The notes below the pieces were generated by a model that worked only from the letters and a program-made list of their open reading frames with translations, was not told the DNA's origin and searched no databases. Of a stretch of DNA of 47,347 nt, positions 1 through 47,347 are shown in pieces (positions within the stretch are counted from its first letter, which is position 1; each line of letters starts with the position of its first letter). Both the position numbers and the translations under genes were made by a program. The stretch lies in NCBI GenBank assembly GCA_947473805.1, contig CANJGB010000028.1, positions 1 to 47,347 on the forward strand. Reading direction: 5' to 3'. Origin of the DNA: Alphaproteobacteria bacterium. Lineage in GTDB: Bacteria > Pseudomonadota > Alphaproteobacteria > Ferrovibrionales > Ferrovibrionaceae.

Positions 1-126
1 CGCAACCGCAGGCTTGCCCGCGACTTCGAACGCCATGCCCGCAAGGTGGCCGCCTTCGTCCGCCTCGCCATGATCCGCATCATGCTCAGGCGCCTCGCAA
101 AGCCAACTCACTCAACGGGAATCTAA
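1..126 (+). CDS. IS5-family transposase, C-terminal fragment
   Basis: An open frame enters from base 1 and stops at TAA 124-126, giving 41 residues rich in Arg and Ala (RNRRLARDFERHARK then AAFVRLAMIRIMLRRL). This is the conserved C-terminal tail of IS5-group DDE transposases of alphaproteobacteria. The N-terminal start of the same protein is seen at 47287 in the other copy. It is partial only because the window begins here. The stop codon overlaps the inverted repeat by one base, as is usual for compact IS elements. Confidence 0.8.
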   Translation, partial: RNRRLARDFERHARKVAAFVRLAMIRIMLRRLAKPTHSTGI

Positions 127-143
127 ACTTTCCGGAACGGCTC
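126..143 (+). repeat. Right terminal inverted repeat of the IS5-type element
   Basis: 18 bp, perfectly inverted relative to 47204-47221. It ends in CGGCTC directly before TGA. Confidence 0.85.
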
Positions 144-233
144 TGAGGTCTACGAGTTTCTGGAAGCGGAAGGTTACAAGTACACGATCCGGCTGCCCGC
201 CAACAACGTGCTGCAGGACAGGATCGGCTATTT
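144..233 (+). pseudogene. IS1380-family transposase remnant
   Basis: The frame starting at 145 reads EVYEFLEAEGYKYTIRLP then ANNVLQDRIGYLL with no start or stop of its own. This matches the conserved block of IS1380-family transposases that normally continues into a KRPVGRP segment. Here it is cut on the left by the IS5-type insertion and on the right, near 230-235, it runs directly into the cheB-cheR remnant on the other strand. No IS1380 terminal repeat is visible at the right junction, so that junction looks like a deletion or recombination scar and not a clean transposition end. The family call rests on recognised sequence only. Confidence 0.7.
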
Positions 234-1859
234 GCTCAGCTCCTCGTTGGTCGACTGGAACTCCTCGTTGACCGACAAGGCCTCTTCGTTGACCGCATTC
301 TGCTCCTCGTTCGAGAGCTGCAGGTTGTGGAGCGCGTCCTGGAGGTCGGCCCGCGCCACGTCCAGTTCCTGTTCCAGTTCGACCACCCGGGTCACATCGC
401 CGGATGGTGTGGGGCGTTCGTGCGTACGCGCGGCATTTGGCCGGTCAATGAAGCAGACGAGGAACAGCTCCTCGCCATCGTTCCGCACCGGCTGCACTGC
501 AATGCTGAACGACTGCGCGTCGCCGCCGCGGTGAACCTTGCCGCCATCGACCGTGATGCGGGTACGTTCCTGCGATGCCTTGAGTAGCGCGGAGCGAAGC
601 TTGATCTGCACGCCCTCGCGCACCATGGTCAGCAGGTCGTTGCTGGGCAGGCCTAGCACAACCTTCAGATAACCGTCGGTGGGGCCGAGGGAACCCTGTC
701 GCTCCTTCACGAAGAAGCGCGCCAGCCGTGCCGGCGAAACATCCGCCGCAATCGACGCCGGATACAGCGCCTCACGCGCGGTGGCGACGGCGTCGGGATC
801 GACGTCGGACGCGAAAATCTGCAGTTTGGTGCCGCCGTGACCCGCAGTGATCTGCTCGCGGAAGATCATCGCGAGCGAATAGGCCTCCTCGCCCGTGCTG
901 CAGCCGGGAATCCAGATACGCAGCGGATGATCCGGCGTCTGGTTGCGGAGGAGATCGGGCAGCACCGTCTCGACCAGCACCTCGAAAGACTTTGGATCGC
1001 GGAAGAAATTGGTGACGTTGATCAGCAGGTCGTTGGCCAGAAGATCGAGCTCGCGCCGGTCAGAGCGCAACATCGCGAGGTAGCGCGCCGTGTCGGCGCT
1101 CCCGATCGACGCCATGGCCATGCGGCGTTCGGTCCGGCGACGAAGGGTGCCAGGCTTGTACAGGCTGAAGTCGTGCGTCGTCGAAACCCGCAACAATTCG
1201 ATGATCTCGGGCATGTAGTCGTGCGGCACCAGCTCGGATGAAGCGCCCAACGGGGCCTTGCGCTGACCATCCCCGACAAGCGCCTTGGCAATATTCGCGA
1301 CCGTAAGGACCATATCGACCGCGCCGGTGGCGATAGCGCTGCGCGGCATGCCGTCATAGGCAGCCTCCTCGGGGTCCTGGGCGATGACAGTGCCGCCGTT
1401 TTCCTTCACCGTCGCAAGACCGAGCGTGCCATCCGCGCCTGTGCCGGACAGCACGACACAAATGGCCCGAGGGCCAAACTCGGCGCCGAGCGAGTGCAAC
1501 AGGAAATCGAACGGCAGGCGCGCGCCGTGGCGAGCCTGGGGCGGCGTGACTTGCAGCGCGCCATGGGCAACCGAAAGGTAGGTGCCCGGCGGAATGATGT
1601 AGAGATGGTTCGGCTCGATCGGCATGCCATTCGCCGCCTGCCGCACCGTCATCCACGTGTGGGTGGCCAGCAGGTCGACCATCATGCTTTCGTGGGTCGG
1701 CTCCAGGTGCTGGACGAGAATAAAGGCAAGACCGTCGCCGGCAGGCAGGGCATCCAGCAGATTGCTGCAGGCTTCCAGCCCGCCCGCGGATGCGCCGATG
1801 CCGACCACGCGAAACGCACCCGGATCGCGCGCCAAGGGATCAGTCGGCGAAGGGTGCAC
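228..1859 (-). pseudogene. CheB/CheR fusion (methylesterase-methyltransferase), internally deleted and truncated
   Basis: 543 codons. Residues about 18-185 form a complete CheB methylesterase: GASAGG with the catalytic Ser, HLEPTH with the His and GTGADG with the Asp. A CheR methyltransferase follows, with its N-terminal helices, NVTNFFRD and the SAM site GCSTGEEAYS. After FFVKER the protein jumps straight to GPTDGYLKVV, the linker that normally comes after CheR. About 120 residues including the CheR SCRNLLIY region are therefore missing in frame. The C-terminal coiled coil (VNEEFQSTNEEL) then ends at a TAG where IS-derived DNA begins, so the PAS/kinase part normal for these fusions is lost. 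The methylesterase half might still fold. Probably a decaying gene. Confidence 0.8.
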
Positions 1860-2016
1860 CTTCGACCGCGATGGCGCCGCTCCAGCCTGCTTCCGAGGGC
1901 TTCTGGGCAGTGGTTACTGCTTTTAGAGGGGTCTCCCGCGAGAGACTAGGAGTGAGGCTATCACGGCCCGCCCCCTTCGTCGCCTCAACAGAGGTCGCCC
2001 AAGTTTCGTGTCAGCC

Positions 2017-2223
2017 TCAGGCCAGGGCCAGGGCGCGGAAGTTGGCGGCCGACAGGCGGCCATTGTCATGGTCAGAGGTGAAACCGGCTCGCTGGCGTTG
2101 ATGGCCGAGACCCGAGCGCCGCGCGGCGCTGACGTGGACGAAGGCGGGTGCGAGGACCGGCAGGATGGCCGTGAAGCCGCGATGCGGCAGAATATCCGAT
2201 GTCTTGGTGAGTTCTTGGGTCAT
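2017..2223 (-). CDS. Degenerate cold-shock-domain paralogue
   Basis: 68 residues that align end to end with the intact cold-shock protein 0.8 kb away: both have exactly 27 residues before FVH(I/V)SA, then RSGLG and SDxxxGxxSAxNxxxL. The RNP2-like AFVHVSA survives, but the N-terminal strand (VKWFN) and RNP1 (KGFGFI) are replaced, with RNP1 reduced to RGFTAI. The aromatic nucleic-acid-binding residues are mostly gone. The frame is open and has its own ATG, so it may be expressed, but RNA or DNA binding of the classical kind is doubtful. It shares leader blocks with the intact gene, so it is probably a duplicate drifting toward loss. Confidence 0.6.
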   Translation of the reverse strand: MTQELTKTSDILPHRGFTAILPVLAPAFVHVSAARRSGLGHQRQRAGFTSDHDNGRLSAANFRALALA

Positions 2224-2350
2224 CTGAAACCCTTTCATGAGCGCCGCATTACATGCCCCGAGCAGGGCCGTCGAAATTGCATTTTCTGGGGAGGAGCCTG
2301 TCAGCGTTCGCAAGGCGTCCGGCCGTCTATCGACATTTCACCCTATATGA
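2224..2350 (-). promoter_or_regulatory. Duplicated csp-type promoter and 5' leader (degenerate copy)
   Basis: Contains an 18-bp block at 2317-2334 identical to 3335-3352, a TATAGGG-type element at 2341-2348 and the GCCGTCGAAATTGC block, in the same order as upstream of the intact csp gene. The leader is about 110 nt, long like cspA leaders. Confidence 0.5.
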
Positions 2351-2381
2351 CGTCCGGCAGGGCAATCCGGTTCCTTGGGCG

Positions 2382-2648
2382 TCAGCTTATCCCGCGCTCG
2401 TCGGCCGCCAGCGCCACGGCAAGTTCGGCCGGATCGATGGTGAAGACCTGGCGGGTGCCGTTCGGCGCCGAGAGAGCCGGCACCTGCAACAGGGTGGCCA
2501 CCCGCTGATAGGCAGTGAACGAGAGGTTGGCGATCTCTTCCTCGTCGGTAATGACGAGATAGGTGCCAGCCGGCTGCTGGCGGTCAAGCGAGTCCAGCCG
2601 GAACGGGTGCGCGAACGTGACCGTCGTTTCGGTACTGCGGACGTTCAC
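2382..2648 (-). CDS. Small conserved hypothetical protein (88 aa)
   Basis: Start chosen at GTG 2648, giving MNVRSTETTVTFAHPF. Two features look coding: a beta-rich N-terminal half with the PAGTY...TDEEE pattern, and a C-terminal FTIDPAELAVALA helix. I recall similar short proteins in alphaproteobacteria without a known function. It begins 11 nt after the stop of the 43-aa gene upstream and is probably co-transcribed with it; a GAGGAC sequence before the GTG could be the ribosome site. Longer in-frame extensions are possible but read low-complexity sequence that overlaps the upstream gene. Confidence 0.6.
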   Translation of the reverse strand: MNVRSTETTVTFAHPFRLDSLDRQQPAGTYLVITDEEEIANLSFTAYQRVATLLQVPALSAPNGTRQVFTIDPAELAVALAADERGIS

Positions 2649-2659
2649 GCCGGACGTCC

Positions 2660-2791
2660 TCAGCCCTTTTTCTTCGCGCCGCCCATGGAGGCGAAATTGG
2701 CCTTGCCGGGGGCCATCGGCACCGGGGCCGGCGCCTTGTTCTGCTTCGGCTTCTTCAGTTCGCGGGTGCTGCGCTTCTGTCCCTTGGCCAT
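2660..2791 (-). CDS. Small basic protein (43 aa)
   Basis: ATG at 2791 gives MAKGQKRSTRELKKPKQNK followed by a Pro/Ala/Gly stretch and a GGAKKKG end. It is very basic and probably disordered. Proteins beginning MAKGQxRSxxExKKPK are a recurring small family in proteobacteria with no assigned function. It is the first gene of a two-gene unit with the 88-aa protein. Confidence 0.6.
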   Translation of the reverse strand: MAKGQKRSTRELKKPKQNKAPAPVPMAPGKANFASMGGAKKKG

Positions 2792-2830
2792 GCTGCTGCC
2801 CTCCAGTATGCCGCCGTGATTGGCGGTTAA

Positions 2831-2866
2831 ACGAAAAGCCCCGCACCCTCGGAAGAGGAGCGGGGC
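2831..2866 (-). terminator. Rho-independent terminator after the csp gene
   Basis: Read on the minus strand, a 7-bp GCCCCGC/GCGGGGC stem (2838-2844 with 2860-2866), extended by inner CTC/GAG pairs, is followed by TTTTCGTTT. It ends transcription coming from the cold-shock gene at 3004-3216. Confidence 0.65.
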
Positions 2867-3003
2867 CAGCCAGGCGCTAGGCGCCTTTCGGACGTGATGC
2901 TGTCGTGTCGATCATTCAGGGCCGCCAGTACATCCGTGACTGGTCCGGAAAATCGAAGCCGGCTGCCGGCGGCGCCTAGATAACCAAGGCCGCCAGCGGC
3001 GCA

Positions 3004-3216
3004 TCAGGCCACGAGCTTGAGATTGTCGGCGGACATCTTGCCGCTCTTCTGGTCGGAGACCAGGTCGAAATCGACCTTCTGGCCTTCGCGAAGATCGCCG
3101 ATGCCGGAGCGTTCAACCGCACTGATGTGGACGAAGGCATCGTTGCCGCCGCCATCGGGCGAGATGAAGCCGAAGCCCTTTTGGGCGTTAAACCATTTAA
3201 CGGTTCCCGTGGTCAT
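3004..3216 (-). CDS. Cold-shock protein, CspA family
   Basis: 70 residues, the usual length for the family. Both nucleic-acid-binding motifs are intact: KGFGFI (RNP1) and DAFVHIS (RNP2), with N-terminal GTVKWFN. It binds single-stranded RNA/DNA through an OB-fold and acts as an RNA chaperone in the cytoplasm. Start set at the ATG 3214-3216 preceding TTGTVKWF; an in-frame GTG 39 nt upstream lies in the leader and would add a non-conserved extension. Expressed from a long leader shared with the degenerate copy, as is typical of cold-regulated csp genes. Confidence 0.92.
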
Positions 3217-3367
3217 GGAAACCCTTTCAAGAATAGAGGAAATGCAGGCCCGCACGCGCAGGCCGTCGAAATTGCGTTTTTCAGGTAAGATGATCGTCAG
3301 CGCGGCGCTGAAGCTCAGCGCGAGGCGGAAAGTCGTCCGGCCGTCTATCGACCCACCCTATATAGGC
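3217..3367 (-). promoter_or_regulatory. csp promoter and long 5' leader
   Basis: A TATATAGGG element (about 3356-3364) and the 18-bp block 3335-3352 lie about 130 nt upstream of the start codon, giving a long untranslated leader like those that act as temperature-responsive structures in cspA mRNAs. The same blocks occur upstream of the degenerate copy. Confidence 0.45.
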
Positions 3368-3505
3368 CCAATCGGGCCGAATACAAGGGCGGGTTATTTA
3401 ATGCACAGGCGAACGGGAACCGGATGCGTGTCCCGGCGTCGCCAGTACGACCCTTAAAGGTTACGACCCTTAAACACAAAATGCCGGCCCGCAAGGAGCA
3501 GTGTC

Positions 3506-4408
3506 ATCGTCATTCTCCGCATCCGCCACAACACGACCTATCGCTACCACCAGCCGGTGGCGCTGGGTCCGCACCGGCTGCTGCTGCGACCGCGGGAGAG
3601 TCGCGACCTGCACCTGATCTCGAGTGAAGTGGTCACAACGCCACGTGCGGCCATCACCTGGGCGCAGGACGTGTTCGGCAACGATGTGGCGACGGCGACC
3701 TTCCGCACCATGACCGACACGCTGAGCATCGACAGCAATGTGGAACTGGAACTGCACGCCTCGCCCTGGCCGATATTCGACATCGCGGCCTCGGCACTGT
3801 CATATCCGTTCCAGTATTCGACCGGCGAATGGGCCGACCTGGGCGCCCTGGCCCAGCCGCAATACGACGATCCCGGCGGCCGGCTGCGGCAATGGGCGCG
3901 GGCATTCGTGCGCGGCAACCCGACCGACACGCTGTCGCTGCTGCAGGACCTGAGCGCCGGCATCTACACATCCTTGTCGTACCAGAGCCGCGAGGATGAA
4001 GGCACGCAGACGCCGCTCGACACCCTCGACCGGGGCTGGGGCTCGTGTCGCGACTTCGCCGTGTTGTTCGCCGATGCGGCGCGCCACCTGGGTTTCGGCG
4101 CACGCATCGTCTCGGGCTACCTGTTCAATCCGGATGGCGCGGCGATTGGTTATGCCGGTTCGGGCTCGACCCACGCCTGGGCAGAAATCTTTGTTCCCGG
4201 CGCGGGTTGGATCACCTTCGATCCCACCAACCGCAGCGTCGGCGGCTTCAACCTGATTCCGGTCGCGGTCGCCCGCGACATTTCGCAGGTCGTGCCAGTG
4301 GCCGGCAGCTTCCTGGGCATGACCGACGCCTTCCACGGCATGAGCGTCGCGGTCGACGTGACGGAACACACGACGATGAAACCCTCCTTCCAGGCGCAAT
4401 CATCTTAA
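3506..4408 (+). CDS. Transglutaminase-like cysteine protease family protein
   Basis: About 300 residues. The N-terminal region (RIRHNTTYRYHQPVALGPHRLLLRPRES) is the bacterial transglutaminase-associated N-terminal domain. The core follows with the catalytic Cys in GWGSCRDFAVLFADAARHLG, the His in STHAWAEIF and the Asp in TFDPTN. Members hydrolyse or cross-link peptides; the substrate is unknown. No ATG, GTG or TTG lies in frame close upstream of the conserved N-terminus. A good AAGGAG (3493-3498) sits 7 nt before an ATC at 3506 and 13 nt before an ATT at 3512, so a rare start codon or a base error is likely. The first ATG, at 3557, would remove conserved residues. Confidence 0.85.
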   Translation: MVILRIRHNTTYRYHQPVALGPHRLLLRPRESRDLHLISSEVVTTPRAAITWAQDVFGNDVATATFRTMTDTLSIDSNVELELHASPWPIFDIAASALSYPFQYSTGEWADLGALAQPQYDDPGGRLRQWARAFVRGNPTDTLSLLQDLSAGIYTSLSYQSREDEGTQTPLDTLDRGWGSCRDFAVLFADAARHLGFGARIVSGYLFNPDGAAIGYAGSGSTHAWAEIFVPGAGWITFDPTNRSVGGFNLIPVAVARDISQVVPVAGSFLGMTDAFHGMSVAVDVTEHTTMKPSFQAQSS

Positions 4409-4436
4409 GCGGCCAGGCCGCACCCGCGCTCCTTGA

Positions 4437-6419
<1,983 letters not shown>

Positions 6420-6426
6420 ATCGCGC

Positions 6427-7224
6427 TCACCACATGGTGTGGAAGTGGTTGAGCGGGCCGCGGCCGGTGCCGATATACAGTTCGTCTGCTGTTTCGATGG
6501 CGCGCGCCACATAGGCCTTGGCGGCGGCGAAGGCGGCGGCTGGTTCATCGCCATGCGCCAGCCGCGCGGCGATGGATGACGACAGGGTGCAACCGGTGCC
6601 ATGCGTGTTGCGTGCCGCGATACGGCGGCCAGGCAGCACAAGAAGGCCATCGCGGCTGTGGACAACATCGGGACTGGTGTCGCCGCTGAGATGGCCTCCC
6701 TTCAGATAGACGTAGCGCGGCCCGAAAGCGGACAGAGCTGCAGCGGCCGTCCGCAGGGCCGCGAGGTCAGTGGCCTTGTCGTTGCCGAGCAGAAGCGCGG
6801 CCTCAGCGATATTGGGCGTGATGACGGTGGCGAGCGGCAGGAGGTCGCGCTTCAGACTGTCGAGCGCGTCCAGCGATAGCAGCACGTGGCCCGAGGTCGA
6901 GACCATAACCGGATCAACGACGATATTGCGCGCCTTATGGCGGCGCAGGCCGTCTGCAATGACCTGAATCGCGGCGGCGTTGCCGGTCATGCCGATCTTC
7001 ACGGCATCGATGCGGATGTCGGCAAAGATCGCATCGATCTGTTCGGCGACGAGGACCGGTTCCACCAAGCTGCTGCGGAGGACGCCGTGTGTATTCTGCA
7101 CGGTCAGCGCCGTGACGACAGCGCAGCCATAAGTCCGGTGCGCGGCGAAGGTCTTGAGATCGGCCTGGATGCCCGCCCCGCCAGAGGGGTCGGAGCCGGC
7201 AATCGAAAGAACGTTCGGGATCAT
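6427..7224 (-). CDS. thiD: Hydroxymethylpyrimidine/phosphomethylpyrimidine kinase ThiD
   Basis: Phosphorylates HMP and HMP-P to HMP-PP for thiamine synthesis. 265 residues, with the ribokinase-fold signatures [20 protein letters not shown] at the N-terminus and [18 protein letters not shown] with the catalytic Asp region nearby. Last gene of the thiM-thiE-thiD unit; its start overlaps the thiE stop by 4 nt, so translation is probably coupled. Its stop is 7 bp from the convergent thiC stop. Confidence 0.95.
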
Positions 7225-7850
7225 CGAGCGAAGCTTTGGCGCAAGCTGCGCGCTGCCATCTCGGGAGATGCTGCGCCGCAGATCGCCGAAACGACAGCCA
7301 GGCCTTCCGCGCCGGCGGCGCGCAGGGCCGCGGCATTCCCGGCGTCCACACCGCCGATCGCCATCACCGGCAGACCCAATTGCGCGCGCACAGTGCGAAA
7401 GCCGTCAATGCCGAGCGGCGGCGCATGGTCGGGCTTGGTCGCCGTGCCGAACACGGGGCCGAGGCCGGCATAATCGACAACCGCCGGATCGCAGGTGCTT
7501 ACCTGATCCGGTTTCTCGACCGACAGGCCGATGATCGCGCTCGGGCCCAGCATCGCCCGCGCGATGCGGGGGTCCAGGTCGCCCTGCCCCACATGCACGC
7601 CATCGGCGCCGGCGGCGTGCGCCACGTCGACACGGTCATTGACGATCAGCGGCACGCCATGGCGCAACGTCAGCGCCAGCAGGCGGTGGGTCAATCCCAT
7701 GAGGTCTCGGGTCACGGCATCCTTCCAGCGCACCTGCACCATGGTGACGCCGCCGCGCAACGCCGCCAGCGTCACGGCAACCGGATCACGTCCCAAGGTG
7801 ACATCGGGTCCGATGACGAGGCAGAGCCCGGGGTCAAAGGCGCGGCGCAT
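7221..7850 (-). CDS. thiE: Thiamine-phosphate synthase ThiE
   Basis: Joins HMP-PP and thiazole phosphate to make thiamine phosphate. 209 residues, TIM-barrel family. Motifs seen: [10 protein letters not shown] (phosphate/Lys region), [46 protein letters not shown] and [11 protein letters not shown]. The VQVRWKD segment differs slightly from the usual VQLREK. Located 8 nt after thiM and overlapping thiD. Confidence 0.94.
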
Positions 7851-7858
7851 GGCGTGGC

Positions 7859-8650
7859 TCAGTTGACCCGCGCATGCTTGTCGAGGTCGGCGCGGTCGAG
7901 ATTATGGAGGACATCAAGCAGCTGCATTTGCAGGCTGCCCGGACCAGCGGCCCTTGCTGCCGCGATCTCACCCGCCACGCCGAACACCGTGAGCGCACTG
8001 ACGGCCGCCAGCAGCGCATCCTTCTCCACCGCGAGAAAAGCGCCAACCAGCGCACTGACGGAACAGCCGAGACCGGTCACCCGCGCCATCATGGCGTGGC
8101 CATTGTTGATGGCGTGGGTGTGCGTGCCATCAGTCACATAATCGGTGACGCCGGTCATCGCCACGACACCGCCGGTAGCGCGCGCCAGACGGTGCGCCGG
8201 TTCGAGCCCGTCGTTGGTTGATGCGGTGGAATCGACACCCCTGGTCGGGCCGGTCGCCGCGCCCGCCAGCGCCATGACCTCGGACGCATTGGCACGTACA
8301 ACCGTAGGCCGGAGCGCGCCGAGCTCCCCGGCAACCTCGGTGCGGTAGCCCGTGGCACCGACGCCGACCGGGTCCAGTACCCAGGGGATACCGGCAGCGT
8401 TCGCCTTGCGCACGGCGAGGTGCATCGCAGCCACCCAGGGCGGCGACAGCGTGCCGATGTTCACGACCAGCGCCGATGAAATGCCGACAAAGTCCTCGAC
8501 CTCTTCCGCCGCATGCACCATGGCGGGCGAAGCGCCGATGGCCAGCAGGGCATTGGCGGTGTTGTTCATCACCACGTAATTGGTGATGTTGTGAACAAGC
8601 GGCGCACGTTCGCGCACACGGCGGACGGAATCCCAAATGGCATCGAGCAC
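7859..8650 (-). CDS. thiM: Hydroxyethylthiazole kinase ThiM
   Basis: Phosphorylates salvaged hydroxyethylthiazole. 263 residues with PLVHNITNYVVMNNTANALLAIGASP, WVLDPVGVGATGYR and VTGLGCSVSALVGAFLA, all ThiM signatures. The start is GTG at 8648-8650. Its AAGGAAC ribosome site lies in the last bases of the upstream TPP aptamer. First gene of thiM-thiE-thiD. No thiG, thiS or thiO is in the window, so here the thiazole half comes from salvage or from genes elsewhere. Confidence 0.95.
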   Translation of the reverse strand: MLDAIWDSVRRVRERAPLVHNITNYVVMNNTANALLAIGASPAMVHAAEEVEDFVGISSALVVNIGTLSPPWVAAMHLAVRKANAAGIPWVLDPVGVGATGYRTEVAGELGALRPTVVRANASEVMALAGAATGPTRGVDSTASTNDGLEPAHRLARATGGVVAMTGVTDYVTDGTHTHAINNGHAMMARVTGLGCSVSALVGAFLAVEKDALLAAVSALTVFGVAGEIAAARAAGPGSLQMQLLDVLHNLDRADLDKHARVN

Positions 8651-8654
8651 GGCG

Positions 8655-8740
8655 TTCCTTTCGCTGGCATTACCCAGATCAAGTTGTCGGGTGTGATCTC
8701 AGCCCATGAAGATCATGGGCACCCCGAGCCTGCAGGGACC
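8655..8740 (-). promoter_or_regulatory. TPP riboswitch (THI element) for thiM-thiE-thiD
   Basis: On the minus strand: GGGCTGAGATCACACCCG, ACTTGATCTGGGTAATGCCA and GCGAAAGGAAC, the conserved THI-box order. The 3' strand of the aptamer contains the purine-rich sequence that serves as the thiM ribosome site about 5 nt before its GTG, pointing to control of translation initiation. Confidence 0.94.
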
Positions 8741-8788
8741 TTAGCAAGCGCCGTCGATGTGTCAACCGTTTGAGGTGGCCGAAGCGCC

Positions 8789-10012
8789 TCAGCCGCGGGC
8801 GCACTCGCGCAGGATGGCACCCAGCTTCGCGATACCATCGGTGATGACCTGTTCGCTGACATGGCTGTAGGCGAAGCGCAGGAACTGGCGCCCGTCGGTG
8901 GAGTCCATGAAGCGCTGACCGGGCCGGAAGAAAATGCCCTCGCGCGCGGCCATGTCGGCGGCGCGCGCCCAGTCCACCTGGTCGTCGATCTCAAGCCACA
9001 GGTAGAACGAACCACGCGGCGCGCGGAAACGAACATAATTGCCGCAATGCTGGCGCACCGCGTCGACGGCCGCCCGGCACTTGGACTTATAGACGGCGAC
9101 CGCTTTTTCGAGATGCGGGTCCAGCATGTCGCGGGCGAGAAACTCGGTCATCACGCGCGCGGTCCACTGGCTGGTGCCGAGGTCCTGGCGCACGGCGGCG
9201 AGCGCCGCGATGGCATCGGGCGGACCGGCCATCCACCCCAGCCGAATGCCGGGCACGACGGCCTTGCTGAACGACCCGGTCTGGATCACGAGACCCGACG
9301 TATCGAGGCTGAGCAATGTCGGCAGCGGTTCGCCATCGAAGCGCAACTCGCCATAGACGTTGTCTTCGAGCACGACGAAGCCATGGGCGGCAGCGAGGGC
9401 CAGCAGCTTCTCGCGCCGGCGCAGCGGCATCTCGGTGTTGGTCGGCATCTGGAAGGTGGGGATGGTGTAGACCAGCTTTACCTTCTTGCCCTCGGCCCCG
9501 AGTGTGGCTAACAGGCGCTCGAGCGCATCGACATCCATGCCGTCATCGTCGAGCGGCACGGCGCGCAGTTCGGCGCCGGCGGTTTCCATGAAGCGCAGCG
9601 CATAGGGAAAGGACGCGCCCTCGGCGATCACCACGTCGCCCGGGTCGACGAAGGCGTTGGCGGCCAGCGCAATCGCCTGCACCGAGCCCGAGGTGAGGAT
9701 GACGCCGCGCGGGCCGAGGTCGCGGCCCTGGCGCTGCAGGATGCGGCGGGCGACCTGTTCGCGCAGTCCGCGATAGCCGAAGGTCATCTCCTCGTAGCCG
9801 GTCTTCGCGTCAAAATATTCCAGCGCCTCGGCGCCGTCGCGCTCAAGGATCTCCTGCGACAGGCGCAGGATATCGTCCTTCGGAAAGGTCTCGGGCGCGG
9901 CGAGGCCCTGGTCGAAGTTGAAATGGGTCGGATGTTCGGGATCGGGGAAGAACAAAGGCGGGCCGCTGCGCGCGACACGCGAATACAGTCCGGCGATACG
10001 GCTGTCGGCCAT
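8789..10012 (-). CDS. PLP-dependent aminotransferase, class I/II (2-aminoadipate/MocR-like catalytic type)
   Basis: 407 residues, fold-type I. TSGSVQAIALAANAFVDPGDVV, VYTIPTFQMPTNTEMPLRRR, VLEDNVYGELRF and the PLP-binding Lys in GSFSKAVVPGIRLGWMAGP are present. This arrangement matches the LysN / 2-aminoadipate aminotransferase group; the actual amino donor is unknown. Start set at the ATG before ADSRIAGLYSR; a longer frame upstream crosses the divergent promoter region. Divergent from the amidotransferase gene, 100 bp apart. Confidence 0.88.
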   Translation of the reverse strand: MADSRIAGLYSRVARSGPPLFFPDPEHPTHFNFDQGLAAPETFPKDDILRLSQEILERDGAEALEYFDAKTGYEEMTFGYRGLREQVARRILQRQGRDLGPRGVILTSGSVQAIALAANAFVDPGDVVIAEGASFPYALRFMETAGAELRAVPLDDDGMDVDALERLLATLGAEGKKVKLVYTIPTFQMPTNTEMPLRRREKLLALAAAHGFVVLEDNVYGELRFDGEPLPTLLSLDTSGLVIQTGSFSKAVVPGIRLGWMAGPPDAIAALAAVRQDLGTSQWTARVMTEFLARDMLDPHLEKAVAVYKSKCRAAVDAVRQHCGNYVRFRAPRGSFYLWLEIDDQVDWARAADMAAREGIFFRPGQRFMDSTDGRQFLRFAYSHVSEQVITDGIAKLGAILRECARG

Positions 10013-10077
10013 TGGCGTTTCTCCCGGCTTTGTCGAACGGTGGCCCCATTGACGGCAGCGGTCAAGATGCGGGGCAT

Positions 10078-10106
10078 TGCGAAATTGCCGCCCGGCCACT
10101 TATAGT
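10078..10106 (+). promoter_or_regulatory. Sigma-70-like promoter giving a probable leaderless mRNA
   Basis: TTGCGA at 10078-10083, an 18-bp spacer and TATAGT at 10102-10107 (approximate). Only 6 nt then separate the -10 box from the GTG start at 10113, so transcription should begin at or next to the start codon. No Shine-Dalgarno sequence is visible. Confidence 0.45.
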
Positions 10107-10112
10107 CAGGGC

Positions 10113-10817
10113 GTGGGCAAGCTTCTCCTCGTCGTCCATCAGGAACATTCGGCCACGGGCCGCGTCGGCGAAAAGCTGGCCGCCATGGGGCATGAGATCG
10201 ACCTGCGGCGACCGTGCATGGGCCACGACCTGCCGGCGACGCTGGACGAACATGACGGCGTCGTCGTGTTCGGCGGGCCGATGAGCGCCAATGACGAACA
10301 CCTGCCTTTCATCCGCGCCGAACTGGACTGGTTGCCCAAGGTCGTCGACTCGGGCAAACCGTTTCTGGGCATCTGCCTCGGCGCGCAGCTGCTGGCGCGC
10401 ACCGGCGGCGGCACGGTCAGGCCGCATCACGAGGGCTGGCACGAGATCGGCTACTACCCGATCAAGCCCACGACGGCGGGGCAGCATCTGTTCGACGCGC
10501 CCATGGATGTTTTCCACTGGCATGGCGAGGGAATCGACCTGCCGAAGAGCGCGACGCTGTTGGCCGTGGGCGAGAAGTTTCCGACCCAGGCATTCAAGCT
10601 GGGCGCCAACGCCTATGGCATCCAGTTCCATCCGGAGGTGACGCTGGAGCAGATGCGCCTGTGGGCGACGCGCGGTGCGCACCGCCTGGTCCTGCCGGGC
10701 GCGCAGCCGCGCGAGACCATGGAAGAAGGCTGGAAGCGGCACGACCCCGGCCTGGCCCGCTGGCTGGACCGTTTCCTGGCGCACTGGCTGCCGGCGCGAA
10801 CGCCCGAGATCGCCTAG
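10113..10817 (+). CDS. Class I glutamine amidotransferase (GMP synthase-like GATase domain)
   Basis: 234 residues forming a stand-alone GATase1 domain. The nucleophile Cys is in FLGICLGAQLLA, and the catalytic His-Glu pair is in GIQFHPEVT. Such proteins release ammonia from glutamine or hydrolyse gamma-glutamyl bonds; the partner is not evident here. GTG 10113 chosen as start because it precedes the conserved first strand (GKLLLVVHQEHS) and matches a leaderless promoter. The frame could extend 12 codons upstream, but only into the promoter. Its stop overlaps the stop of the RsmB-like gene on the other strand. Confidence 0.85.
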   Translation: MGKLLLVVHQEHSATGRVGEKLAAMGHEIDLRRPCMGHDLPATLDEHDGVVVFGGPMSANDEHLPFIRAELDWLPKVVDSGKPFLGICLGAQLLARTGGGTVRPHHEGWHEIGYYPIKPTTAGQHLFDAPMDVFHWHGEGIDLPKSATLLAVGEKFPTQAFKLGANAYGIQFHPEVTLEQMRLWATRGAHRLVLPGAQPRETMEEGWKRHDPGLARWLDRFLAHWLPARTPEIA

Positions 10818-12244
10818 ACCTTCTTCGCCAGCACCGCGACGAAAAAGCCGTCCGTGCCGTGGCGCGCCGGGGTCAGCTGCAGATAAGGGCCGGGCATCGG
10901 ACTGGCGCCGCCGACCGTGTCGGGCCACAGCGTCGCGATGTCGAGCGCGGTGAAGTCCGCATGGCGCGCGAGGAAGGTGGCGACCTGGTCCTGGTTCTCG
11001 GCGGCGAGCAATGAGCAGGTGACATAGATCAAGCGTCCGCCAGCCTTTACCAGCTTCGCGGCGCGATCCAGAATCTCGGCCTGGCGCGGCACCAGTTCCG
11101 CGACATCGGCGGGCTGCAGGCGCCAGCGCGCATCGGGCTTGCGCCGCCACGTGCCGGTGCCGGTGCAGGGCGCATCGACCAGCACGCGGTCGGCGCGGCC
11201 GGCCTGGCGCTTCACCCACTTCGCATCCATCGACCGGCATTCGACGTTCTCGGCCCCGGCGCGGCGTAGGCGCTGGCGCGCGCGGGTCAGACGAAACTCG
11301 TTCACATCAAGCGCGACGATGTGGCCGCGATTGGCCATGGTGCCCGCCATCACCATGGTCTTGCCGCCGGCGCCGGCGCAGAAGTCGACCACCCAGTGGC
11401 CGGGTTTCGCATCGACGAGAAGGGCCGCGATCTGCGAGCCCTCGTCCTGCACCTCGACCAGTCCTTCGGCGAGGGCGGCGATCTTGCCGATATCGGTCTT
11501 CGGCCCGAGGCGCAGGCCGAGTGGCGACAGCGGCGTCGGCTTGGTGGCGAGGCCCTGCTTGGCCAGCACGCCGAGCGCGTCGTCGCGTTTGAGCTTCAGC
11601 GCATTGGCGCGCAGGTCGGTCGGCGCGAGGCGCAGCATGGCCGCCATCTCGTCCTCGAGCGTGTCGCCCCAGTGGCGGCGCAGGTGCGGCTCCAGCCAGG
11701 CGGGAAAGCCGGCGCGCACGTCGAGCGGCATGGCGGGGTGGAACACGGTGTGGCCCTTGAGCGCGTCGAGGAACAGGCGCTCGGCATCGTCCACCGCCGC
11801 AGGCGCCAGGCCCTCGCCATCGCAGGCGCGGATGAGGCTGCCGGCCTCGCGCTTATGGGCCAGGACGTGGGCGGCCAGCAGGCGGGTGCGATTGCCGATG
11901 GCGACACCCTTCCCTTCCCGCGCCGTCCACCAGTCGAGCGCGGCGCGGTGGCGCAGCACGGCATCGACCTGGTCCATGATCTCGCCGCGCGGCGGGCCAT
12001 CGAACCGGCGGTTGCCGCGGAACCAGTCGGCGGCAGCGCGGTCGGCCCCGTGGCCCGAGGCGTCGATGGCGTCGAGCAGGGACAGGGCGGCGCCCAGCTT
12101 CTGCCCGGTGTTCAGCCGCGCGACCTCGAGCTTGCCCCAGATGTCCGGCTTGGCGGGCGGACGCCGAGGCGAACGGTTGGGGCTGTCGCGGCGGGCGGGC
12201 GGCGACCTGGCAGGCTTGGGGGTGCGGGAGGGCGGACGGGCCAT
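10814..12244 (-). CDS. RsmB/NOP2-type RNA m5C methyltransferase
   Basis: Transfers methyl from SAM to C5 of cytidine in RNA, probably rRNA. 476 residues. The N-terminus is basic and Pro-rich, followed by a NusB-like helical region and the Rossmann domain: VVDFCAGAGGKTMVMAG (SAM motif I), IVALDVNEFRL, VLVDAPCTGTGTWRRKPD (PCT motif) and YVTCSLLAAEN with the catalytic TC Cys. All residues needed for activity are present. Start at ATG 12244; another ATG 18 nt upstream is possible. The 10-bp tandem repeats begin about 25 bp upstream of the start. Confidence 0.9.
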   Translation of the reverse strand: MARPPSRTPKPARSPPARRDSPNRSPRRPPAKPDIWGKLEVARLNTGQKLGAALSLLDAIDASGHGADRAAADWFRGNRRFDGPPRGEIMDQVDAVLRHRAALDWWTAREGKGVAIGNRTRLLAAHVLAHKREAGSLIRACDGEGLAPAAVDDAERLFLDALKGHTVFHPAMPLDVRAGFPAWLEPHLRRHWGDTLEDEMAAMLRLAPTDLRANALKLKRDDALGVLAKQGLATKPTPLSPLGLRLGPKTDIGKIAALAEGLVEVQDEGSQIAALLVDAKPGHWVVDFCAGAGGKTMVMAGTMANRGHIVALDVNEFRLTRARQRLRRAGAENVECRSMDAKWVKRQAGRADRVLVDAPCTGTGTWRRKPDARWRLQPADVAELVPRQAEILDRAAKLVKAGGRLIYVTCSLLAAENQDQVATFLARHADFTALDIATLWPDTVGGASPMPGPYLQLTPARHGTDGFFVAVLAKKV

Positions 12245-12267
12245 GGCGGACTTGTAGCGCAAGCGGA

Positions 12268-12357
12268 CGGCTTATTTAGGCTTATTCCGCTCTGTTTCGG
12301 CTTGTCCGGGCTTATTCAGGCTTATTTCAGCTTATTTAGGCTTGTTCTGGCTCGTCC
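12268..12357. repeat. Nine tandem 10-bp repeats, consensus near AGGCTTATTT
   Basis: The run splits exactly into nine 10-mers: CGGCTTATTT, AGGCTTATTC, CGCTCTGTTT, CGGCTTGTCC, GGGCTTATTC, AGGCTTATTT, CAGCTTATTT, AGGCTTGTTC, TGGCTCGTCC. T-rich tracts recur once per helical turn, so they lie on one face of the DNA and could bend it or form an array of binding sites. The run lies just upstream of the RsmB-like gene and about 120 bp from the IS1595 insertion point. Confidence 0.85.
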
Positions 12358-12453
12358 TGAGGGGCCTATCCAGCAGAAAGCATATATTTATCAGATACAT
12401 AACCTAAAACCCGCAGCGGTCACCGGTGTCACGGCACCCGTTGCCGCGCGTAT

Positions 12454-12467
12454 ACCTTATATAAGGT
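12454..12467. promoter_or_regulatory. 14-bp perfect palindrome, possible operator
   Basis: ACCTTATATAAGGT is a perfect dyad in the AT-rich segment between the tandem repeats and the transposon. It could be an operator or a TATA-containing promoter element; nothing else supports a function. Confidence 0.3.
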
Positions 12468-12476
12468 GTCAGGCGG

Positions 12477-12506
12477 AAGATTAACGCGATTGTATACTTG
12501 ACATAC
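12477..12506 (+). repeat. IS1595 left end: 8-bp target duplication plus 22-bp inverted repeat
   Basis: Target duplication AAGATTAA at 12477-12484, then a 22-bp terminal inverted repeat at 12485-12506. The repeat matches the reverse complement of 15434-15455 at all 22 positions. Confidence 0.95.
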
Positions 12507-12517
12507 TGGAGGAATAG

Positions 12518-12721
12518 ATGGATAGGTTAGGAGGACAGGCCGGCGTAGTGATTACGAAGAAGATGGCGGAGGCGGGTGCTGCGGTTCTTGAGGATTGGAG
12601 CGGGAAACTCGATTGGGAGTCTCTGGCTGCCGATGTTTATAGGACCATGGCTCAAGCATGTTTTGAACAGCTTCCGGCGGAAGCCCGTGGTTTGGGCCCC
12701 ATATCAGTGCCGCAATCCTAA
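12518..12721 (+). CDS. Transposon cargo: small protein (67 aa)
   Basis: A strong GGAGGA site (12508-12513) stands 4 nt before the ATG, right inside the left end of the element. The N-terminal part (KMAEAGAAVLEDWSGKLDWESLAADVYRTMAQA) reads as an amphipathic helical protein, like small phage-encoded proteins. The last 20 or so residues look less natural and lie opposite the Pro-rich tail of the HEPN-like gene. Function unknown. It may be shortened or fused at its 3' end. Confidence 0.55.
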   Translation: MDRLGGQAGVVITKKMAEAGAAVLEDWSGKLDWESLAADVYRTMAQACFEQLPAEARGLGPISVPQS

Positions 12722-13205
12722 ACATCACCCGCGCACAGTCGTTGGCTGCACCGTCGATATCTTTGATATTCAGTTTCAAAACCTGAATGTCGTCGACTGA
12801 TTTCGATGTGGTCTCGTTTGTCGATGTGACGATTCGTCCGTCGAAGTAGCTGCTTCTGTGAACCAGGAAATCCCGCAGCTTAGTTATCTCTCCCAAATGA
12901 TCTGTGATCGCCTTGAAATCATCCTGCTGCGCAACTGGAAGATTTCTAGTCTTCATCAGCCGTTTGGTCGTATTGATCACATCCGCCAACCGCATGCCGC
13001 CGCTAATCGCGCGACCAGTTTCGTCCCCCGAACCAAGGACGTGGCGAAACATTAAATGCAGGGCGCTTTCAACGCCTGTGTATCTCTGCACGAACCGACC
13101 ATGGTGCGCGTAGTAGGGCGCGTCCTTTAGGGTCAATATCCATCCTGTAAGGTCGGCATCCCTCCCCAAAAGTTTGTTTCCGGTGGGCGTTTCCTCATCA
13201 GCCAT
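12552..13205 (-). CDS. Transposon cargo: HEPN-like protein with an R-x4-H motif
   Basis: 217 residues, mostly predicted helical. Residues 36-165 (GRFVQRYTGVESALHLMFRHV onward) form the core. The motif LRDFLVH at 110-116 has the R-x4-H signature (R111, H116) of HEPN-superfamily RNases, which act as toxins, in abortive infection or as anti-phage effectors; some family members are inactive. The final 35 residues are Pro/Ser-rich and overlap the 67-aa gene on the other strand, so the tail may have been added by a deletion fusion. I recognise no closer family. The RNase assignment rests on the motif and helical pattern only. Confidence 0.6.
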   Translation of the reverse strand: MADEETPTGNKLLGRDADLTGWILTLKDAPYYAHHGRFVQRYTGVESALHLMFRHVLGSGDETGRAISGGMRLADVINTTKRLMKTRNLPVAQQDDFKAITDHLGEITKLRDFLVHRSSYFDGRIVTSTNETTSKSVDDIQVLKLNIKDIDGAANDCARVMFRIAALIWGPNHGLPPEAVQNMLEPWSYKHRQPETPNRVSRSNPQEPQHPPPPSSS

Positions 13206-13224
13206 GACGCGCTATCATCCCCCA

Positions 13225-13377
13225 ATGCCAGCGAAGCCTACCGCACCAGAGAATCCGGATTTCCGCAAGGTCGTGGAAACGATGCTACGGACGCCGCCGA
13301 AGCATCATGCCGAGATGAAGAAGGGGGCGAACCGGCCGTCAAAACCTAAGGCATCCTTGGGTCGGCCCGGTAAGTGA
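13225..13377 (+). CDS. Transposon cargo: small basic protein (50 aa)
   Basis: MPAKPTAPENPDFRKVVETMLRTPPKHHAEMKKG, then a Lys/Pro-rich tail. This is a short helical segment with a basic end, of a kind often seen beside toxin-like or phage genes. An earlier in-frame ATG at 13204 would share its CATG with the start of the divergent HEPN-like gene. Immediately upstream of, and probably co-transcribed with, the 76-aa membrane protein. Divergent placement next to the HEPN gene makes it a candidate antidote or regulator, which is speculative. Confidence 0.5.
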   Translation: MPAKPTAPENPDFRKVVETMLRTPPKHHAEMKKGANRPSKPKASLGRPGK

Positions 13378-13378
13378 C

Positions 13379-13609
13379 ATGCCGGACGGCAATCAAATCC
13401 TTAAATCTGCGGCGCTAATTGCAGCCGCCATCGTGGTTGGTTTTGTGGCACACGCGCTTATCTCTGCGCAGCCGTGGGAGATGCACACGACCGTTCACCA
13501 ATCCGGCGGAAATGCGTGGCGAATTAACAAATCATCCGGCCAAATGGAATTTTGTTTTGTGGACAAAGCGGGGGAATGCATGCCCATGCCCCCGCCGGCC
13601 GCTCGTTAG
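13379..13609 (+). CDS. Transposon cargo: single-pass membrane protein (76 aa)
   Basis: One transmembrane helix at residues about 10-29 (SAALIAAAIVVGFVAHALIS), then a short polar domain with two Cys residues (EFCFVDKAGECMPM) that could form a disulfide outside the membrane. The ATG comes 1 nt after the stop of the 50-aa gene. Function unknown. Confidence 0.6.
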   Translation: MPDGNQILKSAALIAAAIVVGFVAHALISAQPWEMHTTVHQSGGNAWRINKSSGQMEFCFVDKAGECMPMPPPAAR

Positions 13610-13794
13610 CTGACCATCAGTTTGCTCAACCGGCCGAGCAACATCCGGATATAGCCGATGTCCATTTCGGCGTGTTTCCGCTCCAGCCATGATGCGGATT
13701 CATCGGCGGCGATGGCCTCGCATTGGGCAATCAGTCTCTCGCCCTTGGCAAAGATTGCCAGAGCCCTGTCACGTTCGTAATTTGGGGTTTCCAT
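13606..13794 (-). CDS. Transposon cargo: small helical protein (62 aa)
   Basis: METPNYERDRALAIFAKGERLIAQCEAIAADESASWLERKHAEMDI and a LLGRLSKL end: charged amphipathic helices typical of a small coiled-coil or helix-bundle protein. It converges with the membrane-protein gene, the two stops overlapping at 13606-13609. Start at the ATG 13794; an ATG 18 nt upstream is also in frame. Function unknown. Confidence 0.5.
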   Translation of the reverse strand: METPNYERDRALAIFAKGERLIAQCEAIAADESASWLERKHAEMDIGYIRMLLGRLSKLMVS

Positions 13795-13832
13795 TGGCGC
13801 CCTTCCCGTCACCGCGGGTTGGGCGTATCTTA

Positions 13833-13866
13833 GAAAAGCGAAGGGCGCGGTGCCAGCCGCGCCCTT
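13833..13866 (-). terminator. Terminator hairpin in the cargo
   Basis: Minus strand: AAGGGCGCGG, loop, CCGCGCCCTT (13841-13866), followed by CGCTTTT. It lies downstream of the 78-aa gene and upstream of the 62-aa gene. Confidence 0.55.
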
Positions 13867-13985
13867 GATCGTACCGCCTCGTAACGGCCGATGCTCTTGG
13901 ACCTATCTAAGAGCAAACGGAGCCGTTGTCATGGCATTCCTGCGAATGAGACAAACTCCCGAGGTGCTGGAGGCGCTGGCGGTAT

Positions 13986-14222
13986 TTAACGAGGGACGCG
14001 AACCACCCCCAGGTATCGATAGACGGGAGTTTCATCTTCATCATGTGCGAGTTCTTCGAGCAGCGATGATTCAAGCGGAATCGGAGGCTCGCGTGGGTCG
14101 AAAACCGCTTCCAGACTTTCTGCAAGCCACGGCCGGCCATCGCCCCAAATGACAAAGCCGAAATCTGCCTCCAGCCATGGCGGCGTGTTGGCAAAGAATA
14201 CGCGGCCCGATTTTTGATTCAT
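13986..14222 (-). CDS. Transposon cargo: acidic hypothetical protein (78 aa)
   Basis: MNQKSGRVFFANTPPWLEADFGFVIWGDGRPWLAESLEAVFDPREPP and an EELAHDEDETPVYRYLG end. An AAGGAG site lies 7 nt before the chosen ATG (14220-14222), which decides against the longer frame. The sequence looks like a genuine folded beta-rich protein. No family recognised. An open frame on the opposite strand (13850-14152) is considered a shadow. Confidence 0.6.
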   Translation of the reverse strand: MNQKSGRVFFANTPPWLEADFGFVIWGDGRPWLAESLEAVFDPREPPIPLESSLLEELAHDEDETPVYRYLGVVRVPR

Positions 14223-14267
14223 GGCTTTGCTCCTTGGTTCCTCGACAGTTCCAAGGTTAGCGAGGAA

Positions 14268-14296
14268 GGGGCCGGGAGTCATTCCGGCCCCTTTTT
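14268..14296 (+). terminator. Rho-independent terminator in the cargo
   Basis: An 8-bp GGGGCCGG/CCGGCCCC stem (14268-14275 with 14284-14291) followed by TTTTT on the plus strand. It would stop plus-strand transcription from the cargo before it opposes the transposase gene; on the minus strand the T run is weak. Confidence 0.65.
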
Positions 14297-14449
14297 CTCA
14301 GGCGCGTCGAAATCGAGCAACAATTGCGGTCCTGACTCCAGCGCGGGCGTGGCCAACGCCAGCCTCTCCAGCCACCCCCTGATGATCGCGCGGACCTGTT
14401 TACGGGTCAGGCGTGGATTTTTAGGCGAGCCGGATAGGCCGCCGATAGG
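14279..14449 (-). other. Coding-like frame overlapping the transposase 3' end, no canonical start
   Basis: The frame +1 relative to the transposase reads on past its stop as SPKNPRLTRKQVRAIIRGW, LERLALATPALESG and PQLLLDFDAPEKKGPE, ending at TGA in the terminator loop. The composition is like a real helical protein, but there is no ATG, GTG or TTG after the upstream stop. It could be a +1-frameshift extension of the transposase, a small protein with an unusual start, or the remnant of a gene whose 5' part was lost. Confidence 0.3.
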
Positions 14450-15389
14450 TCAGGCGCTTCCCAGTGATGCCCTTCACAGCGAGGTAGTGACGCTCAACAT
14501 CTTCAACGCCGAGCCTTGAGCGGTTGGAATAGCGAAAGTCAAATTCGTTCAAATAACGCTGCAAATGTTGTTCCGAACAATGCTGATAGACGCCTTTCAT
14601 GCCGCGCTTGAAGATCGAAAAGTAACCCTCAACCGTGTTGGTATGAATGCCGCCGGTCTTGGCGTACTCGCCCTTGGCATGTTGCGTCGTGCCGTGGCTG
14701 GCGAACGTCTTGCCCAGCGTGCGGTAATGATTCGCCTCATCGGTCATCAGCGCCGACTTGCGATCCACGTTCGCCAGCAGGATTTCGCCCACCTGCTTCG
14801 CAGTCACGTTATCGACTTTGACGGAACGGACGCGACCGCCACGCTCCACTAGCGAGACAATCTTGCGCTTGTCGCCATAGCCGCGCTTGCGCTGCGGCTT
14901 TCCTTCGGCGTCCGTCGTCAGCCCGGATGGGCCGATATAGGTCTCATCTGCCTCGACCACCTGACCGGGACCACCCATGGTTCCCGGATTCGCACCCTTC
15001 ATCCCCTCGCGGATGCGATGGCACATGAACCACGCCGACTTGTACGTAATCCCGAGCATGCGATGGATTTGGTGCGCCGAGACGCCCTTCTTGCCCGAAG
15101 TCAGCAGGTGCGTGGCCAGCAGCCATTTGTGCAGCGGAATGTGGCTGCGCTCGTAGACGGTGCCCATGGTCACGCTGTAGTGCGCCTGACAGGCATTGCA
15201 CTTGTGCAGTCCCGGGCGCGTCGTCTTGCCTTCCATGCGCGTTTGGCCCTCCGTAGAGCCGCATTTCGGGCAGTACGGGCAGTACGGGCAGTACGGGCAG
15301 TACGGGCCAGTCGGCCAGCGCACCTGCTCTAGGTACTCGCGGGCCTTCGTTTCATCGGTGAAAATCGGGTTCGTCAGATCGGCGGACAT
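14421..15389 (-). CDS. IS1595-family transposase
   Basis: 322 residues. An N-terminal zinc ribbon (PYC repeated, then PKCGS ... HKCNACQ) is followed by a helical DNA-binding region and the DDE-type catalytic core: VVEADETYIG, SALMTDEANHY and HTNTVEGYFS supply the acidic residues. The domain order and the GVKGITGKRLTYRR-like end are typical of IS1595. Unusually, the ribbon contains four tandem PYC tripeptides encoded by a 9-bp repeat. The start ATG has GGAG upstream and lies about 18 nt downstream of a promoter whose -35 box is in the terminal repeat. Confidence 0.93.
   Translation of the reverse strand: MSADLTNPIFTDETKAREYLEQVRWPTGPYCPYCPYCPYCPKCGSTEGQTRMEGKTTRPGLHKCNACQAHYSVTMGTVYERSHIPLHKWLLATHLLTSGKKGVSAHQIHRMLGITYKSAWFMCHRIREGMKGANPGTMGGPGQVVEADETYIGPSGLTTDAEGKPQRKRGYGDKRKIVSLVERGGRVRSVKVDNVTAKQVGEILLANVDRKSALMTDEANHYRTLGKTFASHGTTQHAKGEYAKTGGIHTNTVEGYFSIFKRGMKGVYQHCSEQHLQRYLNEFDFRYSNRSRLGVEDVERHYLAVKGITGKRLTYRRPIRLA
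15271..15306. repeat. Four perfect 9-bp repeats in the transposase zinc-ribbon coding region
   Basis: CAGTACGGG repeated four times, encoding PYC x4 on the minus strand, with a degenerate fifth unit (CATTTCGGG, PKC) beside it. A slippage-prone array that multiplies the CP-C metal-ligand motif. Confidence 0.9.
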
Positions 15390-15413
15390 GGGTTTGCTCC
15401 GTTTATGGAAGCA

Positions 15414-15442
15414 ATCCTAGGTCAAGCCGTTCGGTATGTCAA
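15414..15442 (-). promoter_or_regulatory. Transposase promoter with -35 box in the terminal repeat
   Basis: Minus strand TTGACA (15437-15442), 17-bp spacer, TAGGAT (15414-15419). The -35 box is part of the right inverted repeat, so the left repeat carries the same TTGACA pointing into the cargo. Confidence 0.5.
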
Positions 15443-15463
15443 GTATACAATCGCGAAGATTAA
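15434..15463 (-). repeat. IS1595 right end: 22-bp inverted repeat plus 8-bp target duplication
   Basis: Inverted repeat 15434-15455 matching 12485-12506, followed by AAGATTAA at 15456-15463, identical to 12477-12484. Confidence 0.95.
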
Positions 15464-15485
15464 AGATGAAATTCCTATATCGGAC

Positions 15486-15522
15486 AAGAAAAAGCCGGGA
15501 CCGGCAGGGCCGGCCCCGGCTT
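15486..15522 (-). terminator. Terminator of the DUF3309 gene
   Basis: Minus strand: AAGCCGGGGCCGG ... CCGGTCCCGGCTT hairpin (15492-15522) followed by TTTCTTG. It lies 16 nt after the DUF3309 stop and just outside the transposon. Confidence 0.65.
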
Positions 15523-15538
15523 ATACGCCTCGATGCGG

Positions 15539-15772
15539 CTAGATCCGCCCGGTTGCGAGCAGGATGATCACAACAATGAGGATGATGGTCAGCCCGCCGC
15601 TGGGAAAGTAGCCCCAGGACCGGCTATGCGGCCAGGTCGGCAGGGCGCCGAGCAGCAGCAGGATCAGGACAATCAGTAGAATGGTACCGGTGGCGCCGCC
15701 GCGATTGAGCTGGCGCGGATCTTCGGCGACATCACCCAGACGGACTTCTTCTAGACCGGCTGCGGCGGACAA
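15539..15772 (-). CDS. DUF3309 family small membrane protein
   Basis: The core GTILLIVLILLLLGALPTWPHSRSWGYFPSGG plus a second hydrophobic stretch ending LLATGRI is the signature of DUF3309: two membrane helices around a conserved PTWPHSRxWGY loop. Function unknown; common in alphaproteobacteria. No ATG or GTG stands at the usual position just before GTILL. The frame opens from a TTG at 15772, adding about 27 polar residues. The true start is uncertain, and a lost start codon is possible. Confidence 0.8.
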   Translation of the reverse strand: MSAAAGLEEVRLGDVAEDPRQLNRGGATGTILLIVLILLLLGALPTWPHSRSWGYFPSGGLTIILIVVIILLATGRI

Positions 15773-15777
15773 ACGGA

Positions 15778-15808
15778 AACGGCGGGGCCCGAAAGCCCCG
15801 CCGTTTTT
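15778..15808. terminator. Hairpin terminator between binding protein and DUF3309
   Basis: CGGCGGGGC/GCCCCGCCG, a 9-bp stem (15780-15788 with 15795-15803) with AA/TT extension. It is followed by TTTTTC on the plus strand and by TTTCCGTTTG on the minus strand. It most likely ends the binding-protein transcript. Confidence 0.6.
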
Positions 15809-15829
15809 CTTTGTGGCGAGCGGAAGCCG

Positions 15830-16915
15830 CTAGCGTCGGCGGCCGACGGCCTGCTGGTAGAAATCTCGGTCGACCAGGCGGCTCTCCGGCATCGGCGCGG
15901 TGTACGACAGCGCCTTGGCCTGCATGGTGGCGGCCTGGATGCGCTCGACCGTGCCGGCGCGAATCTCCCAGTCCCACACGTTTGACGGCGTGTTGGCCAC
16001 GGCCTCGGGTGGCGCCTTGATGAAGCCGGCCATCTCCTTCACGAAGTCCGGGTTCGCCTTGTAGTCGCCGGCGAAATAGGTGTTCACGATGCGCACGAAG
16101 GCGCGGATGAAGGCCGCGCCGGCGGCGCGGTTCTGCTTCAGCAGGCTGGGCCCGAAAATGGGGCCGCCGAGGGGTTCGCCCAGCGGCTGGCCCTTGAGGA
16201 ACGTGTAGTCGGGATCGTTGACGAACTGGGTCCAGGCCGGGTCGAGCAGCCAGATGCCCTGCACCGCGTTGTTGCGGAACGCGACGATGCCCGACGCCGC
16301 GTCGAACCGCTGCACGATGACGTCGGTGGGATTGACCCCGCCCTGCTGTAGCGCCGCGGCAATGGGGTACATGATGACCGAGCCCGGGCCGGTGACCGAC
16401 GAAATGGTCTTGCCGCGCAGGTCGGCGACGGTCATGCCCTTGCGCGCCCACAGGCCCGAGCGGCTGTTCGGCGAGGGCGAGAAATTGCCCGCCACCCAGG
16501 CCAGTTCAAAGCCCTGGCTGACCGCATTGAGGAAGCCGCCATCGGGCGCGTTCCACTGTACGTCGACCTTGCCGTTGGCCAGCAGCGACAGTGAATCGTT
16601 CGACGGGATGACCTGGACCTCGACCTTCAGGTTCTCCTTCGCGAACTCGCCGCGCGCGAGGCCGAGCGCGATGGGCGCGAAGCTTTCGATGGTGACCGTG
16701 CCGGTTACCAGGGTGATGGTCACCGGCGCCGACAGCGGCGTGGGCGGCGGCGAGCCGGGCTGGCACCGCGCCGGCGCATGGTCGAGGATTTTCGGATCGG
16801 TCGCCGAGGCATCGTTGCAACCCGGCGCCGGGGTCAGCGCGGACTGCGCCCAGGCGGTCGAGCCCGCCAGCATGAAAAGGACGACGCCCACGTACCGGCA
16901 AATAGCACTGACCAT
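15830..16915 (-). CDS. ABC transporter substrate-binding protein, NMT1/SsuA-like (orphan)
   Basis: 361 residues. A signal peptide (about residues 1-23: ICRYVGVVLFMLAGSTAWAQS) directs it to the periplasm. The mature protein begins with a Cys-containing segment, TPAPGC...ATDPK...ARCQPGSPPP, then the NMT1/SsuA fold (IESFAPIALGLARGEF, VQWNAPDGGFLNAV, MTVADLRGKTIS). The family binds nitrate, sulfonates, taurine, pyrimidines or aromatic acids for import; the ligand here is unknown. A paralogue of identical length lies at 31306-32391. No permease or ATPase is adjacent. ATG 16915 chosen for its GGAGGA site and signal peptide. Confidence 0.88.
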   Translation of the reverse strand: MVSAICRYVGVVLFMLAGSTAWAQSALTPAPGCNDASATDPKILDHAPARCQPGSPPPTPLSAPVTITLVTGTVTIESFAPIALGLARGEFAKENLKVEVQVIPSNDSLSLLANGKVDVQWNAPDGGFLNAVSQGFELAWVAGNFSPSPNSRSGLWARKGMTVADLRGKTISSVTGPGSVIMYPIAAALQQGGVNPTDVIVQRFDAASGIVAFRNNAVQGIWLLDPAWTQFVNDPDYTFLKGQPLGEPLGGPIFGPSLLKQNRAAGAAFIRAFVRIVNTYFAGDYKANPDFVKEMAGFIKAPPEAVANTPSNVWDWEIRAGTVERIQAATMQAKALSYTAPMPESRLVDRDFYQQAVGRRR

Positions 16916-17095
16916 TATCGCTTCCTCCCATGAAAGCCTTTGCTTGATGGTGACATAAGCCACCCGGCGGTCAAGGGGAGGGCAAATAGGTCTTGAAAAT
17001 CCGCGCCCTACGAAGTCTCATCCGCTTGGTTTTCGGCCCCCGGGCCAGCCCAAATTTTGTTGCGGCCGCGACGCCGCGAGGGAGAAACGCCTGCA

Positions 17096-18328
17096 ATGAC
17101 GTCGATGCCGTTATCGGGAATCCGTGTCCTTGACCTGACCCGCGTGCTGGCCGGCCCCTGGACCGCCCAGACGCTGGCGGACCTCGGCGCCGACGTTATC
17201 AAGGTGGAGCGGCCCGGCACGGGCGATGAATCGCGCATCTTCGGCCCCCCGTTCCTGAAGGACAATGAGGGCAAGAACACCCAGCTGTCGGCCATGTTCC
17301 TGGCCGCCAACCGCAACAAGAAGTCGGTCGTGGTCGATTTCTCGAAGCCCGAGGGGCGCGAGGTCATTCGCAAGCTGGCCTCCACCGCCGACGTGCTGAT
17401 CGAAAACTACAAGGTCGGCGACCTGAAGCGCTTCGGCCTGGATTATGACGGCCTGAAGGAAGCGAACCCGAAGCTGGTCTATTGCTCGATCACCGGCTTC
17501 GGCCAGACCGGCCCGTACAAGCAGCGGCGCGGCTATGACCCCATCGCCCAGGCGATGTCGGGCATCATGAGCGTGACCGGATTTCCGGGCGACCAGCCGG
17601 GTGGCGGGCCGATGAAGGCTGGCCCCAGCGTGGTGGACTTGTTCGCCGCCTGTTACGCGGTGATCGCGATCCAGGGCGCCCTGTACCACCGCGAAAAGAA
17701 CAGCGGGCGCGGCCAGTACATCGACATGTCGCTGCTGGATGCCGGCGTCACGCTGATGGCGCATCCGGCCATGACATACGTCCTCACCGGACAGTCACCG
17801 GGCCTGGTCGGCACCCAGGCCAATGGTGGCGCGCCGGGCGGCGGCTTCCAGTGCGCGGACGGTTACATCATGGTGGCGCCGGGCAATAACGAACTGTACG
17901 TGAAATTCTGCAGTGCGATCGGCATGCCGGAAATGGCGACCGACGAACGGTTCGTCACCAACCCGAAGCGGATGGTGAACCGCGCGGCGCTGATGGAAAT
18001 CCTCAACGCGCACATGCTGAAGTGGAAGGTGCGCGACCTGTATGACGTTCTGGTCAAGGCCGGCGTCCCGGCCTCGCCGGTCAACAATGTCGAGGACGTG
18101 TTCGCAGATCCGCAGGTGCAGAACCGCCAGATGGTGGTCGACGTGCCGCATCCGAGTGCGGGCAACGTGAAGATCGTCAACAACCCGATCCGCTATTCCG
18201 ACACGCCGATCGGCAATTTCACCGCGCCGCCGGCTTTGGGCGAACATACCGACGAGGTCCTGTCCGGCGTGCTGGGCATGACGCCGGCGGAGATTCGCAG
18301 CCTGCGCGACCTGGGCGCAATCGGCTAA
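17096..18328 (+). CDS. CoA transferase family III (CaiB/BaiF type)
   Basis: Moves CoA between acyl groups. 410 residues with MPLSGIRVLDLTRVLAGPWTAQTLADLGADVIKVERP at the N-terminus, NRNKKSVVVDF, and GRGQYIDMSLLDAG carrying the catalytic Asp. The closest pattern is succinyl-CoA:carboxylate transferases such as those for mesaconate, oxalate or crotonobetaine. First gene of an operon with a biotin carrier and a carboxyltransferase, suggesting it activates the acid that is then carboxylated or re-exchanged. Divergent from the orphan binding protein, 180 bp apart. A GAGGGA site precedes the ATG. Confidence 0.92.
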   Translation: MTSMPLSGIRVLDLTRVLAGPWTAQTLADLGADVIKVERPGTGDESRIFGPPFLKDNEGKNTQLSAMFLAANRNKKSVVVDFSKPEGREVIRKLASTADVLIENYKVGDLKRFGLDYDGLKEANPKLVYCSITGFGQTGPYKQRRGYDPIAQAMSGIMSVTGFPGDQPGGGPMKAGPSVVDLFAACYAVIAIQGALYHREKNSGRGQYIDMSLLDAGVTLMAHPAMTYVLTGQSPGLVGTQANGGAPGGGFQCADGYIMVAPGNNELYVKFCSAIGMPEMATDERFVTNPKRMVNRAALMEILNAHMLKWKVRDLYDVLVKAGVPASPVNNVEDVFADPQVQNRQMVVDVPHPSAGNVKIVNNPIRYSDTPIGNFTAPPALGEHTDEVLSGVLGMTPAEIRSLRDLGAIG

Positions 18329-18359
18329 CTCTATCCTTTCCCACAACCGGAGCCGGTAC

Positions 18360-18584
18360 ATGGCAAAAGTGAAAGTGGCCACCGAGGCGGCCGGCAATGT
18401 GTGGAAGATCGTCGTAGCGGTGGGTGGGCGCGTCGATGCCGACGAGCCGGTCATGATCCTGGAATCAATGAAGATGGAAGTGCCGGTGAACGCGCCAAAG
18501 GCGGGCACGGTGCTGGAAATCCTGGCCCCCGAAGGCACCGCGGTCGGCGAGGACGAGGTGGTGGCGATTATCGAGGCCGATTGA
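18360..18584 (+). CDS. Biotin carboxyl carrier protein (stand-alone)
   Basis: 74 residues, a single biotinyl-lipoyl domain. The biotin attachment site is ESMKMEVPV with the Lys between two Met residues. It carries CO2 on biotin from a biotin carboxylase to the carboxyltransferase encoded next. Unlike AccB there is no N-terminal extension. It lies 31 nt after the CoA transferase and 19 nt before the carboxyltransferase. Confidence 0.93.
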   Translation: MAKVKVATEAAGNVWKIVVAVGGRVDADEPVMILESMKMEVPVNAPKAGTVLEILAPEGTAVGEDEVVAIIEAD

Positions 18585-18603
18585 TCCGCTTGGGAGGAAG
18601 AGC

Positions 18604-20166
18604 GTGAGCTGGGAACCCGAAGTCACCGAGATCAAGCGCCGCAAGAAAGCCGCGCTCGCCATGGGCGGCGAGAAGAACGTCAAGCGGCAGCACGACGCCG
18701 GCCGCCTGACCATCCGCGAGCGGGTGGACCGCCTGCTGGACAAGGACACGTTCCACGAGGTCGGCGGCCTGGCCGGCAGTGCAACCTATAATCCCGATGG
18801 ATCGACCGCCTCGTTCGCGGCCACCAACGTGATCTATGGCCGCGGCAAGATCGATGGCCGGCCGGTGGTGCTGGCGGGCGACGATTTCACCATGCGCGGC
18901 GGTTCGGCCGAGGCCGGCAATATCGACAAGCTGCGCCACACGGAAATGTTCGCGAAGGAGTATCGCCTGCCACTGATCCGCGTGGTGGAAGGTTCCGGCG
19001 GCGGCGGGTCGGTGCGCACGTTCGAGGAGATCGGGCGCACCTACATGCCCGGTGGCAACCAGAGCGGCAGCTACTCGTACCTGATGGCCGATGCCATGGC
19101 GACGGTGCCGGTCGTGGCCCTTGGCCTGGGCCCGATTGCGGGCCTGGGCGCGGCACGCATGGTGGCGTCGCACTATTCGGTCATGGTGCGCGATCAGTCG
19201 TCGATGTTCATCGCCGGCCCCCCGCTGGTCGCGCGCGCGGGCGGCGGCAAGCTGACCAAGGAAGAGTTGGGCGGCGCCAAGATCCACGTCAACGCTGGCG
19301 CCATCGATGACGCGGTCGACACCGAGGACGAGGCGTTCGAGCGGGCGCGGCGTTTTCTGTCGTACCTGCCGAGTTCGGTCTATGACCTGCCGACACGTAT
19401 CGCGCCTGCCGACGACACGGAGCGCCGCGACGAAAGCCTGCTGAGCATCGTGCCGCGCGAGCGGCGCAAGGTGTACGCGATGCGCAAGATCATCGAGTCC
19501 GTGGTCGACAAGGGCTCGTTCTTCGAGATGGGCAAGCAGTTCGGCCGCTCGATCATCACCGGCTTTGCCCGCGTGGATGGCTGGCCGGTCGCGCTGATGG
19601 CCGGCGATCCGATGCATTACGGCGGTTCGTGGACGGCGGCGGCGGCGCAGAAGATCATCCGCTTCGTCGACCTGGCCGGCACGTTCCACCTGCCGATGGT
19701 CAACCTTTACGATTGTCCGGGCTTCAAGATCGGCCTGGATGCGGAAATGGCCGGCACGGTGCGCCATGCGACCCGCGCGGTGTTCGCGATCTGCCAGTAC
19801 CAGGGGCCGTGGTGCTCGGTCATCATTCGCAACTGCTTCGGCCTGGCGGGCGGTGCGCACCAGCCGCAGGGGCGTCTGAATTTCCGCTATGCCTGGCCAT
19901 CGGCGCGCTGGGGCTCGCTGCCGCTGGAGGGTGGCGTCGAAGCCGCCTACAAGTCCGAGATCGAGGCGGCGGCCGATCCGAAGGCCAAGCTGGTCGAGAT
20001 CGAAGCCCGGCTGGAAGCGCTGCAATCGCCGCTGCGCACGGCAGAAACCTATGACGTCGAGGACATCATCGATCCACGCGATACAAGGCCGCTGCTGGCC
20101 GAGTTCGTCAACCTGACGGCGCCCCTGCGGCCCGTCGGACCGGCATCGTGGGGCCTGCGGCCCTGA
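18604..20166 (+). CDS. Acyl-CoA carboxylase carboxyltransferase (beta) subunit
   Basis: 520 residues of the propionyl/methylcrotonyl-CoA carboxylase beta type, with both crotonase-like halves: KRQHDAGRLTIRERVDRLLDKDTFHEVGGLAG at the N-terminus, MRGGSAEAGNIDKLRH, and the C-terminal domain with FVDLAGTFHLPMVNLYDCPGFKIGLDAE. It moves carboxybiotin CO2 to an acyl-CoA. GTG start with GGGAGGA upstream. The biotin carboxylase subunit is not in the window, so the enzyme must borrow one from elsewhere or act as a decarboxylase-like or transcarboxylase module. Substrate unknown. Confidence 0.92.
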   Translation: MSWEPEVTEIKRRKKAALAMGGEKNVKRQHDAGRLTIRERVDRLLDKDTFHEVGGLAGSATYNPDGSTASFAATNVIYGRGKIDGRPVVLAGDDFTMRGGSAEAGNIDKLRHTEMFAKEYRLPLIRVVEGSGGGGSVRTFEEIGRTYMPGGNQSGSYSYLMADAMATVPVVALGLGPIAGLGAARMVASHYSVMVRDQSSMFIAGPPLVARAGGGKLTKEELGGAKIHVNAGAIDDAVDTEDEAFERARRFLSYLPSSVYDLPTRIAPADDTERRDESLLSIVPRERRKVYAMRKIIESVVDKGSFFEMGKQFGRSIITGFARVDGWPVALMAGDPMHYGGSWTAAAAQKIIRFVDLAGTFHLPMVNLYDCPGFKIGLDAEMAGTVRHATRAVFAICQYQGPWCSVIIRNCFGLAGGAHQPQGRLNFRYAWPSARWGSLPLEGGVEAAYKSEIEAAADPKAKLVEIEARLEALQSPLRTAETYDVEDIIDPRDTRPLLAEFVNLTAPLRPVGPASWGLRP

Positions 20167-20248
20167 CCGAAATAGAGGCATTGGCCGGCGGGCATTAGCC
20201 TCTCGTTAACCCTTTCGGCGTCATGCTAGCGGCCTCGCGGAGGTCGCC

Positions 20249-22354
20249 TTGGATCAATTGTCCGTGCATAAGCCCGGGTCCTGGGCCGAGGAGTCCGATA
20301 CCGCTGTGGCAGCGAACGGATTTACGCGGCTGCGGCGGCGTATCTGGATGGGCGTCGTCGCGTTGCTCGTCGCGATCTGGGGCCTGTTCGCCTATTCAAG
20401 CGCGCAGCAACTCACCCTGACCCGACAGGCGGCGTTCGAGAACACCGCCACGCTGGCGAAACTCATGGAAGCCTGGGCGCTGTCGACCCTGGGCCGCATC
20501 GATGACCTGTCCTCCAGCGTGGAGATCTATCTGGGCGAGCGCCGTACGCCGGCGGAGCTGGAGCGCCTGTTGCGCCGGCATCAGCTGTACGACGCGGGCC
20601 TGTTCCTGACCATCGATGTCGCGGGTCCCGATGACGCACTGATCGCGACCTCGAACGGCGCCCCTGCGGCAGCGGCGGCGCGCAATTTCGACACCGACCG
20701 CGATCCCAACGGCAACGTGCTGATCGGCATGCCGCGCCTGGTCGCTGGCCGCATGCTGATCCCGATCCGCCGCGTGCTGCACGGCGCCAACGGCGAACCG
20801 GTCGGATCGCTGGTGGTGGAAGTCGATCCCAGTTACTTCGCCGGCTTCTATGCCGATCTCGGCCTGCCGATGGGCGCGGCGGCGATGCTGTTCCGCGCCG
20901 ACGGGCCGTTGCTGGCGCGCAATCGCGCGGCCCTGGGCGAGCTGGGCCGCTCCTACCCTGATGCCGCGCTATGGCCGGCGCTGCGTGGCGAGCCGAGCGG
21001 CGGTTACGACTCGATCGACCTCGACGGCCAGCGCCGCCTGACATCGTTCCGCGCCAATGGAACCATCCCCTTCATCGTCGTGATCGGCTTCGACACCGAT
21101 GTCGTCTTCGCCGATACCTGGAACCGCGTGGCCATGACCGGCGTGATCAGTGGCGTGCTGTCGCTGGCGCTGCTGGCGGCGGCGGCGGCGATGTTGCGCC
21201 AGTTGCGCCGGCGGCTTGACCTGGCGCGCGACCTGGCGATGACCGCGGCGGCAGTGGGATCGGTCGGCAGCGGCGTGGTGATCCTGCGCCAGAGCGGCGA
21301 CGACTTCATGGTCGAACAGTTCAACCCCGCCTTCCAGCGTCTGACGGCACACGGCACCGAGGACATCCAGGACTGGCGCTGGCGCTCGATTGCCGGCGCG
21401 CCGGCGGCCGAGCTGCTGCACATGGCGATATCGGGCGAGGAAGCGACCGGCGAGATGCCGTTCCTGCGCGGCGATGGCCGCAGCTTCTGGGCCGAGGTGC
21501 GCATCGCGCCGATCCGCGCGGCCGGTTTCGAGGATGCGCGCTTCGTCGCCGTGGTGGCCGATATCTCGGCGCGCAAGGTGGCCGAGATGGAGATCATCCA
21601 CGCCAAGGAAGCCGCCGAGGCGGCGAGCCGCGCGAAAAGCGAATTCCTGGCGAACATGAGCCACGAGCTGCGCACGCCGCTGAACGCCATTATCGGATTC
21701 TCCGACATGATGGCCAGCCAGCTGCTGGGCCCGCTTTCGGCCCGCTACATGGAATACGCCATCGACATCCGGCATTCGGGCGAGCACCTGCTGGCCATCA
21801 TTACCGACATCCTGGACCTGGCGAAGATCGAGGCGCACCAGGTCACGCTGGAAGAAGGCGTGTTCGCCATCGAGCCGGTGTTCGACACCTGCCGCACGCT
21901 GGTCGCCAGCCGCGCGCAACAGGGCAATGTGCGGATCGAGATTGCGCCGCTGGCGCACCTGCCGCTGCTGTTCGCCGACGAACTGCGGGTCAAGCAGATC
22001 GTGCTGAACCTGCTGAGCAACGCGGTGAAGTTCACGCCGCCCGGCGGCACGGCGCGCCTGTCGGCCCGCGTGGCGCGCGATGGCGGCATCGAGATCGTCG
22101 TCGCCGACACCGGCTGCGGCATGACCGAGGAAGAAGTCGCGCTGGCGGTGCAGCCGTTCCGCCAGGTCAATTCATCGATCGCGCGCCAGTCCGAGGGGAC
22201 TGGCCTGGGCCTGCCGATCGTGCACCGGCTGACCGAGATGCACGGCGGACGGCTGCAGGTGAACAGCACGCCCGGCCAGGGGACGACGGTCGTCGCGGCC
22301 TTCCCGCCGTCGCGGACGCGACCGGAAAGCGGCGTGCTGCGCCTCAGCGCCTGA
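20249..22354 (+). CDS. Membrane hybrid-free sensor histidine kinase with PAS domain
   Basis: 701 residues. A transmembrane helix at about 32-50 and another at about 294-316 enclose a roughly 240-residue periplasmic sensor region of Cache-like size. A PAS-like region (about 330-450), the HisKA box FLANMSHELRTPLNAIIGFSD (phospho-acceptor His about 472) and a HATPase domain (N box NLLSNAVKFTPPGG, G1 DTGCGMTEEE, G2 GTGLGLPIVHRL) follow. No receiver domain and no adjacent response regulator. The start appears to be TTG with GGAGG upstream. Its last 11 bp overlap the convergent CHRD gene. Confidence 0.93.
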   Translation: MDQLSVHKPGSWAEESDTAVAANGFTRLRRRIWMGVVALLVAIWGLFAYSSAQQLTLTRQAAFENTATLAKLMEAWALSTLGRIDDLSSSVEIYLGERRTPAELERLLRRHQLYDAGLFLTIDVAGPDDALIATSNGAPAAAAARNFDTDRDPNGNVLIGMPRLVAGRMLIPIRRVLHGANGEPVGSLVVEVDPSYFAGFYADLGLPMGAAAMLFRADGPLLARNRAALGELGRSYPDAALWPALRGEPSGGYDSIDLDGQRRLTSFRANGTIPFIVVIGFDTDVVFADTWNRVAMTGVISGVLSLALLAAAAAMLRQLRRRLDLARDLAMTAAAVGSVGSGVVILRQSGDDFMVEQFNPAFQRLTAHGTEDIQDWRWRSIAGAPAAELLHMAISGEEATGEMPFLRGDGRSFWAEVRIAPIRAAGFEDARFVAVVADISARKVAEMEIIHAKEAAEAASRAKSEFLANMSHELRTPLNAIIGFSDMMASQLLGPLSARYMEYAIDIRHSGEHLLAIITDILDLAKIEAHQVTLEEGVFAIEPVFDTCRTLVASRAQQGNVRIEIAPLAHLPLLFADELRVKQIVLNLLSNAVKFTPPGGTARLSARVARDGGIEIVVADTGCGMTEEEVALAVQPFRQVNSSIARQSEGTGLGLPIVHRLTEMHGGRLQVNSTPGQGTTVVAAFPPSRTRPESGVLRLSA

Positions 22355-22775
22355 CCACCTGCCCGCGCAACTCGCCGGCCGGAAAGGTTGGCGTGTGGAT
22401 GTTGATGTACCAGCGGCCGGCCAGCACGTCGTCAACCTGCTGTTCGGTCAGTGTCGCGCTGCCCGACACCTCACCCGCCTAGGCGTTGCCGATGTTGATC
22501 GGCACGATGATGCCGCCATTGGCGGTGGGCGCGGCCGGGCCGTGGAAATGCGCGGCGGTGGCCGCCGTGGTCAGGCCGCTGAATTTCATGGCCCAGCTGA
22601 GAACCCGCGTCGCGGTGTCGAGGGTGACGTCGGCGCTGGCGGAAGCCGGGCTTTTCACCGCCGGCACTTCGTTGCTGCTGGTCAGGGCGATCGGCATCCG
22701 GACAAGTTCGGCGCGGGCGGTGGCCGCGGCGAGGATCATGGTGGCGGCGAGAGTGGCGATGAAAGCGGGACGCAT
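22344..22775 (-). pseudogene. CHRD-domain secreted protein split by an in-frame amber codon
   Basis: A signal peptide (about residues 1-22, ending ATARA) precedes a CHRD domain: NEVPAVKSPASASADVTLD, ATAAHFHGPA, GGIIVPINIGNA. At 22479-22481 an in-frame TAG interrupts it, and the same frame resumes as AGEVSGSATLTEQQ, VDDVLAGRWYINIHTPTFPAGELRGQVV, the expected second half, to a TGA at 22344-22346. The full frame is 144 codons, normal for single-CHRD proteins. A point mutation such as CAG to TAG, a sequencing error or suppression would all explain it. CHRD proteins are extracytoplasmic with unclear function. Confidence 0.85.
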
Positions 22776-22839
22776 CAGGCTCCTCCTCGGTGAGACAAGA
22801 AGCTAACGCTCGACAGCGGGGGTTTAGTTCGCGCCGGCC

Positions 22840-22977
22840 CTAGAAGCGCGCGGGATGAACCTCGAACCGCTTGCGCCTGGGCGGGGTGCGGCGACGCCTG
22901 GACAGGTAGGCCCGCGCGGCGTAACCCGCCAGGAAGCCACTGATAAAAAGGATGAAACCCAGAAAGAAAGCCGGCAT
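22840..22977 (-). CDS. Small membrane protein (45 aa)
   Basis: MPAFFLGFILFISGFLAGYAARAYLSRRRRTPPRRKRF: one transmembrane helix, then a strongly basic tail that would lie in the cytoplasm. The ATG at 22977 is chosen; the frame extends further upstream into a hairpin. No family recognised. Confidence 0.5.
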   Translation of the reverse strand: MPAFFLGFILFISGFLAGYAARAYLSRRRRTPPRRKRFEVHPARF

Positions 22978-22992
22978 GCGCGAATCGACCCC

Positions 22993-23021
22993 CGCCCGGC
23001 AGGTTACACCCCTGCCGGGCG
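22993..23021. terminator. Perfect 11-bp hairpin
   Basis: CGCCCGGCAGG/CCTGCCGGGCG with a 7-nt loop, between the Lys/Ala-rich gene and the 45-aa membrane protein gene. No clear T run on either strand, so it may be a weak terminator or an RNA-stability element. Confidence 0.4.
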
Positions 23022-23076
23022 TCATCAAAGTATAACGCTACTCAAAACGACCAGGAATCGGGGGAAATCCGCGGGA

Positions 23077-23340
23077 TCAGGCCTTGGCGGCCTCGACCTT
23101 GGCAACCGGCGCCTTGGCCTTGCGCTTCACCGGCTTGACCACCGGCGGGGCATTGCGGGCGGCCTCGGCCTCGGCGGCGTCGCGCGCCAGCCGCAGGGCC
23201 TTGAGCCGGGCCGTCTTCTCGGTTTCGGCCTGGCGGGCCTTTTCCCAGTCGGACATGGCCTTGTCGGCTTCGCGCTTCTTCTTGAACTGCTGGGCGGCCC
23301 GCAACTTGGCCGCCTCGGCGCCGCTTCCGGATATGCTCAT
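23077..23340 (-). CDS. Lys/Ala-rich coiled-coil-like small protein (87 aa)
   Basis: MSISGSGAEAAKLRAAQQFKKKREADKAMSDWEKARQAETEKTARLKALRLARDAAEAEAARNAPP followed by a basic KPVKRKAKAPVAK tail. Highly charged helical sequence without a catalytic motif. GAGG lies 9 nt before the ATG at 23340; another ATG 9 nt upstream is less well placed. Function unknown. Confidence 0.55.
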   Translation of the reverse strand: MSISGSGAEAAKLRAAQQFKKKREADKAMSDWEKARQAETEKTARLKALRLARDAAEAEAARNAPPVVKPVKRKAKAPVAKVEAAKA

Positions 23341-23401
23341 TTTTGGCATCCTCACGTAGGCGGGCTCTACGTGCGGGGGAAGCACGGAATCGGCCTGCTT
23401 T

Positions 23402-23671
23402 TTAGGCCAACACCATCGCATGGGTGGTGGGAATAGTCTTGCCTTTGTTTGTCCGCATCCAGACCGGCGCCGGTTCGGCGGCCACCTCGGCGCGGATGGC
23501 CTGCAGTTCCAGCATCAGCCAGCGATGATCTTGCAGCGCGGCACCGGCCTGGTCGAGCGCGTCGCGGGCGGTCGCGACATCCCCGGCCTCGGCATGCAGG
23601 GCGAGGGCGCGGCGATGGCGCTGCACGCATTCCCCGGCGAGGGTGATGAGTCTGGCTTCCGCGTCGAACAT
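23402..23671 (-). CDS. Hypothetical helical protein (89 aa)
   Basis: MFDAEARLITLAGECVQRHRRALALHAEAGDVATARDALDQAGAALQDHRWLMLELQAIRAEVAAEP: two or three amphipathic helices. GGGAGA precedes the ATG at 23671; a longer frame upstream is Arg/Pro-rich and overlaps the GNAT gene, so it is not used. No family recognised. Confidence 0.5.
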   Translation of the reverse strand: MFDAEARLITLAGECVQRHRRALALHAEAGDVATARDALDQAGAALQDHRWLMLELQAIRAEVAAEPAPVWMRTNKGKTIPTTHAMVLA

Positions 23672-23916
23672 GCAATGTCTCCCGGCCGGCAACGGGGCGA
23701 CTACAGCAGACCGCGCCGGCCAGGGCCATTCAGCGTGGTGGACTAGGCGGGACGGCGTAACCGCGGCACGTCTTGCCGGCAACGGCGATGGCGGCGACCC
23801 GCTGTTTGTTTCAGGGCTGTTTCCGAAACGGGAATTCCCCGCACCGGCGGCGACGAGGCCGACGCGCGCGCCGCCGGGGCGTTGCGACCCCTGCCCGCTT
23901 CCGCGACACTCGCGCC

Positions 23917-24441
23917 ATGACCGCCGCCCCCTCCGCACCCGCGCCCGCGTGGCGCCCGATGCAGCAAGCCGACCTGCAGGACGTGAGCGCCATCGCAGCC
24001 CGCGTGCACCCGGACTACCCCGAAGACGACGCCATTTTCGCGGAGCGCCTGCGCCTCTATCCGGCGGGGTGCCGCGTGCTGGCGGCGGGGGCGAAGCTGT
24101 ACGGCTATGTGCTGAGCCACCCGTGGCGCGCGGGCCAGGTGCCGAAGCTCAACACGCTGCTCGGTGACCTGCCGGCGGAACCGGACACGTATTACATCCA
24201 CGACATCGCGTTGCTGCCGGAGGTGCGGGGGTTGGGGTGTGCGGGGGTTGTGGTTGCGGAACTCGTCGCGCGGGCGAGGGTAGAAAAGCTGAATTCCATG
24301 TCGCTAGTGGCGGTCAATTGTTCGACCGAATTCTGGCAACGACATGGTTTCGGTATAGCCGCGGCGCAAACGCCGGCACATGCGGTGCAACTAAAAAGCT
24401 ATGACGGTCACACAACCCTGATGACGAGGCAAACAAGGTAA
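23917..24441 (+). CDS. GNAT-family N-acetyltransferase
   Basis: 174 residues of the GCN5-related fold: WRPMQQADLQDVSAIAARVHPDYPEDDAIFAERLRLYPAGC at the N-terminus, the YYIHDIALLPEVRGLGCAGVVVAELVARA acetyl-CoA-binding strand-loop-helix with an R-G-L-G-C-A-G variant of the Q/RxxGxG/A motif, and STEFWQRHGFG at the C-terminus. Substrate unknown. The start ATG follows the Pro/Ala tract consistent with an N-terminal tail. Just downstream, base composition drops sharply. Confidence 0.85.
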   Translation: MTAAPSAPAPAWRPMQQADLQDVSAIAARVHPDYPEDDAIFAERLRLYPAGCRVLAAGAKLYGYVLSHPWRAGQVPKLNTLLGDLPAEPDTYYIHDIALLPEVRGLGCAGVVVAELVARARVEKLNSMSLVAVNCSTEFWQRHGFGIAAAQTPAHAVQLKSYDGHTTLMTRQTR

Positions 24442-24631
24442 GACCGGGAGCAGTCTTTCTCGCATAAGCGTTTCAATGCGGAGCTATGGATGCGCCAAAT
24501 GGAGTCGAAAACAAAGTTCATTCAGCATGCTCAACGTAGTGATAATTTCTTGGTCGACATTTAGCATTGAGCGCTGGCTTGGGAACCCGCCGCAAGTCTG
24601 CTAGTTGAACTTACTTCGGTACAATCATCGA

Positions 24632-25555
24632 ATGCGTTTTCCAGTCGACCTGTTGGATTCCGATGCCGCCATGATGCTGAGTAGCATCAAGGGAATGGGA
24701 ACGCCCAAAGCGTGGAAGCGCAGGGCGGAAACGTTCGATTTATGGGTACGTCAAAACTCACTTATGGATTTCTACCTGAGTCACCAGTTCGGTATAGAAC
24801 GAGGGATCATCAGAGCACTTAAGTACAAAGAAGCCACAAACAGAGCACCACGCCCCGCTGGCGATCCCGAGATCTTTTCGGCACTGCAGTTTTGCACTTT
24901 GGCCACGCGGGTGGGCGCCCGCGTTAGCGCCACCGCTAGGCATGAGCTGTGCGGAAAAATCCGAGGTGCGTTGTCTGACAAAAAGGGGCTCGCCGATCTT
25001 GATTTTGAACTTTCAACGATCGCGCACTTAATCAAGGCCGGTTTCGATGTAGAGCTAAATGATCTCGAAGGGTTGCGTCGAGAAGGAAAAAATTTTGATT
25101 TTCTTGCCGCCCGGAACGGCATTTCAATCGCCATAGAATGCAAGTCGTTCAGTTATGATGTCGGGCGGAAAATACACCGACGGCGCTTGTACGATCTTTC
25201 TGGCTTGATATCTAACTCCCTAAGTCGGGCCCTCGACCAAGAGGGGGGAACGTTTGTGAAGGTAACTCTTGCTGACTCACTTCGACCGGGCGATCTCGGC
25301 AAAGTCGCCGGAGAAATATCGGAAACACTTCGAGCGGGCACTGCGCCGCCAGACTGTAGTTTTGTCTCAGGTTGCGAAGCATTTGATGTCGCGGCTTCAC
25401 CAATTGGACCAGATGCGCATCTAGGCGTGTCTCAAGATGAGGTTGAGGAATTTATAAGCCGCCGTTTCGGCTTTTCAACACCACATCTGCTGGTTTCATT
25501 CCGGCCAAATAAGGCGGCAGTGATAGTCGGTGTTCGCAGCCTTAAAGCCCGATGA
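24632..25555 (+). CDS. PD-(D/E)xK-like nuclease, N-terminal part (frameshifted gene)
   Basis: 307 residues from ATG 24632. LDFELSTIAHLIKAGFDVEL, then NFDFLAARNGISIAIECKS, gives the restriction-endonuclease-fold pattern of a helix Glu, an Asp and an E-x-K (D156, E169, K171 by my count). This suggests metal-dependent DNA or RNA cleavage. A TACAAT box ends 6 nt before the ATG, so the mRNA may be leaderless. The gene stands in an AT-richer stretch unlike its neighbours, suggesting transfer. The reading frame ends at TGA 25553-25555, but protein-like sequence continues in another frame. A defence or mobile-element nuclease is a reasonable guess; no specific family recognised. Confidence 0.65.
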   Translation: MRFPVDLLDSDAAMMLSSIKGMGTPKAWKRRAETFDLWVRQNSLMDFYLSHQFGIERGIIRALKYKEATNRAPRPAGDPEIFSALQFCTLATRVGARVSATARHELCGKIRGALSDKKGLADLDFELSTIAHLIKAGFDVELNDLEGLRREGKNFDFLAARNGISIAIECKSFSYDVGRKIHRRRLYDLSGLISNSLSRALDQEGGTFVKVTLADSLRPGDLGKVAGEISETLRAGTAPPDCSFVSGCEAFDVAASPIGPDAHLGVSQDEVEEFISRRFGFSTPHLLVSFRPNKAAVIVGVRSLKAR

Positions 25556-25934
25556 AGTTTTGAAGGGAATGCATCACCAGTTCCGGGAAGCCGCGGACCA
25601 ACTGCCAAAAAATCTACCCGGCTTCGTATTCGGACAGCTTCGCGACCTATCAGCATCCTCGCTGCGCGAAATTGCCGAAGTCCCAGAGCGCGATAAAAAA
25701 GCTACAGGCCTTCAAGCCATGACAAGTTATTTTCTCGATGGTGCTAGCTGTCGCCACATTTTAGGCGCCTCATATGTAGCCCATGGCAAAATAGAAATTC
25801 GTCGAGAGCCCATAGCATCACGCATGCGCCGTAGTGAATCACGGGATGCGAACACGTACACTTTTTGGAATCGGCATCATCCAAATGCGGCCGACCGGAA
25901 CTATCACCCGACCGCCCGAGTGTCGGTGGGATAG
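25530..25934 (+). pseudogene. C-terminal continuation of the nuclease-like gene in the +1 frame
   Basis: Overlaps the end of the previous frame and reads LKPDEVLKGMHHQFREAADQLPKNLPGFVFGQLRDLSASSLREIAEVPERDKK to a stop at 25932-25934. The content looks like the natural continuation of the nuclease protein (about 120 more residues). There is no convincing ribosome site. A single-base indel around 25535-25552, or +1 frameshifting near CGA TGA, would restore one protein of about 430 residues. Confidence 0.55.
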
Positions 25935-25973
25935 GGATCTTTAGGAAATCGCAGGGCCGATTCTGCAAAATTC

Positions 25974-26045
25974 TACCGTCTTGCGGAATTGAACCGCGGA
26001 TCCACCGACTACGAATCAGTTTCTCTAACCCTGAACTAAGACGGC
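25974..26045 (-). tRNA. Degenerate tRNA-Thr(CGU)-like gene
   Basis: 72 nt, the same length as the intact tRNA-Thr body 1 kb away. It folds into a cloverleaf with anticodon loop TTCGTAG (anticodon CGU) and a good anticodon stem. Flaws: G10-A25 and C49-A65 mismatches and a G1-U72 end pair, and the 3' CCA is not encoded (GAA follows). It marks the edge of the AT-rich insert carrying the nuclease gene. It could be a decayed attachment-site copy, a pseudo-tRNA or a divergent working tRNA. Confidence 0.6.
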
Positions 26046-26108
26046 GCCGTGTCTACGGGGCACGCCGGGCCTACCGGGACGAACAGACGCCATCCCGGCG
26101 CCCCTGTT

Positions 26109-26924
26109 TCAGCCGTTCTCTATCGCGCTGATCACCCGCTCGAATGCCGCGCGCTTCTCGTCGCTTTGCTCTCTCTCCACCGGGTCCGCGGCGACGCCGG
26201 CGAAAATGTCTTCGCCGGCCAGCCAGCGCGCCTCGGAATCGGGTGTTTCGAGGGCCACCAGCAGGCCGTGGTTCAGTTCGATCGAGCGGTCGTCCAGGCC
26301 GCGGCTGCGCAACGCCGCCCGCATGGCGAGGTCAAAGCTGCCGCGCAGTTGCACGTTGACCGTCGGCACCGGGATATCGCTGCGCTGCCCGGCCCAGGAC
26401 CGTTCGCACGCCGCGAGCGAGAGCGAGGCGAAGGCGCGGCAGGTGTTCGGCCGCGCGTCGTAGGCCTCGCACCTGTTGTCCTTCAGCACGGCGCAGGGGT
26501 GGTGCGCCGTCAGCCGCGCGTCGCCGGCGAGGTCGCGCGTCAGGGCGTCGGCCGCGCGCAGGCGCGCCAGCAAAGTGGCGTCGTCGTGCTGCGCGCGCAG
26601 GACGCGGAGCAGATTGAATATCTCGGGCGCTGTGGCGCTGACGAAGGTGTGGCAGCAATAGCTGCAGCCGGCGCGGCAGGCGAGTTCGCCCTGACCCTGC
26701 GGCGTGTGCCGCTGGACCGACTGGCTGTAGGCCTGGGTCGCGAATTTCGCCGCGTCACTGGCGCGGGACGGCGCGCCGCCGTCGAGCAGGCCGAGCAGGG
26801 CTTTTTTCAGCGTGACCAGGTGGGCGATGCCGCCGTCGGGATCGATACCCTGAGTGGACAGGCGCCGCAGGCGGTCGCGGGTTTCGCGTTCGAGCTGGCG
26901 CCGTTGCTTCCGATCCTCAACCAT
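26109..26924 (-). CDS. YkgJ-family cysteine-cluster protein
   Basis: 271 residues. The zinc/iron-chelating cysteine cluster is clear: CRAGCSYCCHTFVSATAPE (about 82-100), then HHPCAVLKDNRCEAYDARPNTCRAF. The family binds Zn or Fe; its biochemical role is not settled. The N-terminal 80 residues are charged helices. It lies between the two tRNA-Thr sequences in normal high-GC DNA. Confidence 0.85.
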   Translation of the reverse strand: MVEDRKQRRQLERETRDRLRRLSTQGIDPDGGIAHLVTLKKALLGLLDGGAPSRASDAAKFATQAYSQSVQRHTPQGQGELACRAGCSYCCHTFVSATAPEIFNLLRVLRAQHDDATLLARLRAADALTRDLAGDARLTAHHPCAVLKDNRCEAYDARPNTCRAFASLSLAACERSWAGQRSDIPVPTVNVQLRGSFDLAMRAALRSRGLDDRSIELNHGLLVALETPDSEARWLAGEDIFAGVAADPVEREQSDEKRAAFERVISAIENG

Positions 26925-26995
26925 TCAGGCCGCAACCTTTTGGCAGGACAAACTTTTGTGCGTCCGTGGCGGGCGCGGGATCGACGCGGTTGAAA

Positions 26996-27070
<75 letters not shown>

Positions 27071-27304
27071 GCCGGGCCGGCGGAGCCACGCTGGGCCTTC
27101 CGAGGCGGGCGGAAAGTACGGCGGAACGGGCGGGGCCGCAACCGGGGAAATTCCGGGGGATTCCGGGGGGTTTTGGGCCGCTGAGCCGGGGCGGGTTGCC
27201 CCTTTGGCACAAGGGGCTTGCCGCCGAAGACCGCTGACCGGCGGGTGGCCGGCGGGTTATAAGTCCGCGCCGGCCGGCGCGCCGGGGCCGAAGGAGGATT
27301 GCAC

Positions 27305-28351
27305 GTGGTGAAACTGGGACTGAGCATCGGCTTTTCGGCCGCCAAGATCGACATGCCGATGGACGCCGTGCTGCGCGCCGAGGCGGTGGGGTTCGATTCC
27401 GTCTGGACGTTCGAGACCTATGGTTCCGACGCGCTGACGCCGCTGGCGTATGTCGGCGCGCTGACCAAGAAGCTGCGCCTGGGCACCGCCATCGCGCAGG
27501 CGGCGGCGCGCACGCCGGCCAATTTGGCCATGGCGGCGCAGACCATCGACGCCATGTGCGGTCGGGGCCGCATGATGGTGGGCCTGGGCGTTTCGGGGCC
27601 GCAGATCGTCGAGGGCTGGTACGGCCAGCCCTGGGGCAAGCCGAACACGCGCCTGCGCGACTACACCGCCATCATGAAGAAGATCTGGCGGCGCGAGGGG
27701 CCGGTGAGCCATGACGGCAAGGAAATCGCCCTGCCCTATACGGGGCCGGGCTCGATCGGCCTGGGCAAGCCGCTGAAGAGCGTGCTGCACGGCAACCCTG
27801 ATATTCCGGTCTATCTGGGCACCGGCACGACCACCAATATCCGCATGACCGCCGAGATCGCCGATGGCTGGCTGGCCGGCACCAAGTGGGTGCCGGGCCG
27901 CGAGACGGAGTTCATCCCGATCATCGAGGAAGGCCTGGCCAAGCGCACCGACGGCAAGGTGCTGAAGGATTTCGAGATCATCGCGCAGATCCCCGTGTAC
28001 ATGTCGACCGATGTGAAGGCGTCGCTGGCGGCGCTGAAGCCGAACATCGCGCTGTACGTGGGCGGCATGGGCGCGAAGGAAATGAACTTCCACAAGGACA
28101 ACATGGTCAACCGCGGCTTCAAGGCCGAGGCCGAGAAGATCCAGGAACTGTACCTGGCCGGCCGCAAGGACGAGGCCAATGACGTGGTGCCGGACGACTA
28201 TGTCGATGCCGGCTGCCTGGTCGGCGATGCGCAGCGCATCAAGGAGCGGTGGAAGCCGTGGGCGACCTCGGGCATTACCGGCGCGGTGTTCGCCGGCCCG
28301 AACCGGCCGACGGTGGAGATGGTCGACGCGCTGGCCCAGGCCGCGCGCTGA
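27305..28351 (+). CDS. LLM-class flavin (F420/FMN) oxidoreductase
   Basis: 348 residues, luciferase-like TIM barrel: VKLGLSIGFSAAKIDMPMD at the N-terminus, GFDSVWTFETYGSDALTPLAYVGALTKKLRLGTAI, and the GRGRMMVGLGVSGPQIVEGWYG block. Uses a reduced flavin or F420H2 for oxidation or monooxygenation of an unknown substrate. AAGGAGGA stands 6 nt before the chosen GTG 27305; TTG 27299 and GTG 27308 are alternatives. A TTATAAGT box about 45 nt upstream is a likely -10. First gene of the catabolic island, and its 3' end touches the MFS gene. Confidence 0.9.
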   Translation: MVKLGLSIGFSAAKIDMPMDAVLRAEAVGFDSVWTFETYGSDALTPLAYVGALTKKLRLGTAIAQAAARTPANLAMAAQTIDAMCGRGRMMVGLGVSGPQIVEGWYGQPWGKPNTRLRDYTAIMKKIWRREGPVSHDGKEIALPYTGPGSIGLGKPLKSVLHGNPDIPVYLGTGTTTNIRMTAEIADGWLAGTKWVPGRETEFIPIIEEGLAKRTDGKVLKDFEIIAQIPVYMSTDVKASLAALKPNIALYVGGMGAKEMNFHKDNMVNRGFKAEAEKIQELYLAGRKDEANDVVPDDYVDAGCLVGDAQRIKERWKPWATSGITGAVFAGPNRPTVEMVDALAQAAR

Positions 28352-28437
28352 ACGCACCTGACGTAACGCCGGGAGGTCCGCCGAGACCTGCGCGCATCGC
28401 GGGGGAAAAACCCGCGAGCATCGCAGGCGTCTGGACC

Positions 28438-29592
28438 GTGCCGGTGCTGGTGGCGCTGACGGCGCTGCTGCCGCTGGGCATGCACATGCTGCTGCCCGCC
28501 TTGCCCAGCATTGCGCGCGAGTTCGGCGCGCCGATCCACACCATCCAGTGGGCGGTGACGGGCTTCATGATCGCGGTCGCGGTGGCGCAGCTGGTCTACG
28601 GCCCGTTGTCGGACCGCTATGGCCGGCGGGCGCCGCTGCTGGTGGGCCTGCTGATCTTCGCCGCCGGCAGCCTGGTCTGCGCCGCGGCGCCGAACACCTG
28701 GGTGCTGCTGCTGGGGCGGGTGATCCAGGGCGCGGGGGCGTGCACCGGCATCGTGCTGGGCCGCGCCATGGTGCGCGACGTCTATTCGACCGAACGGTCG
28801 AGCACGCTGCTGGCCTATGTTTCCATGGCGTTGATGATGGTGCCGGGCATGGCGCCGATCATCGGCGGCGTGCTGCTGTCGTGGCTGGGCTGGCGCTGGC
28901 CGTTCCTGCTCAACGCCTGTATCGGCGTGGCTTTGTTCGCCATTGCCTGGCGCCTGCGCGAGACGCACCTGGTGCGGCTGAAAATGCCCTCGCTGCTGGC
29001 GCTGGTGCGCGACTTCGGCCTGTTGATGCGCAAGCCGGCCTTCGTGTTTCCGGCCCTGGCCACGTCGTTTCCCAGCGCGGGGTTTTTCGGCTTTGTCTCG
29101 ATCGCGCCGGCGCTGCTGGACGACAGGCTGCAGGTGCCGCCGGACCGCTACGGCTTCTACTTCTTCATGCTGCCGCTGGGCTATTTCATCGGCAGCTTCC
29201 TCGCCACCCGGCTGACGCCAAGGCTGGGCGGCGCGGTGATGGCGCTGGCCGGGTTCACCCTGGCGGCCCTGTTCAGCCTGGGCATGGTGGCCATGGTGCT
29301 GACCACCGAGCTGAGCGCGCTGAAGGTGTTCCTGGCGGTGGGGCTGATCAACGGCTCGATGGGCCTGTCGGTGCCGACGCTACAGGTGAGGGCGATGAGC
29401 GCGGACCCGCGCCTGATCGGCGCCGCATCGGGACTGCTGGGCTTTCTGCAGATGGCGTTCGGCGCGCTGGGCACGCAGGTTCTGGGCGCGCTGTACGACG
29501 CCACCGCGCTGCCGCCCGCCGCGGTGCTGCTGACCACCACGGTGCTGGCGGTGACCATGGTCGTGCTGGGCCGCGAGCGCCGCGCCGGATAG
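28438..29592 (+). CDS. MFS transporter, Bcr/CflA drug-resistance type
   Basis: About 384 residues with 12 predicted helices. Motif A is visible as GPLSDRYGRRAPLLVG after helix 2 and the motif C-like run is VPGMAPIIGGVLLSWLGWRWPF. Proteins of this type expel small molecules using the proton gradient. The start is unclear: no ATG is near, GTG 28438 keeps helix 1 intact, and the open frame reaches back into the LLM gene. In this setting it probably exports a pathway substrate or intermediate. Confidence 0.87.
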   Translation: MPVLVALTALLPLGMHMLLPALPSIAREFGAPIHTIQWAVTGFMIAVAVAQLVYGPLSDRYGRRAPLLVGLLIFAAGSLVCAAAPNTWVLLLGRVIQGAGACTGIVLGRAMVRDVYSTERSSTLLAYVSMALMMVPGMAPIIGGVLLSWLGWRWPFLLNACIGVALFAIAWRLRETHLVRLKMPSLLALVRDFGLLMRKPAFVFPALATSFPSAGFFGFVSIAPALLDDRLQVPPDRYGFYFFMLPLGYFIGSFLATRLTPRLGGAVMALAGFTLAALFSLGMVAMVLTTELSALKVFLAVGLINGSMGLSVPTLQVRAMSADPRLIGAASGLLGFLQMAFGALGTQVLGALYDATALPPAAVLLTTTVLAVTMVVLGRERRAG

Positions 29593-29658
29593 AGCTTGAA
29601 GCTGGGCGAATTCTGCCCAGAATGGCGACTGCGAGGAAACACCCGGGAGTTCATAAGA

Positions 29659-30462
29659 ATGTCGTCAATCGTCGCCGATAAGCCGGCAGAAGGCGTCGTC
29701 CGCATTACCTTCGATGCGCCGGAAACGCGCAACGCCTTCACCTTCGAGATGTACGACGCCCTGATGGCGGAGCTGAACAAGCTGCGCGAGGACCTGGACA
29801 CCCGCGTTGTCATCCTGACCGGCACCGGCAAGGGCTTCTGCTCGGGCCACAATCTTTCCAGCAAGCCGTCGGCCGACTGGTGGCCGCCGGAATGGGGCCG
29901 CGGCCAGGGCGGCATGCGCGCCAGCGCGCGGATCTCGGCGGTGCCGCAACTGGTGCGCCAGCTGCCGCAGCCGGTGATCGCCGCCGTCAACGGCGCGGCG
30001 GCGGGCCTGGGCTATGCGCTGGCCCTGGCGTCGGACATCTGCATCGCAGCGAAGTCGGCGAAGTTCGTCAACGCGTTCTACAATTCCGGCTGCGGCGCCG
30101 AGATGGGCTTTTCGTGGCTGCTGCCGCGCGCGGTCGGCATCCAGCGCGCCGCCGAACTGCTGTACACCGGCCGGCCGGTGATGGCGGAGGAAGCCGAGCG
30201 CATCGGCCTGTGCCTGCGCGCGGTGGATGACGACAAGCTGATGGACGCGGCGCTGGAGATTGCCGACGGCATCGCCATGCACAGCCCGATGGCGGTGCAG
30301 CTGACCAAGCAGACCTTCCAGATGAACCTCGAGACCGCGAACTACCAGTCGGCGCTGCGCATCGAGAGCCGCGCGGTGTTCATGATGCAGGGCAGCGAGG
30401 ACCTGGCCGAACGCCAGGCCTCGGTCCGCGAGAAGCGCAAGCCGAAGTACAAGAACCGCTAG
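29659..30462 (+). CDS. Enoyl-CoA hydratase/isomerase family protein (first)
   Basis: 267 residues of the crotonase fold. Oxyanion-hole segments GFCSGHNLS and AAAGLGYALALASD, with a catalytic-type Glu in NSGCGAEMGFSWLLPRAVG. Hydrates or isomerises enoyl-CoA in beta-oxidation-like steps. Start at the ATG before SSIVADKPAEG with GGGAG upstream. It is followed 3 nt later by a second crotonase, so both probably act on successive intermediates. Confidence 0.92.
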   Translation: MSSIVADKPAEGVVRITFDAPETRNAFTFEMYDALMAELNKLREDLDTRVVILTGTGKGFCSGHNLSSKPSADWWPPEWGRGQGGMRASARISAVPQLVRQLPQPVIAAVNGAAAGLGYALALASDICIAAKSAKFVNAFYNSGCGAEMGFSWLLPRAVGIQRAAELLYTGRPVMAEEAERIGLCLRAVDDDKLMDAALEIADGIAMHSPMAVQLTKQTFQMNLETANYQSALRIESRAVFMMQGSEDLAERQASVREKRKPKYKNR

Positions 30463-30465
30463 CCG

Positions 30466-31242
30466 GTGGACATCGAGCTCGAGGTCGAGGGGCCGGTCGC
30501 CACCCTGCGGCTGAACCGGCCCGACAAGCTGAACGCCATCACGCCCGAGATGTGGCACCTGCTGGTGCAGCATATCGACCGCATCGAGGCCGATCCCGAG
30601 CTGCGCGCTGTGATCCTCAAAGGCACCGGCCGCGCGTTCTGCGCCGGCGCCGATACCGGCGGGCAGACGGGGGCGACCTCGATGGGCGTCGCCGGCGCGA
30701 TGGAAAAACTGGCCGAGGTGCACCGCGCGGTGCTGCGCCTGTATCACCTGCGCAAGCCCGTCGTCGCGGCGGTGCGCGGCCACGCCGTGGGCATTGGCTG
30801 GAACCTGGCGCTGTGCGCAGACCTGCTGATCGCCGGCGACAGCGCGAAGTTCTGCCAGATTTTCCTCAACCGCGGCATCGGACCGGACGGCGCCTCGACC
30901 TTCCTGCTGGGGCGGCAGGTCGGCATGTTCCGCGCCAAGGAGATTCTGTATTCACGCCGCCTGCTGGGCGCGGAGGAGGCCCTCTCCATGGGCCTCGCCA
31001 ACAAGGTGGTGCCCGATGCCGAGCTCGACGCCGCGGCCATGGCGCAGGCGCAGGACCTGGCCGCAGCACCGACCTTTGCGCTGGGCCTGGCCAAGCGACT
31101 GTTCCACAGCAATGCCGCGAACCTGGAGGAATTCCTGGAGCGCGAACTGACCACGGTCGGCGTCATCACCCAGAGCGAGGACCGGGTGGAAGGCGTGACC
31201 GCGGCGAAGGAAAAACGGCCGCCGAAGTTCAAGGGGCGCTAG
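30466..31242 (+). CDS. Enoyl-CoA hydratase/isomerase family protein (second)
   Basis: 258 residues, crotonase fold, GTG start 3 nt after the previous gene. LNRPDKLNAIT, AFCAGADTGG and GHAVGIGWNLALCAD form the CoA/oxyanion region. At the usual Glu position there is NRGIGPDGAST with an Asp, so isomerase, hydrolase or lyase chemistry is possible instead of hydration. The two crotonases are not recent duplicates. Confidence 0.91.
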   Translation: MDIELEVEGPVATLRLNRPDKLNAITPEMWHLLVQHIDRIEADPELRAVILKGTGRAFCAGADTGGQTGATSMGVAGAMEKLAEVHRAVLRLYHLRKPVVAAVRGHAVGIGWNLALCADLLIAGDSAKFCQIFLNRGIGPDGASTFLLGRQVGMFRAKEILYSRRLLGAEEALSMGLANKVVPDAELDAAAMAQAQDLAAAPTFALGLAKRLFHSNAANLEEFLERELTTVGVITQSEDRVEGVTAAKEKRPPKFKGR

Positions 31243-31305
31243 ACCGTTGTTCGCCCCGCAGCCTAAAGTCGAAACCAATCACAAGTGACATCAAGGGAGG
31301 TTCGC

Positions 31306-32391
31306 ATGTTCACCCATCATCGCCTGGCCGGCGTACTGGCCGGCCTTGCCGGCGCGACGTTCGCGCTGTCGGTCGCCGCCCAGACCCTGACGCCCGCGCC
31401 GGGCTGCGGCCCCGAAGCCGCGACCGATCCGAAGCCGCTTGAGCACAAGGCCGCGCGCTGCGCGCCGAACTCGCCGCCGCCGGTGCCGCTGGCCGCCAAG
31501 ACGACCATCCGCATGGCGACGCTGCCGACCATCGAAAATTTCGCGCCGTTCGCCATCGGCCTCGCCAAGGGCGAGTTCCTGAAGGAGAACATCGAGCTCG
31601 AGGTCGTCAACGTTCCGGTGAGCGACGCCATCCAGCTGATGGCCAACGAAAAGCTGGACGCGATCTATTCGGCGCCGACGGCGGGCTTCTACAACGCGAT
31701 CAACCAGGGCTTCAAACTGGCCTATGTCGCCGGCAACTGGTCGGCGCCGGCGGATGGCAAGTCGGGCCTGTGGGCGCTGAAGGGCACCACGGTCGCCGCG
31801 CTGAAGGGCAAGACCATCGGCACCGTGGTCGGCCCCGACTCCGCCACCATGTACCCGACCGCGACGGTGCTGGCGACGGCGGGGCTGACGCCGCTGGACG
31901 TCGTTCTGCAGCGGTTTGACTTCGCATCGATGCCGCTCGGCCTGAAGAATGGCGGCATGGCGGCGGGCTGGATCCTGGACCCGCAATGGACGCAGTTCGT
32001 CAACGATCCCGATTTCGTGTTCCTCGGCGGCCAGGCCCTGGGCGAGCCACTGGGCGGCACCATGTTCGGCCCCTCGCTGCTGGAAAAGAACCGGCCGGCG
32101 GGCGTGGCGTTCATGCGCGCCTTCATCCGCGTGGTGAACACCTATTTCGACGGCGACTACAAGAAGAACGACGCCTTCATGCAGGAACTGTCGACGGCCC
32201 TGAAGATTCCGGTCGATGCGCTGAAGCGCACGCCGGCCATGGTGTGGGACTGGGAAATCCGCGCCGGCACGACCGACCGCGTGCAGCAGACCTTCGTGCA
32301 GACCAAGGCGCTGCAATTCCCGACCCCGCTGCCGGAAGCGCGTGTCGTCGACCGCGGCTTCTACCAGGCGGCGGTGGGACGCAAGTTCTGA
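31306..32391 (+). CDS. ABC transporter substrate-binding protein, NMT1/SsuA-like (island)
   Basis: 361 residues, exactly as long as the paralogue at 15830-16915. Signal peptide about residues 1-24 (LAGVLAGLAGATFALSVAAQ). The mature end repeats the shared pattern TPAPGC(x4)AATDPK...ARCAPNSPPPVPL before the NMT1 fold (IENFAPFAIGLAKGEFLKEN, IYSAPTAGFYNAINQGFKLAYVAGNW). Binding component of the importer whose ATPase and permease are encoded at 35.1-36.8 kb; the ligand is unknown, probably the compound degraded by this island. GGGAGG precedes the ATG. Confidence 0.9.
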   Translation: MFTHHRLAGVLAGLAGATFALSVAAQTLTPAPGCGPEAATDPKPLEHKAARCAPNSPPPVPLAAKTTIRMATLPTIENFAPFAIGLAKGEFLKENIELEVVNVPVSDAIQLMANEKLDAIYSAPTAGFYNAINQGFKLAYVAGNWSAPADGKSGLWALKGTTVAALKGKTIGTVVGPDSATMYPTATVLATAGLTPLDVVLQRFDFASMPLGLKNGGMAAGWILDPQWTQFVNDPDFVFLGGQALGEPLGGTMFGPSLLEKNRPAGVAFMRAFIRVVNTYFDGDYKKNDAFMQELSTALKIPVDALKRTPAMVWDWEIRAGTTDRVQQTFVQTKALQFPTPLPEARVVDRGFYQAAVGRKF

Positions 32392-32426
32392 GCGGCCAGT
32401 AAAACAATAAGCCCGAGGAGACGCCC

Positions 32427-33590
32427 ATGAGTATCAACGGCAAGGCCTATATCGTCGGTGCGTTCGAGCATCCGACGCGAAAGGCCGAGGACAAGTCGAT
32501 TCCGCAATTGCATGCGGAGTGCGCACGCGGCGCACTGGAAGATGCCGGCCTGACATTCGACGACATCGACGGCTATTTCTGCGCCGGCGATGCGCCGGGC
32601 CTGGGCCCGCTCAGCATGGCCGACTATATGGGCCTCCGGAAGCTGCGCCATTTCGACAGCACGGAATGCGGCGGCTCGGCCCCCATCGTCCATGTCGGCC
32701 ACGCGGCCGAGGCCATCGCCATGGGCAAGTGCGACATCGCGCTGGTGACGCTGTCGGGCCGGCCGCGCACGCTGGCCATGCCGCGCACCATGCCGAACTC
32801 GATCCACTGCCCGGACATTCCGTTCGAGGGGCCGTACGGCGCCGTCACCGCGCCGGTCTATGGCCTGGTCGCGACGCGCCACATGCACGAATTCGGCACC
32901 ACGCGCGAGCAGATGGCGTGGGTCAAGGTCGCGGCGTCGCACCACGCACAGCACAACCCGTTCGCCATGCTGCCGAAGGTGGTGACGGTCGAGGACGTGC
33001 TGAACTCGCCGCCGGTGGCCTCGCCGCTGAACCGCCTCGACTGTTGCGTCATCAGCGACGGCGGCGGCGCGGTGATCGTGACCAAGCCGGAAATCGCCCG
33101 CAGCCTGAAGCGGCCGAAGGTGAAGATACTCGGCGCGGCGGAATCGCCCAAGCTGCAGAACGGTGGCGATGTGGACATCACCCATACCGGCGCCCGCTGG
33201 TCCGGTCCGCGCGCGTTCGCCGAGGCGAAGGTGACGCAGAAGGATATCAAGTACGTGTCGATCTACGACAGCTTTACGATCACCGTGATCGTGACGCTGG
33301 AAGACCTCGGCTTCTGCGAGAAGGGCCAGGGCGGCAAGTTCGTCGCCGACGGCAACCTGATCTCGGGCGTCGGCAAGCTGCCGTTCAACACCGATGGCGG
33401 CGGCCTGTGCAACAACCACCCGGCCAGCCGCGGCGGCATGACCAAGATCATCGAGGCGGTGCGCCAGCTGCGCGGCGAGGCGCATCCCGCCGTGCAGGTC
33501 AAGAATTGCGACATCGCCCTGGCCCATGGCACGGGCGGCTTCATTGCCACCCGCACCGGCGGCGCCACGCTGATCATGGAAAGGGAGTAG
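32427..33590 (+). CDS. Thiolase-fold acetyl-CoA acetyltransferase (SCP2/Ltp2-like)
   Basis: 387 residues of the thiolase superfamily, the subset that works with a DUF35 partner. STECGGSAPIVHVGHAAEAIAMG carries the likely active Cys region; the C-terminal NNHPASRGG and LAHGTGGFIATRTGG hold the His region. It cleaves or forms C-C bonds in acyl-CoAs (thiolysis or retro-aldol). The next gene, 4 nt on, is the matching OB-fold protein, and the two probably form one complex. Confidence 0.9.
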   Translation: MSINGKAYIVGAFEHPTRKAEDKSIPQLHAECARGALEDAGLTFDDIDGYFCAGDAPGLGPLSMADYMGLRKLRHFDSTECGGSAPIVHVGHAAEAIAMGKCDIALVTLSGRPRTLAMPRTMPNSIHCPDIPFEGPYGAVTAPVYGLVATRHMHEFGTTREQMAWVKVAASHHAQHNPFAMLPKVVTVEDVLNSPPVASPLNRLDCCVISDGGGAVIVTKPEIARSLKRPKVKILGAAESPKLQNGGDVDITHTGARWSGPRAFAEAKVTQKDIKYVSIYDSFTITVIVTLEDLGFCEKGQGGKFVADGNLISGVGKLPFNTDGGGLCNNHPASRGGMTKIIEAVRQLRGEAHPAVQVKNCDIALAHGTGGFIATRTGGATLIMERE

Positions 33591-33594
33591 CCCG

Positions 33595-33987
33595 ATGACC
33601 ACCGCCGAACGGAAACTCGCCGCTCCCGAAGTCACCGTCGAGACGAAGCCGTACTGGGACGCGGCGACCGAGGGCAAGCTGCTGGTCAAGAAGTGCAATG
33701 ACTGCGGCAAGAGCCACCACTATCCCCGCGCCGCCTGCCCGTTCTGCTACAGCCTGAAGACGGAATGGCAGACGGCCTCCGGCAAGGGCACGGTCTATTC
33801 GTTCAGCGTGCTGCATGGCGCGCCGGTGCCCTACGCCCTGGCCTATGTGACGCTGGCCGAAGGGCCGACCATGATGACCAATATTGTCGATTGCGATTTC
33901 AAGGCGCTGAAGGTCGGCACGCCGGTAAAGGTGGTGTTCAAGCCCACCGTCGATGGACCGGCTCTGCCGATGTTCACGCCGGCCTGA
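33595..33987 (+). CDS. Zn-ribbon/OB-fold DUF35 protein, thiolase partner
   Basis: 130 residues. The rubredoxin-like zinc ribbon CNDCGKSHHYPRAACPFC (C-x2-C ... C-x2-C) precedes an OB-fold (GKGTVYSFSVLHGAPVPYALAYVTL). DUF35 proteins form complexes with SCP2-type thiolases or enoyl-CoA hydratases and help hold acyl-CoA. Genetic pairing with the thiolase supports that role. Confidence 0.9.
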   Translation: MTTAERKLAAPEVTVETKPYWDAATEGKLLVKKCNDCGKSHHYPRAACPFCYSLKTEWQTASGKGTVYSFSVLHGAPVPYALAYVTLAEGPTMMTNIVDCDFKALKVGTPVKVVFKPTVDGPALPMFTPA

Positions 33988-34040
33988 CCTGCGCGGCGCG
34001 CCGCGCTGGCGCGTTTCGCAGGATCATGGCAAAACGAAGC

Positions 34041-34066
34041 GGGCCGGCGTGGCAACACGCCGGCCC
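34041..34066 (+). promoter_or_regulatory. 11-bp hairpin with GCAA tetraloop
   Basis: GGGCCGGCGTG - GCAA - CACGCCGGCCC. No T run follows; GTCAATGAAAGG leads straight to the hydrolase start. It could protect or process the mRNA between the DUF35 and hydrolase genes, or attenuate transcription. Confidence 0.45.
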
Positions 34067-34088
34067 GTCAATGAAAGGATATGGCGTC

Positions 34089-34988
34089 GTGTCCCAACCC
34101 GTCGCGGCAAATCCCGGCGCCACCGGCGGCCCCACGTCGCGCAGCTATTTCTCGCAGCGCCTGCGCATGCGCTATGTCGATTGGGGCAATCCCGGCGCGC
34201 CACCGCTGCTGCTGGTCCATGGCGGTCGGGACCACAGCCGCAACTGGGACTGGGTCGCCCAGCGCCTGCGCCACAAGTGGCACATCATTGCGCCCGACCT
34301 GCGCGGCCATGGCGACAGCCAGTGGGTCGACGACGGCAACTACACCATGACCGGCTATGTCTATGACCTGGCGCAGCTGATCCATGAGCAGGACCTGGCG
34401 CCCGTCACCATCCTGGCCCATTCGCTGGGCGGGATGATCTCGCTGCGCTACACCGGCACCTTCCCCGAGAAGGTGCGCAAGATCGTCGCCATCGAGGGCC
34501 TGGGCGCACCGCCGGTGAAGCGGGCCGAACGCGCCGCCCAGCCCCTGGCCGAGCGCATGCGGATCTGGATCGAGACCAAGCGTGGCCTGGCCGGGCGGCT
34601 GCCGCGGCGCTACCCCTCGATCGAGGAAGCCTGCCGGCGCATGCAGGCGGAGAATGCCCGCCTGACCCCGGAACAGGCCCGGCACCTGACCGAGCACGGC
34701 GTGAACCAGAACGAGGACGGTTCCTATAGCTGGAAGTTCGACAATTACATCCGCGCCTGGGCGCCCTACGACCTGGATGATGAGGACATCGCCGCCCTGT
34801 GGAGCCGTATCACCTGCCCGACCCTGCTGATCCACGGCAAGGAAAGCTGGGACACCAACCCGCTTGAGGACGGCCGGGCGGCACATTTCAACAATGCCGA
34901 GGTGGTGTCGTTCGACGGCGCGGGGCATTGGGTGCACCACGATCAGCTGGACCGGCTGCTGGCCGTGGTAGAACCCTTCCTGGCCTGA
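34089..34988 (+). CDS. Alpha/beta hydrolase
   Basis: 299 residues. LLLVHGGRDHSRNWDW (oxyanion loop), the nucleophile elbow AHSLGGM with Ser, the acid in the LIHGKESWDTNP region and the His in GAGHWVHHD make a full catalytic triad. Likely an esterase or C-C bond hydrolase in the island's pathway. GTG 34089 chosen because AAAGGA stands about 9 nt upstream; ATG 34071 is also in frame. Confidence 0.87.
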   Translation: MSQPVAANPGATGGPTSRSYFSQRLRMRYVDWGNPGAPPLLLVHGGRDHSRNWDWVAQRLRHKWHIIAPDLRGHGDSQWVDDGNYTMTGYVYDLAQLIHEQDLAPVTILAHSLGGMISLRYTGTFPEKVRKIVAIEGLGAPPVKRAERAAQPLAERMRIWIETKRGLAGRLPRRYPSIEEACRRMQAENARLTPEQARHLTEHGVNQNEDGSYSWKFDNYIRAWAPYDLDDEDIAALWSRITCPTLLIHGKESWDTNPLEDGRAAHFNNAEVVSFDGAGHWVHHDQLDRLLAVVEPFLA

Positions 34989-35094
34989 CCCGGGATTGTG
35001 GGCGCGGAAATACTTCCACCAGGTGGCACGAGGCTTTAGTCTGGCCCACCCCGCCGGCAACGACCGGTGGGCAGGGATAAGCAGGGGAGACGCC

Positions 35095-35145
35095 ATGACC
35101 AAGAAAACGGAGCCCATGCACGGCGTGGCGAAGCACCCGGCATGA
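35095..35145 (+). CDS. 16-residue leader peptide/uORF before the ABC ATPase
   Basis: ATG 35095 with an AGGGGAGA ribosome site reads MTKKTEPMHGVAKHPA and stops at a TGA overlapping the ATPase start as ATGA. The arrangement is that of translational coupling: ribosomes finishing here can restart on the ATPase gene. It may be a regulatory leader or the stub of a deleted gene. Confidence 0.5.
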   Translation: MTKKTEPMHGVAKHPA

Positions 35146-35936
35146 CCATCGGCAGCATCAAGATCAGCGCCGAGGGCGTCGCCCGCGATTTCGCGACCAA
35201 GGCCGGATTGATCCACGCGCTGGGCCCGCTCGACATGACTGTCGCGGAAGGCGAGTTCGTCAGCATCGTCGGCCCGTCCGGCTGCGGCAAATCCACCCTG
35301 CTGCGCATCATGGCCGGGCTGATCACCCCCAGCGCCGGCAAGCTGAAGCTCCACCTCTCGGGCACCAACCGCAGCCCGGTCGCCCTGGTGTTCCAGGACT
35401 ACGGCATCTATCCGTGGAAGACGGTCGAGACGAACGTGCGCTTTGGCCTGGAAGTCACCGGCACGCCGAAGAAGGAGGCGACCGAGCGCGCCCACCACTG
35501 GCTGCGCCGCCTGGGCCTGATTGACGTCATCAAGGCTTATCCGTCGGAACTGTCGGGCGGCATGCGCCAGCGCGTGTCGATTGCCCGCGCGCTGACGGTC
35601 GAACCCGAAATCCTGCTGATGGACGAGCCGTTCGCCGCGCTGGATGCGCAGCTGCGCGAAATCCTGCAGGGCGAATTGCTGGCGCTGTGCCAGGAGTCGA
35701 ACCGCACCGTCGTGTTCGTGACCCACAGCCTGGAAGAAGCCATCCTGCTGAGCGACCGCGTCGTCGTGATGACCGCGCGGCCAGGCCGGATGCTGGACAA
35801 CCAGGTGGTACCGTTCGCACGCCCGCGCCAGCCGGAAATCCGCGAAACGCCCGAATTCGGCAAGATGCGCTCTGGCCTGTGGGCGCACCTGCGGTCGGAA
35901 GTCGAACGCCAGATCGGCGACAGCAAGGCGGGATGA
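35142..35936 (+). CDS. ABC transporter ATP-binding protein, nitrate/sulfonate/taurine type
   Basis: 264 residues. Walker A GPSGCGKST, Q-loop VFQDYGIYPW, signature LSGGMRQRVSIARAL, Walker B ILLMDEPFAALD and switch His in VFVTHSLEEA, all intact. SsuB/TauB class; powers the permease encoded 4 nt downstream for import of the ligand delivered by the 31.3-kb binding protein. Start overlaps the leader peptide stop. Confidence 0.95.
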   Translation: MTIGSIKISAEGVARDFATKAGLIHALGPLDMTVAEGEFVSIVGPSGCGKSTLLRIMAGLITPSAGKLKLHLSGTNRSPVALVFQDYGIYPWKTVETNVRFGLEVTGTPKKEATERAHHWLRRLGLIDVIKAYPSELSGGMRQRVSIARALTVEPEILLMDEPFAALDAQLREILQGELLALCQESNRTVVFVTHSLEEAILLSDRVVVMTARPGRMLDNQVVPFARPRQPEIRETPEFGKMRSGLWAHLRSEVERQIGDSKAG

Positions 35937-35940
35937 TCAG

Positions 35941-36789
35941 ATGAGCAACGCGAACATCACGGTGCGGGAATACGCACCCGGCGTGGCCGAACGCAACATG
36001 TCGCAGTACCTGCGCCGCCGCTACATGCGCGAGACGACGCTGGGCATTGCGGTGCCGATCTTCCTGCTGGTGCTTTGGCAGGTCAGCGCCGATCTCGGCT
36101 GGCTGGACCGCCGCAACTATCCGCCGCCGTTCGAACTGGTGGCGCAGGGCTGGAAGCTGATCAATGAGGGCACGCTGGGCCACGACATCATGATCACGCT
36201 GCAGCGCGTGTTGATCGGCTTTGCCATCGGCACCACGTCGGGCGTCGTCCTGGGATTTGCCATGGCGACCTCGCGCAACGTGCGCGCCGCGTTCGAGCCG
36301 ACGCTGAACGCTTTCTACGTTGTGCCCAAGCTGGCGCTGCTGCCGGTGTTCCTGACCATCTTCGGCTTTGGCGAAGCACCGAAGATCGTGCTGGTCGCGG
36401 TGACAGTGTTCTTCTTCGTTTGGATCGACACCATGGAATCGGTGTCGTCGATTCCCGACGGCTATCGCGAGGCGGCCGAAGTGTTCGGCTGCTCGCCGTG
36501 GCAGATGTTCACCCACGTCCTGCTGCCGGCCTTCCTGCCGCGCCTGTTCATCGCGCTGCGCATCGCCATCGGCGTCGCCGTGCTGGTGATCATCGCGGCC
36601 GAGTTCGTGGTCTCGCGCGACGGCCTTGGCTACCTGATCTTCAACTCCCGACAATTGTTCATCAACGGGTGGATGTATGTCGGCATCGTCTGCGTGGCGG
36701 TCATGGGCGTGACGCTGGCCGCCATTGTCGGACGGATCGGCCTGCTGCTGACGCCGTGGGAGGCGCGCGCACGCCGCTCGCAGCTCTAG
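35941..36789 (+). CDS. ABC transporter permease, SsuC/TauC type
   Basis: 282 residues, about six membrane helices. The cytoplasmic EAA loop is visible as DGYREAAEVFGCSPWQMFTHVLLPAFLPRLFIALRIAIGVA. Pairs with the ATPase directly upstream. Its stop lies 2 bp from the convergent GST gene. Confidence 0.94.
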   Translation: MSNANITVREYAPGVAERNMSQYLRRRYMRETTLGIAVPIFLLVLWQVSADLGWLDRRNYPPPFELVAQGWKLINEGTLGHDIMITLQRVLIGFAIGTTSGVVLGFAMATSRNVRAAFEPTLNAFYVVPKLALLPVFLTIFGFGEAPKIVLVAVTVFFFVWIDTMESVSSIPDGYREAAEVFGCSPWQMFTHVLLPAFLPRLFIALRIAIGVAVLVIIAAEFVVSRDGLGYLIFNSRQLFINGWMYVGIVCVAVMGVTLAAIVGRIGLLLTPWEARARRSQL

Positions 36790-36791
36790 GG

Positions 36792-37505
36792 TCACACGCG
36801 GGCGTATTTCCCGCGGCCAAAAAAGCGGTCGAGTCCATCGGGCTCGGCCGCTTTGTGTTCCGCCATGCTGTGCTTGAACAGCGCCTTGCCGGCCTCGTGG
36901 ATACGCTGGTAGCCCGGCCGCGCCTCGATACGCTCGATCCACCCGGCAACGTGCGGATAGGCGGCCATGTCGATACCCAGAGTCTTCGGATATTTCGCCG
37001 CCCAGGGATAGGCCGCGATGTCGGCAATGGAGAAATCCTCGCCGGCGAGGTACGCGGCTTCGCCCAGGCGATGATCCAGCACGCCGTATAGCCGCCGCGC
37101 CTCGGTCACATAGCGCGCGCGGCCATAATCGTTGCCGGGCGGCGCGACGTAGCTGAAATGCAGCGCCTGGCCGAACATCGGGCCGATGCCCGCCATCTGG
37201 AACATCAGCCATTGCAGCGCGACATATCGTGCCGCGGGCTCGTGCGGCAGCAGCCGGCCGGTCTTTTCCGCCAGATAGAGCAAGATGGCGCCTGACTCGA
37301 ATAGCGTGAAAGGCTGCCCGCCCGGACCCTCGTGATCGACGATCACCGGCACCTTGGCATTGGGGTTGAGGGCGAGGAAGGCGGGAGAATACTGCTCGCC
37401 GGCCATCACGCGCACATGATGGAGCGTGTAGGGCAGCTCCACCTCGGACAGCATGAACAGGACCTTGAGAACGTTCGGGCTGCCGCTGGCATAGAGGTCG
37501 ATCAT
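36792..37505 (-). CDS. Glutathione S-transferase family protein (first)
   Basis: 237 residues. Thioredoxin-like N-terminal domain MIDLYASGSPNVLKVLFMLSEVELPYTLHHV with the Ser of SGSPN at the activating position, the NPNAKVPVIVDHEGP loop and ESGAILLYLAEKTGRL for glutathione binding, then the helical C-terminal domain (LAGEDFSIADIAAYPW). Nu-class-like. Could open, isomerise or detoxify a pathway intermediate. On the opposite strand to the rest of the operon. Confidence 0.9.
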   Translation of the reverse strand: MIDLYASGSPNVLKVLFMLSEVELPYTLHHVRVMAGEQYSPAFLALNPNAKVPVIVDHEGPGGQPFTLFESGAILLYLAEKTGRLLPHEPAARYVALQWLMFQMAGIGPMFGQALHFSYVAPPGNDYGRARYVTEARRLYGVLDHRLGEAAYLAGEDFSIADIAAYPWAAKYPKTLGIDMAAYPHVAGWIERIEARPGYQRIHEAGKALFKHSMAEHKAAEPDGLDRFFGRGKYARV

Positions 37506-37646
37506 CGGGCGATCCTTGGGGGGACAAAGGCAAATCCGGTGTGCGAAAATCCGCGTATAGAAGCGGCAGCCGGACACATGGCGGCGGTCCGCATTTAAAA
37601 TATGATACTAATAAATGGGCGAGGAAATGGTGCCGGGGATCAACGC

Positions 37647-38618
37647 ATGTTGCTGACTTTCCGTCTGGACGAACAGCAGGACGCCATCGGCGATTCGGTA
37701 AAGCGGTTCTGCCAGCGCAGCTTGGGCGCGACGCCGCAGGAGCGCCAGAAGATCGAGTTCAGTCCCAACCTGTGGCGCGCCCTGGCGGAGCTGGGCGTAT
37801 TCGCGCTCGGCGCACCGGGCGAGGACGCAACCGGCGGGTTTCTGGACCTGGTGGTCGCTGCCGAGCATCTGGGCCGCGCCGGATTTCCCGGCCCCCTGCC
37901 CGCGACAATTCTCGCCACTGGCGCCCTGCCGGCGGCCGAGGTGGAGGCGGTACTGGCCGGCACGTCGCTGGTCTCGTTCGGCCGGCCGCCGCTGATGCCG
38001 TGGGGCATGGCGGGCGATATTTCGCTGGGCCTGATCGACGGGCGCGTGAAGCGGCTGGACATCACCAGCCGCACCCCGGCGGAAACGCTGGGCGGCGAGG
38101 GCTGGGCGCAGGTCGAAGCCAAAGCCGGCGCCGACCTTGGCGCCTTCGCCGATCTGCGCCACCGCTATGACCTGCCGCTGGGCGCGCTGATGGTCGGCGC
38201 CGGATTGGCCATGGTGGAGAGCGCGGCGGAACACGCCGCCAACCGCCGGCAGTTCGGCCAGATCATCGGCACGTTCCAGGGCGTGGCGTTCCCGCTGGCG
38301 GAGGCGGTCGTGGCGCTTGAGTCGGCGCAACTGCTGCTGCGCGCCGCCGCGTTGCGCCTGGATGAAGGTGCGGCGGACGGGCCGAAACTGGCCCTGGCGG
38401 CGCGGCTGTCGGCCGGGCGTGCCGCACGCAAGGCCAGTTTCACCGCGCACCAGAGTTATGGCGCGCTGGGCGCGACGCGCGAGGGGCCAGTATTCTGGCT
38501 GTCGCGCCGCGTGGCGCAGTGGAGCGTGCAGACGCCGTCGGACCGCGAGAGCATGGACGACCTGCCGCTGGAACTGCCGTCAATCCTGGATACGCAGCAG
38601 GTGGAGACGGCATCGTGA
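37647..38618 (+). CDS. Acyl-CoA dehydrogenase, short form (first subunit of a pair)
   Basis: 323 residues, shorter than the usual 380-400. Recognisable N-terminal helices (LTFRLDEQQDAIGDSVKRFCQR) and C-terminal helical domain (ANRRQFGQIIGTFQGVAFPLAEAV, SYGALGATREGPVFWLSRR), but the middle FAD beta-domain is reduced. It overlaps the next full-length dehydrogenase at GTGA. Such long/short pairs resemble the heteromeric FadE enzymes of steroid side-chain breakdown, in which one subunit lacks catalytic residues. Start at the ATG before LLTFRLDEQ. Confidence 0.87.
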   Translation: MLLTFRLDEQQDAIGDSVKRFCQRSLGATPQERQKIEFSPNLWRALAELGVFALGAPGEDATGGFLDLVVAAEHLGRAGFPGPLPATILATGALPAAEVEAVLAGTSLVSFGRPPLMPWGMAGDISLGLIDGRVKRLDITSRTPAETLGGEGWAQVEAKAGADLGAFADLRHRYDLPLGALMVGAGLAMVESAAEHAANRRQFGQIIGTFQGVAFPLAEAVVALESAQLLLRAAALRLDEGAADGPKLALAARLSAGRAARKASFTAHQSYGALGATREGPVFWLSRRVAQWSVQTPSDRESMDDLPLELPSILDTQQVETAS

Positions 38619-39733
38619 AGATCGCACTGACCGCCGAGCAGCTGGCGTTCCGCGACGAGGTGCGGGCCTTCCTGCAGCCGTGGAAACACCTGAACAAGTA
38701 CCTGGTGTCGGAGAATTCACCCGACCTGATGGAATTCTTCCGCGCCATGGCAAAGCGCAACTGGCTAAGCCTTGTCTGGCCGGTGGCCGATGGCGGGCTG
38801 GGCCGTTCGGCCATGGACGAATTCATCCTGTGGAACGAGATCGCGTACAACCGCATCGCGCGCGCGCCGCACAGCGTCGGCATCGTGGCCAAGACCATCG
38901 TGCGCTACGGCACGCCGGAGCAGAAGGCGCAGTGGCTGCCGCGCATCCGCGCCATGGACCTGACCATGGCGCTGACCTATTCCGAGCCGGAGGCCGGATC
39001 GGACCTGGCGGGCGTGCGCTGCCGCGCCGAACGGCAGGGCGACCACTACGTCATCACCGGCAACAAGTGCTGGAACAGCCGCGCGCACCAGTCGGACTAT
39101 CTGTGGCTGCTGTGCCGCACGGGCGAGCAGTCGGCGCGCGGCAAGGCGCTGTCGCTGATCATCGTGCCGCGCGAATCGCCCGGCCTGCGCATTCGCCCCA
39201 TCGAGGTGATGGACGGCAACTTCTTCACCGAGATCACCTGCGACGCGGTGAAGGTGCCGGTCGAGAACCGCATCGGCCCCGAGAACGGCGCGTGGAGCAT
39301 GATGGGCGCGGCGCTCGCCGACGAGCGGCACGTGCAGTTCCTGTACGGCCGCCTGCGCCGCGATTACGAGGACGTACTGAATTTCGTCCGCGCCAACGGG
39401 GCCGACCGCGACCCTGTCGTGCGGCACCGCCTGCGCGAACTGGCCATCGACGTGGCCGAGGCAGAGCTGCAGTCGCTGCGCGTCGCCGTGGCGGTGAACG
39501 ACGGCATCGACGCGCCAGCAGAAAGCGCCGCCAACAAGCTGGTCCACACGCTGGTCTGCCAGGCCATTGCGCGGGCGGCGATGGAGTTTGGCTGCGAGAG
39601 CGCGGTGCTGGTTGATATCGGCATCGAGATCCTGTGGCGCCAGTCGATGATCGAGACCATCGGCGGCGGCACCACGCAGATCATGAACAGCGTGGTGGCC
39701 CGCCAGCGCCTGGGCCTGAACGGAACGAAGTAG
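38615..39733 (+). CDS. Acyl-CoA dehydrogenase, full-length partner
   Basis: 372 residues. Has ALTYSEPEAGSDLAGVRCRAERQGDHYVITGNKCWNSRAHQSDYLWLL (FAD-binding beta domain), the EVMDGNFFTEITCDAVKVPVENRIG block and a C-terminal helical domain ending IETIGGGTTQIMNSVVARQRLGL. Introduces a C2-C3 double bond in an acyl-CoA with FAD. The start GTG overlaps the preceding stop, indicating coupled translation and likely one heteromeric enzyme. Confidence 0.93.
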   Translation: MKIALTAEQLAFRDEVRAFLQPWKHLNKYLVSENSPDLMEFFRAMAKRNWLSLVWPVADGGLGRSAMDEFILWNEIAYNRIARAPHSVGIVAKTIVRYGTPEQKAQWLPRIRAMDLTMALTYSEPEAGSDLAGVRCRAERQGDHYVITGNKCWNSRAHQSDYLWLLCRTGEQSARGKALSLIIVPRESPGLRIRPIEVMDGNFFTEITCDAVKVPVENRIGPENGAWSMMGAALADERHVQFLYGRLRRDYEDVLNFVRANGADRDPVVRHRLRELAIDVAEAELQSLRVAVAVNDGIDAPAESAANKLVHTLVCQAIARAAMEFGCESAVLVDIGIEILWRQSMIETIGGGTTQIMNSVVARQRLGLNGTK

Positions 39734-39743
39734 CGTTCAGGCC

Positions 39744-41384
39744 TTACGCCACCGGCTCGAACCGTTCGCGCTTCAGCACGAGGCCGGCGGCCTCGCGGTC
39801 CCAGGTTTCCGGCGTCAGGCCCTCGGCGCGCAGGCCTGCCTTCTGCACCTTGGCCGACGGCGTTTTCGGCAGTTCGGGCAGGATGCGGATGTAGCGCGGC
39901 ACCATGTAGTGCGCCATGCGCGGAATCAGGAACTGCGTCAGCTCCATCGGATCGACCGTCTTGCCCGGCATGGGCGAGAGGACCAGCAGCACCTCGTCAT
40001 CGCCGAACGCGCCCGGCACCGGAATGGCGGCGACATCCTGCACGCCCGGATAGGCGAGCGCCGCGAGTTCGATTTCGTACGACGAAATGTTCTCGCCGCG
40101 GCGGCGGATACTGTCCTTGAAACGGTCGACGAAGAAGTAATTGCCGTCGGCGTCGCGGCGCAGCGCATCACCGGTGTGGAACCAGCCATTGCGCCAGGCG
40201 CGCGCGGTGGCGACCGGATCGTTGTGATAGCCGGCATTGATCGTCCACGGATGTTCGGTGCGCAGGATCAGCTCGCCCACCGCGCCAACCGGTACCTCGA
40301 CATCGTTCTCGTCGACGAGGCGAACCTCGAGGCCGGAGCGCGGGCGGCCGCAGGAATCGCGCACCGTCGAGTTCACGTCGGTCGCGACGATAACCGATGT
40401 CTCGCTCATGCTGTAGCTGCCGAAATAGTCGAACCTGAAGCGCTTGGCGAAGGCCATGACGGATTCAGATGGCGCGCGGACATTGACCATGCGCAGGGGA
40501 TTGTCGCCGTCGTCCGGGCGTTCGGGCATTTTGGCGAGGAACTCCTGGATGGCGAGGCCCATGCCGGGAACCGTCGTGGCGCCGGTGCGGCGCACCTGGT
40601 TCCAGAACTCGCTGCCCTTGAAGCTTTCGTAGACGACGACGGACGCCGCCATCACCAGGGCGGAGAAGACGCCGCTGATCGGCGAGATGTGGCACAGCGG
40701 GGTGAACAGGAACATGCGGTCATCGGGCGTCATGAAGCCGAAATGCGCGACGCTGAGCGTCCACAGCTGGGCATAGGGCACCCGCACGCCCTTCGACGGA
40801 CCGGTCGTGCCGGAGGTGTAGATGATCGCCGCGATGTCCCAGGGCTGGGGCGCGTCGCCAAGGACAAGCGCCTCGCCATCGCCATCGAGCGACGAGGCCG
40901 GCAGGACCTGGACGCCGGGCAGTTGCGGCGCCGCACCGCCGAGCACGATGACCTTTTCGAGCTGCTTCAGGTCGATCTCGGCGAGACGGGGGATGAGGTC
41001 AGCATGGGCGACCATCACCTTGGCGCCGGAATTGGCAATGGCGTGGGCCAGCAGGCCGCCGCGATAGGACACGTTCAGCGGCGCGTATGTCGCCCCGAGA
41101 TAATTGGTCGCCATCCAGGTGCGCAGATGCGCCGCGCTGTTGGGCAGCCAGGTCAGCACCACGTCGCCCGGCGCGACGCCGAGCTTCTGCAAACCGGCCG
41201 CGGTGGTGCGGGTAACCGTGCGCGTTTCCGCGTAGGTCCACTGCGAATCATCCTGGTGGATGGCGAACACCTGGCTGGCGCGCTGCACCGCCAGGCGATC
41301 GAGGATCTGGCGGACGCAACATTCGTCGGCACGCGGCAGACGGGCCTCGAACCACGTGGGATGCGCTTTTTCGACCGGCTTCAT
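39744..41384 (-). CDS. Acyl-CoA synthetase (AMP-forming), CaiC-like
   Basis: 546 residues. P-loop IIYTSGTTGPSKGVRVP (about 188-203), GSYSMSETSV, the GWFHTGDALRRDADGNYFFVDRFKDSIRRRGENISSYEIE hinge region, and the C-terminal catalytic Lys in TPSAKVQKAGL. Activates a carboxylic acid to its CoA thioester through an acyl-AMP, the expected entry step for the island. Convergent with the dehydrogenases and divergent from the second GST, 120 bp apart. Confidence 0.93.
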   Translation of the reverse strand: MKPVEKAHPTWFEARLPRADECCVRQILDRLAVQRASQVFAIHQDDSQWTYAETRTVTRTTAAGLQKLGVAPGDVVLTWLPNSAAHLRTWMATNYLGATYAPLNVSYRGGLLAHAIANSGAKVMVAHADLIPRLAEIDLKQLEKVIVLGGAAPQLPGVQVLPASSLDGDGEALVLGDAPQPWDIAAIIYTSGTTGPSKGVRVPYAQLWTLSVAHFGFMTPDDRMFLFTPLCHISPISGVFSALVMAASVVVYESFKGSEFWNQVRRTGATTVPGMGLAIQEFLAKMPERPDDGDNPLRMVNVRAPSESVMAFAKRFRFDYFGSYSMSETSVIVATDVNSTVRDSCGRPRSGLEVRLVDENDVEVPVGAVGELILRTEHPWTINAGYHNDPVATARAWRNGWFHTGDALRRDADGNYFFVDRFKDSIRRRGENISSYEIELAALAYPGVQDVAAIPVPGAFGDDEVLLVLSPMPGKTVDPMELTQFLIPRMAHYMVPRYIRILPELPKTPSAKVQKAGLRAEGLTPETWDREAAGLVLKRERFEPVA

Positions 41385-41504
41385 GTCAACTTCCCTGGGC
41401 GTTTCCGGGGCGCAGCCTACTTATTCGGAGGCTTTTTGGCCACATCGCTTGACATGGATGGGCGCAGGCGGCTTCCATTCCCAGACCTTCGGGAGGGCCG
41501 GGCG

Positions 41505-42137
41505 ATGGCGCAGGATTCGTACACGTTATATGGCAGTTTTCTGTCGGCCCCGACCTACAAGGTCGCGCTGATGCTGGGCCTGTGCGACATCAAGTTCGCG
41601 TACCGCCATATCGACCTGGCCAAGGGCCAGCACCGCAGCCCGGAATATCTCGCCATCAACCGCTACGGCCAGGTGCCGGCACTGGCGCATGACGGGCGCA
41701 ACCTGTGCCAGTCGGACGCAATCCTCTCATACCTCGCCGAAACCACCGGCAAGTTCGGCGGGGCGCCGGCGGAACGCTGGACCATCCAGGAATGGCTGCA
41801 CTGGGAAGTGGACCGGCTTTATCCCGGCATGAGCCGGACGCGCTTCTACACCAAGTTCCTGAAGCCGGAGCCACCGGTCCTGGACACCTACCGCAAGATG
41901 GCGGAGACGGCGCTGGACGACCTCAACCGCTTCCTGGGTGGCAAGCAATGGCTGGTGGGCAGCGGCCCGACCATCGCCGACATCGCCTGCTATGCCATGG
42001 TGCAGCAGGCCCATGATGGCCAGCTGGACCTGAGCGCACGGCGCGATATCACCGCGTGGTGCAAAAGGATCGAGGCCCTGCCGGGCTATATGCCGTGGGC
42101 GCAGGCCATGCCGAAAATGGACCGCGACGCGGCCTGA
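41505..42137 (+). CDS. Glutathione S-transferase family protein (second)
   Basis: 210 residues: YTLYGSFLSAPTYKVALMLGLCDIKFAYRHIDLAKGQHRSPEYLAINRYGQVPALAHDGRNLCQSDAILSYLAE is a complete GST N-domain, followed by the helical domain with GSGPTIADIACYAM. Distinct from the GST at 36.8 kb. GGGAGG lies upstream of the ATG 41505; a long upstream frame is a shadow of the ligase gene. Its stop is 1 bp from the convergent hemY stop. Confidence 0.92.
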   Translation: MAQDSYTLYGSFLSAPTYKVALMLGLCDIKFAYRHIDLAKGQHRSPEYLAINRYGQVPALAHDGRNLCQSDAILSYLAETTGKFGGAPAERWTIQEWLHWEVDRLYPGMSRTRFYTKFLKPEPPVLDTYRKMAETALDDLNRFLGGKQWLVGSGPTIADIACYAMVQQAHDGQLDLSARRDITAWCKRIEALPGYMPWAQAMPKMDRDAA

Positions 42138-42138
42138 T

Positions 42139-43461
42139 TCATTGCGGCGCGGCGAGCGCCAGGATCGACGGTGGCGACGGCAGCACGACGGGCCGCGGCT
42201 TTTCCCATTTAAGCGTATCGAAGCGCCCGCAGGCGGGACACAGCGCGTGCCACAACAACGTCGGCGTCACGCAGGCGGCACAGAGCCAGACCGGCTCCGG
42301 CGGCGCCAGCACGCGCCGCGCGGCGAGATCACGCAAGCCGTCGTGATCGCCGTATTGCAGACGGTCGAGTTCAGCGCGCAGGACCAGGGCGGTCGGCCCC
42401 TGTTCGGGCAAGGCATCGAGTTCGGCGCGGGCGCGGACATTGTCGCCAGCGGCGAGGGCCGCCTCGGCCATCGCAAGACGCGCGGCCGGATCGTCGGACC
42501 AGACGCGGCCGACGAGATCTGCCATGTGCGAAACGCGGCGCTCTTTCGGCACGTCTTCCTTCGCCCAGGCGGCGGTCAGGTCGGGATGCGGCGCGGCGGA
42601 CCACGCGGCCTGCAGCACGCCCCGCGCCCGGCGCAGCTTGCCAAGACGGCGCAGAATGGCCGCCAACGTCACTGCGGCGGCCGGGTGGCCGGGCGACAGC
42701 TTCAGTGCGCTTTCAGCAAAGCGGCGCGCCGTGGCGGGATCCGCTTCGCTTTCGCGCGCCCGCTCGATCAGGATCGCCGCCAGCTTGCCATTGCCGTCGG
42801 ATACCGGCAAAGCGTGCGCCTTGAGCGCGCGCTCCACCGCATCCTGCGCGCCCGGCCAGTTACGCGCCGTGGCTTCGGCCTCGATCAAGGTCAGCAGCGC
42901 CCACGGCGCATCGGCGCGCACCGACACGGCACGCAGTGCGAGGCGACGAACCTCATCCACCTGGCCGGCCTTCTGCGCCTGGACCAGCAGGCCGCGCAGG
43001 CCGAGCAGTTCGGTGTCCTTGTGTTCGAGCATCCTGGTGAAGCGTTGATGCGCGGCGGCGTCATCGCCAGAGAGCTGCGCGGCCTGGGCGGTGAGCAACA
43101 GCGACAGGCGCGACTGGGGCAGCAGCTTGTCGACGCCGGTGGCCGCAGCAGCGGCGGCGCGCGCATCGCCCGCGGCCAGCGCGATCATGCCGCGCGAGAA
43201 CTGGCGATAGCCCTCGGCCTGGCGGCGCTCAAAGCTGCGCCGGCGCAGGCTGTTCGGCGCGGCAAAGATCCAGCGCAGCACGACGTATAGAACGAAGAGC
43301 AGCAACAGCGCGAGAAGCAGCAGCACGATCGCCACCGGCGCGCCGGTCTCGACCCGCAAGCCGTCCCAGTCGACCGCCAGCCGGCCGCCCTTCTCCGCGA
43401 CGAACGCGGCGAAGCCGGCGATGGCGCCGATCAGCAGCAGCGAGGTGATGAGACGGATCAC
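42139..43461 (-). CDS. hemY: HemY-type TPR membrane protein
   Basis: 440 residues. Two N-terminal membrane helices (about 3-22 and 42-66) frame the HemY_N region (LRRRSFERRQAEGYRQFSRGMIALAAGDARAAAAAA), then TPR-like helical repeats and a C-terminal CAACVTPTLLWHALCPACGRFDTLKW zinc-ribbon-like end. Found in the heme cluster of many proteobacteria; the precise role in heme synthesis is unclear. The GTG start overlaps the mitofilin gene stop at GTGA. Not the protoporphyrinogen oxidase also called HemY. Confidence 0.88.
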   Translation of the reverse strand: MIRLITSLLLIGAIAGFAAFVAEKGGRLAVDWDGLRVETGAPVAIVLLLLALLLLFVLYVVLRWIFAAPNSLRRRSFERRQAEGYRQFSRGMIALAAGDARAAAAAATGVDKLLPQSRLSLLLTAQAAQLSGDDAAAHQRFTRMLEHKDTELLGLRGLLVQAQKAGQVDEVRRLALRAVSVRADAPWALLTLIEAEATARNWPGAQDAVERALKAHALPVSDGNGKLAAILIERARESEADPATARRFAESALKLSPGHPAAAVTLAAILRRLGKLRRARGVLQAAWSAAPHPDLTAAWAKEDVPKERRVSHMADLVGRVWSDDPAARLAMAEAALAAGDNVRARAELDALPEQGPTALVLRAELDRLQYGDHDGLRDLAARRVLAPPEPVWLCAACVTPTLLWHALCPACGRFDTLKWEKPRPVVLPSPPSILALAAPQ

Positions 43462-44429
43462 GGCCGGGCAATGCCCTGGAGCCGACCGGCCACCACCGTG
43501 TCGAGCGCGGTCAGCGCACGTTCCAGCGCAAGGCGCCGTTCGGCCTCCGCGCGCCACTCGGCTGCGGCCTCAGCCGCCGGGCCCTGCAGCTGCCGCACCT
43601 CGGCAAGGGCGGCATCCAGATCGCCCGCCTGCAGGCGCATTTCGGCGCGCGCGGCGATGGCGCCTGGGTCGCTGCCCGCCGCCTCGCCCACCGGACGCAC
43701 GGTGATCAGGCGGCGCGCCCAGCGCTGAATGCGGCCCCACATATCGGTGACCGGCGCATCGCCCGCAGCAATCAATGTCGCCGGCAGGGGCGCGAAGCGC
43801 GCCGCAAGAATTGCAGGCGTGGCCACACCCGCGGACAGTGGCACGAGATCCTGCAGGGCCGGCAGATCGGGCCCGAGCTTGCGCACGGTCTCCAGCTCGG
43901 CTGCGAAGGGCCGTCCGCGCAGTGCGATATCGCGCAGACGCGCGGCAGACAGCATCAGCGCGACGGCATTCATCTGCGCCGCACCCTGTTCGCGCAGCTC
44001 GGCAAGATCGGCCAGTGAACGTTCCAGACCAGCCACCTTGGCGGCGAGGCCGGGATCTTCGCGGTTACGCTCCATCAGCTGGCGTTCGAGATCGGCAATC
44101 CGGCCCTCAAGCGCCCGCACCTGGTCGGGCGAGACGGCCGGCGGCGACGGCCGCGCGGCCAGATTTGCCACCTCGCGCTCCAGTACATCGAGCCGGGCAT
44201 CCGGCGCCGGCGGCGCCGGCGCCACATTGATCATGTCGGTCGTGGCCTGGATACGGTTGGCAATCCGCGGCCAGTACAGGTAGCCGGCGAGAGTCGCGGC
44301 CAGAATGAGGACAATGAACAGCAGCCAGCCGCTGCCGCGGCCAGCCGGCTTGCGCGGCGTCACAACGGGCTCGGCCTCCGCGTCAATGATCTGGTCGTTA
44401 TGGCCTTGGTCCGGGTTTGCCATGGTCAT
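43458..44429 (-). CDS. Mitofilin/COG4223-type membrane protein
   Basis: 323 residues. One N-terminal membrane helix (about 34-54, GWLLFIVLILAATLAGYLYW) is followed by a coiled coil (LDVLEREVANLAARPSPP, VRALEGRIADLERQLMERN) and an alpha-helical C-terminal domain (GDAPVTDMWGRIQRWARRLITVRP). It is the bacterial relative of the mitochondrial cristae protein Mic60 and conserved in this exact hem locus of alphaproteobacteria, where it is thought to shape the inner membrane. Between hemD and hemY. Confidence 0.88.
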   Translation of the reverse strand: MTMANPDQGHNDQIIDAEAEPVVTPRKPAGRGSGWLLFIVLILAATLAGYLYWPRIANRIQATTDMINVAPAPPAPDARLDVLEREVANLAARPSPPAVSPDQVRALEGRIADLERQLMERNREDPGLAAKVAGLERSLADLAELREQGAAQMNAVALMLSAARLRDIALRGRPFAAELETVRKLGPDLPALQDLVPLSAGVATPAILAARFAPLPATLIAAGDAPVTDMWGRIQRWARRLITVRPVGEAAGSDPGAIAARAEMRLQAGDLDAALAEVRQLQGPAAEAAAEWRAEAERRLALERALTALDTVVAGRLQGIARP

Positions 44430-44431
44430 CC

Positions 44432-45136
44432 TTACGGGGCCAGAAGATCGAGCAGGGCATCCTGGTCGGGGCGGGCGGCGGTGCGTATCCGGGCCCAGGA
44501 CACCTTATCCAGTGCGGCAACGACGTTGGCGCTGAGGCACAACGCTGAAACACGGGACAGGTTCGCCACCAGGCCCGCCCGCGTTACGAGGGTAACAAAG
44601 GCGGACGCCGTACGGGGAGAGAAAAACAGGGCGGCGTCGAGGCCGCCCTGCCGCAGCAATCCGGCGGTTTCCGGCGTCAGAACGGTCGCGGCAATGGCGT
44701 CGTACAGCACGACGCGGCGCACTGTGAAGCCCCAGGGCGCCAGCATGGCAGCAAGGTCGCCCGCCAGGTCCGCGCCTGCCGCGTGCAGCACCGCGCCCGC
44801 CTGCGGATCCAGAGTCCGGCCAACCAAGGCCGCCAGTGCGCCCACATCGCCATCGGCCGACATCACGTCGGCGAAGCCGGCAGCACGTGCGGCCTCGCCA
44901 CTGGCGGGACCGACCGTGAGAACGCGGATGTCGCGGCGGGGGGTGGCGGCGGCGAAGGCGGCGACGCCATTGGCCGAGGTGAACAAAACGGCCTGCGCGC
45001 CAGCAAGGTCGATAGTGACGCCCGTGCGACGGCGAATGTCGAGCAGCGGTTCCACCGCACTATCGATTCCGCGCGTTGCCAGCAGGCCGGCCAGGCGATC
45101 ACTGGCTGGGCGCGGGCGGGTGATCAACACGCGCAT
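44432..45136 (-). CDS. hemD: Uroporphyrinogen-III synthase
   Basis: Closes hydroxymethylbilane with inversion of ring D. 234 residues, two alternating domains: MRVLITRPRPASDRLAGLLATRGI, VLFTSANGVAAFA, VLTVGPASGEAARAAGF, ALFFSPRTASAFV, LCLSANVVAAL. Starts 12 nt after hemC and supplies its product to heme and related tetrapyrroles. Confidence 0.95.
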   Translation of the reverse strand: MRVLITRPRPASDRLAGLLATRGIDSAVEPLLDIRRRTGVTIDLAGAQAVLFTSANGVAAFAAATPRRDIRVLTVGPASGEAARAAGFADVMSADGDVGALAALVGRTLDPQAGAVLHAAGADLAGDLAAMLAPWGFTVRRVVLYDAIAATVLTPETAGLLRQGGLDAALFFSPRTASAFVTLVTRAGLVANLSRVSALCLSANVVAALDKVSWARIRTAARPDQDALLDLLAP

Positions 45137-45148
45137 TCGGACAAGCCG

Positions 45149-46087
45149 TCAGAAAGTGGCGAAGAAGTGCGGGCCGCCCCGCAATTTCAGTTCGGCGCCC
45201 GCTTCGGCACCCATCGCGATCGCATCGGCCGGCGTGCCGATGCGCGAGGTTTCCACCAGTTCGGTGCCGTTGGGCGTGACGATCAACGCGCGCAACGTCA
45301 GGTTCAGGTGATCGAGCCGGGCCAGAGCCGCGATCGGCGTGCGGCATGAGCCGTCGAGCGCGGCGAGCAGCGCCCGCTCGGCAGCGACGCAGATGGCCGT
45401 CGGCGGATGGTCGAGCGGCGCGAGGCGGGCGCGGGTCTCCGCGTCATCGCTGCGGCACTCGACGCCGACCGCGCCCTGGGCAACCGCCGGCAACATTTCC
45501 TCGACCGACAGGATGCCAGAGGCATGACGCTGCAGGCCCAGACGCTTCAGCCCCGCTAGTGCCAGCAGCGTGGCCTGCACCTCGCCCGCCGCGAGCTTGC
45601 GCAGCCGGGTTTCCACATTGCCGCGGAAACCGACCACGTTCAGGTCGGGCCGGCGATACAGCATCTGCGCCTGGCGGCGCAGACTTGACGTGCCGAGCCG
45701 CGCGCCGCGCGGCAGATCGGCCAGGCCGGTCGCGCCGATCAGCACGTCGCGCGGGTCCTCGCGCTCCAGCAACGCCGCGATCGTCAGGCCTTCGGGCAGG
45801 GCGGTTGGCATGTCCTTCATGGAATGGACCGCGATGTCGATGCCGCCGTCGAGCAGGGCTTCCTCGATCTCCTTGGTGAACAGGCCCTTGCCGCCAGCCA
45901 GCGCCAGCGGGCGGTCCTGGATGCGGTCGCCGGTGGTCTTGATCACCACGATCTCGATGGCCTCGGCCGGCAGGTCGGCATGGGCGGCGGCAAGCTGCGC
46001 CTTGACCATGTTGGCCTGGGCGAGCGCCAGCGGCGAACCGCGCGTGCCGATGCGGAAAAGGCCCTTGCCTTGCGGGGGTGTGGTCAT
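45149..46087 (-). CDS. hemC: Porphobilinogen deaminase
   Basis: Polymerises four porphobilinogens to hydroxymethylbilane. 312 residues. RIGTRGSPLALAQANMVKAQL, SMKDMPTALPEGL, LGTSSLRRQAQML and the dipyrromethane-cofactor Cys in LDGSCRTPIAAL are all present. First gene of the hemC-hemD-mitofilin-hemY unit, divergent from tsaD over 48 bp. Confidence 0.97.
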   Translation of the reverse strand: MTTPPQGKGLFRIGTRGSPLALAQANMVKAQLAAAHADLPAEAIEIVVIKTTGDRIQDRPLALAGGKGLFTKEIEEALLDGGIDIAVHSMKDMPTALPEGLTIAALLEREDPRDVLIGATGLADLPRGARLGTSSLRRQAQMLYRRPDLNVVGFRGNVETRLRKLAAGEVQATLLALAGLKRLGLQRHASGILSVEEMLPAVAQGAVGVECRSDDAETRARLAPLDHPPTAICVAAERALLAALDGSCRTPIAALARLDHLNLTLRALIVTPNGTELVETSRIGTPADAIAMGAEAGAELKLRGGPHFFATF

Positions 46088-46135
46088 GGTGCTAAGGGCT
46101 GGCTTCCCTGAATGATACGGCGCTCCTTATAGCAA

Positions 46136-47203
46136 ATGCTGGTGCTGGGAATCGAAACGAGTTGCGACGAGACCGCGGCCGCCGTGGTCGATGGCGCGGC
46201 GCCGATTCGCGACCGCATCCGCTCGAATGTGGTCCTGTCGCAGCTGGCGGAGCACGCCCCCTATGGCGGCGTGGTGCCGGAAATCGCCGCCCGCGCCCAT
46301 GTGGAGCATCTGGACCGGCTGGTGACCCAGGCGCTGGCGGAGGCCGGGGTCGGTTTCGCCGACCTGGACGGCATTGCCGCGACGGCCGGACCGGGCCTGA
46401 TCGGCGGCGTCCTGGTCGGGCTGATGACCGGCAAGGCGATTGCTCTGGCCACCGGCAAGCCGCTGCTGGCGGTCAACCACCTGGAGGGGCACGCCCTGAC
46501 CGCGCGCCTGACCCATGACGTGGCGTTCCCCTACCTGCTGCTGCTGGTGTCGGGCGGCCATTGCCAGTTGCTGAGCGTCGAGGGCGTCGGCAAGTACATT
46601 CGCCTGGGCACCACGATCGACGACGCCGCGGGCGAGGCGTTCGACAAGACGGCGAAGCTTCTCGGCCTCGGCTACCCCGGCGGGCCGGCGGTGGAGCGCA
46701 CGGCCAGGACCGGCAATGCGGCGCGGTTTGACCTGCCGCGGCCGCTGATGGGCCGGGCGGGCTGCGACTTTTCCTTTTCCGGGCTGAAGACGGCGGTGCG
46801 GAACATGCGCGCCACGCTGGGACCGGCGCCCTCGGCCGAGGACCTGGGCGATCTCGCGGCGAGCTTTCAGATGGCAGTGGCCGACGTGATCGCCGACCGG
46901 GTGCGGCACGCCATGTACTGGTTCGACACCCAGCATCCGGGCGTGGGCCGTCTGGTGGTCGCCGGCGGCGTCGCCGCCAACAGCGCCTTGCGCGAACGCC
47001 TGCGCGCGGTCGCGTTCGAGGAGGGTTTCACGCTGGATGTGCCGCCGCCGAAGCTGTGCACCGACAATGGCGCGATGATCGCGTGGGCGGGAGTCGAGCG
47101 GCTGCGCGCCGGCCTGGTTGATGACCTGACCGTGCGGGCCCGCCCGCGCTGGCCGCTGGACCCCGACGCGGAGCCGAAGCCCTTTGCCGGGGTCAAGGCC
47201 TGA
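46136..47203 (+). CDS. tsaD: tRNA N6-adenosine threonylcarbamoyltransferase TsaD
   Basis: Transfers threonylcarbamoyl from its AMP donor to A37 of ANN-decoding tRNAs, as part of the TsaBDE complex. 355 residues. [20 protein letters not shown] at the N-terminus, the metal-binding [46 protein letters not shown] and [15 protein letters not shown]. Complete to its TGA at 47201-47203, which forms the target site of the IS5-type insertion. The usual downstream neighbour gpsA is not seen. Confidence 0.97.
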
Positions 47204-47347
47204 GAGCCGTTCCGGAAAGTTGTTGAGTCGGAGGAATCAGTTGTGATTCGCTTACGGGCATCCGAATCGGATGTGGGAGATGCCCGATGTGGACGCCCGA
47301 ACACCGCCGCGCAGCTGACCGGCGCGGCCTGCGTTACCCGAGCGACC
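47204..47347 (+). mobile_element. IS5-family (IS1031-type) insertion sequence, 5' end only
   Basis: Begins with an 18-bp inverted repeat (47204-47221) that is the exact reverse complement of 126-143. The element has the same orientation as the copy at the left edge. Flanking TGA on the left side is the probable TNA target. The element continues beyond the window. Confidence 0.88.
47287..47347 (+). CDS. IS5-family transposase, N-terminal fragment
   Basis: ATG 47287 opens a frame reading MWTPEHRRAADRRGLRYPSD up to the last base. This is the typical N-terminus of IS5-group transposases in alphaproteobacteria, whose matching C-terminus is at bases 1-126. Partial because the window ends. Confidence 0.85.
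   Translation, partial: MWTPEHRRAADRRGLRYPSD

Follow-up and report, generated by a model that had tools for sequence, protein, structure and literature searches.

A low-GC segment at positions 24281-26041 of the window, the whole stretch of 47,347 nucleotides analysed here, is probably what is left of a horizontal acquisition, in which a nuclease gene of a mobile family is the only cargo that can be recognised. As part of the same reading, which we hold as a whole with moderate confidence, this gene is the relic of a defence nuclease that moved as a single gene and has since lost its activity. The defence role is suggested by the places and neighbours of its relatives, since these are sparse, mobile and found beside genes of defence type. 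The features are the following:

23917-24441, forward strand: GNAT acetyltransferase gene, mosaic (Pfam Acetyltransf_1; GC3 shift)
24281-26041, no strand: low-GC, presumably foreign segment (maximum-likelihood segmentation, log-likelihood ratio 85)
24632-25555, forward strand: nuclease gene, first part, with the predicted helical N-terminal region and the catalytic residues (ORF, early stop after the frameshift)
25530-25934, forward strand: nuclease gene, second part in another frame, corresponding to the C-terminal half of the family (profile match at 25542-25901)
25974-26045, reverse strand: degenerate copy of tRNA-Thr(CGT) (ARAGORN; alignment)
26109-26924, reverse strand: gene of a CxxCxxCC (YkgJ-type) zinc/iron-binding protein, between the two tRNA copies (Pfam PF03692)
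26996-27070, reverse strand: intact tRNA-Thr(CGT) (ARAGORN; 3′ end exact)

The segment was delimited by its GC content (0.52 versus 0.66), and 200 block shuffles of the flanking DNA gave log-likelihood ratios no higher than 19.2. Codon use shifts with it, GC3 being 0.50 in the nuclease ORF and 0.88-0.92 in four neighbouring genes. The sharp change in base composition and codon use described in the earlier note is thus confirmed, and both measures support the foreign origin that it proposed. The change had been placed after the GNAT gene: the low-GC island is present, but its left edge falls within GNAT, at about codon 121. Indeed, the GC3 of this gene is 0.88 over codons 1-120 and 0.56 over codons 121-174 (from position 24277; Fisher p = 5 × 10−6), while that of three orthologues from the same bacterial family stays at 0.83-0.89 right to the gene end. 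These last 54 codons are still in frame and the protein can be aligned to its orthologues to the end. Since GC3 falls at codon 121 in the window gene and not in its orthologues, and the alignment is kept, foreign DNA starts inside GNAT, a mosaic whose 3′ part is foreign. The window therefore illustrates both the death of a mobile cargo gene and the replacement of the end of a neighbouring host gene by foreign DNA. The GNAT protein is present in 39 of 385 genomes of the class; around it, synteny was limited to GNAT alone, matched in three genomes of the bacterial family.

The segment contains a single substantial gene, the frame-broken nuclease, together with the degenerate tRNA-Thr(CGT), and no defence partner gene. 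The frame at 24632-25555 is cut short near 25.54 kb, where a frameshift moves the coding sequence into another frame that extends as far as 25934. Judged from sequence, the two frames are the halves of one protein of about 430 residues, encoded by one broken gene, because the second part matches the family profile by itself (E = 1.8 × 10−17) and because full-length relatives, of 408-457 residues, align over both halves. The broken full-length nuclease that had been proposed is thus recovered by joining the frames. A programmed frameshift was considered and dropped, as other, unbroken members of the alignment read through this point; the window sequence comes from one draft genome, and the frameshift could be biological or a sequencing or assembly error. 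Because it takes away the C-terminal half, the window copy is most likely inactive, as far as the structure models can indicate.

The E...D...ExK pattern noticed earlier corresponds to E126 (codon 25007-25009), D156 (25097-25099), E169 (25136-25138) and K171 (25142-25144), and these residues, together with C170, are invariant in all 20 aligned members. Seven family sequences were compared with the models of Pfam, NCBIfam, PADLOC and PHROGs, and none gave a hit below E 0.03. The suggestion of an unnamed nuclease family therefore holds across these four curated libraries, with nuclease activity predicted from sequence and models: the family appears to be a new one of a known enzyme kind, the PD-(D/E)xK nucleases. 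It has the invariant residues of this superfamily, and the fold predicted for a full-length relative (G054) aligns with several of its nucleases at Z of about 5-8. It differs in lacking a significant sequence relation in Pfam and PDB searches, in its length of about 430 residues, in its helical N-terminal region and in a C-terminal half that seems to be part of the fold.

The AlphaFold model of this relative (pLDDT 83, pTM 0.82) has an order of secondary structures around the catalytic residues that is compatible with the alpha-beta-beta-beta-alpha-beta core. In Foldseek searches against the PDB, neither this model nor that of the truncated window protein had a match at E ≤ 0.001; the best matches of the full-length model, all above this value, were archaeal Hjc resolvases. 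Predicted structures of viral proteins yielded nothing at E 0.001. When realigned, the full-length model gave Z scores of about 5-8 with AF1548, Hjc, Can1/Can2/Cdn1, FokI, HindIII, SPARDA and Hna, but rows of acetyl-CoA carboxylase scored equally high, and structural alignment rows with Z below 8 can reflect a common arrangement. The models thus support a predicted PD-(D/E)xK-like fold, short of proof. In the model of the truncated window chain (pLDDT 90.6), nearly all nuclease matches are gone and only the Hjc structure 4tkd is left, with Z 2.1 over 48 residues. Since this chain loses nearly all of its fold matches, the second half seems to be needed to complete the nuclease fold. Sequence kinship to solved structures was rejected, phmmer with the window protein having given Hjc only, at E 0.13-0.18; designed ankyrin proteins, matched by the family profile at E 0.06 and up, were judged to be chance hits.

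Intact members would be metal-dependent enzymes in which a helical N-terminal region precedes the E...D...ExK active site, while the C-terminal half seems to complete the fold and may sense the target. As putative DNA-cutting defence proteins, they would cleave incoming phage or plasmid DNA, or cellular DNA upon activation.

As the earlier note had it, the end of the nuclease gene abuts a tRNA-Thr-like sequence. ARAGORN identified it as a tRNA-Thr(CGT) without an encoded CCA, whose 3′ end points toward the nuclease stop codon, 39 nt away. It shares with the intact tRNA-Thr(CGT), located 1 kb further, a block of 94 nt at 82% identity that reaches into the upstream flank. The low-GC segment takes in the degenerate copy itself, its right edge lying at 26041, and the YkgJ-type gene beyond has host-like composition (GC3 0.88). 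The layout of a foreign fragment at a tRNA site, put forward in the earlier note, is supported, and it recurs in a relative's genome (G164, contig C11; L063:115-10590). There, a 10.4-kb element occupies a tRNA-Thr(GGT) and carries the nuclease as its first gene inside, directed toward the tRNA as in the window. An exact copy of the tRNA 3′ end marks the far end, the two 24-nt repeats being separated by 10.4 kb; a tyrosine integrase lies beside the far repeat and a D5/DUF5906 primase lies in between. This element is satellite-like. Elements of this kind at tRNA genes include the P4-like type. The nuclease just inside the attachment site, the integrase and the primase are shared with tRNA-gene integrative elements and phage satellites as portrayed in PMC9122126; the window nuclease, with its 3′ end facing the tRNA, resembles that of the G164 element. 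In contrast, the window segment has neither an integrase nor a second attachment repeat, and its far edge lies in GNAT.

The segment may have arrived by an element like that of G164. The further claim that an integrase had been lost here is not sustained, and neither is arrival of the window copy by an integrase: no integrase-like ORF is found in the ORF list within 24281-26041, and the 3′-end repeat of the tRNA is absent at the GNAT end, a search of the window with up to 3 mismatches having matched nothing beyond the two tRNA copies. Both edges of the segment fit homologous recombination equally well. A donor ordered GNAT-nuclease-tRNA-Thr could have brought the segment without any integrase being involved at this site, which we regard as possible, if not quite probable. 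Indeed, each edge falls within a gene expected in donor and host alike: the left one at about codon 121 of GNAT, with frame and alignment kept, and the right one in the tRNA-Thr copy, whose 3′ end is not repeated at the far end. However, the donor order was not found, none of 28 listed GNAT loci (flanks up to 1.5 kb) having a tRNA-Thr nearby, and G164 shows the same layout at tRNA-Thr as a true element. The window's own genome also argues for integrase use of this tRNA. On its contig C11 (90940-90994; L095:12941-12995) lies an orphan 3′ half of tRNA-Thr(CGT), at which ARAGORN detected no whole tRNA. Beyond it, DNA of GC 0.56-0.59 contains two ORFs, one of 212 aa directed toward the tRNA end and one of 411 aa that is Fic-like by eye. 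This half is probably the attachment remnant of another element, and since it lacks a whole tRNA and borders lower-GC DNA, tRNA-Thr(CGT) probably served as an attachment site in this genome.

The distribution of the family is that of a sparse accessory gene. It was matched in 2 of 61 relatives' genomes, including the window's own, and, with weak partial matches included, in 7 of 385 genomes of the class and 8 of 398 of the phylum. No orthologue of host composition at the same position, the finding that would count against an island, was present in the 17 other Ferrovibrionaceae genomes, which had no family match at all; this is a weak check, as the searched genomes contain no other member of the window's own genus. 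The weak partial matches (G187, G271, G550, G688 and the second one in G544) enter these tallies and lie outside the 23 loci analysed below; the first match in G544 is the same gene as L021, identical in sequence as printed.

The family spans Alpha-, Beta- and Gammaproteobacteria, in plasmids, prophages and small elements. Plasmid-borne relatives occur in Paraburkholderia, Pseudomonas, Cupriavidus, Rhizobium, Caballeronia and Komagataeibacter, and further plasmid matches exist beyond the loci taken into the analysis. Three phage contigs carry a relative; in one of them it has a phage regulator on one side and a tail gene on the other, and in another it lies upstream of terminase and portal genes. 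Others (G312, G245 and G375) are lone low-GC inserts between core genes. The GC content of the gene is below that of its flanks in 20 of the 23 loci (sign test, p = 5 × 10−4). Broken copies are found in five of them (the window, G245, R. ruizarguesonis, Caballeronia and Porphyrobacter), a frequency expected for a costly accessory gene. This mobile nuclease family, nameless in the four curated libraries, thus offers intact alleles for tests.

Genes of defence type beside the relatives include a PLD_Helicase (PADLOC) and SIR2-like, CHAT, HNH and ABC-three-component genes. Instead, the protein could serve mobile elements in a selfish or housekeeping role, for example as an Hjc-like replication or recombination nuclease, with no part in defence. 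Holliday-junction resolvases are its closest solved matches in both sequence and fold, and phages bear copies of it. We nevertheless consider this unlikely: lone chromosomal copies exist (the three inserts named above) and relatives adjoin unrelated types of element, one clade sits inside a cluster of nucleotide-metabolism genes, and no replication or recombination partner is constant over the 23 loci.

The clade in question, a sister clade with support of 100/100, is linked with UDG, MazG and MazG_C, thymidylate synthase, dCTP deaminase and metallophosphoesterase genes, and also with AbiEii, papain-like and ImmA/IrrE-chagasin proteins. At least two cluster genes lie beside five of its six members in the tree, and the sixth retains a remnant of one cluster gene; the tree leaves out L044 and the plasmids L011 and L012, which are broken or fragmentary, and includes G245 by its first part only. 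At L040-L045 and L011, the cluster consists of an HTH protein, an ImmA/IrrE protein with a chagasin domain, a papain-like protease, a 258-aa protein, the nuclease, UDG and MazG/MazG_C; thymidylate synthase, dCTP deaminase, metallophosphoesterase or AbiEii are found in some of these loci. The cluster looks like a conflict system, and we matched it to no named one. PMC13092281 describes anti-phage systems that DefensePredictor detected and that contain PD-(D/E)XK domains, and it counts thymidylate synthase, metallophosphatase, UDG, MazG and MazG-C among domains with a predicted or validated role in defence. The family thus shares with these systems the PD-(D/E)XK domain and, in the sister clade, adjoining genes of the listed kinds, which ties this clade to a nucleotide-metabolism gene set of a kind for which recent work predicts or validates a defence role. 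No E. coli genome carried a DNA relative of the phage-borne member examined, a difference from those systems that gives no support for identity with a validated one.

A bolder interpretation, which we find improbable and which draws on the gene cluster of the sister clade, would make the family the DNA-cleaving component of a base-surveillance defence, the single-gene forms being stripped-down versions carried by satellites at tRNA-Thr. If so, the nuclease would destroy DNA containing non-canonical pyrimidines or act once a phage disturbs the nucleotide pool. Under the same reading, the two halves of the protein may jointly form the active site. The window copy belongs to a weakly supported group of the tree, and none of the six other members of that group has the UDG/MazG cluster; the sole cluster-like signal there is a dCTP-deaminase-type match of 25% identity about 6 kb away in G164. 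That the low GC is mere drift of decaying pseudogenes in a native region is very improbable: the nuclease and the tRNA copy are both degenerate, but the shift also covers the intact 3′ end of GNAT, relatives too have a GC content below that of their flanks, and no orthologue was found among the 17 other genomes of the bacterial family.

Two further observations concern neighbouring genes. Downstream of the G054 nuclease and overlapping its stop lies a broken pair of ORFs (L008:2724-3435), which by eye we take to resemble class III (Pycsar-type) nucleotide cyclases; this assignment was not retained, Pfam, PADLOC and PDB searches with the first ORF having given nothing. In the window itself, a second low-GC segment lies at 12272-14648 (log-likelihood ratio 65) and extends into an IS1595-type transposase gene (14421-15389, reverse strand). 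It contains an ORF of 217 aa (12552-13205, reverse strand) without a Pfam match, in which an R-x4-H motif, spotted by eye, may resemble that of HEPN proteins.
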